Shown in pieces: positions 1-64,000 of a stretch of 64,000 bases of DNA. A program made the position numbers and the translations under genes. The notes under the pieces were generated by a model, which saw only the letters and a list, made by a program, of their open reading frames with translations, was not told where the DNA came from and did no database searches. Within the stretch, counting starts at the first letter, position 1. Each line of letters begins with the position of its first letter. The DNA is from Otis tarda (lineage: Eukaryota > Chordata > Aves > Otidiformes > Otididae), in contig CM048552.1 in assembly GCA_026413225.1 (NCBI GenBank), positions 200,459,553-200,523,552 on the forward strand, given 5' to 3'.

Positions 1-854
1 GCTGGGTGTCATGTCCCCAATATCATATCAATGGGGATGGTTTCAAAAGGTATGTTCCAACTATTAGGGACAGATCATTTGTTTAACATCAAAGCACTCT
101 GAGCGAGTTAGTCTAACTGATAAAATATAAAGGTGGTAATAATGCATCCCCTATACTACCACGGATCTAATCACAAATTTTTCCTTTAAGATTAGTCTTC
201 CCTCAGTAAAAACATTCTTAAAATGAAAACATCTAAAAATGTTTCCATACTAATGATCTTGATTAAAGTATGAAATGAATCATCCTAAGGATCTTGGTAA
301 GCAGTAGGTGTTTTTCCTTTGCAAAAAGAAGAGTTTTTGCAAAACAACAAGTTCAAATTTAAGTAAAATATTTCAGTTCTGTGGACGTTTCAATTAATTT
401 ATCTCAGAATATAATTGTGTTGATAATTTTAACATCCTAGAATTTTATTTCATTGTGTGTCACAGAACAGATATTGACATCATATAACTTCCTGTGAAAA
501 AGAATTTTCTTTGTACGTTACCTCTTTTTACACAGAAAAAGAATAAGTTATTTGACTAACTCTCATTGCAACTCTCATTGGCTTCTAAGCCAAACATCAC
601 CATAATAAACAGGATAACGTAAACACTGGTTTCACTATGTTCTGTTTCATGCAAATTCAGTAGCAGAGACAGACGAGTAAAATAAATACAGAAAAAAATC
701 TCAGTAGATAAAAATCAGAAGCATCTTACTCCACAGTGACAAGATACTGTTAGTGAATAATGATGGAACAAGTTTTACTCTGAAATGGACTCTCCATGCA
801 TTTTCTGTCTCCTGGACTCATGGTGAAAACATGCAGCACATTCAAGCTATCAAC

Positions 855-921
855 TTTTTTTTTTTTTTTCTGGGAAGAGTGTTCAATGGTCCTTATGATA
901 AATAGTAAAAAAAAAAAAAAA
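855..921. repeat. paired T15 and A15 homopolymer tracts
   Basis: A run of 15 T (855-869) is followed 37 bases later by a run of 15 A (907-921). The tracts are complementary and could pair. No SINE or LINE body was recognised on either side, so they are listed as simple repeats. Confidence 0.8.
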
Positions 922-2016
922 GAGAGAAGAAGAAGAGGAGTGACATATATGGAGCTTTCCTCTGATTATATGCTGAAAAGAAACCTCAGAAAAGTGAACA
1001 TCACCTTCCTGTACTGAAGATTTCTGAAAGATGTCCATTTAAGTAACTCCTTTGTGTCTCACAAAGCATATATAAGGAGTACACAGACTAGAAAAGGGTC
1101 TCGGTGCTATTCTAGAGATCTTGGGAGATTTCATATTTTGGGGCCCGGCCTTTGCCTTTTCCCATGACAGTCATACAGATGTTTCTTCTTGCAGAGCCTC
1201 CTACAGGCATCTGAAGGAGAAGGGGTCATCTGAACAATTAAGGCTCCTGTCAAATTCATTAGGTCTGGATTGGCACTCACCTTTCTCAGAAGGACAGTCC
1301 AAATTCCACATTCACTTTCTTTCTGTCTCGGAAGCCACTCTTCCACTTCTTCAGCCTCCCACACACAATTTTTGTATCCAGTTTAAATATCTGCCAAGTC
1401 CAGGAGTTGAAAAGAAAAGCACATTATAGACATACTATAATGGGTGTAGTATTACTCCATAATTTGTTTCCATTTATGCCCTCCTGATCCATTGCTCCAC
1501 ATGATCACGCGATGATCAGCTCAGTATAAACAACACTATGAGTTGCAAAATGATGGAGAGTTTGTGCCTCTTCATTCAGTTATCAGATTAGTAACATTTT
1601 TATCCTCAGGGAGGAAGGTTACGAAGGTCTGCAAAGGAGAAACCTCTGAGGCTGAACAAGATATAGCTCATGGGAGCACACTGAGACTCTACTATGGTTA
1701 CTTGAATTTCAGTAGAGCATATCATGCAAATACTATCAGGTGATCATATAAGGATCATGTATGCCCTAGCCCTGAAGTAAGTGTTGCCTCTGCTTACTGC
1801 GGTCTCTTGCTGCAGCCTCTTGGTAATGAAAAGGGCCTCCACTCCACTGCTTGCCCCCATGGAAGTTAAACAACACTTCCCTCCATTTCAGGTTGGGACT
1901 GTTTTCTTACGACAATGGAACAAATAATTTCTTCTCATAACAGTCATGACTCATTTAGGATTCTGGAAACTGTAGATCACAGAATTGCTACTGCACCTTG
2001 TTTCTTCACCTAATGA

Positions 2017-2031
2017 TTTTTTTTTTTTTTT
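2017..2031. repeat. T15 homopolymer
   Basis: Fifteen T followed by CTGGGAA. The same seven bases follow the T15 tract at 855-869. Confidence 0.8.
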
Positions 2032-3639
2032 CTGGGAAAAGGGCCAAGAGTTTCACAATGATGAAAGAATTATCAACTTTTTTGGCAGGTTTCAGCTCTG
2101 CCTCCAGGAAAACACCTTGCCTTGGACTGTTTTGACCATTATGATAACAGAAAGCAGACAGAGGTATTTCCTTTTCTCTCAACAGTCAAAAGAATTTGGG
2201 GAAAAAAAGAAAAAGGGAAAGCCAACATCATTCTTACAAGATAAAAGAAGGCAGCCCAAAATGGCCAGCAACTTAGTCTATACCACCCACTGCTCTTGTG
2301 AATGGTGTGCTAAGTTGCTATCTGATGTCCTTCTCTCTCTTTTGCAAACCCCCCAGTGTCAGAGCTCACAAAGGAAAGAACCTGAAAAGATCACCCTAAC
2401 AAGTCCTGAAAAAAGGGTCTTGCTGAAGCTGCCTCTTGTGCCACTTGAACAGTTAGTGGTTAATGTGCAGTGACAGGATGTTTGGGGATTAGGAATGTGA
2501 TTTGAGACAGTGGCATGATTACTAAGCAGTAAAATGAGTTGATATGAGGCTAAGGGACCCAGAAGTCACTGGCATATGGAGGGAAAAGGAGAAGCTGGAA
2601 GCTGTGCACCTTGAGGCACCTACCTACTGTGACAAGGGACAGCATGTCCTTTTTCATTTGCAATAGACAGTGACAGCTAAGCACTACATACACACCAAGT
2701 ACAAAATGGAGAGGAAAAAGCAGTCAAGGAAATTAAAAAATAAAGAGAACAAAATTATAATACTTTTTCTTTTCCTGAAAATATCTCTTAATTTTCATGA
2801 GAATTTCTGGATGTAGAGTTTTATGGACTCAGGAGAAAAGCTTTTGAATGTCCACATGACTTTTTCTGAACTGGTTTCCACACCCAGTTTGAGAATGAGG
2901 AGACTGAGATATCATATTCCAGACAAATCTAATAGTGCATCTGCAGAGTACGTGACAAGATAATGACTAAACAAATGAGGTACATTGAATGTTATAGCTA
3001 GCTGAGGAGGATGGATTGTGTGAGATTCATCAACCTCTGCCTTTGTACAAGTACAACGCTTATAATGCATGGCTTGCATCTGCACGTGCCATTTGGACCT
3101 TTGGCCTTCAGATGTCACTGCTTATGCATCAGCCATAAACAAGGAGGAAAAATACTGTAGTGTGGGAAAAATTACAAAACAGCATCTGCTGGTCAGAGGA
3201 GCTAGACAGAGTGATTTCAAGGTGATTTTCCCTTAATTTTATTCCATTTACTTTTTTATTAATGAGTTCTGGGCAAGCAATTGCTGAGCTTTTGGGTTTG
3301 GGTTTATTTTTGGAGTGAAGGCTGAAGATGGCTTCCAGTTCATTCTCTCCTGATTAATGAGGAGATATATTTGAATTTAATTGCAATCTCTGCCCCTTCC
3401 CACTGTTTTTATTAAGACTGAAACAACCACAGGCAATGCTTTGCCAATATACCCCACATCTTCCAGCAGCCACTCAATGTGAGAAAGGATATCCTCTAAG
3501 AAAGTTTTCTTGTGGTCATTCTGCTGTATGTAAACAGGTCAGCAAAGAGGAACAGATGCATTTTATCACTCTGCTTCTTTATGCTGGGGCTTAACATCCA
3601 GGGACATCTTCAAACAGATCAGGTTGCTCAGATTCCCAA

Positions 3640-5800
3640 TCAACCTGACCTTGAATGTTTCAAGGAATGGGGCAACTACCATCTCTCTGGACAACCTATG
3701 CCAATGCTTCACCACCATCATTGTAAAAAAAAAAAATTTCCTTATTTCTAGTCTAAATCTAGCCTCTTTTCGTTTAAAATCATTACTCCTTGACCTATTG
3801 CTACAGGCCTTGCTAAAAAGTCTGTCCCCATCTTTCTTATAAGTCCCCTTTAAGTACTGAAAGGCCACAATACGGTTCTCTTCTCCAGTCTGAACAACAA
3901 CAACTGTCTCAGCTTTTCTTCATAGAAGAGCTGTTCTATTCCTCTGACCATTTTTATAGTTCTCCTCTGGATCTGCTCCAAAAGGTCCACGTCCTTCCTA
4001 TACCAGGGACTCCAGAGCTGGAAGCAGTACTCCAGGTGGGGTCTCAGGAGAGTGGGATAGAGGGGAAGAATCACCTCCCTTGACCTGCTGGCCACAGTTT
4101 TTTTGATGCAGCCCAGGATGTGGTTGGCTTTGTGGGCTGCAAGCGCACATTGACAGCTCATGTCCAGCTTTTTATCCACCGGTACTTCCAAGTCCTTCTC
4201 CTTAGGGCTACTCTCAATCCCTTAATCCCCCAGTCTGTATTGATACTGGGAGTTGCCCTGACCTATGTGCAGGACCTTGTATTTGACCTTGTTAAACCTC
4301 ATGAGGTTTACATGGGCCCACTTCTTGACCCCATAAACTTATGTATATTCAGGTTCCTCAGATGGTCACAAACCTGATCTTCTCTTATAGTGGAAAGGAC
4401 TTTGCTCTCCTAGTCCTCATCTTGTGGTTCATCTTCAGGTGTGAGAAGAGAGATTGTCAATGAAGACTGAGGCAAAAAGTCATTCAGTACCTCAGCCTTC
4501 TCGTCTGTTGTCACCAGTTTGCCAGTCTTGTTCATCAAGGTGGGGGTACACTTTCTTTGACCTTCCTTTTCTGAGTAATATACCTATAGAAGCCCATCTT
4601 ATTATCCTTTGCATCCTTTGCCAAGCTCAGCTCTAGACACACCTTGGCCTTCCTGACCCCATCCCTACACAACTGTGCCGGGATACTTGTTCCTGCTTCC
4701 ACTGCCTGTGCATTTCCTTCTTGCCCTTTAGTTTGACCAGCAGATCTCCACTCATCCATGCCAGTTGCTTGCCTTCCTTTCCTCATTTCTTACATGTGGG
4801 ATTTCAGAGCTCTTGTGCTCTGTGGAAAGCATCCTTAAAGATCTGCCAGCTCTGTTCTGCTCCCTTGTCCCTGAGGGCAGTCTCCCAGAGGATCCTACTG
4901 ACTAACTCCTTGAAGAGTTAGAAGTTTGCTTTCCTAAAATTCAGAGTCCCGACTTTACTCTTTATCTGTTCCACATCCTTCAGGACTGCAAACTCCAGCA
5001 GTGCATGATCACTGCATCTGAGGCTGCCTCCAGTCTTGCTGTCACTGATTAGCCCACTTGCATTGGTGACTGTCAGGTCCAGTATTGCATCTCATTTGGC
5101 AGGGCTGTCTATTACATACTCCATCCCTGGAAGTGTTCAAAGCTAGGTTGGATGGGACTTTGAGTGACCTGGTCTAGTGGAAAGTGTCCCTGTCCATGGC
5201 AGGTGGCTTGGAACTAAATGATCCTTAAGGTCCCTTCCAACCCAAACTATTATGATTCTATGAGTCTGTGATTAAGAAGTTATCCTCAATGCATTCTAGG
5301 AGTCTCCTGGATTGCCTACAGGTTGCCATGCTGCTTTTGCAGTTGATTTCAGTTCCCCAAGCAGGATGAGAGCCTGTGACTGTGATGCCTCCTCTGATGC
5401 CTGCCTCTAGCTGAAGTAAGAAAGCTTCATCAATAGGCTCCCCTTGATCGAGTTGCCTGTAGTAGACATCAATTACAAGGTTCCCTTTGTTGCCTTGCTC
5501 TCCAATTTTTACCTATAAGCTTTCAGCCTGCTAATGACTATTCTTCAGATACAAGTCTTCCCACTCTATCCATTTCTTGGTGTAAAGGACAACCCCTCCA
5601 TCCCTCCTTCCTTGCCTGTCTCTTCTGAACAGCCTGTAGCCATCAATAGCTGCACTCCACTCCTGTGATTTACCCCACTAAGTTTCAGTAATGGCAGCTA
5701 GGTCATAGTTTTCTAGCATTGTAGTGGCTTCCAGCTTCCTCCTGTTTATTGCCCATGCTGCGTGCATTGGTGTAGAGACACGTCAGCTGGGCTATCAGCC
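3640..5800 (-). pseudogene. CR1 ORF2 remnant: endonuclease + linker + C-terminal block, RT core deleted
   Basis: In its intact form ORF2 encodes an APE-type endonuclease joined to a reverse transcriptase that nicks the target and copies CR1 RNA there. Reading the minus strand from 5.8 kb gives the N-terminal endonuclease motif YTNARSMGNK, then ITET and GYRLFRRDRQGRR, and later the catalytic motif SDH (about 5.0 kb). The GDFN-type motif expected between them is corrupted. The linker follows (near 4535-4786, with RKAKVCLELSLAKDAKDNK). At about 4327 the frame passes from HKFMG, just before the RT domain, directly to the segment following the catalytic FADD box. Compared with copy 3, about 725 bases including FADD are lost. 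The C-terminal block (3850-4191, with HLEYC and LWSPW) is then readable. Stops and frameshifts are frequent, so no protein is possible. Confidence 0.9.
5120..5273 (+). mobile_element. nested CR1 3' tail (copy 1b)
   Basis: A short 5'-truncated CR1 3' end in the opposite orientation to the element around it. It runs from the segment encoding the ORF2 C-terminus (ccatccctggaagtgttcaa) through the 3' UTR (ggtcccttccaaccca) to a degraded ATTCTATGA tail at about 5250-5265. Both flanks are the endonuclease-linker region of copy 1, so this piece inserted later. Confidence 0.92.
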
Positions 5801-8800
5801 ATGCTTCTTAGCACGTGTCACCTTAGTAGCATGTAACTGGGCTGTAGCTTCTCTCCCCTTGAAGTTATAGTGATCAAAAAGCAGTTTAAGATTTCTGAAT
5901 TAATTTAATCTTTCTGCAAAACCTCAGGAATCAAAACCAATGATATTATTTTTTCTATTACCCACATAACAAATGTTATAGACTGATGGATGATGTCATT
6001 TTAATCTGTTCTGAATATTCTTCAGCATATTCCTACTTTTATGTCCATGGATCTGGATTTTACTAGATTAGGCTGGGGGTTTTCTTTATGAAACTATTCC
6101 TGTTAGAAAGTTGTGATTGTAGCTTAACTTAGAATTGTAGAATTAGAAAAGGCTGCAAGAACTCAAGCAAAAGATACTTTCACAGTGAACTCTAGAGAAA
6201 CAGTGTTTAAACCAAACACTTACCTGAGCTATTGTAAAAAGGAGACAGACAAGGCACAGGTGGAAATCAAATAAAAGTGACTTGTATTTAAGTATTTTTT
6301 TTTGCTCCATGGAGTAACTTTTATTGATACTACAGTGAAATTACCCCTTCTTTAGTAACATACCTGTCTAGAATATCTGGTACTGGGTATTTGTTTATTG
6401 GGTCAGACATGGTCACTAGCAGTACTGAGTTTCTGAAATCTGACTTCTTTGTATTATAGTTGAGCTTTCATTCAGAAACGCAGAAAAGTCCTTATATCAC
6501 ATTTTCTTTGTGTTCTGTCTGTGATAAAACTTCATTACAGCTGTGATACAAAATACACTTGCCTTTACATAATTGCAGTGGTGGCAGCCTCTATAGCATA
6601 AAATACATCCTACTAATGAGAAATCTACCAACTCAATATCTTCATCTGGTTTTTCATTTCCTTGGAGAGATAAGGAAGCTCTTTGTGCACTTGGCAGTGC
6701 ATGTGGCTAATCTTGTTTTCTATCTGAATTGGTAATTATTGTTAGAAGCATTTTTGGAGAATGAGATACTTTTAGCCAGTAGACAGGCTTGGCGATATCT
6801 TTAAGGAGCATACAGTTTTTTCAGCATTCAGAAGGTGAAAACATGCTCTTACCACTTCTTATTCTACATCTTTGTCCAGCATTGCAGTTCAGTTATTTTT
6901 CCCCCTTGTTCACTAGCATGCCATGAAGGTAATTTTTATCTACAGGAATGCTACCACTGCTCTTTGTGGCTCGGATAAAACTGAGAGTTCTGCTTTATTT
7001 ATTTATTTATTTTTCTTGAGGTACTTACAGTATGGATGCTCCAAGCAATTTGATGTGATGTGGTGGCTCCATTCCATAGAAAAGCTCTTCTCATCTACTG
7101 ATAACAGTGAAAACATTCTCAGGGAGCTAACTCTCCCTTACAGTGGTCTCATTCTGTAGGAGATGGAGGATCTTTAAATTATTATAGTTGTATTTTTCTA
7201 TTTCATTTGCTAGATCATATCCCAGGCTACCAGGTCAACAGATTTTATCTGTCATTTTAAGATTCCCCTTTTAATTCTTATTTGCTTCCTACGAGCTGAT
7301 GTCCATTCAGAAATCTCAGTATTGTTTCATGAGGTAAATCTGTAGTGTTGTAGATTTACATTTTGTGTCAATAACAAATTATTTGTCCTGTTCATTTTCT
7401 GCCAGTTATCAAAAATATAGATGTTTGTCAGTTGAAGACACTTTGATTCCTGTCCCTTTTTGTTTGCTTCTGCATAACGTCACAGCAATTAATATTGTTT
7501 GTATTTGGGATTCATTTTTTTTTGCTAGCAGCTGGCTTTAGGCGATGTTTTAAGAGATGTATGCCAAAATTATGTACAAAATCTAGCAGAGATCACTATT
7601 AGCATGTTGTATTTTAGAACATTTGGAATATTTGTAGACATGTGTGGATATACTGCTATTACATTGATTTTTTTTATAGTCTCAAAAGCCAAGAATGTTA
7701 CCACAGAACCATATGTTTCTAAGTCAGTAGTTTACTGTATTCTCATGCAGTGAGGCAGAATATCTTTACTGGGCTTAATTTCTGTTACATCTTTACAGCA
7801 CTTCTGATAACTTTGGGGTAATAATCCAAAACCTGATTTTCAGGTTAATTTTTGTTTGTATTATGTGTTTTCAGGGTTTCTATTTATAGTGTCTTGGACT
7901 TGAGAATGTTTTTATTGTTGTTGTTCTGTGTTTCATTTAGGCATTCTGCATCAAGTAAAACAGGTTTGAACCGGAGCAAGAACCCGAGGCATTAAGGTTA
8001 TGATTATACTAGTAAATTAAGCAGAATCAAGGCACAGGTCTAAGCATACAGTTGTCCGTACTGTTCAACTGTTAGCACAATTCCTGACACAGTTTTAGCC
8101 TTTGACAAATGGCAGTGTCTCAGCTAAATGCCCAGAATTGGTTCAGGAGCTAGCACAGGCACAAGATTGCTCCCCATAAGTAATATGGACAAATTCACCG
8201 TCTGGAGCTTAGCTTGGGCCCTAACCCTCTTTGGTTCACCAGTGCAGACATAAATGAAGTGTTGAAGAAGACTCAGTAGCAAGATGACACACTGGTGGAA
8301 CAGGAGATGGGGTTTCTATGGAAGCAGTCTTGACCAAACTTTGTTTCTGTATCTCCAGCCCAGTAAAGATAAGTATAGTGTAATTTTCGAGGATAATGTA
8401 TTGATCAAGTCAGTTTGTTGAAATGAATAGATCTATACAGAAGTTGGACTACTAGGATTTATTCATAGTTAATCCTTTACTTCAGTAATTTCTTTGTATG
8501 TCTCAAGTATATTCTCCTCTACTCATTTTATGCCAGTGCATCCCACCTGGATCTTAGCTTTAAGGACTGACTATCCTGATAAGGCAACTTTAGGGAAGAA
8601 ACAACATCAGAGACAGAATATATAAAGAAGGTGGAACAGTAAACACTACCAGTTTAATAACTTTCAGGGAGGGATTAATCTCAAACTAGTCAATGAAAAA
8701 GATATATATATACTTCAATATTTGAGCCAAGGAACTTGCACTGTCTTTGCACGATACATGAAGAGATACTTTCTGTGACATTTGGGGTGGGACATGTAAC

Positions 8801-10300
8801 TGAATAAACAAACTCCTTAAATACAACTTACTTTTGAACTTCTTTTATATTCCCTGGTTGCAGTTAGATATTAATTTAAAAATAATTGCATTTACAAGAG
8901 ACTGTGACATTTCAATTCAGTGCAGTCAGGCAATGATCATCAAAGGAATTTAAAGTCAGCAGGGATCAGGTGGGTTCATTTGGTTTAATGGGTTATTTGG
9001 ATCTGTTTCTCCACTATGTGTTCTTCTGAGGAGCTTTCCAGATGGAATGAGTGAGGGAATATCTTGATTTATGCTTAATTATTCTTTTGTGTGATTTTTC
9101 TATGATAGTAGAAAGAATTTGTACTATACATTGTGTTGGTGAGGATTTTCTGAGATTTATTACTCTGTTTTGTAGAAGTCTTTATTATTTTTGTTTTTCT
9201 TGGAAGCGTTTTTGGGGCGAACCTAATGATTCATAAATTTAATGAGGGCATTTAACATGTTTTCACAGAAAGAAATCATAGGTTAATAGAAAACAGGAGT
9301 CAATCCTCACTACACACTATCCATATTCATCCGGATAGTAACCTCTACAGGAAAAAAAAAAAAATGGATGAAAGAAAGTGTGGAGTACTGCATTTCACTT
9401 AATACACCTCATATCTTTGCTTTATATTTGTTCTCTTGATTTGCCTTTTTCCCTTAAGAAAAGTGATCAATGTAGAGTTCTTTGGGGATTAGTATGCCCT
9501 GAATCATCTCTAATTATTGGCTCATTTTGTGCTATTTCTTATTAAGCCAAAACATCTTGGTGTGTTTACAAAGCTGCCAGATTTTATATTGGATTTTTAT
9601 GGAACTCAGCATTTCCAGTCTTAGCCTAATTAACCCTTTTAAAAAAAAATAAAAAGTTGTTTTATTAATAGTTCCAGCTTGTCAAATACATGTTCTAACT
9701 CAAATATAATTTTAAAACGGGAGAAAGAAACTCAAGAAGAGAGCTGGGATGGATAGGCTGGAATGGGATATATTGTTTGGGGTTTTTTTTATCATAATGG
9801 TCTTTTTTTCTTTAACAAATTTAATTTAGGATTATCTGCTGTCATCCTAAGAATAACTTGCCATAATAAATAAGCAAGATGAAAGGTAGCCCCAGATATT
9901 TACCATTTATGCTAGCACTGTAATCTTCCTGGAACTTAGCAATAGATCCATCTGAGACAAGACTATATAAAAATAAATATAAATGAAAATGGGTGGTGGC
10001 AGGGGCAGGAGGTTGTGTTGGCTGAACTCCACTTTCAGTTGTGTGCCTGCCCTTCAGGAAATCTACAAAATGAGTATTTGTGGATTAGCAAGGTTATTTA
10101 ATTGGTCTCTATATCTACTTTCTTTATATTCTCAAGACTAGTATTTTTTTCATTAAAGGGAACTAGAAATCATACCCTGACTCAAAAATATTCCCTATTA
10201 TGAAACACCTCTGAGTTTGGGCACAGTCTTTGTACTATGTTAGGTGCTATTCATTTTCTTTTGTTCGTGGGCAGAGTGAAGAAGGGCCTTTGTAGTAGGA

Positions 10301-10326
10301 TTTTTTTTTTTTTTTTTTTTTTTTTT
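10301..10326. repeat. T26 homopolymer
   Basis: An uninterrupted run of 26 T, the longest homopolymer noticed in the window. No SINE body was recognised next to it. It is followed by CAGCCAG, so it superficially resembles a polypyrimidine tract plus acceptor. Confidence 0.9.
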
Positions 10327-11528
10327 CAGCCAGTACAAAGATTCTCAGCATGGAATATGTCAGAAAGAAGTGGTAGGAAGCTGTGATTTCTTTTCTGTCT
10401 CTCATACAAGAGGAAAGGTAAAATAGGAAGGAGATTTTTTGGAACTCATTCTGCCTGAATAATGTCCTCAAAGAGAGAGAGTTTAGGGCATTAGGAACCA
10501 GAGGTAAACAGGTCAGGATGAGCCACTGACCAGCCTAAGGTGTCCAATCTGTGGATGGGACTACAGTGAGACCCACCCCTAAGCTGCCACTGAGGAACCT
10601 TATGAGAGTTTAATGCTGATTGTGCGGAGGTTAGTCCTAGGGCTCACCTCCTCCTTGCACTGAGATGTGAGGCTCTCTGGAGATCGGCACTAGGTATGTG
10701 ATGCCATTACTGTGAGGAGAGTGGCACTTCTAATTTCAATTTTTCTGATAATTCAGGCACAAAAAGGTATCGCAAGGGAGGAATCTGTTTTGTCTCATAA
10801 ACTGACCATATGCCTGTTGCTGTAACAGCCTGTCAACCTCAGTCCTTCACACAGTGAGCTGCACAAACACAAAAGCCTGTTACTAGATTGCCAGTCTGAT
10901 GTTATTGAGCTTCATCCTTTTTGCCATCACAACACAATGCATTCTTTAGTGCTTAACACTCGTTTCATAAAGATTTACAGAGTTACTCCTGTTTCAAAAT
11001 TTTATTTGAAATAATTATTTAAAGTTGAATCCTCTACAGACTATTTTTGAGGAGAAAACAGAGTTTCATAAAGCAACCTCTACAAAGAGACTCTTCCACT
11101 TTTGTCTATTCTTTTATCCTTTGTAAATTCTCCGCCTTTTCAGTCTGTAAGAAAAATGCCTAGTACTTTTAGCTATCTTAAAAATGATTGTAACTGACAA
11201 TGAAGTAAGTTTTTAGAAAGACTTTTTAACAGGAATTAAAAGGATTTATGATTAAAAATACTTATCCTCTTTTTAAAAGTTCTGATTTTTCTCAAACCAT
11301 TTAAAAAAAGGGGTTTTTATCATCTGAGTAGTTTTGAAGTATAATCTACATTAAATGTATTAATGAAAATAAGTCAATAATAGATTCAGAAATGTTAGTC
11401 AAATATAGATATACACAAATGTACCTAAACTATTTTATTGTCTTTGTAGCTACTGGCAATATCTTTAGCTAAGATTGTCCAGTCTTTGTTGAATTTTAAT
11501 TTTTTTTGTGTTTACTTTTCTAGTCTGC

Positions 11529-11592
11529 TTTTTTTTTTTTTTTTTTTGCCAGAGGCTGATTTCCTTCTTTCTTTTTCCTTTTTTTTTTTTTT
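11529..11592. repeat. pyrimidine-rich tract with T19 and T14 runs
   Basis: T19 (11529-11547) and T14 (11579-11592) are separated by a CT-rich stretch. Lysine-rich open frames on the minus strand across it are translation of this repeat. Confidence 0.85.
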
Positions 11593-11856
11593 CTCTGACT
11601 GAAAGTTTTTGTAAAAATAATTGAGCCATTCCTTAGAATCAAAACTAGGAGTGACATTCTCATATAACTTTCCAGTGTCCCACTTTGTGGCTGAGCACAA
11701 GCAGGCAAAGGTCTCGGGCTTGACTGCTCAGTAACAAAATCAGATTTACTGTGGGAAGAATGAATACGAGTGACTCTTCCCTTTTGCCCTAGTTTCCACC
11801 AAAACAATTTCACTATCACTGTTTTTCATTGAAAAAAATAGGAAAAGCTCTCTTAT

Positions 11857-11879
11857 TGTTTTGTTTGTTTGTTTGTTTC
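11857..11879. repeat. (TTTG)n microsatellite
   Basis: About five TTTG units. A second short tract of the same kind lies at 13368-13388. Confidence 0.85.
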
Positions 11880-12698
11880 AAGGAATTAGCATTAACTGTA
11901 ACTGCTAGATCTAATTCATCTCCTTTCTTCTGCTTCCTGAGGGGGAAAGGGGAAGTTGTAGGCTTTTTTTTTTTCATCTGATTATAGTTTCCCTTCCTTT
12001 CTATAATTATATAAAGAGGAAAGTTTAGCCTCTGGGGTAGCATACCATAGGGACTACAAAATAGGTTAAATAAAACACTAGTTATATTCTTACCTCTGTC
12101 AGAATTAGACTTTAAGAAGGGGACAGGGAGTTGTTACACAGTTAGGAAGATTTGTCCTGGGATATTTACATTTGAAGTAACATGTCTGGGAGCTTTGTGG
12201 GGGACTACAGACTCTATTTGCTGATGCTTGTGGGATAATCTCAGTTTTGGCATACATCAGGAAGAAAGGGATACAAGAAGGTACTAACAACACCTAAGTT
12301 CAGTTCTCCTATTGCTGTGCAGGCCTTGGCGAGCTTTGTCAGTGAGCCTGATCCTTGGTCTCACCCCAGTGCCAGACCCTATGTGGGGGTCCCTCAGTGG
12401 TCACGTGAGATCTTACACCTTGATCCAGACATCCCTCATGACAAGGGATGAAGATGAACGCTTCTGCAAGATAGTTGTGTTGGAAAAAACACAAACATTC
12501 ATTATAGAACCAAAAAACTGAGGTTAAGTTTCCTGAGTGCTGTCAGCCTGTGGTAGCCCTCCACTGATCTCCTGCAAACATACTCAGGATAAACTTGGAA
12601 CTTGTGATTATGTAAAGTAGAATGAGAGAGATTAATTTCCCTAGGAAAAAAAATGATAAACTGCTGCACAGGGCACTCTGCTAGGTAGTCCGACACTT

Positions 12699-12768
12699 CC
12701 TCTGAATCAGCTGAACTTAGCCTTGATCTGAACCTCTGAATCAGCTGAACTTAGCCTTGATCTGAACC
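12699..12768. repeat. 34-bp exact tandem duplication
   Basis: The 34-base unit at 12699-12732 (beginning cctctgaatcagctgaactt) is repeated without mismatch at 12733-12766, plus two bases of a third unit. It is a direct repeat with no spacer. The absence of mismatches suggests recent slippage or duplication, possibly polymorphic. Confidence 0.95.
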
Positions 12769-13314
12769 AGGCGGCATAGGGATTACACCTGGAAACACTG
12801 CCTCCCAGAGAAGTTGCCTCACTGCTGCATTGTAGGGTTTCAGAGGTACTGCCACTATTGCTCCATAATTCTGTGAGTGATTCCTAGATTTTCTGTGGTT
12901 CCAAAATCAAAGCATCTTGGAAAAATATAAATTTAATGTATGATTTTATTTATTTATGGCTTATGTGCTTTAACAAGACCATAACCCTCAGCACCCTCTA
13001 GTAGGAATGACAAATGGAAAATATAGATCACCACCTTATCTCACCAGGCACTGCAACTGTGCAGGAGGGTTGGCTGCAAGCTACTGAGAGGGTTGGTTCT
13101 TTTATTCTATGACAAATAAATGAACAGAAGGTGGCAGTAACTAAAAGGAGTGCCAAAAGTAGGAAATTACGGAAGACCTGGGGAACAGGAAAGAAAGGGA
13201 AGTGACAAAAGAGAGACAGCATATTTTTATTACTATTATTTCACTTCCAAAGTAAATTCTAATTCACAGGTAGTTTGGGATCAAATAGAATTGCTTGTTT
13301 GAATACTCAGCTTA

Positions 13315-13938
13315 TTAACTGCCTAATATTTTAAATTCAGCCAGCCTTATTGGTGTTGGGAGGTGGATTTTGTTTGTTTGTTTGTTTTCCTGAGACTGAA
13401 GCTGCTTCCAAGCCAAAAATAACACAGTATGAAGCTTCTTCATACTGAGAGTTCTGCTAGAGAAATTTCGCATGCTGAAGGATTTACTGATATTCCAGTT
13501 GTACTTTGGAGTTCTCCCAGGTTTGTTTAGGATTGGTTTAGTGCTGTCACTGCTCTTTCCCTTGCTCTGTAAATCTGACAAAAAATCAGCAGTGTTTGAA
13601 ATAATTTTTTTTTGAAAATAAGGAAAGGCTGCAGTAGACAGTTGAGCCCTTTCCATGGGTTTTGGGTGAATAATTATGCAGCCTGTTGTTCCTTCCAATT
13701 TCAACATCTCAGAAGGGGCAGGGAGGAACTTCGTTACGATGTTCTTGTTCCAGAAGAATAAGGCAGTTGCCACAGGCTCAGAGGCCTTTGAGGAAGAGCT
13801 GTTGACATCAGTGCTTCTGGCAGTCAGGGCTGCAGGATTTGGCATATGTTGCCAGTTCTTGTTTTCTTGTGTTTGCAGGCTGACATCAACCCCACAGTGG
13901 TAGGAAAGCTGGTGAATGGAATTTGTCTGTGCATCCAT
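13315..13938 (-). CDS. unexplained 207-codon open frame, unknown or chance
   Basis: This is the longest ATG-initiated frame in the window outside CR1 sequence. I do not recognise the protein. Visible features: no signal peptide or membrane segment, a Ser/Lys-rich middle (SKGKSSDSTKP), and a C-terminus read through a (CAAA)n tract (QENKQTNK) that argues against an ordinary protein end. No flanking exon or promoter was seen. In AT-rich DNA about one codon in 16 is a stop, so 207 open codons are not expected often in 64 kb. It could be an exon of an unseen gene, a decayed gene fragment or chance. A shorter plus-strand frame overlaps it. I do not assign a function. Confidence 0.15.
   Translation of the reverse strand: MDAQTNSIHQLSYHCGVDVSLQTQENKNWQHMPNPAALTARSTDVNSSSSKASEPVATALFFWNKNIVTKFLPAPSEMLKLEGTTGCIIIHPKPMERAQLSTAAFPYFQKKIISNTADFLSDLQSKGKSSDSTKPILNKPGRTPKYNWNISKSFSMRNFSSRTLSMKKLHTVLFLAWKQLQSQENKQTNKIHLPTPIRLAEFKILGS
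13368..13388. repeat. (TTTG)n microsatellite
   Basis: Four to five TTTG units inside the C-terminal end of the minus-strand open frame at 13315-13938. Confidence 0.85.
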
Positions 13939-16900
13939 TTCCTTTGTGAATTTCCAGTACCACTTCTATTCACAAAGCCCATGATTTTTCTTTCATCACT
14001 GGCATGGCAAATATTTCACTGTATCAAGGTCAACATATCTGAAGATGCTATTTTCAAATTCCTCTGCCTCCTAAGCTAAGCTGTGTTGCAGAAAAACATT
14101 TTCTTCCTGCAAATTAATTTCATTTTTTCAAGGAATGTAGTGTTTTTCACAGATGTTGTACAGGTATACTAAGTCTAGAGTATATAAAAGTTGGAAAAAA
14201 AGGTTGTACATCAAATAATTTTTGTAAAAATAAAAGGCTTCAGGCCTGTTTCAACAAGGATACACACATATATTGAAGAAGATATCCATGGGTGCTAACA
14301 TTTAACAGAAACAGCAGTGCAGCTGCATTTAGGTTTTAGGATTTAAAGGCTATTTGTTGCCATTTTCTTGTCTCTAGAAGCTAGGTAAGTGAAATCCCAC
14401 AGCAGAGTATATCTGATTTAAAGTCCCTGACCTTCTTGTTGGCAGAGCTAGCAGAGAAGTACATGTCTGAGTAGTTGCATGAAATATGCTGGTGTGTGCA
14501 AATTTTTTAGAGAGATGTTCATGACCTGGAAATTCTGTTTATGCCTAAAGTGTCTTTGCCCCTAGATCTGTCTCAAGTTGCCACTGGATTAAGGGGACCA
14601 GTTTTAACTTGTATTGCAGCTTTGGGGGCCTAATTAAGTTCAAGTTCCTCCAGAGTCGAGTACCTAAAACTGGTGTATGAAATTAAAAGATCTTAAGAAA
14701 TTAAGCTAAAAGGCTACTCGGAAGGCCATCTGTCCCTCCTAAGACATCATATGAGTCCAAAGACTCACATAGCAGATAAATTTTCTCTATGATCTTCCCC
14801 TACCCTGCATGAACTCTTCCTTGTTTGCTGTAGTAGCAGAGAAATTGTGTAGGGAATTCTGATGAAACAACTAGGAATTACATTCAAAATATAGTTTCTT
14901 TACTTCCTATATTCTTTTATGACCACTAATAAGACTGAGTTGCAAGTACAGCCTGACACAGGACAGCTACATGGTGATTTGTACCTTCTTGCATTTTTCC
15001 TGACAACTTTGCTATGACCTTGCAAGCTAAGGTACCCATCTCTCATTTATAATTCATGCATCCCTATCGATTTATGGAGGACTAAGCAGCTTGTCCTATG
15101 TCTCTAGTTAGGAAGAAATGAAAAACATAGCAAAATCCCTCTTGACTTTTTTTTTCAGTAGAATTGTTACCGAAGACGATGGTACTAATAGTTATTTCTT
15201 GTAAGCTGTTAACCAGGCATTCCAGGAACACAATTTTCTCTTTTGTAGTTTATCTGAAATCAAAGCAGGCTTCTTGTGCTGCTCTAGGAAATAATTTCTT
15301 TCCCATGAGATGGGCTGGAATGGTTAATGTGGTAGAATATCTCAGTGAATGATTTGTTATCTATGGGAATCTGGTATTCTAAGGGAATTTTTCTGGATAT
15401 ACTCTTATAAATCCCAACGTATGAAGTAAAAGGAGCTGTCAGTATTGATAGAAATCTATCATAAATTTTCTAATTAGAGAAAACTACAAAGGTGGTGAGG
15501 ACTACTTTTTCTTGTTGTTTCTTTGCTATTTATTTCCTTTTCTTTTAAAAGCATTCGTGTGAACTACAACTCTGAAATTAATGTTATCCCAACTAAAATA
15601 ACTATTAATGTTGGAAAATAGCAGTTTACAATGAAATCTATCTTTAGAATTTCACAGAATCAATGAGGACCAATCTTGTCTGCTTTAATTTTGGTCCTGT
15701 TTTTCCAGGGACAAAATGACTAGAAGAAACAAAAGTATCAAAAGGACACAGTCTAAATGCTTCTCAAGGCTTTTTTAGACCAGAAGCAATACAGAACAGA
15801 AAAAGGGAAAAAGAAAACAGGAAGAAAACAAAGAGGCTAGAGAAAACTGATTTTCCATTATCCAGCAGATCAATGGCTGATCTAACAAGGAAATCCAAAT
15901 CACTTTGTTCCTGGTATATTTTTTCATCCAATAGATTAGGTTGGCATCATAAGTCAATCTGTACTTTCCACTCCAAGAGATAAAGTAGAAGTTACTTAGC
16001 TAAGACAATTCCTGTCCATAAAAATCATGTGGAATCTCCCACCAAATACCTATTTCCCATTAATCTATAGCCAATGTAGAGCTAAGTTTATGAAGATCCA
16101 GCTAATTTAACAAGAGGATCAAGGGGCTGCCCACTTCCAATAATCTGTGTTGCCAACAGGTGCTTGTTTTTCAGTTGTAAAAGATTACTTGGAGATTGTT
16201 CCAGGACTGTAATGGCATCTTTGACAGCATTCATCAGAACATGCTTGAGTGTCCTTCCTACCAGATTTCATTCCTTAAAACATTTACTTCTAAAGTTGGA
16301 TCAAGGAGGACATCAGATTTAAGCACTGGAGTAACAAGCTGATGAAATAATATTGTCCTGAATGAAAGAACAAAATCATGTCAGGTCAGAAAATTTCATA
16401 AACATTTTACCCTTTCTTGAGGTTTCATTTCTGAAGAAATGCAAGTTCTATGCAAATTCCAAGAAGAGGATGAATCCACTGAATATTTTATCACATTCCC
16501 ACATGCTCTAAAAGAACATTACAACTTCACTGGAAAGTTCCATTACAAAAACACACAGGATAAAATTACTTGTGCTAGGAAAGACCAGTACATTTCAGAA
16601 ACTTTTCATGCTGAAAAAAAAATCGGTTACAGCCCATATCTGAGGTAAGTGCATGAATAAGCAACTGAAATCCAAATAAACACATAGGCAAAACCTTAAG
16701 AGCAGGCACTGATGTGAGCACCCACTGACTCTCCAAGCAGCCCAGTAGAAACCCGCCAAGTGCCCAGGGCAGATATATCTCTAGGCACCCACATGGTGAA
16801 CAACTGGCTGAGAACGTCACATGTGGCAGTGTCACAGAGGGCTTTAGACGTGTGCTGCTCAGTGGGTCACCATTAAAGGAACAGGGAATGCCAGCTGCAG

Positions 16901-18954
16901 AGCCTGGGCTGCTGGCATTGGTGTTATTGCCAATGAGACACTGAAGCCACTCTACACCATCAAAGCCATATAGAAATATTATAAATGTGTCTAGAGTTCT
17001 ATAAAACCAGCTAGTGCAAGCCAAAAATTCAGAATGTTTAGCTGAAAATAAGGAAGAACTGAATAAAAGTTTTTGTTTCCCTAACATAATACAGCAAAAC
17101 CCTAGCAGGTGGTGTTTTTAATTTTGTAAAACTTATTTAATATGCCCAACCCTATCCTTCGCTTCCATAAATTAAAATTAAAGATGTTTAAAATCTGGAT
17201 TTCTCTTTATTGATCTGAAGTGGATTGTTGTTTCTATGGCTAGCAAGGAATGTCAGACAGAAGACTGTCATGTAGCCACAAATTTAAATTTCATGTAGTA
17301 GAAATACACAGAAAATATGGAAACTATTGCTCAACATGCCCTTATCAGACCTTAGTGTTGTCTCCTACATTGTGTATTTCAATTGCACTGAGCAAAGAGG
17401 CTGAATGATTACCTCTCAAAAACAGCAGCTAATTAAATATTTATGTGATACAATGCACCTCCAGTAAGATCCATCTAATTTCACATAGCTATCAAGGGTA
17501 TTCTCATCTCAGTGTACAGTTGAGTTAAACATAAAAATTCCCATGTAGCAAGAAAAGATTACAACTGTACATCCAACTCATCACCTCGATTTTTGTAAGC
17601 AGCAGTGGACTTTCCTGATGTTTCTGAATGTTTAGACACTTAATTTTTCACATCTTCAAAGAAGACACTTACATGCATTTTCATTTGAAATGTTACCATC
17701 TTCTATTAGTTAAAGGACATTCACTGTGTTTCTCTGTCAGACTCTTTGAAATCAGCATTCAAATCACAGTGTAGTGTGTAATCATAATAGGCTGTAACAC
17801 AAAACCAGAGCAGATGAAAATATTCATGCTAGTTTTGAAGGTTAGGAAGTTCTTCACACATTCACAAAAGAGTTCAAAATGTTTTCCTGCCTTTAGCTGA
17901 AAATCTTTAATAAAATCCTAAACCTACTAGCTCTGCCTCTGAAAATTGCAGCAGCATCGAAGTATTTATTAGATAGAAATCTTGGCAGAATGTGTTTCCA
18001 AGAAAGCTGGGATTAAATATGCAAAGGGTAAATTATATTCACTAAGTAAGACTCCTTTGAGGTCATGATTATGAGGCACTCTGTTGTCCAGGATAAAAAA
18101 GAAGTATAACCTCCATCAGTGCTTTACTTGTCAAAAATATAAAAGGATAATTTTAGATTTTGAAGAAAACAGTCTTATAGCTGTCTTTTCAACAACATAG
18201 TGGTAATTTTAAGAAAACACACAAATCCAGGAAAGATAGTTTCCACATTGGAACAACCATTGTGCCATGGTCTACATAAATGAGGTTTTTGTGGGAAATT
18301 GAAAGTTTATAACTCCATTTGCCCTAGTGTGATGGTTCACTTGGCAAAACAATCTCTGTATAAATATGATCCCTGATTCAGTGTTGTATGAACTCAGTGG
18401 CCACACCACACTTTCGATTCTTTGTTGATTTCTTTAACTGACCCATGATGTTTTCCAAATTAAAATTTGCAAGGTCCTTGCAAGATCCTCTGTAAATGTA
18501 GTTTAGAGATTTCAGCTTGCAAGGTGGAAAGTACAACAGCAACTCAGAAAATCCAAGATAAGAAACACTGTAAACAGTGAAGTACTTGGTATGTGAGATA
18601 GAAAGTCAGCATTTCTTTAAATTTTAGCTAGTCTCATACATACTGATAATTCCTGAAACTTTAATAATATCAGGTGATTTATAAACATTCATTCAAAATT
18701 TACTATTCCTGGTTAGCATCTAAGTATATTATTCAGATCAGATGCCATAATGTACAATTCTAGTATTGCCTCTGAAGCAATTTATGATTCTGACAGTCAG
18801 AACAGTTTATTGGTTTATGCTTCTTAACATCTTGTTTTCATCATATTCGGATGAAAATTCCCATTCCTCACTCAGTTATTGGCTGAGATCAGGAGAGCAG
18901 TGAAAAACGAGCAGGCTGTGACTTATCAGATGTCAAGTTCACTGAAGTCACTAA

Positions 18955-20166
18955 GACATGGCATGTAACAACCATGAAATCCTGGAGCTGAAGATCTCGA
19001 GGGGAGTGACCAAGGCTGGAGCAGAGCGCTGATCCTGGACTTCAGGCAAGCAGACTTTAAGTGGATCAGGGAACTCGTAGGTGGGATCCCATGGGATCAG
19101 AGGAGTGAAATTGCTCAGGAAAGCTGGTAGGTCTTTAAGCTGGTATGCTCTGAGGGCAAGAATGATCCATCCCAATACTCAGGAAAACAAGTAGACATAT
19201 CAGGAAGATGGTGTGGTTAAGCAGGGAGTTCATGACGGAGTGGCATACAGAAGAGGGAAGTGGGGACAGGTTACAAAAAAGGAATTTAGAAACATTGTCC
19301 AGACATGCAGGGATGCTGTCAGGAAAGCCAAAGCTCACCTGAAAGTGATGCTCACAGTGAACAGCAAGAGCAATCAGAAGAGCTACTTCTGGTGTATTAG
19401 TAGGAAAATGCTGACCAAGTGGGGCCTATGACTGAACAGGGTGCTCGGTTTAGTGACAGTGAACACAGATTAGATTGAGGTACTCAATGCCTTCTCTGTC
19501 TCAGCCTCCATCAACAAGGTTTCCCAGGCCTCTGCTTCTTTAAGTGGCTCACGAAAGAGGAGAAAAACTAGCGGTGGCTGAGGGTTGAGTAAGGGATTAA
19601 TGGAGAGAAATCACAGAAGCGCAAATCATGCCTGACCAAACTGTTTGCCTTCTGTAAGGATACTGTGTCCATCTTTGAGCCTTCCAATACAAGAAAGACA
19701 ACAATGAATTGGAGACTGTTCAGCAGAGGCCACCAAGGTGATGGGTGCTGGAGCACTTGCTCTGTGAGAAAGAGGCTGGGGGAGCTGGGCTTGTTCAGCT
19801 TGGAGTAGAGACAACTTTGGGGGCACCTAACAGCAGCCCCAGTGCCTACAAGGAGATCATGCTGGGAACAGGGCTGGGCTTATCACCATGGTTCATGGCA
19901 GGAGGGTGAGAGACAGCTGATGGCAACTAGAGGGGGTCACACTGGATATAAGGATAAGCTGTTTTCCCATGAGGAGAGTCCCACAGCAGCATAGGTTACC
20001 CACAGAGCTTGTGAAGTCTCTGTCCTTGGAAGTTTTCAAGCCCCAGCTGGATGAAACCCTGAGCAGCCTGGTCTGACCTCAAAGCTGTCCCTTTTGTGAG
20101 CAGGGGGCTGGACCAAAGACCTTCTCAGGTCCCTCCCAGCCTGACCTGTCCCGTGATCCTGTGGTA
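18955..20166 (+). mobile_element. CR1 LINE copy 2, old subfamily, two internal deletions
   Basis: Sense CR1 truncated at its 5' end within the endonuclease-RT linker. It starts with codons resembling DFRQADFKWIRELVG and WDP. The linker (RKAKAHLKV at about 19325) and a block resembling FSVSASINKVSQ follow. It then jumps to KSCLTKLFAF of the RT N-terminal part (about 19630) and again, near 19700, to the C-terminal block ([10 protein letters not shown], about 19775). The 3' UTR ends GTGATCCTGTGG, a tail differing from the ATTCTATGA type of the younger copies. It therefore belongs to another, older subfamily. Confidence 0.88.
18960..20075 (+). pseudogene. CR1 ORF2 remnant without RT catalytic core
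   Basis: Decayed reading of CR1 ORF2 inside copy 2. The endonuclease is absent through 5' truncation. Linker segments are recognisable at 18990-19400. About 300 bases of the RT N-terminal part are missing between roughly 19530 and 19620. The catalytic core with FADD is missing after about 19690. The C-terminal block and the final LDETLSSLV-like end (about 20047-20075) remain. Multiple stops and shifts interrupt every frame, so it is non-functional. Confidence 0.82.
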
Positions 20167-23100
20167 AAAAAAAGTTTCTTATTGTTTGGCAGAATGGGTC
20201 AAATGCAGTTACTGGGACAATTGCTTCATGCCTTCATCTGTGGCTTTCAGACATTGGTTCCTGTTAGAGTCAATAGAGCTTCTAACTTTCTACATAGGAA
20301 TGATAGCTTGAATGACCTTCTAACATGTTAAATTGACCTATGATTTTAAATCTTTCTGCCATAATATAGACATTTCCCAACTACTTTGCCATCTCCCTGA
20401 GCTACATACCATATAACTATGAGCTTAATATAATTAAAAATGTGTCTATGACTTTTTAGGTGGGCTATTTTATTGTTATTAATAATAATTATTGCTAATA
20501 ATTATTATTATTAAATACCTTCTTACTGCTCTGCATAATTTATTTAAACATTTCCCATTACATAGCTAAAGATGTCATCTAGTATCAGGTTTTAATTTTG
20601 ACTATTTTGAAACCACCTGAGAGAATGCTCCTCATCCTAAGCATATCTAGGTACCTACAAAACTTGCTTCCATAGCCACAGTTTCTGATTCAGTCAAAAC
20701 ATTAAAAAATTATATAACTTTGTCTCCTTCCAACACAGCAGTATATATAGTTTGATAAGTATAAGCTGTTTTCTCTACCTGATTGAAGCCATTGATGAAG
20801 GAACGAGTTTTGTACTGCATTTTGCTCTTATATTGAAGTGACTTACACAGCCTAACACCTTTGAAACTTCTGTCAGATAGAGAGCTTTTCCATGCTGCTC
20901 AGTAGTTAAACTCTTCTCAGTAATGAAGAAAAACATTTTCTTGCTGTTGATGCCTGGAGATGGATTTCTGCAGACCAGTTAGAGGATTAGGATTCAGAAT
21001 ATACACTCGGGTTACCATTCAACAATGTCACCTGGTAACAGTTTGTGAGGACCAACTACATGTGACAACCTGTATCAAATGCAGGATAACTTAACCTTAT
21101 TTTATTGACAGCTAAGATGTCTTGATTTGGTCATCTTGTCTTACAGTCATACAGGGATCAAAATGGGCTCAAAGAGTCACCACAGAATGCATAAATAATA
21201 ACTTTCTATGCTGTGATAACTTCTTTTGTGGCAAAGCCACTTGCAGAGAGCTCACCACTTAACTTTGTTCTTTACTCTACTGAACACGTTCGCTAGATCT
21301 TGAGTGTGGAAGCTTTGAAAACATAATTTAGAGTTCTACTTATTCCATTAGCATGACATTAATTTAAATTAATTTGCTTTGACTTGGCTCCTGGCAGTCT
21401 GATGGATCACAGTTGTCATTTGTACTAACAGTGGCAGTCTGTCTCCTCCGTTTCACATGCCTTGTGCTAGAATTTTCATTACTCGGTACAATAGAGTTTG
21501 ACTAGTCACTGGAAATAAGTACAATCAGTTCACAAAAAAAAAAATCACATATAAATCATATTAATGAAAAAAAACAAACCTGTGTTTTAAACAACAGAAG
21601 TTCAAGTAGCTTTGGAGAAAGATGTATGGGACGTTTCATAGGTGGGATACGAAAAACGTCCTGGTAAAGCCTTCTTTCTCGTATACCAAACTCAGTAACA
21701 GGTTTTGTTCATTGTTGCCTTTCAAAGATGAAACAGATGAAAATAGTACAAGAGCACACTTATGTAACACCATGTCTTCTGAACATTGTCAGCTCGTTCC
21801 CCCAATTTCTAAACTTTAATTCTGACATGCACATGCGGATTGTGGGCACAGTGATTCATCAGTGCAAGGATGAAGTATGAATCATCCCAAAATGATCATG
21901 GAGGAGGTGGATATGATGGTACAGGAGGGCACACCAGAGGCAGCATTCTGCACCATCTGAAAAACATGTTCAGGAATGAATGAAGTGCTCTCAGATGCAG
22001 TCTTTCTCTGAGAATTAAAATAGACCAATGTGATTTCTCCACAAATGTACCCTGTAGAAAAAATATATTCCACAAATAAAACCAAACTTTAAGTGCAGAA
22101 AAGGCATCTGGGGTTGTACTTCCATTTCTACTTTCCAAATTAATCTTGGTTTTAAAAAACAGGCTAAGTGTTAGAGTGTCATCTGTGATGTCCAGTAGTC
22201 TTACCTTGCACCATGCCGAATGTTGTAATCTAACTTCCTTCTATTGTAACTAATAATGACCTTATAGCATCATGTCCAGAGAAGCCTGAAGAAGAAATAA
22301 TTTTGAACTGTACACATCTCTTCACTTCCTTACATCTGTCAAGTCCTAGAAAGGAACAGTAATGCAAGGAGTCTGTTCTCATGACCTGCTGTTAGTATGG
22401 GTTCATTTAACCCGTCTGCCTCTGAGTGTTACTGTATATTCATTTCTTATTTCCATTTTATCTCTTTATAGAAGTGCCTTAAAACTGACAGATATAGTAA
22501 ATGCTAGTGCATTTATACAGTCACTCATAAACATATTTCCCATTGCCATCACTTTTGAGGACTCAGGTCAACTTTTGTGATACACAATTATGATACAGAT
22601 ACAAAATGAGCACAGAGTAATAACATGGGTATTTTGCATGAGAAACATTGACCAATTTGGGAATTGGTTTGGGTGTTTTTTTTATTAAAAAGATTAAACT
22701 ATACTTTTTATTCTTTATTCTGTGGCTCTTCGAGACACTGGCCTCAAATTCCTCAGAAACATCCAATTTGAGAGAAGCTGGACAAATATTACTTGCCCCA
22801 ACAATACAAAAGAAATCAGAATCTGGTTAATTCAAGTTATAACAACAAGTCTTTTCCTAGCGTAATGGTTTGATGCTTCCTAAGAGAATTCTTTTTCTGT
22901 TTTATGGCAGTACTTCAAGAAACAAGAAACTTCCAATACAATGCCGGTATTGGGAAACTAGGAATTAAGACTCCTTGTGGAAACAGCTGTGCCTGTTATT
23001 GATTCTGCCAGTTGTTCTGGGGTGAGATGTGAAACAGAAAGGGTGTTAGTCAGGAAATGTTATTGTCTTACATGAAATGATAGCTTCTCCTAATAAGCAC

Positions 23101-25649
23101 CACCGTATTATCTAGGCAGCAGCGGGCATATGTTATTCAGGCCATTTTTAAAAATGTGACTGTAGTCTACACAATCAAGAATAACCCAAGGGAATCTATG
23201 TTACTATTTCATATAAAGGCTTGAGGTAGCAACTGAAGACTTTCTCTTTACATAAATTTTCTCACTGGAAGTGAGAGAAAAAAGTTTCATGAATGCTACT
23301 GCTGGACCAATGGTTAGTTTGGTGGGAGCCTTTTTTTGGTTTTTTTTTCATTTTTTTTTACAAGCCTTAAACTATAACAGACTCTAAAGCCCCAGCTGAG
23401 TCTCTTTTGGCTTCTGTTCATAGTCTCTTACCACTGGATGTTTTTACCTCCTCTAGCCTTATTTCAGAACTGCACTACAGCAGTGAATACAGCAAATCAA
23501 TACATTTTCCAACATACGTTTGTCAAAAAATACCAATTCATCTATACTGAAATATGGTTCAGATTTCTCAGGGAGGATCTGAAGGTGATAAATATATCCT
23601 AGCATAGCTAAAAAGCCTCAGGCAATGGTATGTGATGCCTAAGTCAAAGTCCCTACTTGAATTCTGACTTGCAATCAGGACTTAAATTTCACAGTCTCAC
23701 ATATTAGACAAGTACATGTAAAAGTTTTTAAGCGGAGATGTCTTTTGCTGTCTCTCACTGAAGGAGTTCAGTTTAATTCAGTCACAGAAACAAGTAATAG
23801 ATTTTCAGAGCAATAGCTGAGTTTTCTGGACAGCAGTAACGCTGAACAGTGAGACCATCTGGAAAAGTTTCCACAGCCCAGCCTGAGTCCAGCTCCGTAG
23901 AGTTTGGCCTAGGCATGTTCATCCCCACTGCTCACCTGCCTCATCCTGTCCCACCTACAGCAGGTATGCATGTCACAGGGTATCCTACAGATACTTGACA
24001 GCAGATTTGTAAAGAAAAAAAAGGATTTACTTTTGAGGGATTTAAACAGTCTCTCATCTAGATATTAATGGTTTTAATCAGTTTTGTTTCAAGCCTCACT
24101 GGGGAGGTCCAAGACAGAAAAGATTGGTGATATGGGAAGAACAGCAAATGAATTAACCTTTAAGCAAATAAATGTAAAAGAGCATAAGTTACCTAATAAA
24201 GGTACTTTAAAGGAAATTATTTGTTTATTTTTGTTATACTTTATCTGACATTTGTTCTCTCTGTTAAAGGACAACTTCAGTGTACTAATAACTACACTGT
24301 GCAGAGAGAAGTGTTGGGACGAAACGAGGGAAATGAAATGCTCATCTGAAGCATGCATGAACTTTGCCTTTCAGAATGATTAAGACCATTTTATCTAATC
24401 TCTCAGATACTTAAAAGAGATTACAGAAACATCACTTACATACTCAGAACTTTAAACAAGTTTGCATTGGTAAAAAACACCATACATTATTTAGTCAGTG
24501 CTATTTATAATAGTACGGCTATCATCACATTTATAGAGCTTTCCAGCTCTGAATATATCATATACTCTCTCTCTGCCTAAGTACAATGGATGGAGAAATG
24601 GGGCCAAAATCAGTGAAAACAAAGTACTGCCATGAATATTTGTTACCTTAAACTTGCCTGTTTACTTCACTTCACTGGGACAAGGATTTCAACTAGAAAT
24701 ACCCCCACTGAGTAGAGAATCCATCATGTACCAATTGGAAATACACATTTATCATTTCCATTTGCGAGAGCAATAGTTTCTGATCAATTCATTTCGGCAT
24801 TTCTACAACATATTAAAATGAATAGCCTCTAATATTTCAGAAAGGCAATAAAACAGAACCAAAGAACTTAGTCTGAATCTGATGATTTTGAGCATAACTT
24901 ATTCATCCTATTCCTTGTTTAACTAGGTCTTCACTTAATAACTGTATGGCTAGACAGTCTTTACTTCTCTTCTTCCCCATCTGCGTGGCTGCTTAGTTAC
25001 CCCATAAAGGGCCAGGCTGCTGAATAGACATAGATTAGGTTAAACAGCGAGAAAATTGTTCCAGTGATTATCCAGCTTCTCAGATGCCACAATTATCGCA
25101 AAGATTCAACAGCTGCTTCATGTTTCCCAGTTACAGCTACAGACTGGTCAGTAAAAGGAATGATTGTATTTGATTTTTAATTTTTTTTTTAAGGTGTGGT
25201 ACATTACAATCAGCCACAAAGCCAATCAGAAGTCTTCTGTGAAATAATGAAGTTAAGAATCAAAGAAGGATCTAATTCTCTCACCTGACATAAAAATCGA
25301 GTAATTGGGAAAAAAAATGCAAACATTAATATGGGACTCAGTTATCAGTTTTGTAGCAAACCTAATTTCCAGAGATGCCCTAACTTGCTCAGCTGTTGAG
25401 TGAAAAATCAGTGACTGGAAACTGGGCTGATTCAGAGAAGCACTGCTGTCAACATTGCATCACTCTCCTGCTGCTTTATTTCTCCCCTTTCTTGAATCCC
25501 TTCACTAGTTTCTATATTCCTTCTGCATTGTTTTCAAGTTACTTATTCTTTGCACATCTTACAATGATCTTCTATATCTTTCTCTATGTTTTTTTTTCTT
25601 CTCTATGTAAAAAAATAGATGCATAAAACCCAGTTCTCATAATCCGAAT
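20167..25649. other. unique AT-rich non-coding DNA
   Basis: No gene or transposon recognised in 5.5 kb. It contains the AT-rich perfect hairpin at 20480-20510 and scattered A or T runs. Open frames are all short (under 90 codons) and carry no recognised motif. Confidence 0.6.
20480..20510. repeat. 14-bp perfect inverted repeat, 3-base loop
   Basis: The arm TAATAATAATTATT (20480-20493) and its exact complement AATAATTATTATTA (20497-20510) are separated by GCT. It sits in a (TAA/TTA)-rich patch and could extrude as a cruciform. Confidence 0.9.
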
Positions 25650-27166
25650 TTCATAGAATCATAGAATCATAGAATGGTTAGAGTTGGAAGGGACCTTCAA
25701 AGGTCATCTAGTCCAACCTCACTGCAAGGATCAGGGACATCCCCAACTAGATCAGGTTGCTCAGAGCCCCAACCAGCCTGGCCTTGAACATTTCCAGGGA
25801 TGGGGCATCCACCACCTCTCTGGGCAACCTGTTCCAGTTTTACTTGCATTGTAAAAAATTTTTTCCTAATATCCAATCTAAATCTACCTCCCTCTATTTT
25901 AAACCCATTACCCCTTGTCCTATCACAACAGGCCCTACTGAACAGCCTCTCCCCATCTTTCTTGTAGGCCCCCTTGAGGTACTGGAAGACCACTATCAGG
26001 TCTCCCTGGAGCCTTCTCTTCTCCAGGCTGAACAGCCCCAACTCTCTCAGCCTGTCCTCATAGGAGAGGTGCTCCAGCCCTGTGATCATCTTCGTGGCCC
26101 TCCTCTGGACCTTCTCCAACTGGTCCATGTCCTTCTTATGTTGGGGGCTCCAGAACTGGACACAGTACTCCAGGTGGGGTCTCACCAGGGCAGAGTAGAG
26201 GGGGAGAATCACCTCCCTCGACCTGCTGGCCACGCTTCTCTTGATGCAGCCCAGGATGCGGTTGGCTTTCTGGGCCGCAAGGGCGCATTGCCTGCTCATG
26301 TTGAGCTTCTCGTCCACCAGCACTCCCAAGTCTTTCTCCTCAGGGCTGCTCTCGATCCATTCTCCGCCCAGCCTGTATTTGTGCTTGGGATTGCCACAAC
26401 CCAGGTGCAGGACCTTGTACTTGGCCTGGTTGAACTTCATGAGGTTGGCACGGGCCCACCTCTCCAGCCTGTCAAGGTCCCTTTGGATGGCATCCTTCCC
26501 TTCCAGCATGTCGACAGCACCACACAGCTTGGTGTCATCAGCGAACTTGCTGAGGGTGCACTCTATCCCACTGTCCATGTCGCTGACAAAGATATTGAAC
26601 AGGGCCGGGCCCAACACGGACCCCTGAGGGACGCCACTCGTGACCGGTCTCCACATGGACATGGAGCTGTTGACCATCACTCCTTGAGTGCGGCCATCCA
26701 GCCAACTCCTTATCCACCGAGTAGTCCGTCCATCAAACCCATGTCTCTCTAGTTTAGAGAGAAGGATGTCATGCGGGACAGTGTCAAAAGCTTTGCACAA
26801 GTCCAGGTAGATGATATCCGTTGCTCGTCCCTTGTCCACCGATGCTGTCATCCCGTCATAGAAGGCCACCAAATTAGTCAGGCATGATCTGCCCTTGGTG
26901 AAGCCATGTTGGCTGTCACCAACCACCTCCTTGCTCTCCATGTGCCTTAGCATAGTTTCCAGGAGAATCTGCTCCATGACCTTGCCAGGCACAGAGGTGA
27001 GGCTGACCGGCCTGTAGTTGCCCGGGTCCTCCTTGTTCCCCTTTTTAAAAATGGGGGTTATGTTCCCTCTCTTCCAGTCATCGGAGACCTCACTAGACCG
27101 CCACGATTTCTCAAATATGATGGCCAGTGGCTTGGCAACTTCAGGCGCCAGTTCCCTCAGGACCTC
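25650..27166 (-). mobile_element. CR1 LINE copy 3, young, 5'-truncated
   Basis: Antisense CR1 with a complete 3' end. The plus strand reads three AATCATAGA-type units (25650-25675), the complement of tandem ATTCTATGA, then the complement of the usual 3' UTR. Homology continues through the whole RT to about 27166, where it stops abruptly in the RT N-terminal part ([20 protein letters not shown]). The flank beyond is unrelated. 5' truncation and lack of poly(A) are typical of CR1. Confidence 0.97.
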
Positions 27167-27181
27167 TCTTTGCTTGCTTTC
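25697..27181 (-). pseudogene. CR1 ORF2 reverse transcriptase, nearly intact, endonuclease missing
   Basis: Open from just after a TAG at 27182-27184 to 25697, about 494 codons. In order: RT N-terminal block ([20 protein letters not shown]), [30 protein letters not shown], and the catalytic box FADDT at 26531-26545 with both Asp present. Then come the [16 protein letters not shown] and [12 protein letters not shown] blocks and the C-terminal [16 protein letters not shown]. Near 25838, after KKFFTM, a small deletion shifts the frame, so the last ~45 codons are wrong. No endonuclease or ORF1 remains and no promoter is present, so it should be inactive. It is the best preserved RT here. I placed the 5' edge at the end of homology rather than at the internal GTG at 26992. 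Confidence 0.95.
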
Positions 27182-28505
27182 CTAGTCCTGATTTTGAGCG
27201 TGCCTTTGTGTCAGTCCGCATAATTTCTTCACGTGTGAAACTGTCAGGAAGAGGCAGGAGCATTTTGCTGTGGTCAGACAAACAGAGGACAGTCTTATTT
27301 GCTCTGAGCCAAAGTGCATATTGGTTTAGGAGTCTCTTTTCTTTTGAAAAAGGAGTGGGTACGTTGTTTTAAGGGAGAGAAATTCCCTAGAAATAGACAG
27401 CTGAGAATTCAACTTTGTGTATGTTTTATGTACAGTTATTTCTGTACTGAGATTTGAGAGCAAGTTAGACAAAATACGTTTCCATGCAACACCCCTGAGA
27501 ACCAAAATGAGGGTATACTCACACTGAAGCCAAATAATGCCTTCAGGCTTTCCCAGATAGAGAGTGATGCATTAGCTGATGATGATATACCTGGCACAAT
27601 TTATGGAGCTGTGGCTTGCCTACGTTCCTGCAGCCTTTCCCGAGCTTCCCATGGACTGCAGTGGATTTGGACACTGTATGATGATTAGTGTTTTCATTCC
27701 AATTTATGTTCTGCAAGCCTCACCTTCAGATATTGCACCCTATGAAGAGGAACAGGTGAAGTGGCTTGGTTTTATTTACCATTGTACTCACAACAGGAAG
27801 CTCTCAGGCTGAATGCAGGGCTTTTAGGGCTCAGCAGGTTGTTCTACTCTGTTGAACTGAACAAATGGGGTGGGGTGGACGTGGGGCCTTGGACTCTTTT
27901 AAACTGAGTCTACAGTGGAGATTCAATATGGTAGTCTTCCTTGCTTTCATGTCAGCCTTCCAAAACACTAGTTGTTGTATATACTATTTCTGGTAAGGTG
28001 AGTTGGGTCTACAGACTATTATTCTTTTTTGAAGTTTATAACTCTACGATATGACATCTTTAAGAATATTAATATTTTGGTGTCTAAATATGAGCAATAT
28101 GTCTAGGTTCCCGCTATCTAGGTGTAGTTGATACAAATGATGGACTCTGGAAAGTGATTCAGCTAACCTTTGAATGGACATCTAGTTGTAGTCAGCTGAA
28201 TTGCTCTAGGCTCTGCTGACTCTGTTAATCAGATCTCCATGAGCTATAAGGGGAGTTTAGTCATCTAATGTACATGTAAAGATGTACATTTAAATATCTG
28301 AACCTGCAAGCTGATTTCATCCCATTAAGATCTCTACGGAATCCATGGAGAGAAATGAGCTAGTCTGTGATGTAATTAATTTTATCCTACAATACACATC
28401 TAAAATAAAGTCAGAAGCATCCCACCCCAGGATTCTTCCAATTTGTTGACAAATTTGCACATTTTATAGCTTGTAACTTTTGTAGCTAATTTAGGAGCTT
28501 AATTT
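27167..28505. other. unique spacer between two opposed CR1 copies
   Basis: AT-rich and without a recognised gene or transposon. The block at about 28080-28390 has the look of an old interspersed repeat but I could not name it. Confidence 0.5.
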
Positions 28506-30280
28506 AAGGAAGGCTAAAGCCCTGATAGAATTAAATCTGGCCGGGGTCATCAAGGGCAACAAGAAAAGCTTCTTTAGGTATATCAGAGACAAAAGGAAGA
28601 CCAGTGAGAATGTAGGCACACTCTGGAAGGAAATGGGAGACCTGGTTACCTGGGACATGGAGAAGGCTGAGGTACTTAATTACTTTTTTGCCTCATTCCT
28701 CACCAGCCAGGGCTCTAGCCACATCACTGAAATTGTGGAAGGCAAAAACAGGGACTGGGAGAATGAAGAACCGCCCACTGTAGGAGAAGAGCAGGTTCAA
28801 GACCATCTAAGGAAACTGAAGGTGCACAAGTCCATGGGACCTGATGAGATCCATCTGCGGGTCCTGAGGGAACTGGCAAATGAAGTTGCCAAGCCACTGG
28901 CCATCATATTTGAGAAATCGTGGCAGTCTGGTGAGGTCCCGATGACTGGAAGAGAGGGAACATAACCCCTATTTTTAAAAGGGGAACGAGGAGGACCCAG
29001 GCAACTACAGGCTGGTAAGCCTCACCTCTGTGCTTGGCAAGGTCGTGGAGCAGATTCTCCTGGAAACCACGCTAAAGCACATGGAGAGCAAGGAGGTGGT
29101 TGGTGACAGCCAACATGGCTTCACTAAGGGCGAATCGTGCCTGACCAATTTGGTGGCTTTCTATGACGGGGTGACAGCATCAGTGGACAAAGGATGAGCA
29201 ACAGATGTCATCTACCTGGACTTGTGCAAATCATTTGACACTGTCCCACACAACATTCTTGTCTCTAAACTAGAAAGACATGGATTTGACCGATGGACCA
29301 CGTGGTGAATAAAGAATTGACTGGGTCCAGGCACTCAAGGAGTTGTGGTAAGTGGCTCAATGTGCAGGTGGAGACTGGTGATGGGTGACATTCCTCAGGG
29401 GCTGATGTTGGGACTGGCCCTGTTTAATATCTTTGTCAGTGACATGGACAGTGGGATAGAGTGCACCCTCAGCAAGTTCGTCAACAACATTAAGCTGTGC
29501 AGTGCGGTCGATATGCTGTAGGGAAGGGATGCCATCCAGAAGGACCTTGACAGGCTGGAGAGGTGGGCACATACAAACCTCATGAAGTTCAGCCAGGCCA
29601 AGTGCAAGGTCCTGCATGCACAGGTCAGGGCAATCCCAAGCACAAATACAGGCTGGGCGGAGAATGGATCAAGAGCAGCCCTGAGGAGAAGGACTTGGGA
29701 GTGCTGGTGGACAAGAAGCTCAACGTGAGCCAGCAATGTTCACTTGCAGCCCAGAAAACCAACAACATTCTGTGCTGCATCAAAAGAAGCGTGGCCAGCA
29801 GGTCAAGGGAGGTGATTCTCCCCCTCTACTCTGCCCTGGTGAGACCCCACCTGGAGTACTGTGTCCAGTTCTGGAGCCCCCAACATAAGAAGGACATGGA
29901 CCAGTTGGAGAAGGTCCAGAGGAGGGCCACGAAGATGATCACAGGGCTGGAGCACCTCTCCTATGAGGACAGGCTGAGAGAGTTGGGGCCGTTCAGCCTG
30001 GAGAAGAGAAGGCTCTGGGGAGACCTTATAGTGGCCTTCTAGTACCTCAAGGGGGCCTGCAAGAAAGATGGGGAGAGGCTTTTCAGTAGGGCCTATTGTG
30101 ATAGGACGAGGGGCAATGGTTTTAAAATAGAAGGGGGCAGATTTAGACTGGATATAAGGAAGAAATTTTTTACAATGAAGTTTGTGGAACACTGGCACAG
30201 GTTGCTCAGAGAGGTGGTAGATGCCCCATCCCTGGAAACATTCAAGGCCAGGCTGGTTGGGACTCTGAGCAACCTGATCT
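28506..30280 (+). pseudogene. CR1 ORF2 linker + RT, catalytic box lost
   Basis: Readable in pieces: linker and RT start at 28510-28950, RT core at about 29000-29570, and C-terminal part at 29630-30280. Lesions seen include a frameshift just after GEVP (about 28938), an in-frame TGA at about 29193 (a CGA arginine codon in the other copies), a disrupted TRWI segment at about 29305, and a TAG after DML at about 29518. There is also a frameshift before 29630 and a TAG at about 30041. The catalytic FADDT has become FVNNI at 29477-29491, so both metal-binding Asp are gone. Non-functional. Confidence 0.93.
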
Positions 30281-30372
30281 AGTTGGAGATGTTCCTGTTC
30301 CTTGCAGGGGGGTTGGACTAGATGACCTTTAAAGGTGCCTTCCAACCCCAACTGTTTTATGATTCTATGATT
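28506..30372 (+). mobile_element. CR1 LINE copy 4, 5'-truncated in the linker
   Basis: Sense CR1 starting in the endonuclease-RT linker ([20 protein letters not shown]) and running through all RT blocks, the C-terminal block and the 3' UTR to TTATGATTCTATGATT at about 30357-30372. It carries more stops and shifts than copy 3, so it is older. It is the longest copy without a large internal deletion in the window. Confidence 0.97.
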
Positions 30373-32430
30373 TCAAATATTTTCTTGGAGCTGGAATTTT
30401 TCACAGGCAAAGGTTATATAACAAGCATATATATAGCAGCTAGTTCTTTCCCATTGCTTTTAGCTGATACCACAGTTTGTTCAGACATCATTTTGAAGGC
30501 GAATTCATTCATAAGCTCACTTTAACACATCCTGAACCAGTAGAAAATATATTGCCATTTCATATTTTAATTAGCACAAATAATTGTTTATTTAATTGCC
30601 AATCTCATCAGTAAAGTGTCTTTAATAAGAAGATACAGGCAGTTCCAAGCTCATATGTTCTTCCACAGTAAAATTCTCAAGGGCTATTTTCAATTAAATA
30701 TTCTGTTAACCATTATGAGGCTTTCTGAATCAATGGATTTTGCTTTTCTTTTCCAAAGTTAGCTATTTGCTGTGCTTCCCCTCACCATTTTTTTTCTCCT
30801 TGTGGAATGAATGACAGTGAAGTAAAAGACTCAATCAAATAAGGTTAATAGATTTTTAAATTAGAAGGAATATCACAATCTTTAATAGCCTGACTCGCTA
30901 AATAGTGCAAGCTATAGAAACTCTCCTAGTGATTCCTGCATTCAGTCTACATCTCTTTAAATTTTAGCACATCCATTGGAAAGTTATCCAGTCTTGATGT
31001 ACAGACTTCCAGAGGTAGAATCCAGTACACCTCTACCTGTTCTATTTTTGGTAAATTATCCTGAAAGGTTATACCACGTACCAAACATCTTTTATCAGGT
31101 TTTGATATCACTTTTCATGGTAAATAGAGCTATCAGGAATTAGTTCCTGTGTTGTTACTTGTAGATCACTGGCAAATCATGCCTTAATCCCTGTTTGAGC
31201 ATATTACATGCACTTTTCTTGCTATTGTCCTTACTATAAAAATGTTTTTCAGAGATGCATAATTAACTAAGCTCTTCCATGAGATGTTTCCACTTTTTTT
31301 TTCAGCATGGAAAACACTGAAAAATGTATACAGATGTCATATTTCTTATCTACTTCCTCTTAATACTCTGCAGCTTATATTTCAATGTAATACTTTCTTT
31401 CCTAATTATAGCAATACACTGACAGATAATTTCCCATAGTTTATCTATCAGTACAATTAATTCTCAGAAGTGTCATCATATTCCCCTGCTAAGAGTTTAT
31501 ATTCTTAGACATATGGAATTTGACTTATTTCTGTTAATTAACATTTTGTTCAATGGATATCACCTTACTAAGTGATAGACCACTTTGTAAAACTAGTCTG
31601 TCATCATAATTATTTACCAGTTTAGAAGGATTACTCCACTGGCAAGCTGTGACACTGATTACTTTGACTTTCTCCCATAAATTTACTAGAAAATTTGAAC
31701 TGCTGTGAAGCAAAATTCCGATCTCTGTGGCAGGATTACACCTTAGACAAGATGGTGTATTGGCAAATTTATTTCATTTTTGCATTTAACTAGTCTTCAT
31801 TCTGTTGTAATGATGTTAGATTTTGTGAAATTCTTTTATTTGACAACTGTGATACTAAAGACTAAGTAAAATGTCTTGCCAACATCTATTATACCTACTG
31901 AGCTTTTTTTGTCATCCAAATTTTTTTATATCATATTTGTTTGGCAGAGTTAAATAAAAGTTACAGAAATCCTTTTTGATTGCTATTAATTATTTCAACA
32001 TCCTTTTATTTTTATATGAATGCCTTCCATATTCAACAATTACTTGGACTTAGTAGAGCTTTGAATGCACTATGTTTTAGTGATTGGACACCAGATTTCT
32101 AAAAACTGAAAGAATGGCTGATTTTGAAAATAAGAGAAATCAACTAAATATTCACTATGAAAGGCAAAAAAAAAGAGCCATCAATAGCTTCACTATATTT
32201 GGGGAATAAATGACAGTTTCAGACAATGAATACATAAGGCAAAAAATGTACTCTTTGACTAAAATTTGGAAAGAAGAAAAATAAATGCTTTTCCATACAT
32301 AGTTTTAACAGCATTATGCATATATGTGACTGGCTGATTTATTACAAGCATTGCACATTTTCACAAAAATCTTTTACTTTAACCTATTTCCAGCTGAAAA
32401 GTATTAGTCACATTATTACTAAGACCATTT
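30373..32430. other. unique AT-rich non-coding DNA
   Basis: No gene or transposon recognised. It is strongly AT-rich up to the abrupt change to CpG-rich sequence at about 32431. Confidence 0.65.
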
Positions 32431-32545
32431 TGGGGAGCGCGGCGCTGTCCGCTGGCCGCTGCCTGAGCGGCGCCGCCCTGGCGGGGCGAGGTGCGGTGGC
32501 TCCTTCCGCCGGGAGCGGCGCCGGGCGGCAGGGAGAGGCAGACAT
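32431..32545 (+). other. CpG-dense patch in AT-rich surroundings
   Basis: I count about 17 CpG in roughly 112 bases, with several GGCGCCG-type motifs, bordered on the left by ordinary AT-rich DNA. It is interpreted as the retroposed leader of the TECPR1-like fragment. It resembles a tiny CpG island, but no TATA or initiator can be assigned. Confidence 0.7.
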
Positions 32546-32622
32546 GGCCATGCCCAGTTCCCTTTTGTGGGCTGTTGACATTTTTGGGAGGGTTTACACT
32601 CTGTCTACTGTTGGCCAGTACT
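32431..32622 (+). pseudogene. TECPR1: TECPR1-like mRNA 5' end (leader + first ~24 codons) fused to CR1
   Basis: About 113 bases of very GC-rich sequence lead to two in-frame ATGs (32544 and 32550). Reading from the second gives a 24-residue segment ending GQY at 32619-32621. It contains [16 protein letters not shown]. From memory, human TECPR1 starts with a near-identical segment (about 20 of 24 residues match, with Y at residue 24). TECPR1 is an autophagy-lysosome adaptor of over 1100 residues, so this is only its extreme N-terminus. After GQY the expected Trp is absent. Nine bases of unclear origin follow, then CR1 in the same sense. The TECPR1 frame is not the CR1 frame and stops at about 32661, so no fusion protein is made. 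The GC-rich part fits a 5' UTR. A missing intron between leader and coding exon would prove an mRNA source, but I cannot see that from this window alone. Confidence 0.75.
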
Positions 32623-32630
32623 TAAAATTT

Positions 32631-33722
32631 ATGGGTTCGATGGATGGACCACTCGGTGGATAAGGAGTTGGCTGGATGGCCGCACTCAGAGAGTGGTGGT
32701 CAACGGCTCAATGTCCAAGTGGAGACCGGTCACCAGTGGCGTCCCTCAGGGGTCCGTGTTGGGCCCGGCCCTGTTCAACATCTTTGTCGGCGACATGGAC
32801 AGTGGGATAGAGTGCACCCTCAGCAAGTTCGCTGATGACACCAAGCTGTGTGGTGCCGTCGACTCGCTGGAAGGGAGGGATGCCATCCAGAGGGACCTTG
32901 ACAGGCTGGAGAGGTGGGCCCATGCCAACCTCATGAAGTTCAACCAGGCCAAGTGCAAGGTCCTGCACCTGGGTCGTGGCAATCCCAGGCACAAATACAG
33001 GCTGGGCGGAGAATGGATTGAGAGCAGCCCTGAGGAGAAAGACTTGGGAGTGCTGGTGGATGAGAAGCTCAACATGAGCAGGCAATGCGCCCTTGCGGCC
33101 CAGAAGGCCAACCGCATCCTGGGCTGCATCAAGAGGAGCGTGGCCAGCAGGTCGAGGGAGGTGATTCTGCCCCTCTACTCTGCCCTGGTGAGACCCCACC
33201 TGGAGTACTGCGTCCAGTTCTGGAGTCCCCAACACAAGAAGGACATGGACCAGTTGGAAAGGGTCCAGAGGAGGGCCACAAAGATGATCACAGGGCTGGA
33301 GCACCTCTCCTATGAGCACAGGCTGAGAGAGTTGGGGCTGTTCAACCTGGAGAAGAGGAGGCTCCGGGGAGACCTGATAGCGGTCTTCCAGTACCTCAAG
33401 GGGGCCCTACAGGAAAGATGGGGAGAGGCTGTTCAGTAGGGCCTGTTGTGATAGGACAAGGGGTAATGGGTTTAAATTAGAAGGAGGTAGGTTTAGATTA
33501 GATATTAGAAAAAAATTTTTTACAATGAGAGTTGTAGAGCACTGGAACAGGTTGCCCAGAGAGGTGGTGGATGCCCCATCCCTGGAAATGTTCAAGGCCA
33601 GGCTGGATGAGGCTCTGAGCAACCTGATCTAGTCAGGGATGTCCCTGCTTCTTGAAGGGGGGTTGGACTAGATGACCTTTGAAGGTCCCTTCTGACTCTA
33701 ACCATTCTATGATTCTATGATT
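32631..33722 (+). mobile_element. CR1 LINE copy 5, young, 5' end chimeric
   Basis: Sense CR1 beginning inside the RT at the codons for GFDG (32633). It continues through the catalytic box, the C-terminal block and the 3' UTR to two ATTCTATGA-type units (about 33703-33722). Divergence from copy 3 is low. Its 5' side is joined to the TECPR1-like fragment rather than to ordinary flank, so the whole insertion probably spans 32431-33722. Confidence 0.96.
32633..33439 (+). pseudogene. CR1 RT C-terminal two-thirds, FADD box intact
   Basis: Open frame from 32633, though the first usable start codon is later (GTG at 32693). Seen in order: [34 protein letters not shown] at 32828-32842 with both catalytic Asp, [44 protein letters not shown]. 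An extra C in the ggggccctac stretch at 33401-33410 shifts the frame, which then ends at 33439. The remaining C-terminal codons lie in another frame. The RT N-terminal part, linker and endonuclease are missing, so it is inactive. Confidence 0.94.
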
Positions 33723-35646
33723 TTTTTCCATATGCATGTATAACATCAATGACAAGTGTAAGCAAAAAACCAGCCATTCTTTGTGCATTATTCATTATAA
33801 CATTGTTTTCACTATATATTTCTCTGTGAAAATTGGCTAATTACAGAAGCCTATGGCCACACTTAAGCACTGACCATATTAGTATCTCTGATGGTTTGGT
33901 TGGACATTTGTAAATGCCTGTAGTTTTCCAAAAGGTAGTGGATTTCATAAATTGTCAATGTTGCAAAGTGTTTGTGTAGATTCGTATTCTGCAGAGCAAA
34001 ACATCTCAGTTCTTCTGATGGCACCAATTTTCTTCAACTTAGTAATGAGGAAATTCCTTCACCTTAAGTGACAAGGGACTTCGTTGTTTTTTCTCTTCTG
34101 AGTTTTTATGGGTAGCTGCATTCAACAGTGAAGAAATCCTGTAGGTCACTAAAGACTAAAACTACAAAATATTACCTGAATTTTTGTCCTCAGTTTTTTC
34201 AGAAAACAGTGTTATTTGAGGAAAACATAGACCATTAAGGCACTGAAACACTATTTCCTTCAGCTTTGTAGTGACTTTTAAAAATTTTCATATAAAGTAA
34301 AAAATTAAGTTAATTTTTACTTACCAAATGCCATAGTATAAGAGCCACACAATTTTGCAATATAAAATATAGCTTAAGAAAAATTTTCCTTTAATCTTGC
34401 ATTGTTTCAACCCAAGCCTTTCTCCTGGAGTTTTATGAAAATGATAATTAAAAATAATCAAATCATATGCATCATTAAAATCTGTTTTAAATGGGTTCAA
34501 ATACAGAATACAAAAAAACCCTTTTACTATTATTTCAAATACTAAAAATAATCCCACATCCAGGACTGTCTATAATGTTTAGAGCTTTCAATTTAAAAGC
34601 TATCCTACTCTTGGCATTCACCCTTACTTAATTATTTCTTACTTCGGGAGAATGACTCCTTCTCTGTCCAAGGCAGCAGCTGCATCATATTGATATAATC
34701 CAAACAGGGCAAAAAATGTATTTGTTATTCTCGCTTGGACAGATGACTTGAGGAGCCTCTATATAGAAAATGTCATGTAAAGTAACAATACTGTCTCTTT
34801 GAGGCAAATCCATCTGCTGCTGTTTACTAAGTTCCTTTCACATATCAAGCTTTCTTTTTATTTCCTTCATTATAGAGTTATTTGTGTCCCATTAATTATT
34901 CTTACTAAAAACAAAACAAAACAAAACAAAACAAAACAAATAAACTCCAGATCCTAAAAGTACAGTATTTAATACTTTCCATTTTTTCCAGAATAGTATT
35001 TTTTTTCAAGGGAGATGTTGTATTATGACTTAGAGGTCATTCATTTCATGTTTAAGTATGGAACTTTGACTACCAAATACACCATTGAGACCAGGTAATT
35101 GATTTGCATTTAAATTACTTTGATTTTAGTTTTGGTCTTTTTTTCCCCCAGCATTTCTTTGTGACACATTAGCTGTCTGCCTAACTCACAAGAGCTTTAT
35201 TACCCTTGAGCCACGTCAAAGTTCGTCAAGTTTGATGCCCTGTTTCCAGTGGTGACAAAAACCAGCAATAGCTGGAGAGAGACACAAAGCTGTGTAGGAG
35301 ATCTTGCCCACCATAGCAACCTCCACTCATTTCCAAGAGCCACGAAGAATTAAGCTTTGTATTCTCCTTCACAGAAAGTAGTTCAACAGTAAGTAATCAT
35401 GCAATCATCTCTATAAATACCAAATATGTTTTTGATTCCCAGCCTCACTGGTCTTGTCTTCACCTTCAAAAAATGCCAAGTTCTAGATACCCATACTTTC
35501 AGCCGCTCCATTAAAAGCTGATTTCCTTAACTACAATTTTAAATTCTTGGTATTCCAGCCAATTCATTGACTTTTCCAAACTCTTGAGTTTCATCAATTA
35601 AAAAAAAAAAAGTTTGTTTTATACCTTTGGCTATTTATAATAATTT
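33723..35646. other. unique AT-rich non-coding DNA
   Basis: No gene or transposon recognised apart from the (AAAAC)n microsatellite at 34906-34940. Confidence 0.65.
34906..34940. repeat. (AAAAC)n microsatellite
   Basis: About seven AAAAC units in a row, no mismatch noticed. Confidence 0.93.
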
Positions 35647-36790
35647 AGAATCATAGAATGGTTTGAGTTGGAAGGGACCTTAAACATCATCTAGTTCAAA
35701 TCTCCCTGCCATGGGCAGGGACACCTTCCACTAGACCAGGTCGCTCAAAGCCTCATCCAGCCTGACCTTGAACAATTCCAGGGATGGTGCGTCTACAACT
35801 TTTCCGGGCAATCTGTTCCAGTGCCTCACCACTACTGCAGTGAAGAATTTCTTCCTTATATCTAATCTAAATCTCCACTGTTTTAGTTTAAAGCCATTAC
35901 TCCTTGTTCTATCACTACATGCTCTTGTCAAAAGTCCCTCTCCAGCTTTCTTGTAGGCCCCCTTGAGGTACTGGAAGACCGCTATCAGGTTTCCCCGGAG
36001 CCTTCTCTTCTCCAGGCTGAACAGCCCCAACTCTCTCAGCCTGTCCTCATAGGAGAGGTGGAACCAGGTATCCAACTCCTTCTCAGCCTCCCTGATGCTA
36101 CACAGCCTTCTCATTGACTCCAGCAGCTCAACCACCTGCCGCAGGAGCTCTTCCACCTGTGCTCACCTTCTGCAGGCAGTGCTGCTGCCCGTCCCTGCCC
36201 CAGGAGAAAAGTCCGGGCACTTCCTGCAGTCTGGGGTCTGCACTGCAGCCTCTCCTTTCAGCACCTCTGTCTGCATGGAGGCATTGGCCACCACTGGGGT
36301 AGCTGGTGCAGACCCCCCCAGCCGGAGCTGCAGCCTTTGCTCTCAGACAAGTGCCCACCATTCTGCCTTGAGGGTCAAGTAAGACAAGTGCCCTCGACCT
36401 GTGCCGATGGTCAGACCTGCACAGAACATTGCCTGGTTGCGGGGTTATGTATGCTTTAAGTCTCTCACTTGGCCAGAGAAGTGCCCCTCCTTTGAAGAAA
36501 TACCCTCCCACACAAACTGAGGTGAGAGGTCTTGCACAAACTGCTGTGCCATGCCCTGGCTGCCGCACCACGCCCTGTTTGCCCATCCTAATCATGGTGC
36601 TCCTGATCACCAGCACTCCCCAGAGCTGCCTTTCGTGGGAGTTTGGGGTGGCAGCCATTACTCCTGGCCCTGCCCACGCCTTGTCAGATGCTCTTGTCAG
36701 AGCTGCCTACTCCCGTTGGGGGGTGTCTCTGCTCCCCTGGGGTTTCCCTGTGTCAGGAATCCCCTCTGTATGCCATGATCCTCCACTCCA
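35647..36790 (-). mobile_element. CR1 LINE copy 6: 5' region/ORF1 joined to 3' end
   Basis: Antisense CR1 with 3' tail AATCATAGA at 35647 and normal 3' UTR and ORF2 C-terminal sequence up to 36060. At 36060/36061 it changes directly to CR1 ORF1-type sequence (to about 36300). The GC-rich region beyond, to about 36790, is probably the rest of ORF1 and the 5' UTR. The outer limit is uncertain because I judged it by the return to AT-rich DNA near 36840. The whole middle of the element (most of ORF1, the endonuclease and the RT core) is missing. Confidence 0.8.
35731..36300 (-). pseudogene. CR1 ORF1 coiled-coil fragment fused in frame to ORF2 C-terminus
   Basis: Reading the minus strand from 36300: segments NASMQTE and AAVQTP (ORF1-type QT repeats), then CRKCP, a TGA stop at 36163-36165, then QVEELLRQVVELLESMRRLC and REAEKELDTW. 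This heptad-like Leu-rich stretch resembles the coiled coil of CR1 ORF1. The next codons (F, then [20 protein letters not shown]) are ORF2 C-terminal sequence in the same frame, and the reading continues to LSDLV and a stop at 35731. The 141-codon frame from the ATG at 36156 is therefore an ORF1-ORF2 fusion. ORF1 in intact elements is an RNA-binding protein. No activity is expected here. ORF1 identity rests on remembered family features. Confidence 0.75.
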
Positions 36791-36844
36791 CTGAGGAATA
36801 TGCCTACACCAGAGCTGATAGCCTTGTGAGTGGCCATCTTAATT

Positions 36845-39800
36845 TATGATAGCCTACAGTAATTTATGCTGCTGCCAATTATGTTCGCTAGAGATATTTA
36901 GCTAAAGTAACCTCATATGACTTGCTGTTAAATCATATCAGTTTACTTTTTGCCTTACAGTTCTCTTTTTTTTTTTTTGTCACAGGTATGTAGGCCTTAC
37001 TGTGACATTTTAATTGGATTTATTTACTGTATGCAGTGATTTTTTATTTTACTTTTTCATTTTACTTTATTTTTTTAACTGATCTACAATAATTCCCCAT
37101 GTAGTCACTCACACTGCACATTTCTTGAATTATAGTTTGCTCTGTTTCTGAAGTAGATTAAGCTATCTCATACAGTCTTAAAATGAACAAAGTGTACAGA
37201 CAAGGAGCTACTGATGACTAATTAGTGTGTCATAAATTTGTTACATTTTAAATGACCTATGTTAACTCACACTGCAACAACACCACTGGTGTGCTCCCTT
37301 CACCTCCAATGTACAGAAATTTCTGAATATTCAGAGGCAAATGGAAATAGATGAGCCAGTACTGTACGGTCACAAGGACTGGTAGAGTATGGGCAAAATA
37401 AAGAGGTATAAAAGGAAAATATTTCCATTATTCCATTAGCATATTTGATAGTGTGTACTGTGTAAGCAGCAATTTTTATGCAATATTTGAATCCGTCATA
37501 ACAATTTTTCCCTCTTTGCATGTGTTATTTCTGGAAGTACAGTTGTTTGAAGGTTGACAAGTATAATTACACGATCCTGTTCTCTCTGCTACTTCGTCCT
37601 TGCCCCATCTTCCAAAGAATGGCGTTTCAGAATTAGAAAAGGCTCTTTTTCCTATCTTCTCAGCAATAAGCACAGTTACTTAAATATTTTATAAGAAGCA
37701 GGAGTTCCTGCAGTGTTTAAGTAGAATGTTCTGCAAATGCACCTCTCTACACATGCTTTTGCATCTCCTGATGTGTGCAAGAAAACAATTTCCTTGAATT
37801 TTTGACAATTTCCATTATTGACTACTTCTTTTACGATGGCTGCACAGCTTAACAGCCTCTGCATATACCACGCTCCTGCCTACACTGGAGCAGCTGAGCC
37901 TTTGTTATGCTTAGAATCATGAAAGGCTTCCCACATCTTTAGGATCTTCATCGTGTAGTTCTGCATCTAATGTAGTTCTACTTGTAGAAATTCCATTTAG
38001 CAAAATTACCTAGAGACAGACTCCACCATGCTATTCACATTAATTAAATCCTTACTCTGCCAGTGGTGTCCAAGATACTGCCAACTCAACATAAGAGTGA
38101 TAGAATAAGGTTCTATACAAAACAGGTATTTCTTCTGTTTTGAAAGATTAATCACTAATTAGTTGGATGTTCTTAAACAGTGCTCCTTAGACACACGCAG
38201 AAATACACACATCTTACTCCAGAAGCTTCAACAGGGAAAGAGATATGTCTGGATACTAAAGGTGTGGTGGACCTGACCATTTATGATCTGAAAGCTTTGA
38301 TTCTGTTCTTCCTCTCACATTCCACCTACCTCTAGAAAATTTGTAGCACAATAAAACAGCTGCTGCTGCCTTCATCTTCTGTTCGAAATCTTGGCTGCAG
38401 TCTTCCATCAATTTCTTTACTTGATGTCTCCAGAAAGAGCAGAAATATCTTTGCAGCCACTTGCAGAGCCAGTGTATGATGCAAAGTCCATTCACAGCAT
38501 AAACTCACAAGAGTATTTTAGGTAAATGATAGGCAAATTAAAAATATATATTTTGTAAAAATTAATGTTTTTTCTCCTTAATTAATTAGACTAAAATTAA
38601 CGATTCCACCTGTTTTCTAATAAAATGAGTTTGTTAATGCTTAATCTGCAATGACTGTACTAGGAGCATGACACTCTAACTAGTCATTAGCATGACAACA
38701 GCATACGCACTGCTGTTCAATTGCACATACTTCACTTTTATGAGAAGTATGTGCAGCCAGTGTCTGTATTTTTGAATAAAAGGAAAAGACAATTAAAAAA
38801 AAAAGTTAGATAAAGACACAAATGTATTGAAGCTCAACATAGGTCCCCACAGTGCCTTTGGCTGTAGAATGGAAAAGAACACAAACATGGAAATGGGAAA
38901 GGGGGGAAACTGGGAACAAGGAAAGTGAAAAGAAGAGGGAAAGAGAGAGATATTTCTTATTTCTTCTAATCCCACAGTAGAATATTAATTTCAAAGTAAG
39001 TATATGACACCATTCTGAATAATATATATGACTAAAAGTAGAGAAAAGCTCTGTTTAAAGATGGCCACTTCATGAAGGAAACCAAAGCATAGCAAAGCAA
39101 CATATGATAGTGAGAACTTCAGGATGGCTTTTCCTTGGCAGATGGATCTAGTGCTGCTTGCTAAAAACCATCTTCCCTCAGTATTAAAGAGTAGCCATTT
39201 TAAACATGACATTATTGAGCTTACTGCAGAGACCTAGTAAAGTGCTTGGAGAAGAGTTCATCCTATAGGCCACTAAATAATTGCCTTCCCAAAAATGAAA
39301 AAGAATACCTTTTATTGGATAAACTTGCAGATAAAATGAAAACCTTGGTTTTTTTTTCACAGGATTGGTGAGTTAAAAATATTTTATACTTTAAAAAAAC
39401 CCACAAAGTTGTGGTGAAAATAAGTATTTCAAAATAAAATTGTAATCATGACAGTAAGGAGAACAACAGTGTCCCCCATATAAACTTAAAATTGATACTG
39501 AAACATTTATAGAGCTTTTTTTTTTTTCAAGGGACCTTTCCGTATGTTCATTTTTAACTTGCATGGGCAAAAGCTGTTAATTTTTACCTAGAGGCTAAAA
39601 GTTTTTTGGACTGGTAAGGAATAGAAATGAAGAATCATTATGACTCTACTTTAACTTTATCTCAGATACGTCCAGGTTGCTCAAGCATTGGAAGGATCAG
39701 AAGACAGGACAGGCAGAGCGATGGGTGATGTACAGCCAGGTCCTAGGTACAAACAAGGAAGGAGAAGACTTATTTTGTTTTTTAATATTGAAATTAACTT

Positions 39801-42800
39801 TATCTTGATAGTCTGCAGTCCAAAGGAAACACAATCAGACTACAATTTAGGATCTATAATTAATATTAAACTATATGTTTATGAAGACTAGATCCTTATT
39901 AAAAATGATGGAACATTTTTTTCTCAGTTTTTCTGGTTTTTTTTTAACCTCCTACTGAAGAGTTATAAGATGACTGAAATTTTGAAGTAAATGAAGCAAA
40001 GTCCTAGGAAATGTGTATGTCAGTCACTCCTGGGATGACAAGGCTAATTACTGATAAATAGCAGTGTTATTTTAATTGTACTTTTATTTTCAATGTAATC
40101 CATTCACCTTAGAATCTGATCTAACTTCTCTCACTGCACAGCTTCACCTGGGAAATGGGAATGCACTGTTTTCCTATTTTACGTTGTAATCTCAGCAGCT
40201 GGTTCCTGAGCAGCTATTAACACGATGGAATAATTTTTCTTCAGCAGATCCCTTTCATTGTCCTCACCAAACACTTTTGATTTTCTGGTTGACAGGATTA
40301 CACAAATGTGCTTATGCATTGCAAACAAGAGCACTTGCTTTTAGCACAGAATAGCACAGAGGAGCATGATAAGGCATAAAGAAAGGTCAAGGAGATCTTA
40401 CTGGAACAGAAATAGAAAAAGGCACCGCATCTCCAATTGATCCTATATTGGAATGGTCTGCTAAGCAAAGTTCTTCCAGAAGAGAGTCTGTGGTCAATCA
40501 AAGATGCAGTCAGATGTTCTCCTTAGATGGATAATACCGTACTTAGTGGAAGCCTCAATATGCTGAAACGCCGTATCTCTTTCCAAATGTCTCAGGAGCA
40601 TTTACACTGGCCAATATGGGGAACGCAGCTGTAGTGCAGCATCTTGTGAAATCTAAAGTGAGAAGATAGGAAACTCATAAGTTGATTCAGAACTGTCTTT
40701 AACAGTGTCAGCACATCTTTGCCAATTAGCATGCTAGAACAGAAATGCCCTTTTTAACTGTTGGCTTCTGGAGAAGAACTCTGTATCTTTACATATGTTT
40801 ACAAAGGTGTTCATATGTACAGGTTTTTCCACTTGTGATCTGAGCTGACCTCATCCAATGCGTCTTAGTCCATGTTAGCATAGCACTGAGTTCAAGTTAA
40901 CATACTTTGCTTTTTGGTAGGGCTTAAATGCACAGGTACAGGAATATATTACTATGTTCCAGCTCCTAGTCCAGAGTGAGCTTCTGCATGAGGATAGTTG
41001 TCTGCATTCCTCTATGGAGGCATTTAATAAGTAATCTAGGTTTAGGTTACAGTGAAGACAAAGGAGAAAAAGAGCAGTCTCATGGCTGAGTGGATGGATG
41101 GAAATCTTAAATTTTCCCATCAAATATGAGTCTGTTAAGAAGTTATTTGTGAAGCTTTAAGGTCCTCTATTGTTTTCCCAATCAGTTGATTTCCTATAAG
41201 CTTAATATTTTCCCTATGTTTTTTATATCTCTGAGTGTGAAATGTTGAAGATTATTTTGCAATGGGACAAGTTTGTATAACGGAGGTAAAATCTTACTAT
41301 TGCTACTGTTTGCATAATCCTTCAGTGAAGATGTTGGGAAGATCTTTCTTTTACTGCTGTATGCCAGATAGCTCACAGAAGAAGGGCTTTTTCTATATTC
41401 TCCTGCTTTTAACAAAGACCTTCTGGCAAGAGCAGAAAAGTTAAAGAAGTTCAAACTTCAGCCAAAATTCTCACTTTCCTTTCCAAACCTTCACTGCCGA
41501 ATCTCTTTTCAATCTATGTATAAAAGTAATAAAAATAGTATCATATATGTTAATGGAGTTTCTGTTAAAAATAATTTGAGTAGTATTGTACTCAGTCATA
41601 GCCATAAAGAGGAACAGTAACACCTGCCTCTAGATCTTCAAGTGTCTGAGCAAGCAACAGCTACTAGCCTTCTACTGGCACGTAAAAGGAACAGCAGATA
41701 AGGACATTGTTTTTTTTTCATTGTACTTCCCATCTTCTCCTAATAAATTGTGATTCTGATGTTCTTGTTTATTTTTCCAGGTTGGCAGCACAGACCTTTC
41801 ATAAAGAAGAAGTAAAATTGGTGATTTTGCCTCTCAGATTATTTCATTCTCTAGTATAGCTAGACTTTTCCTGGTGCAGTGCCTGACATAAGGCTGTGGT
41901 TTAGTCCAATATGCCATTGTTTGATCCTAAGTTTTGTGGATATTTTTAATTTTATTCCTGAGTTTACTTCTACTATATGTCTTACTTGACATGTCTTCTG
42001 TGCATAGACTAACAAAAAATGCAGGACACTCTGCATGGGTTCACAAAACAAAACATTGGATAGAATCCTCTAGGGAATATTGCCAAAGTCAAAAGAAGAC
42101 TCACAGCAATGAAGTAATTAATTCCTCATCTTGCTACGAATCAGAAATTAAACAGAAATAGATAAAATCATTAGCTAGAAATATAGAATTGTCTCATTTT
42201 ACATTTTTTTTTCTATATTTGGCAACAACAGATAATGCATACTTGTGCAATTTAATTCATGCTTCTACAATTAATTGAACCTGTGGAGCTTTTTTAAAAA
42301 TATCAAATGCTAAAGAGAGGGCATAGTCACATAGGAAAAAAAAGTTGCTCCACAGTCTTCTAAACTTAAAAAAGTCACATCCTACAGACTTTTACATGCA
42401 TCTGCAGTCTGATGACTTCCCTATACATCTTCTTATAAATCATGCAACTCATGCAGAAGGCGTCACTAAAGGTATTAATATCTCCTAGAATTTGTTTTTT
42501 TCTTTTCCTATAGTCAGTAGGTATCCTCCACTCTATTTCCATGTGTTTAGTAATTAAGCAGTTTAGATCATGAAAACTTTAGTAGTGCTGTTTCACAGGA
42601 CATAGTGCGTAAATCTTCTGACAATAATTTTTTAAATGCCGTTTTTATGAACTAAAGTATTTCAGACCACTAGTTTAAGTTTACCTCAGAAAACCTTTAA
42701 TATAGTATGACTCCATAATCTATGTATCCATAGTCCTACAAGATCCAAAATAACTCAAGAGTCAAACCTATATGGGTCTGAGGTCATTATTAAAAACTAA

Positions 42801-45800
42801 TTGAATCTGGCAAATACTTTCACATCTTGAGGTACAGAGTTTTTAAAAAACCAGCAGCTTATACCAATAACAGGTTTTTGCACAAAATTAAGTGGGATTT
42901 CTCTTGATGAATATTTGTCTGCCTACAGCAACAGTAATACTAACCTAAGAATGTGAGTAAAGAGATAAGAGAAGAATTAAGTAAAATGTTATTTTCACTG
43001 ATATCGATTTTTTACTTGACATCAGATTTGGCTGTTATTTTGGGCTTTGTGTTCTGCAGTTGGAGATGATAACCAGACAGTGCTCTCAATTTTTCTGCTG
43101 AGAAATTACAAATACAATTTTCTACCTAAATATTTGCTCATTTCTATTGGCCCTTGACTCTCTTACAGCACTGGTAGACATTACCGAAATCTAGGGAACA
43201 TAAAAAGAAAGATATTATCTAGTATAATTTAAGGTATGGTAAGTTACTAAAAGCCGTTTTATTTTTTTAACACAGGAGTAAATGCATATGAATAGGAGAA
43301 ATTACTTTCTTCTTCTGTGGCATTAGTCTGTTGGGTTAACTGCTGAAATATTTGAAACTTTTCTTGAGAAAATATCTTTCTTTTAATACGTATCACATTG
43401 CATGTGTGAAAACATAGTCTGCATTTTTAAAGGTCAGGAATTTACTAAAAAAAGAAAGAAAAAGAAAAATAGTATATTCTTAACCTTTTCTTATTCAAAA
43501 TAGCTAAACTCTTGTCTTCCATGAACTGAAGTGTGCCAGAATTTGAACAGAAGCAGCTGTATGCCCACCTTCATGTTCTCTTTCAGTAGTGAGCATTCAG
43601 AAACTTGAATACCTGGTTTGCTCTCCAGCATCTTTCCACTCATCAGTTTATTTAAAGTAATTGTTTTCTACTGTTTCATTCCATCACCTACTTCAAATTG
43701 CTTTACCCAACCACTTTTGTTCTTCATTTGCGTCTTCTTTCTGGTAATTCTCATCCCACTTAGAAACTGCTGCCTCTGCTTTTTTCTCCATTTGTTTTTA
43801 GTAAAAAAGGTTTCATTTTGATAACAAGTTATTTTCCAGATCATAGTGTCTGTATTAAACCCGTACATTAAAGTACAATTTGCTGAGTTCTAGTTCTTAA
43901 ACTAAGAGTGAGTTATGCCAAGCCACTTAATGTATTAGCAAAAAAAAAAATAATAAAATCACACCTTTATAGGTTCTTATATTGGTTTTAATACCAAGAC
44001 CTCCATTTTTTTTCTCACAATGATTAAAATATTGATGCTATTCTGTGAAATAGCAGGTATATATTTTCTTGCCTTCACTGTTAGGAAACTAAGTTACAAC
44101 AGCTTGCCTGTATTCAGTGAGAAATTGTACAAAAATCTATTAACTGCAGGTGTGGCAGGGTGGAGGCTTGTTAAATTACATTTAGTAGACAAAGAAAGAC
44201 AAGCAAAACAATGTTTTTTTTAAGATTTCTTTTTTCCAGAACAATTCAGATAAGTATCCTTTTTACTTGATTGCATTTCGTGTAACATGCAGTTGCTTAT
44301 GCATGCCTTATGGTTCCTTCACAGCTGAACTGATAGGAAAGCTCTCCAGAGCATTACAGAAACTGATGTGAGCAGGAGTTATTAACAGACTCAGCCTTTG
44401 GGAAAAGTCTGTCTCATCAAGCAGTGAAGTTTGAGTTTATTCTGACCTTTCTGTGTCCACAGGCTCGTGAAGGGTTGCTGACCTTCTGTCAGGTTTTCAT
44501 CTGAACTGTCAGCTTCCAAAAATTTCTGCTTATGTCCCAACGAAAGCAGAGTTTTTCAAGTTTTCTTTACTTTCGCTCTGTAATAGAAACAATGGATAAA
44601 TCAGGCCTGTTAGTGTTCAGGATCTTTTAGAAAGTAAACTTACTAGGGAGAATTTATTTGAGCTGCTAGGTGCCAAATGGCCACATGGAAAGCATCGGTA
44701 CATTGTCTATAATAATTAAAGTACCTTGAAAATGACATCTGGTCAGTTTATGATGAACGCTACACCTTTTCATAAAAAGTATGGGGTTGTTAGTTTTATA
44801 GTGTTCTCTAATGTAACTGAGTGGGATGATGAACTCCTTCCTCACAAACACAATGGACTTTTTTTGGCCAGAGATGCATACACTAATGTAATCATCACCT
44901 CCCATTAGCCTGTGATGGATAGAGTTTCAAGGATTGAAGTGCCCCAAAGGACTGTTTAAGATCTCTTTCAGGAGGGATCTGCTCCTAGGACCTCTCCACA
45001 TTACCAGTTTCCAAGGTGCCGGGGGAGACCATGCTATGGCTGACTGCCCCAAAACACGCTGCCCTCATGGCTGAAGCGCCAGAAGAGCCTTACAGCTCCC
45101 ACACTCAATCCCTGCTTGTATACAGCCTCACTGTTGTTCCTGGCAACAGTCAAAACACATTACTGTAGCTCAGTAAGAGAATATTGTTATCCATTTCTTT
45201 TGCACCAGCATATAAGGACAATCATGCACCTCAGCAGCCAAGGATAATCCATTAGAGATGCATCAATGCATTAGATAAGGGAAATTGAAAGTATTATCTA
45301 AAACAGCATCATGGAAAGCAACACAGGAATGAAAGCTTTTGAATCAAAATATCTGTCTATGGTTCTGTCACAGTGAGCAATATTTTTCATCCTGTTTTTA
45401 GCTCGGGACATGACTAAGAAGGCTATAGCAGTGAGAGCACATCCATTTGATTAAAGGGAAAGCAGTTTGGAAGTGGAAAGAATGACAGATTTCTGGCCAT
45501 TAAACAGAACAAATAATAATAATAAAAATCTCTGCTATATTTGGCAACTGATTTTTGCCTATGAGCCAGGAGCAATACTGCAAAATTTTATCAGGTACCA
45601 CCACAAACACTTCAGTATGTGTAGTCTTGACTGCTGTTGTCATTGCTGGCCTGTTACTCCTCCTCATCACCATGCCACTCTCTTGCTTATGGAAGCAAAA
45701 CTGTTTCTGTGACAATACATCAGCCCAGATCTGGAGAATGATTAAGTGTTTTGGGGTGAGTGAGCAGTGAAGATGGCTGCAGATCAACTGAAGATCAGTT

Positions 45801-45925
45801 AAGGATCAGTTAAGAAACTTCTGCATATTTTTTTCAGGGGTGGTTGAAAGCCTCAGGACCTAGATATTATTTCCATATATCCTATTGGAATTACGAAGAA
45901 AAAGATGATTCCAAAAAGGCAGGGG
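36845..45925. other. unique AT-rich non-coding DNA
   Basis: About 9 kb with no recognised gene or transposon. Homopolymer runs are common. A GC-richer block at about 44925-45140 could be an unrecognised repeat. An 11-bp repeat in three copies lies at 45782-45814. Open frames are all under about 100 codons and unconvincing. Confidence 0.55.
45782..45814. repeat. 11-bp tandem repeat, three units
   Basis: Units gatcaactgaa, gatcagttaag, gatcagttaag. The last two are identical and the first differs at several positions. Confidence 0.85.
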
Positions 45926-46170
45926 TGGTGGGTTAGCCTTGGCTGGCTGCCAGCTGCCACCCAGCCACTCTTTCACTCCCTCTCCTCTGCAGGACAGGGG
46001 GACAAAATAACATGAAAAGGTCACGGGTTGACATAAGGACAGGGAGATAGCTCACCAGGTACTGTCATGGGCAAAATAGACTCCACTTGGTGAAGATTAA
46101 TTTAATTTATTGCCAGTTAATAACAGAGTAGGCACAGGGGCATGGGGAATGGCGGTTGCGTTGAGTGATG
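45926..46170. mobile_element. probable avian endogenous-retrovirus LTR fragment
   Basis: It starts TGGTGGGTTAGCCTTGGCTG and contains a CACTCCC, CAGGACAGGGGG, GACATAAGGACAGGGAGA and TTAATTTAATTTATTGCC series that I recall as a recurrent LTR-like repeat in many bird genomes. The later part (about 46125-46170, GGGGAATGGCGGTTGCG) appears joined after loss of internal sequence. No retroviral gene is visible nearby, so this would be a solo or broken LTR. Strand and family are not certain, and recognition is from memory. Confidence 0.5.
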
Positions 46171-46303
46171 CATTTCCAAACACAAAGCCTGACAGTTAGG
46201 AATGCTTAATTTCTGCTTTTCCTTATAAATATTTTATGCCCTTTAATGATCTAATGGCCTTCTTTAAGAAGTTCATTAACTAAACATAAGATTGTATTAG
46301 CCC

Positions 46304-46366
46304 ATGTATAAAGACTGATGGAATTAGAATAATTAGAGATATGTATAAAGACTGACGGAATCAGAA
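46304..46366. repeat. 37-bp-period imperfect tandem duplication
   Basis: The segment atgtataaagactgatggaa at 46304 recurs at 46341 (atgtataaagactgacggaa). The 26-base copies differ at two positions and are separated by 11 bases. Confidence 0.9.
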
Positions 46367-47366
46367 ATGCAGTATTTTGCTGGAGGAAGTGAAGCAATTT
46401 ATGACTGGCAGGACTTTCAATTTACTACTCAGGATCACTCAGAGATGGAGAGAATAAACAGAAATATTTGTTTACCAACAAGAAATTAATAGGAAATACA
46501 GTATAAAGCTAGGTAATAAATTATCTACTTAGAAAATATACCAACTGTCAATGCAAGAAAATGCTTTAAAATGTGCTAAGTGAATTCAGCATGCTCAGAA
46601 TATACTGCTCACGAAGGTGGCTGGAATTGAGAAAAGCATAGGCTTTGCCATAACTGTATCTTTATTGGTTGTACCTGGAACAAAAGGCAGCTGGTGTACA
46701 AAGCACAGTAACAACTGACCTTTGGAGGACATGAAGTTGAGTGGTTCTTCCTTGTTATCCATGTAAGGTCTGACCTCAATTAGCTTTAACTGATAACGAT
46801 ATTTATCTATTGCTTCTATCAAAATATGAAGTAACAGAATTTTCTTAGCCATTTCATTATTTTAATTGATAAATAACAACAGTGCCACGTATACATTTTC
46901 CCTCAAGAAAACTTCAAGATTTAACTCCTACATATTGAAAGTAGGAAGTAATGGGCATAAAATTCGTACATACCAACTTCTTTAAAAGACGAATCTTTTA
47001 GCTACTTCCAAAACCAAGTTTTAAGTGTCCAAACCAAACATGAAATTGTAATCTAAGGCTGAGGACAACATGCCACCTTCGTGCACACACTTTAATATGT
47101 ATGTATGCTTTAAGCTGTCGTGCTCATGCCTTGCGTTACTATTTAAGTTTGGTGGTATCTCCAGTGAAGGAGCACTATTACACGCGTATCCTTTTACATC
47201 CCTGGAACACTGTAAGTAATGAAATTAGAAATATTTATTGATATTCCTGTTATTAAATGTAATGAATAAAATCACATAGGCAGCTTTAATTCACGTATTT
47301 TCACTATTTTGAGTACTTTATTGTGGAAACATAACGGTTCTTTTTTCCCCTTTGTTTCCAGTTATC

Positions 47367-47395
47367 TTTTTTTTTTTTTGGGAAAAAAAAAAAAA
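47367..47395. repeat. T13-GGG-A13 hairpin
   Basis: Thirteen T (47367-47379), GGG, then thirteen A (47383-47395): a perfect inverted repeat with a three-base loop. Confidence 0.9.
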
Positions 47396-47941
47396 GCAGC
47401 AAGACTGTATTCTTTCCTAAATCTCCAAATAATTAAGCTGAAAACAAAGAGATTTCTTTGTACAGAATCTTATTAACATCTAGACTGATTTTCAGTAGGA
47501 CTGGCGTTTGTAGGTACAGTGTTTTTTCTTGCTTGAGCTAACTGTGAAGCAGCAGCATGTGGCCGTCCTCTGCACGCTCGGCAGTAAAAGGGAAATTGGA
47601 AGAGATGAGGATCTGGGGTTCCATTCTCAGGGAGAGAAGCATTCTATAATAAAGCAGGAACTTTCTGCTCCACTCATCCCACCTGCTTCTAGCCTAGTCC
47701 TGGCACTGTTGCTCTGCATCAAGTTATCTTGTTTGTGGAATTGTTGTCAATGCTTACCTCTACATTAGCAGATTAAATAGGGCCAAGACTCAGGTCTAAG
47801 CACTGTTCTGGGACTTTTTATGATGATTAATTGGTAGCATTCTCTCTGGCATGGTTTTGGTCAGACATCAGACCGTCACAGACAACAGGCATTTTGGGTT
47901 CAGGGAGCAGTACCTGGGCCAGTGACTCTTCTGCAGGGACT

Positions 47942-48597
47942 CTCAACATGAGTTGGCAATGCGCCCTTGCGGCCCAGAAGGCCAACCACATCCTGGGCTG
48001 CATCAAGAGGAGTGTGGTCAGCAGGTCGAGCGAGGTGATTCTCTCCCTCTGCCCTGGTGAGACCCTACCTGGAATACTGTGTCCAGTTCTGGAGCCCCCA
48101 ACATAAGAAGGACATGGACCAGTTGGAGAGGGTCCAGAGGGGTGCCACAAAGATGATAATAGGGCTGGAGCACCTTTCCTATGAGGACAGGCTGAGAGAG
48201 TTGGGGCTGTTCAGCCTGGAGAAGAGGAGGGTCCGGGGAGACCTTGTTGAGACCTTTCAGTCCTTAACGGGGGCCTATAAGAAAGATGGGGACAAACTTT
48301 TTAACAGGATCTGTAGCAATAGGACAAGAGACAATGGTTTTAAATTAAGAGATGATAGATTTAGACTAGAGAAAAGGAATTTTTTTTTTTTTATGGTGAG
48401 GGTAATGAAGCACTGGAACAGGTTGTCCAGAGAGGTGATGGATGTCCCATCCCTGGAGATGTTCAAAGCCAGGTTGGACAGGGCTCTGAGCAACCTGGTA
48501 TGGTTGAGGGTGTCCTTTCTCACTGCAGAGGGGACTGGACTAGATGACCTTTGTAGGTCCTTTCCAAGCCAAATAATTCTAAGATTGTATGATTCTC
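47942..48597 (+). mobile_element. CR1 LINE copy 7, 5'-truncated
   Basis: Sense CR1 starting at the LNMS block of the ORF2 C-terminal region (ctcaacatgagttggcaatg) and running through the 3' UTR to a degraded tail (attctaagattgtatgattc, ending about 48597). Moderately diverged. Confidence 0.95.
47945..48506 (+). pseudogene. CR1 ORF2 C-terminal fragment
   Basis: Two frames cover it. First comes [20 protein letters not shown] to about 48045. A loss of four bases (ctctgccctg instead of the ctctactctgccctg of other copies) shifts it into the second frame, with [35 protein letters not shown] and FRLEKRNFFFF. A T-run at about 48380 expands the Phe stretch. It lacks all RT catalytic sequence. Confidence 0.93.
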
Positions 48598-51500
48598 TGT
48601 GTGTGTAGGTATAAACATGGGGAAACAGCAAGCATAAGACAGGGAACATTTCTGAATGTCGGAAAAATGAATGACGAGTCCAAAAGTCATGCTAACAAGG
48701 TCAGGCAAAGTTAGATCTGTAGAAGACTCCCATAAAACTTTATTTCCATTAAAATGTATCATAACTATAATTGAAGACATTTAAAAATCTGGTAGAGCAA
48801 ATATCCAGTCTCCTAAAAATAATTTGTTCTACAGATAATTACCACTTGGCTGAACCATTGTTTATAGCTATTAAATAATTATTCAAGTGTACAGCTTTGG
48901 ATACATAAATGTTCTGTGCCTCCTGATGAAGGTCAGGTTAAATGCTAAATATGCACAATACAATATTAAATTAACTTACCGTATTCTGGAGCGGTAATAA
49001 TCACCAAAAGATATGGTTAGTTTTCTGCTTTCATTACCATCTTTTTTTTTTTTATGCAAGGGAAAAATACTACATTAGTAGGTTTCACTTCTTACCTTTA
49101 TGACTGACATTTTCATTTTTTCCAGGGATAACAGGTGACACATAAAATAATAAAGATTGTGTCTGAGCTAATCAAAATAATTGAGAGAAGAGCTATCAAT
49201 GAAATAAAGTATTGATTCTTTCTTTGATGGTAATGTTTGTCCCTCAGCTCTCCTTGATTGGGCTATTAGTTTTCTTTTTTCTATAATGCTTTACCTTCAG
49301 TTAGCAAACAAGAAGCATCCCTCAAAGATTAAGATAGTATTTCTTGATACCAGCATATTGTTCTCAAGTAACCCAGACTGTCTGATTGGCTTCTTATTCT
49401 TCAGTGGTACCATTGAAGTGTGACCCTTCTTTACCCTAGAACCTGGCAGCTAGTGAGAGATTCTCAAGGGGGATTCAACTTACATATTATTGGTTTTGGT
49501 TTTCATTACTACAAAGTAATATTAGTAGGTATTATTTTGCTAACTAGTTCATGTTTAAGGTTCACTGTCGGGCATAGAAATCTTTATAATGCAGACAAGC
49601 CTGAGAGTTTATGTCTACATGATTTGTGTTCCTGCACTTGAATTTTAACTTAGCAATACCCAGGGCAAAGCATATTTTTGATAATTTTGGAGGTAAACGG
49701 AAGAGAAATCAGCACAAATCTGTACACGTACATATAAAGGGTAGTTGACATGCCTATTTAATAACTCTTGGCTTCCTCTTTTTTATGTATCCACTCACAT
49801 GAGCACACATTCTTTAATGCAGGACTGGTGTGTCCAGTCAGTCCGTCAATGTTCTGTTATGAACATATCATTGACCTACTTTATGAAGTGCTCCTTACAC
49901 CTTAAGATATTGTTCTTACTGAAGACATCCTGTACAATAACTACAGTTAAAATCACAAGGTCATAGAGTTCTACATTTGTTACAAGCCAAATCTCATCAC
50001 AAATATTTTGCATTAGATTTAGAACAGAATTATAAACTTTGTGGAAACTAGAGAAATTCATAAAAATGGAAATGCAAACATTAGAACAAATTAGCATGAC
50101 TTAGAAAATCATGTAATTAGCTGTACTTCTCAGCTTCAGGCTAGCCATACTTTGTTTACATAGCAACATAGTGATTTAGCTTTTTGAAAGGCAGAATTAA
50201 GAAAAGGTTGTATCATTTATTTTCTTGTCTTTCTCTAAATCAGTCAATGCTATGGTATGTTTCAAATCATTCAATATCCAGAGAATCATATTTATCTTAT
50301 CTTACCATAAGGACTGTGGTATTTTCTTATTCTCATGCATGGCTGACACTGAGCACTTTTGACAAAAATAAAGCAATTTCATTGATCAGAATAATTTTGT
50401 TCAAGATAGCAAGTACTTTTGAAACAAATTTCTGTGCTACATTTGAGAATGAATGCCACAGCAATGATCAATAACATATATCTTTATTTCTTCTCAAATT
50501 ACACCCTTCTCTTCATAATCAAACAAAGATCCCACTGAACACAATGGAAGTTTTGGTTTGAAAAAGGAAGGAAAGGAAGACAAGGTCTGGAGTGAGCAAT
50601 TTGTTTAAGGTGATAACAGTCAAGTAGAAGACATTGGTGAGAATTTGTAACTGGAGTCTTTCACGTAAGGATTGCATATGGAGGAAAGCAGGAGTGAATG
50701 CGCAATATCCTGGCATGAGTGTCTGCCACTCGTATTAAAACCAGGGCTGTTAGGACTGAAATGAAGAGCATGACAGACCAGGAGCTCATCCATATGCAGC
50801 AGAAGGAATCTCCTTTTCCCCCAGATGTTCCTGGGGTCTTGCGGCCTCACCCTGCTTGTCCTCCCCTCTCAGCTCTCTCTGCTTGAACAACATGAGAGAA
50901 AAAGGAGTAAGAGGGAAAAAAAAAAAATAGAGGAAGGATGACAAAGGTCCCTAAATCTCTAATCACATTGCACCAATGCTCCTTGTGTGTAGGTGCAAAT
51001 GAACACCTTAAAGCAAGGGTATGGAGACAATTTTTAGCAGTGTCCAAGCAGACCTATGACCTAGTCTTAGACAACAGTATGTCCCAGGGCTAAAAGTGAT
51101 GAAATCCACAAAATTACCATCGAGGCCCAAGCTAAAGCTAGATCTTGAACTCTTACCCAGAATGATAAGCATCCTGGTCTTCAAGCTGGTAAGCTCAAGT
51201 TAGTGTGACACTTTCTGGGGAAGACTACTTATTTTGAGCAAGATGGCTTAGATTTGCCTCTCATGAATAATGAATTGTTCAAACTACTGGTTATAAAAAT
51301 CCCAGATCTTCAGCTAACCCCTCAGTTTTCTGTAACCAGTAATTACCCACACATACAGAAAGTGCTAACAACTTACCACCTCTCCTGTGATAACACACTG
51401 CTTTCTTCTGCTGTCTCACAACTGCTCCCTTCTCCTCTATTATTTCTGTAGTTAAAATTAAAGCAGTTGTTTTCAGTTTCCACCTATCTTGAAGGTTCTA

Positions 51501-54500
51501 GTTTCTATTTAAGATTTGTGTTGAAAAGTTCATTCAAGTTTTCCAGCTGTCCTGGGTTTTAATGAAAGCCAATTACCTCTTCCTATAAGCCCCAGCCTGA
51601 TGAAAGAAATTATGGAGGTGGCTTTGAAAAGTTCAGAGTAAGAGCAGATTTTCTGAATGAAAATTGAAAGATTTTATTTCATGTCAGCTTGCTTGGAAGT
51701 GAATTGGAAACTGCATCTCCCAAAAAACATGGCAGGAGGCATCTAATTTGGAAAAGCAGTACCAAGACTCTGCAGCACCCTGAAGCGACCTATTTACATC
51801 CTGCTTGATCCGAGTCATTCATAAGTGTAAGGAGATAAGCATTACAGAAACCTTGACTTTTTGTTCTATTGCTAGCTGTAGCATAATACTAAAAATAGCC
51901 ACATATTCAGATATCTGTAGTATGAATTGTTCTTGGAGGTAGTGTTTTGGAGGTTTGGGTTTTTTTCCTCATGGCTAAGACTTATGCAGATTTTGGTAAG
52001 CCATCTGTCAAATGAAAGAATATTGAGCACATTCCAAACTGCAGGGACAGTAATTCCAGCAGTTAATAACAAGAGATGAAATAGTACATACTGAGTAAGG
52101 CTAGCAGAGTAATTATCAGCTTTTAATAAAGCTAAAGTAGAGGATAATAGGAGACTCATTTAAAATGAAATTATACATTTTTTCCACCAATGAGAACTAG
52201 TTTCTGGACAATAATACCATATATGAATCTGAGCACATTTGCCACATTGTCTTAAACTTAAATCATTGCTGACAATGACACTAACAATATAGTAGGAACA
52301 TCCTCAATCTACTTAATGGATGAAATTCTGTTTGTGCAGAGGGCCTGAATAGGGCTGGGCAAGAAATATGACCACTGCAATTTTAGATAATGAAATAAAG
52401 AGGGATTCAGAGTACACTCAGAGAATGCAGGCTCAAATTCCTCTTGAATCTGATATGTTACTAGTCAAACACTTTATTTTTGAAATACAGTTTTATGAAT
52501 TTATACTGTGGGCATGTAGCTGACACAGCAAAGCAAATTAATTGGTGTATGCTACATGTTGCTGTAAATTGTCCCTAAACCTCAGTAGCTAAGCATAAAT
52601 ATGTCCCAAAAGGAGGAATTACACAATTTTTCCTTCACTGAAGTTTATTTTGGTTTTTTTGGCACAGCCTGTTCATCCAGGATTTAAATATTAGACTTCA
52701 CTGAGCACCTCATAAAACTTTTAACTCTTGTTGAAGCCAATGCTGTTGAGAGGACTCAACAGCACAGGGAAGTGCAGGTCTGGTGCTGATTCACATGTTA
52801 CCTGACTGGTTCTGGGGAGGCTATTTCTGAGCAGACTCATCTACCACTGACCTCTTGGGGAGGTGAGGACACAGCTGTATAACACAGCATAAACCTTCAC
52901 AGGGAGCTGGAATGTGTGTTGCGCTGGGAGAGCAGTCAAAGTTTTGGAGAAATGGGCCGCTTCTGGAAACAGTATTAATGACATTTTGTTTAAATACTCT
53001 TATTAAGCAGCACTGAAGAAAAAATGCTCTCTTAACTCAGATGTATAATTTCTTTCTTATCTATCTCAGTCATATATGGCATGTTACATAACAAATTTTT
53101 TAAAATGTATTTTGTTTCTAGAAAGAATTACCTTAGAATGTTTTCCCTATAGCTGGTTTTTAAGGTACATTAAAAGTTTCAGAAGCCTTGCTTTCTTTGG
53201 TTTTTTTTTTTAATTGAAATTTATTTTTTCCTTGAAATTTATACTTAGTAAATAGTAATATTGTTGTGCTTTTGTTTGTATTATGGAAATTATATAGACA
53301 ATCAATTTGAGATACATACAAAAAAAAAAAAAAAAGAGCTTTGAAATAAATGCATCTGGATACAATTTCAAACATTTTCCCAATGTTGTAAAAACTGGTG
53401 ATTTTTAAAACAGGATGTTAAAATGTTAATGATCTACTACAATAAAGAAATTGAAAGCACCGATCCCGTTATAATAGAGATTCATATACTATATGGAGCT
53501 CTGGAAATTGCAAAATATCCATTCACACACTTGTGGCAAAACCTTAATTACGTCCACAGAACATCACTACCTGCATAGATTACTATATTGATATTTTCCT
53601 GAACAAGCTCAGCTGGCTTTTTTCAAAGCTAAGCCTAGCATAGGCGTAACTGTGAGCCGCATCAAATTTGTTTCTAATGTATCTTCATGAAGTCAGTGGA
53701 ATTACACTAGTGTAAACTTGGTATAAGAGCATTGGCTGATGCCCTTAAATTTAAGTCTGAGTACATATTAACTCTTTTGGTATACTTTAGCTGGATTGTT
53801 TATGAGGGACTTCTAAGGGCATTTGCTTGCTGAAAAAAATATTTAATTTCCAACGCTAATGTCAAAAACTTTCTCTGACATTCAGTCTTTTGAGCTAAAA
53901 CTATTTTATAAACAGGCTTGTGTATATTAAAATTGGAAAAACAGTTTCTGTTTCTGTTACAGAATTTTGTTTTGAGGTGGATCCTAACCACAGAAGAGTT
54001 CATGATCAGAAAATGGCTAAAATTTAAATCTGGGTGAGGATACAGGAAGTAGACGGAATGAAAACTGCTTACTTGGTGCAGAAGTGTTGGCTTAACTTCT
54101 CACCTTTTTAAGGACTACAGAAGGTATGTCCAACTGTAGTCAATACCTTTTGTCATAGTTTTTAGTCCTCTGACACTGAAATGCATAATCGTTTCCCAAA
54201 TTGCTGTTATTCCATCCTGAACTACTAGGATTTTGGTTTCCAGTACTACTCAATTCCTATTTAGAGTTTCTTTCTTTTGACAGCTATACCCTTGTAATTT
54301 CAGGCTTCTACATTATTGGTTTCCAGTTCAAATCAATGCCATTTATTTTAAATATTCTTGAGTTTATATACATCATCCCCATATCAGTCCATTGTGCATG
54401 TAAAAGAATGGTTTTATCATATTTCTCTCTGTTTTTTTTTCCTTTTGTTTTTTTTTTTCTTTTCTTTTGGAAAAAAAATCACACAAATCAGGCTATTTTA

Positions 54501-57500
54501 GTCCTTATGTGAAAAAACCTCTGTTCCCTTGATAATCCTGACAGTTCTCTCTTACAGTTCTTCCAATCTGATTTTTTTTTTCTTGAATAGAATGACTAAA
54601 ATCTCACATGATATTCCGAAGGAAGTACCACCACTGTGATGTGAATATTTTTATATCTCAGATGCCCTAACTGATGCATTCTGCAGTCTTTTTTTCCCAT
54701 GTGAAATGGATGGTTCGGTCTTATGATTGTTAACCTGCTTTTTCTCCTTCACAAATTCCACAACTGAAATCTCAATTTATAGCCCAAAGTTTTGAATTTG
54801 GATGTACTTTGAGCTGATATTTCTTTTTTTTTTTCTGTTTCGATGATTCCTATACTTAAAGCTATCCCATTTTTTTCCTGAATTACTGTGTTACTATTAT
54901 TAGTGCCCATCTTGCCTCCAACAGAGTAATCAGAACATCATCTTTGCATAGTCTATTGTTTTTACTGTAGACTTCATTGTGAAATGATATGGACCACTCC
55001 ACAATTTTGTGGCATTACTTCTCATACTCCATGCACAGCTTAGCACCGCTGGCACAAGCTGCTGCTACTTTGACTCTTTGCGTAAAAAAGAAGAAAAATG
55101 TCTCATGGAAACATACACAGCAAAATTCTTGAGAGTCCCTTAAGAAAACCTGCCATGAAGACCAGGAATAACACTGAAAAACTGCAAGCTGTGCAGTATT
55201 CTCTGTGCTCACTTTTCTTGTAAACTGTTTAACATACTGTTTTTTTTATGTTGCTAAATGGATATAGTATCATAAATACAAGTAGTAAATGCAGCATAGC
55301 TGTAATAATGTTCCTATTGGGAACCTAATTCTTATATTTCCTGCTTAGGATTCCCTAAGACACTCTGGTATATGTTTAATTTTATTCATGTGATTATTCC
55401 CAGTGAAATAATTGAAATTGCCTTAGGCAGGAAGTTATGCTCATGTATAAGTCCTTGTAAGATCCAGATATTCTGGGAGTCAACTTAGGAGTCCATAGCC
55501 TGATCCAAAGGTGATGGCCAATGGATGTTATAATGTATTAAACTGAAAGCCCCAAGACAAAACAACTTCCTACAACATTCTGACACCTGTATCTTGGCTC
55601 CACAGCTAATTATAATTGATCTGTCAGTCTGAATTTCCTATTTGCCAATTTCAGTTTATAAGACCTTGTGAAATAGGCCATGTATGTTCCTTTAATTATC
55701 ACAAGTTAGAGGAAAAGGTTGGGAGCAAAGATGCATTTTATTCATATAATAACTCAAGGATTCAGAAAACCAACATCTTTGGTTTTCTGTTCTTAAATGC
55801 AAAACTCATGTATTTCTGTAAGTGCATTGACATATAAAAACATTATCATAGATTAGCAAATTCTTATACAGTCTTCAAAGTACTAATTCTACTGTGTTGT
55901 AGGGAAGATAGTGGATGAATAACACACTGTCAGGAATCCAGACGTGGACATGAAACTACTAGGTATGGAAAGCTAAAATGCAGATTTTCAGATGGGGTTT
56001 TAAAAAGCTGTTATGAAGTTGTAGAAATATAACGTTGACTGTCTTGACTGAGAAGAGTGAAAAGAATAGTGACTCTGAAAAAGTTTCCCCTTTCTGTTTG
56101 TTTAGAAAAGGGGACAAACATGTGATACCTGGGGATACCAAGGGACAGCAAATAATAGATTTGATGATGGGCAGAGCACATATGCATAGTTCTGCCAGAA
56201 GAAGTTCTTGCTCAGATGCAGCTTAGCAGTTCCCACCCACAAGATCAGATTGCAAGTGACTTTTTGTGATCTAGTGTAGAAAGAAGCTAATGAGACTTTT
56301 TAGGAGTGGAATTGTCTTTCTCTTTCATGACAGCAATGGTGGGGACAGACTGGGATTTTCCATAGAGGAGCCAAAGGCAGTTTCATCAGGATAAAAGTGG
56401 GTTTATCCTTGTTGCTGCTCAGTAGATGTGTGAGGTGGAGGAGAGATCCCCATCACATCCCCACCACAGAAAAAGAAGCAAACTGCAGAGAAAATTACAC
56501 CAAAAACAGAAGAGACATGAGACTAGATGTACCACTAGTATCACTTCATTGAATAAGGAGACACATCTTTTCTCCTCATGCTGAAATACCATCTGTGGGG
56601 AGACAAAGTAGGACCTGAGCAAGGGTGTGTGTCAGATTGGGGAGTTCATAAAGTGACAGTAGGAATGAGGCAGGGAAGAATAACTGTGATGAGTTTCTGC
56701 TAAATAATTCCCAGATAGATAAAAATTTCAGCAGTTGCAATCCCATCTGTCACATACTGTCTTTTTTGTGTGTATCTAAGACAAGAAAGCATGATGCATC
56801 ATCACTTATATTGCTTATAAAGAAGTCTGGCTTGGAAAATTTTGAAGAACCAAAACTAAAAGGAAGAATCAAATCACATAAAGATTTTGTTCTCCCAAAG
56901 TTCGCACACTAAAACATATATCCAAGAGGGCAATCCGGTGTCTTCATGGTTCGTTTGATATACTTGAACCCCAGGAACCATAGATTTCTTCAAATTCTTC
57001 CCCCTAATTAAAACCTAATTGCAACTGATTTATTGGAAATTAGGAATTTAAAAAAATCATATGGATCTGAGCTTCGGAATCGGTCATTATACTATTTTTG
57101 TTCACTGCTCTGGGTAGAAAATAACTTATTTGGTAACTCTTTGCCAAGAATGATGAATCATTAGAATGACGTTATAACATAATGACCATCATGATGTACA
57201 AGTCTCAATCATTTTCCCCCCACCCCACCTGACTCTGGATCTTGCCTCAGTTCACAACACTGTGCACACTTTTGATCTAGCCCATAGCAATCAGAGTGAA
57301 AGTTCACCTCCCATAGACCAAGTGTCCACTCCAATCTGCTGAGCTCAAAACAATAGTGTCCCCAGTATGGGCCTAAATACCAGGGCTAAAATACCGAGTG
57401 ATTCACCAGTGACCCACAAAGGTTCTCATACCTACTTTATCTATCAACTCTGCATCCTGTGTTAGGTGGATCAAAGTCACATGCAGCAGCTGTGTGAGGT

Positions 57501-58171
57501 TTTTTTTTTTTTGTCTCCTACCATTCTTCTTGTTCTTTTCTAGATACTCTCCAGCTTGGCAACATCTTTGTCTTAGTGTTCCAACTGAGAAAAAAAATCA
57601 TTGCCTCATTTTTTTTTATGTTACCAAAAAGCAGAGTCAAAAAGAATATTTGCATTTGTGAACCTGTATACATCTCTTATCCTTATTTGTTTTCCATTGT
57701 TTTTCCTTTTTGACCTTTCTGATTTCATGACATTGGTTCTATTTCAAAATATGACTTTTTGTTCTTATCCTGACCTTGTTCTAAATGGTTTGCTAGCCTT
57801 GCTTGCATGATATTAACTGCAAACAGCAAAAATTGAATCTTTGTACCTTCTTCTGTCACTATAGAAAATATTAAATATAACTTGGCTCCAAAGAATCCCC
57901 TTTGAGCCTTTAAGATACCTTCTAATGTTTGTGATAAGTACATGTTCTCAGTGATTTTTTTCTAGCCAATTACACACCTACCTGATGATGATTTCCTCTT
58001 TACCATGCTTCCTGAGTATGCTTCTGAGAATCACAGAATATCACTGGGAACAGTGCCAAAAATCATACTGAAGTCAAAGTATGTTACACTTACTACCTTT
58101 CTCTTATCCTTAAATGACTCGTTTTATATTAAAAAAAAAAAAAAAGTCCTGATTTATTCTTAAAGAATTGA
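48598..58171. other. unique AT-rich non-coding DNA
   Basis: About 9.5 kb with no recognised gene or transposon. T-rich runs lie at about 54430-54475 and 57499-57512, and A-runs at about 53319-53335 and 58131-58145. A 14-bp palindrome at 53702 resembles an old amniote repeat. Open frames are all short. Confidence 0.6.
53702..53715. repeat. palindrome ttacactagtgtaa, possible ancient amniote repeat
   Basis: A perfect 14-base palindrome, preceded by gaagtcagtggaa. The combination resembles an old dispersed repeat motif common in turtles, crocodiles and birds, recalled from memory. The boundaries of any element are not visible. Confidence 0.3.
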
Positions 58172-58445
58172 TGTTAGCAGGGCCCATTGTGATAGGATAA
58201 GGGGTAATGGTTTTAAAATAGAGGAAGGTAGAGTCAAACTGGACATAAGGAAAAAATGAAGGGGATGAAATGCTGGAACAGGTTGCCCAGAGAGGTGGGA
58301 GATGTCTCATCCCTGGAAACATTCAAGGCTGGGTTGGATGGGGCTCTGAGCAACCTGATCTGGTTGGAGATGTCCCTGCTCCTTGCAGGGGAGGTGGAAT
58401 AGATGACCTCAAAAGGTCCCTTCCAACCCAAACTATTCTATGAGA
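58172..58445 (+). mobile_element. CR1 LINE copy 8, short 3' end
   Basis: Sense CR1 remnant starting at the last part of ORF2 (gcccattgtgataggataag). It passes through [13 protein letters not shown] codons (about 58272) and the 3' UTR (ggtcccttccaacccaaact) to TTCTATGAG at about 58443. No catalytic sequence. A poly(A) run at about 58131-58145 lies just upstream. Confidence 0.95.
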
Positions 58446-59929
58446 GTTTTTATCACCATCTTACCTTCTAGATACTTAAACTGATTACCTAATGATTTGC
58501 AGGGATTGAGTGCTGTGAGCTATAGTTTTCTAAGTCCTTGACACTGTCCCTTTCAAGAGTAAATAATATGTTTGTTATTCAGTTCTTCACAATTCTTAAA
58601 CATAATTGGTAGTGATTCACCTAGACCCCTGTCTAGTTCCTTTAGTGCCCTAAGGTGAATCAGGACTTCCTTACCTGAATACATCTATCTATCTCATCTA
58701 AAACATACTAAGCATGGATTTTTTTGTACATTTTAGTTTTTAAATTAATGTATTTAAATATTTGGTTTTTGTCAATATTTGGTTTTGAAACTGAGACAAA
58801 TATATTTAATGTTCAACTTTTCTTTGTCTCATTCACTTCAAGCTCCCATTTCTTCTTAGTAATTGATCTACATTTCTCTTTTTTTTTTAACCTATAATAT
58901 GACACTTTTTGTTCTGTATCTTGCTCCAATTTATAGGGATATTCAATAAAATGTAATACCAGCTTTCATTTCTACGGTTTCACAGGTGTAACTCCATGTG
59001 TAAGACAACTACACTATGAATTACAGAATTGCCCTACTGTTACCCTCAAGGATTAATCCATGATATGAAGGAATTAGGAGACTAACACTAAGAATTTCAC
59101 CAAGACACTGTCTATAAATCCACCTTTTTCTTTTTTTCAGTGTATCTCCACAAGTTTTAGTGGGATTACATCAATCCACATAAGAAGAAAATTGGAAGTC
59201 ATGTATCCTCCCAGTGCTAGGAATCTGTTACTTACTCAACAGAAAACTGTTTGATATGCAGTTATATTGGGAGAACTTTCTCCTATATATCTTAAATTTA
59301 ACTTCTGAACCTGGTATTTTTCTTTGTAAATATGCAGCAAAATATCTAGAAACTGAAAGCTGTACAGTTCAAAGCAAATGTGACCCTCTAACCTAACACT
59401 TCAGAGTTTGTGTGGTTGTCAGACTTAAAAGGCATTGAAACCAATTGTTCTTCAAGATACGTACAAAACTCTGAGTTTTAAAGACCAGACTTTAACCTCC
59501 TGAAGGCAAATCAGAACATGACCCCATTGCTCCTGCTCCTGTCTTGAACATCTTTAGTTTCTTTTCCTGTTTTTTATCCTTACTCTTTGTGCCAACAAGA
59601 CTCACAGTATTTCTCCTGGACCATAGATGACACTGATGAGATGTTCTCTAAAGAAGAAAGAAACACTCAAGGAGTCATCCACCAGCTTTGATCAGTGCAG
59701 CAGTGGTGGTGGCAGTGATGCTGCCTCTGTATGAAAGCTGCATTGCATCCACACAGAGATATATTGAGCTAGGACTGTAGTTCTCTCTCATGTTCATAAC
59801 TTGGCAAGCAGGGACACCTCCTCCCCTTGATCCCTCCTACACAGTTTTTTCAAAACTCATATCAGCCTTCAAGACTTTTTACCCTTGAAGTCAGCTGTTT
59901 TAAAAGCAACCACTCGAATGACAAGACTT
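58446..59929. other. unique AT-rich non-coding DNA
   Basis: No gene or transposon recognised in this 1.5 kb. Confidence 0.6.
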
Positions 59930-60656
59930 GACCTTGACAGGCTGGAGAGGTGGGCCCGTGCCAACCTCATGAAGTTCAATCAGGCCAAGTACAAGGTCCT
60001 GCACCTGGGTAGTGGCAATCTCAGGCACAAATACAGGCTGGGCAGAGAATGGATCGAGAGCAGCCCTGAGGAGAAGGACTTGGGAGTGCTGGTGGACGAG
60101 AAGCTCAACATGAGCAGGCAGTGCCCAGAAGGCCAACCGCATCCTGGGCTCTATCAAGAGAAGCGTGGCCAGCAGGTCGAGGGAGGTGATTCTCCCCCTC
60201 TACTCTGCCCTGGTGAGACCCCACCTGGAGTACTGTGTCCAGTTCTGGAGCCCCCAACACAAGAACGACATGGACCAGTTGGAGAAGGTCCAGAGGAGGG
60301 CCACCAAGATGATCAGAGGGCTGGAGCACCTTTCCTATGAGGACAGGCTGAGAGAGTTGGGGCTGTTCAGCCTGGAGAACAGGAGGCTCCAGGGAGACCT
60401 GATAGCGGTCTTCCAGTACCTCAAGCGGGCCTATAAGAAAGATGGGGAGAGGCTGTTCAGTAGGGCCTGTTGTGATAGGACGAGGGGCAATGGATTTAAA
60501 ATAGAGGGAGGTAGATTTAGATTGGATATTAGGAAAAATTTTTTTACAATGTGTGTTGTAGAGCACTGGAACAGGTTGCCCAGAGAGGTGGTGGATGCCC
60601 CATCCCTGGAAACGTTCAAGGCCAGGCTTGATGAGGCTCTGAGCAACCTGATGTAG
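59930..60656 (+). pseudogene. CR1 ORF2 C-terminal fragment, one 11-bp deletion
   Basis: The first part reads [19 protein letters not shown] to [12 protein letters not shown]. At about 60120-60127, 11 bases present in copies 3 and 5 (within gcgcccttgcggccc) are missing, shifting the frame. The rest reads in another frame from about 60165: [68 protein letters not shown] and a natural stop at 60654-60656. This copy preserves the true CR1 ORF2 C-terminus (ALSNLM) that is shifted out of frame in copy 3. Non-functional. Confidence 0.94.
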
Positions 60657-60751
60657 TTGGGGATGTCCCTGCTTCTTGCAGAGGGGTTGTACTAGATTAC
60701 CTTTGAAGGTCCCTTCCAACTCTAACCATTCTATGATTCTATGATTCTATG
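59930..60751 (+). mobile_element. CR1 LINE copy 9, young, 5'-truncated
   Basis: Sense CR1 starting just after the RT catalytic part (gaccttgacaggctggagag). It has a complete 3' end with three ATTCTATGA-type units (60728-60751). Divergence from copies 3 and 5 is low. The 5' junction lies at about 59930. Confidence 0.97.
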
Positions 60752-61744
60752 ACTTTTTTTTTTTCCTGAAGCATGAGAATATGGCTTACTTGAAAGAGTT
60801 TGCATAGATTGCTCTCTTTCTCTTTGCAGATGATAATTACACTACTGCAGGAGAGTATTAAAGATCTTTTTCATAAACTAAAGTTTTCAGATGTAAATAT
60901 AGTGTAGATAGTGCTTGAGTGTGAACAGGATAGCACGCAGCTTCACTGAGGTAGTTTACTGGCGTACATGAATTCTGCAGCATCAGATTAAATTATATGA
61001 GACCAGGTTATAGAAAAAAGCATCTCTCACATAGGTAAGAAATTCCTCCTTGAGTCATATCTGACCTTCTGGGAGGCTATAACCATTTCTTGTCCAATTG
61101 AATTGACAATGGTGGAAGTGAATGTGATAAGTCAAGGTACAGCAAGCACTGTTCGTGCTGTGCAAACGTTACTGATGTAGGTTAAAGTACGACCTACAAA
61201 AATGACCAAGGCAGGAAAAATTCAGAATCACAAACTTAGCAAATAGAAAAGATGCAAGAAAAATATTTTAGCTATGTGGACCTCTAAAGATGACTATAGT
61301 CCTGCTTAAGTACCAGATTTTACCTTAAGAAATGCCATAGCTTCTAATATAAATAAGTGAATATTTTTTCAGATATTGCTGTTTTCAGTGTTGCAAAAGC
61401 ACTAGTCCCAAATATTCAAAATACTGCTTAGGTTTCTGCTGCACTGGGAGGCTAACCACTGACTAAGGAGTTTGTTAGCCATACACACAGTAGTTTACTA
61501 TTTAAGCCCATTTGCTTAATTCTTTAGAAATTTCTCAGTTGCATGTTCTATGTTCTGAGCCAGCTACATGACAAATTAAATTCCCATGTAGATTATGTGT
61601 AGGTTCATATGTTGGAGGTTAGGCGTGCCTTTCAGCTGTAAGACTTGCTTGGGAAAAGTTTCAGGAAATTCAGCTAAGGCAAATTAAATTCTTCCACTTG
61701 GAGTAGAATAACTTCACACAACACTACAGTCTGGGCTCCAGTTG
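60752..61744. other. unique AT-rich non-coding DNA
   Basis: No gene or transposon recognised. Confidence 0.6.
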
Positions 61745-62392
61745 GCTAGAAACCATCTTTACTGAGAATGACCTGTCCATGTAGACAACAAATTGAACAT
61801 GTACCTGCAGTATGCTCTTGCAGCAAACAAGAGTAGCTGTATAAAACATAGCATTAGAAAAAGTGTAGGCAGAAGGTCAAGGAAAGCTATTATTCCTATT
61901 CGACACTTGTGATGCCTCATCTGAAATCCCGTGTCCAATCTGGAGCCCTCCGGAACAAGTTGGGGATCAGCAAAAAAGGAAAAATCCAACAGAAGGTCAC
62001 CATGCTGGTCAGGGGGCTGGAGTACATGACACGGGAGATTCTGAGAGAACTGATTTTGCTCAGCATGGAGAAGAGAAGGAGAAAGGGAATCTAGTTGTTG
62101 TGTTCAAGTACCCAAAGGTTACAGAGAAGTGGGGTTCACACTTCTTTTTTTTTGGCGAGGCATTGCAAAAGAAGAAGGGGCAACAGTCACAAGCTGTAAC
62201 AAAGGAAATATGATGGAAGAAGGAAAAAAGATATTCACAGGGAAAACAGGAGAAGGGCCCAGAGAAGATGTGATTTCTCAATTTAGCACAAGACCTTGAC
62301 TTAACTTTGAAGTCAGCCCTACTTTGTGCAGGAGTTTGAACCAAATAGTTCCCAGAGGTCCCTTCCAATTCAACTTCCTCTATGGTACCGAA
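61745..62392 (+). mobile_element. CR1 LINE copy 10, oldest, strongly decayed
   Basis: Sense CR1 of an older subfamily. The ORF2 C-terminal blocks are barely readable: a tyaLAANKS-like segment at about 61805, gRRSRKAI at about 61873, RGLEYMTREILRELI at about 62010 and LSMEKRR at about 62060. A non-CR1-like purine-rich stretch follows at about 62145-62260. The 3' UTR ends near 62392 (gaggtcccttccaattcaac, then ctctatgg). It lacks clear terminal repeat units. Confidence 0.82.
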
Positions 62393-64000
62393 TATGGGAT
62401 CCTGTATATAATTCACAAAATCTGAAATCCATTTTTTACTATCAATGCAGAAACATCTTTGCTGAGCTGAGTATCCCTTGTAGTTTATGGCTGCAGCTGC
62501 ACTGTCATAGGGACTTAAGTCTCAGCTGTCAAAAACAGCAAACAGATAGAAAACTTCACTGTAAAAAAATTGTTCTGAATATTAAAATTCTTCCTCATCA
62601 GGTATATAAGCATAGATATTATGCTGTTTATGAGTCTCAGTAAGCAATGCTATACCATTAAAAATGGCATTATTCAAGAGAATGTATTTTCTGGACTGGA
62701 AAGTGCAGAAAAGGACTGAAAAAATTTTCCAGCTAAAGCTATTTGGAAAAGTTTCAATAGACTTGTTTTCCAAATAAATCTGGAAATTTCTGAATCAAAT
62801 GATGTTAATTTTTTTTTTTCAAAATTGTGTTTTGAACACAAAATCTCAAATTGTTGCCTTTTGACATTAGTAGCTAATTCACATTCCATAGGACTGGAAA
62901 ATAAGATAAAAGATTTATTGCAGAATCTTGTCATCCTATAGTGTCAGGGAAATCACATAGGATATATTAAGTAATTTCACATACGTGTAAGAACGGCGTC
63001 AAATTCTGAGCCTCTGATCTTTACTCTGGAACAGATGTTATGTTGATACATTCAGCAGTATACAGTAGACACCTATGGACTGGTCAGTTGAATCATTCAC
63101 TAGGTTTTAGTTCCATTTTCATAGATTTTAGAGCAACGTATTTCCATTTTTACCAGTGAAGCAATATTTCATAAAAAGCCTGCAGATGTTTTTGTACTAT
63201 TTGTGTAAATAATATATTATTATAAAATTAAAAAAATACTGTAATATAATATCTTTTCTACATAAGTAATTTACAGATTATCTTATTTCATTTAGATCTG
63301 AAGCAAATTCATACCTTAAAATTTAAAAATCCTTCAAGAAGTGGGAATTCCATCTACTGTGCAACTCTAGAAGCAAGTAAGTGGCTATGCTAAAGAGCTA
63401 AGTCACCTTGAAAACAAAAATTTACAGAAGTCATGAGAAGAACAAGGTGTTTTGCCTATAGAATATGTCACTTGCTATAGAATATGGTATCCTCCAGGTG
63501 TTGCTCAGTGCTGAGTATTATCAGAAAAAAAATATTTTTCCCCATCTCCCACATTAATTTTGCAAAAAGAATCCAGCCTTTTCTCCATTGCTGCTCTGCT
63601 ACAACTATTAGTGTTAATAGGTAATACTTGATAACAGGGCAGGCTATATAAAGCTCTTAGAATTACACAGTACCAATGAATGACAATGATCCAAAAGCAG
63701 GTGGTACCACAACCCAAGCACAGATGATCACTGTTTTGCCATTACTAAATAACTACAGAAGAAGGGGAATCACTGTACAGAAAACAGGCTTAATGTGGCA
63801 CTGGGCTTTTCAGGGAGACAGCTCTAAGGAGATACTGCACCAGTGTGCTGGGTTACTCTAAGGGGGAACCTGCTATTTTATTTAAGAGGAATGGTGGCAA
63901 TAGAAGACATTCATGCATGATGATAGAGCAAATAAACCTGTTTGTGTCTAATGTAATGGAAAATTTGAGAATTATTCCTGCGTGTGAATATGTATGCAAA
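62393..64000. other. unique AT-rich non-coding DNA
   Basis: No gene or transposon recognised to the end of the window. Open frames are all under about 110 codons and without motifs. Confidence 0.6.

Follow-up and report, generated by a model that had tools for sequence, protein, structure and literature searches.

How the beginning of a host messenger RNA came to stand directly in front of a CR1 retrotransposon, in the same orientation and in otherwise ordinary DNA, is the question raised by a locus on contig C1 of Otis tarda. We analysed the 64,000-nt stretch C1:200459553-200523552 (hereafter the window) and searched with it, and with its parts, a genome of 1.198 Gb. The original prediction had described a CpG-rich leader with an ATG and 24 codons resembling TECPR1, a 9-base joint and a 5'-truncated CR1, and had proposed that the CR1 reverse transcriptase switched from its own RNA to the TECPR1 mRNA. 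The layout that emerged from the analysis, in window positions, is as follows.

32427..32431, no strand assigned: candidate target-site duplication ATTTT, 5' copy, equal to 33720-33724
32432..32432, plus strand: extra G between target and mRNA copy, where the gene has T (GT/GGGAGC)
32433..32541, plus strand: copy of TECPR1 exon 1 (5' UTR), 105/109 identical to C15:7787322-7787430
32542..32622, plus strand: copy of the first 81 nt of TECPR1 exon 2, 100% identical to C15:7790515-7790595
32623..32630, plus strand: joint TAAAATTT, 8 nt, matching neither partner
32631..33719, plus strand: 5'-truncated CR1, from the reverse transcriptase part to the 3' end, 1,089 nt
33720..33724, no strand assigned: candidate target-site duplication ATTTT, 3' copy, equal to 32427-32431

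A spliced mRNA start and a truncated CR1

The leader and the coding piece both lead to a gene on C15, which we take to be TECPR1. In the fetched gene region, exon 1 (C15:7787322-7787430) is followed by GTGAGG, and exon 2 starts at C15:7790515 after TTTCAG and ends with GAATCAG before GTATGT, the two being separated by a GT...AG intron of 3,084 nt. The gene is intact and multi-exonic, with exons 3, 4 and later ones present; the true TECPR1 locus is the one on C15 and not the insert. When joined, its exons 2-4 give a Pfam match to Pex24p (E 3.4e-11) and the whole of exon 2 matches Tectonin 2 weakly (E 0.02), while the 26-residue piece carried by the window gave one chance match only (E 1.4) when compared with solved structures.

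From the window copy the 3,084-nt intron is precisely absent, and the match holds no intron sequence, which bears out the expectation of an exon 1-exon 2 junction without intron. The exon 1 match extends over 109 nt (96%, E 2e-48) and that of exon 2 over 84 nt (100%, E 3e-40), the latter including a CAG with which both exon 1 and the intron finish. Because the two matches are collinear on either side of a GT...AG intron, a chance resemblance to TECPR1 is excluded. Both the CpG-rich leader and the ATG with TECPR1 codons thus stand, with corrected limits: the match starts at 32433 and not at 32431, beginning GGGAGCGCGG and preceded by G in the window and by T in the gene, and from the ATG at 32544 it runs for 26 codons plus one nucleotide instead of 24 codons.

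Only four differences separate this half from the gene in 190 nt, each of them a change of CpG to TpG or CpA on the insert side (4/42 CpG bases, compared with 0/148 non-CpG bases); since all four represent CpG decay in the insert, C15 is the source and the window copy is young. A leader query (32431-32560) returned two genome matches at E<=0.001, the C15 gene and the window chimera, and the query with the whole of exon 2 returned the gene, plus the window for the first 79 coding bases. As each part is found solely in these two places, the insert is single. A variant CR1 5' UTR, which would place the same leader in front of other CR1 copies, was likewise rejected, the TECPR1 gene being the only match to the leader elsewhere in the genome.

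At its 3' side the copy breaks off after GCCAGTACT, where the gene continues GGGAGCTC. The break lies inside exon 2 and the next bases of the gene are GG, so that it coincides neither with the end of an exon nor with a GT donor. The 3' part of the mRNA and the poly(A) tail of an ordinary processed pseudogene are absent here, and CR1 follows the exon 2 piece. Translation through the joint would give 26 TECPR1 codons, 13 further codons and a stop; the chimeric product is probably a dead fragment, and it lacks any sequence from before the presumed start site.

The second half was correctly recognised as a 5'-truncated CR1 in the same orientation, and the frame 32579-33436 contains the Pfam domain RVT_1 (E 1.4e-15). 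It ends ATTCTATGATTCTATG, a CR1-type 3' end with two ATTCTATG units, and is 94% identical to a CR1 copy within the window; four further genome copies, retrieved as far as their 3' ends, are 97.6-97.9% identical to it over 1,089-1,090 nt. One CR1 copy in the window (25697-27181, minus strand) has a 494-codon stop-to-stop open frame over its reverse transcriptase part. The 26-base sequence with which the CR1 half starts has 1,844 exact occurrences in the genome; when two mismatches are allowed, the number rises to at least 3,957. In all 20 of the copies sampled with this start, CR1 sequence extends further upstream. By its sequence, then, this half is an ordinary 5'-truncated member of a large young family.

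Nine other best matches to the CR1 start gave the impression of a fixed 5' end, as seven begin at the same base, an eighth also starts there but repeats its first bases, and one continues upstream. This is a sampling effect, because that first sample was picked by a rare word at the joint. A short CR1 family with a fixed start was accordingly rejected: 20 of the first 21 exact-start places listed continue as ordinary CR1, the 21st (C1:10158056) being one of the seven same-base copies. In one CR1 copy with repeated first bases (L035, C2:68325979, minus strand; TTATGGGTTCGATAGATGGGTTCGATGG) it looks as if copying had restarted at the same point. A base other than C precedes the truncation point in 12 of the 1,844 exact copies, the window one included, against about 3 expected if one goes by the 20 sampled copies, which show 3 truncations within 90 nt, and position 32631 may perhaps mark a mild truncation or pausing site of CR1.

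In a comparison with the four retrieved copies and one more, 12 private changes, 4 of them at CpG, were counted in the CR1 half over 1,071 columns, and the five copies themselves have 5, 5, 6, 6 and 23. If the neutral rate is about 2e-9 per year, 12/1,071 would place the insertion, very roughly, at 5 million years, with which the mRNA half does not disagree. Both halves are young by their substitutions.

Joint, edges and flanks

A short joint had been foreseen correctly, but it comprises 8 bases (32623-32630), not 9. It differs from the continuation of exon 2 in the gene, and on the other side the longer CR1 copies carry GAGAG(G/A)C before ATGGG in 20/20 sampled; because all of these have C, and not T, at the last position, the CR1 start was set at A32631. 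We term the 8 nt untemplated only because a string of this length could not be traced to a source.

At the 5' edge, a T followed by G is an acceptable transcription start dinucleotide, and copying of an mRNA cap would yield one extra G, so that the additional G at 32432 is possibly a copy of the cap. The ATTTT repeat that bounds the insertion lends weak, suggestive support, since a match of at least 5 bp at such a boundary arises at 2.0% of 2,640 flank positions. Neither the repeat nor the extra G is conclusive, but both would fit an insertion in which the capped end of an mRNA was added by target-primed synthesis. The flanks are AT-rich as described, with a GC content of about 0.25-0.38 in the kilobase on each side. 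In the 4 kb of 3' flank, one stretch matched the TECPR1 region (39 nt, 82%, E 4.5e-4); it is not an exon, because here a CR1 3' end near 35641-35679 meets a CR1 remnant inside the gene, and no further TECPR1 exon was found in these 4 kb. An Rfam search of the window returned no match.

U6 and U2 copies that run into CR1

Other cellular RNAs were examined for the same arrangement. A search with U6 (RF00026), in which 48 of 129,421 candidates were scored, gave at least 15 matches, 7 of them over the Rfam cut-off, and these 15 U6-like loci were viewed together with their flanks, 200 nt on the upstream side and about 300 nt on the downstream side. In five of the 15, which also have the highest scores, the U6 part gives way to a same-strand CR1, with no more than 13 nt between them:

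C1:119013401-119013506, plus strand: U6-CR1 fusion (L060)
C1:135989552-135989658, minus strand: U6-CR1 fusion (L061)
C40:48583494-48583600, plus strand: U6-CR1 fusion (L062)
C4:31536036-31536142, minus strand: U6-CR1 fusion (L063)
C4:35013693-35013794, plus strand: U6-CR1 fusion (L064)

At the junction, the match to U6 and the match to CR1 share 4 nt in L060, 4 nt in L061 and 2 nt in L062, and are separated by 6 nt in L064 and by 13 mostly A nucleotides in L063, where U6 stops at position 84. Assuming a CR1 density of 30 copies per 264 kb (33 matched stretches), the chance of finding such an arrangement in five of 15 loci is about 1e-12, or 3e-10 with the density tripled. CR1 was found upstream of U6, within 200 nt, at none of the 15 loci, and no clear target-site duplication was seen at the U6-CR1 copies inspected. 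The CR1 of L061 is old (68% identical to a CR1 copy on the same chromosome), and identity of the CR1 parts to the window copies ranges over the five from 66-70% up to 86-89%, which makes switching between CR1 and U6 look long-standing. In a further locus, L065, CR1-like sequence lies 24 to 53 nt past the U6 part. Another, L066 (C2:43107806), contains U6 positions 49-106 with a different dispersed repeat on both sides, a repeat present also at about C1:200364870-200365414.

The corresponding search with U2 (RF00004) gave 35 matches. Of these, 26 lie on C38, with 22 in one array at C38:732552-773686, mostly 1.5-2 kb apart; the nine dispersed ones were inspected. Same-strand CR1 adjoins one of the nine dispersed U2-like loci:

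C3:49541998-49542156 (and L077): U2-like copy running into CR1, the CR1 94% identical to a copy within the window and the last 20 matched bases already CR1

Clear CR1 at the end was absent in 10/15 U6-like and 8/9 dispersed U2-like loci, so template switching is not the sole fate of these RNAs. The fusions of U6 and U2 with CR1 provide independent support for the reading of the mRNA insert and suggest that the CR1 enzyme switches repeatedly.

A probable template switch, its rivals and known chimeras

We consider a single CR1 retrotransposition with a template switch onto the TECPR1 mRNA to be the best explanation of the insertion, with a probability of roughly 0.78. From 5' to 3', and in one orientation, the insertion consists of spliced TECPR1 mRNA (exon 1 and 81 nt of exon 2), 8 nt and a 5'-truncated CR1. 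Target-primed synthesis by the CR1 reverse transcriptase would have set out from the 3' end of a CR1 RNA, of which some 1,089 nt were copied. The enzyme would next have abandoned that template, inserted a few bases belonging to neither RNA and continued at codon 26 of a TECPR1 mRNA, present either whole or as a 5' fragment. On reaching the capped 5' end, where it may have copied one G of the cap, the product would have been joined to the target. Such a switch explains the splicing, the orientation, the end within an exon, the joint and the recurrence with other RNAs. It is the mechanism originally put forward, now supported by the mid-exon break and by the failure to find a source CR1 in the 69.9 kb around the gene, with the point of entry moved from about codon 24 to codon 26.

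The main rival is ligation of a cleaved TECPR1 5' fragment to cleaved CR1 RNA before reverse transcription, the fused RNA then being retrotransposed. It would yield an identical layout and accounts for ends both inside an exon and inside CR1, and RNA ligation (RtcB) is named beside template switching for U6/LINE-1 chimeras in PMC13174262. Simple ligation would not, however, add 8 bases that match neither side; the U6 junctions, with overlaps of 4, 4 and 2 nt and gaps of 6 and 13 nt, do not separate ligation from switching. We regard ligation as weakly disfavoured by the joint and, overall, as unlikely. A different route, given as the alternative in the original prediction, is 5' transduction, in which a transcript initiated at TECPR1 was spliced, in cis or in trans, into a CR1 and retrotransposed. 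Sense orientation, a transcript start and spliced exons are indeed typical of the 17 human L1 chimeras with mRNAs and lncRNAs (PMC13174262), for which such an origin was inferred. Here, no splice signal accounts for the joint, because the TECPR1 copy ends inside an exon: the gene goes on with GG, not GT, so the mRNA part does not end at a donor, and the CR1 side offers no acceptor, the first base being preceded in 20/20 sampled longer copies by C and not by AG. Most of the human elements are, moreover, close to full length, in contrast to this strongly truncated CR1.

A source CR1 in or near the gene was also rejected. The 69.9 kb around TECPR1 gave no match at E<=1e-3 to the CR1 copies of the window, and an extended query set found only remnants of 31-41 nt in this region: an antisense CR1 3' end of about 40 nt inside the gene (C15:7795757-7795803, 82-83% alike, E down to 5e-6) and a match of 31 nt beyond it (C15:7832355, E 0.004). 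Neither remnant can have served as the source. The break without a GT donor and the scarcity of CR1 near the gene together favour template switching, and the splicing route is very unlikely. Comparably improbable is that a CR1 and a 5' fragment of TECPR1 mRNA landed side by side in separate events; this requires an mRNA copy without 3' end or poly(A), 8 nt from the 5' end of a CR1 and on the same strand, and the 4 kb of 3' flank holds no further exon of the gene. That the joint was made in sequencing or assembly is the least probable of all, as the insert has undergone CpG decay of its own (4/4 changes fall in it) and its surroundings, in a contig of 216 Mb, are ordinary flank.

The CR1 reverse transcriptase is not known to copy poly(A) mRNAs, because it needs its own 3' end. 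The insertion suggests that it can copy host mRNA after synthesis has begun, so that the block would lie at initiation and not at elongation, and the fusions with U6 and U2 make this idea testable across bird genomes. Whether the enzyme regularly jumps in mid-synthesis to host RNAs, making switching a real route of entry for U6, U2 and capped mRNA 5' ends in this lineage, is a generalization to which we would give even odds. If it is true, scans for retrocopies that are built on mRNA 3' ends or on long coding matches would miss such inserts, which would at the same time record mRNA 5' ends and the activity of CR1 through time. The shortage of chicken retrocopies has been attributed to CR1 in PMC3136929 and PMC2048973.

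Chimeras made by LINE template switching are already known, and the window apparently holds the first clean case of a host mRNA for CR1. Among the literature matches listed, which lie mostly outside the subscription literature, there was no CR1-host mRNA chimera, the nearest being a turkey U6/CR1 copy and a proposed switch to a tRNA. PMC4476161 reports one turkey U6/CR1-like copy, left open owing to an assembly gap; it likewise combines CR1 with a cellular RNA in a bird, but the mRNA case and the five U6 cases described here read through the joint. The origin of PittSINE was proposed, in PMC5729268, to lie in a switch of the CR1 reverse transcriptase to a tRNA, so that template switching by the avian CR1 enzyme is proposed in both instances, with the difference that PittSINE is a SINE family derived from a tRNA, whereas we describe one insertion derived from an mRNA. 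The 17 human L1 chimeras found in hg38 (PMC13174262) mostly involve near full-length L1; six of their joints fall precisely at splice donors, splicing was inferred for them, and four contain short untemplated sequence. They share with the window insertion the start of a spliced host transcript fused in sense to a LINE, and differ from it in that the break here is within an exon and the LINE is truncated.

The closest parallel is offered by the chimeric retrogenes of PMC2104539, which describes bipartite examples in mammals and WEIRD-MGL in Magnaporthe, lists the marks of LINE template switching and names mRNAs among the 5' parts. As in these, a cellular RNA at the 5' side and a 5'-truncated LINE at the 3' side, in the same orientation, are joined in one insertion. 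Set against the marks listed there, the LINE is 5'-truncated, starting at 32631, and the orientation of the parts is the same, with 8 nt between them where direct joining is described. In place of a full-length cellular RNA, the insertion holds only the initial 190 nt of the mRNA. As regards random truncation sites, copies with a base other than C at this point (12/1,844, about 3 expected) are perhaps mildly enriched; the short direct repeats would be represented by ATTTT, of 5 bp, expected in 2% of cases by chance. The differences from those chimeras are thus that the LINE is CR1, that the mRNA was entered at codon 26 and not copied in full, that an 8-nt joint is present and that the direct repeat measures only 5 bp. 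The window insertion works like the LINE template-switch chimeric retrogenes of PMC2104539, and is a variant of them in its partial copy of the mRNA.
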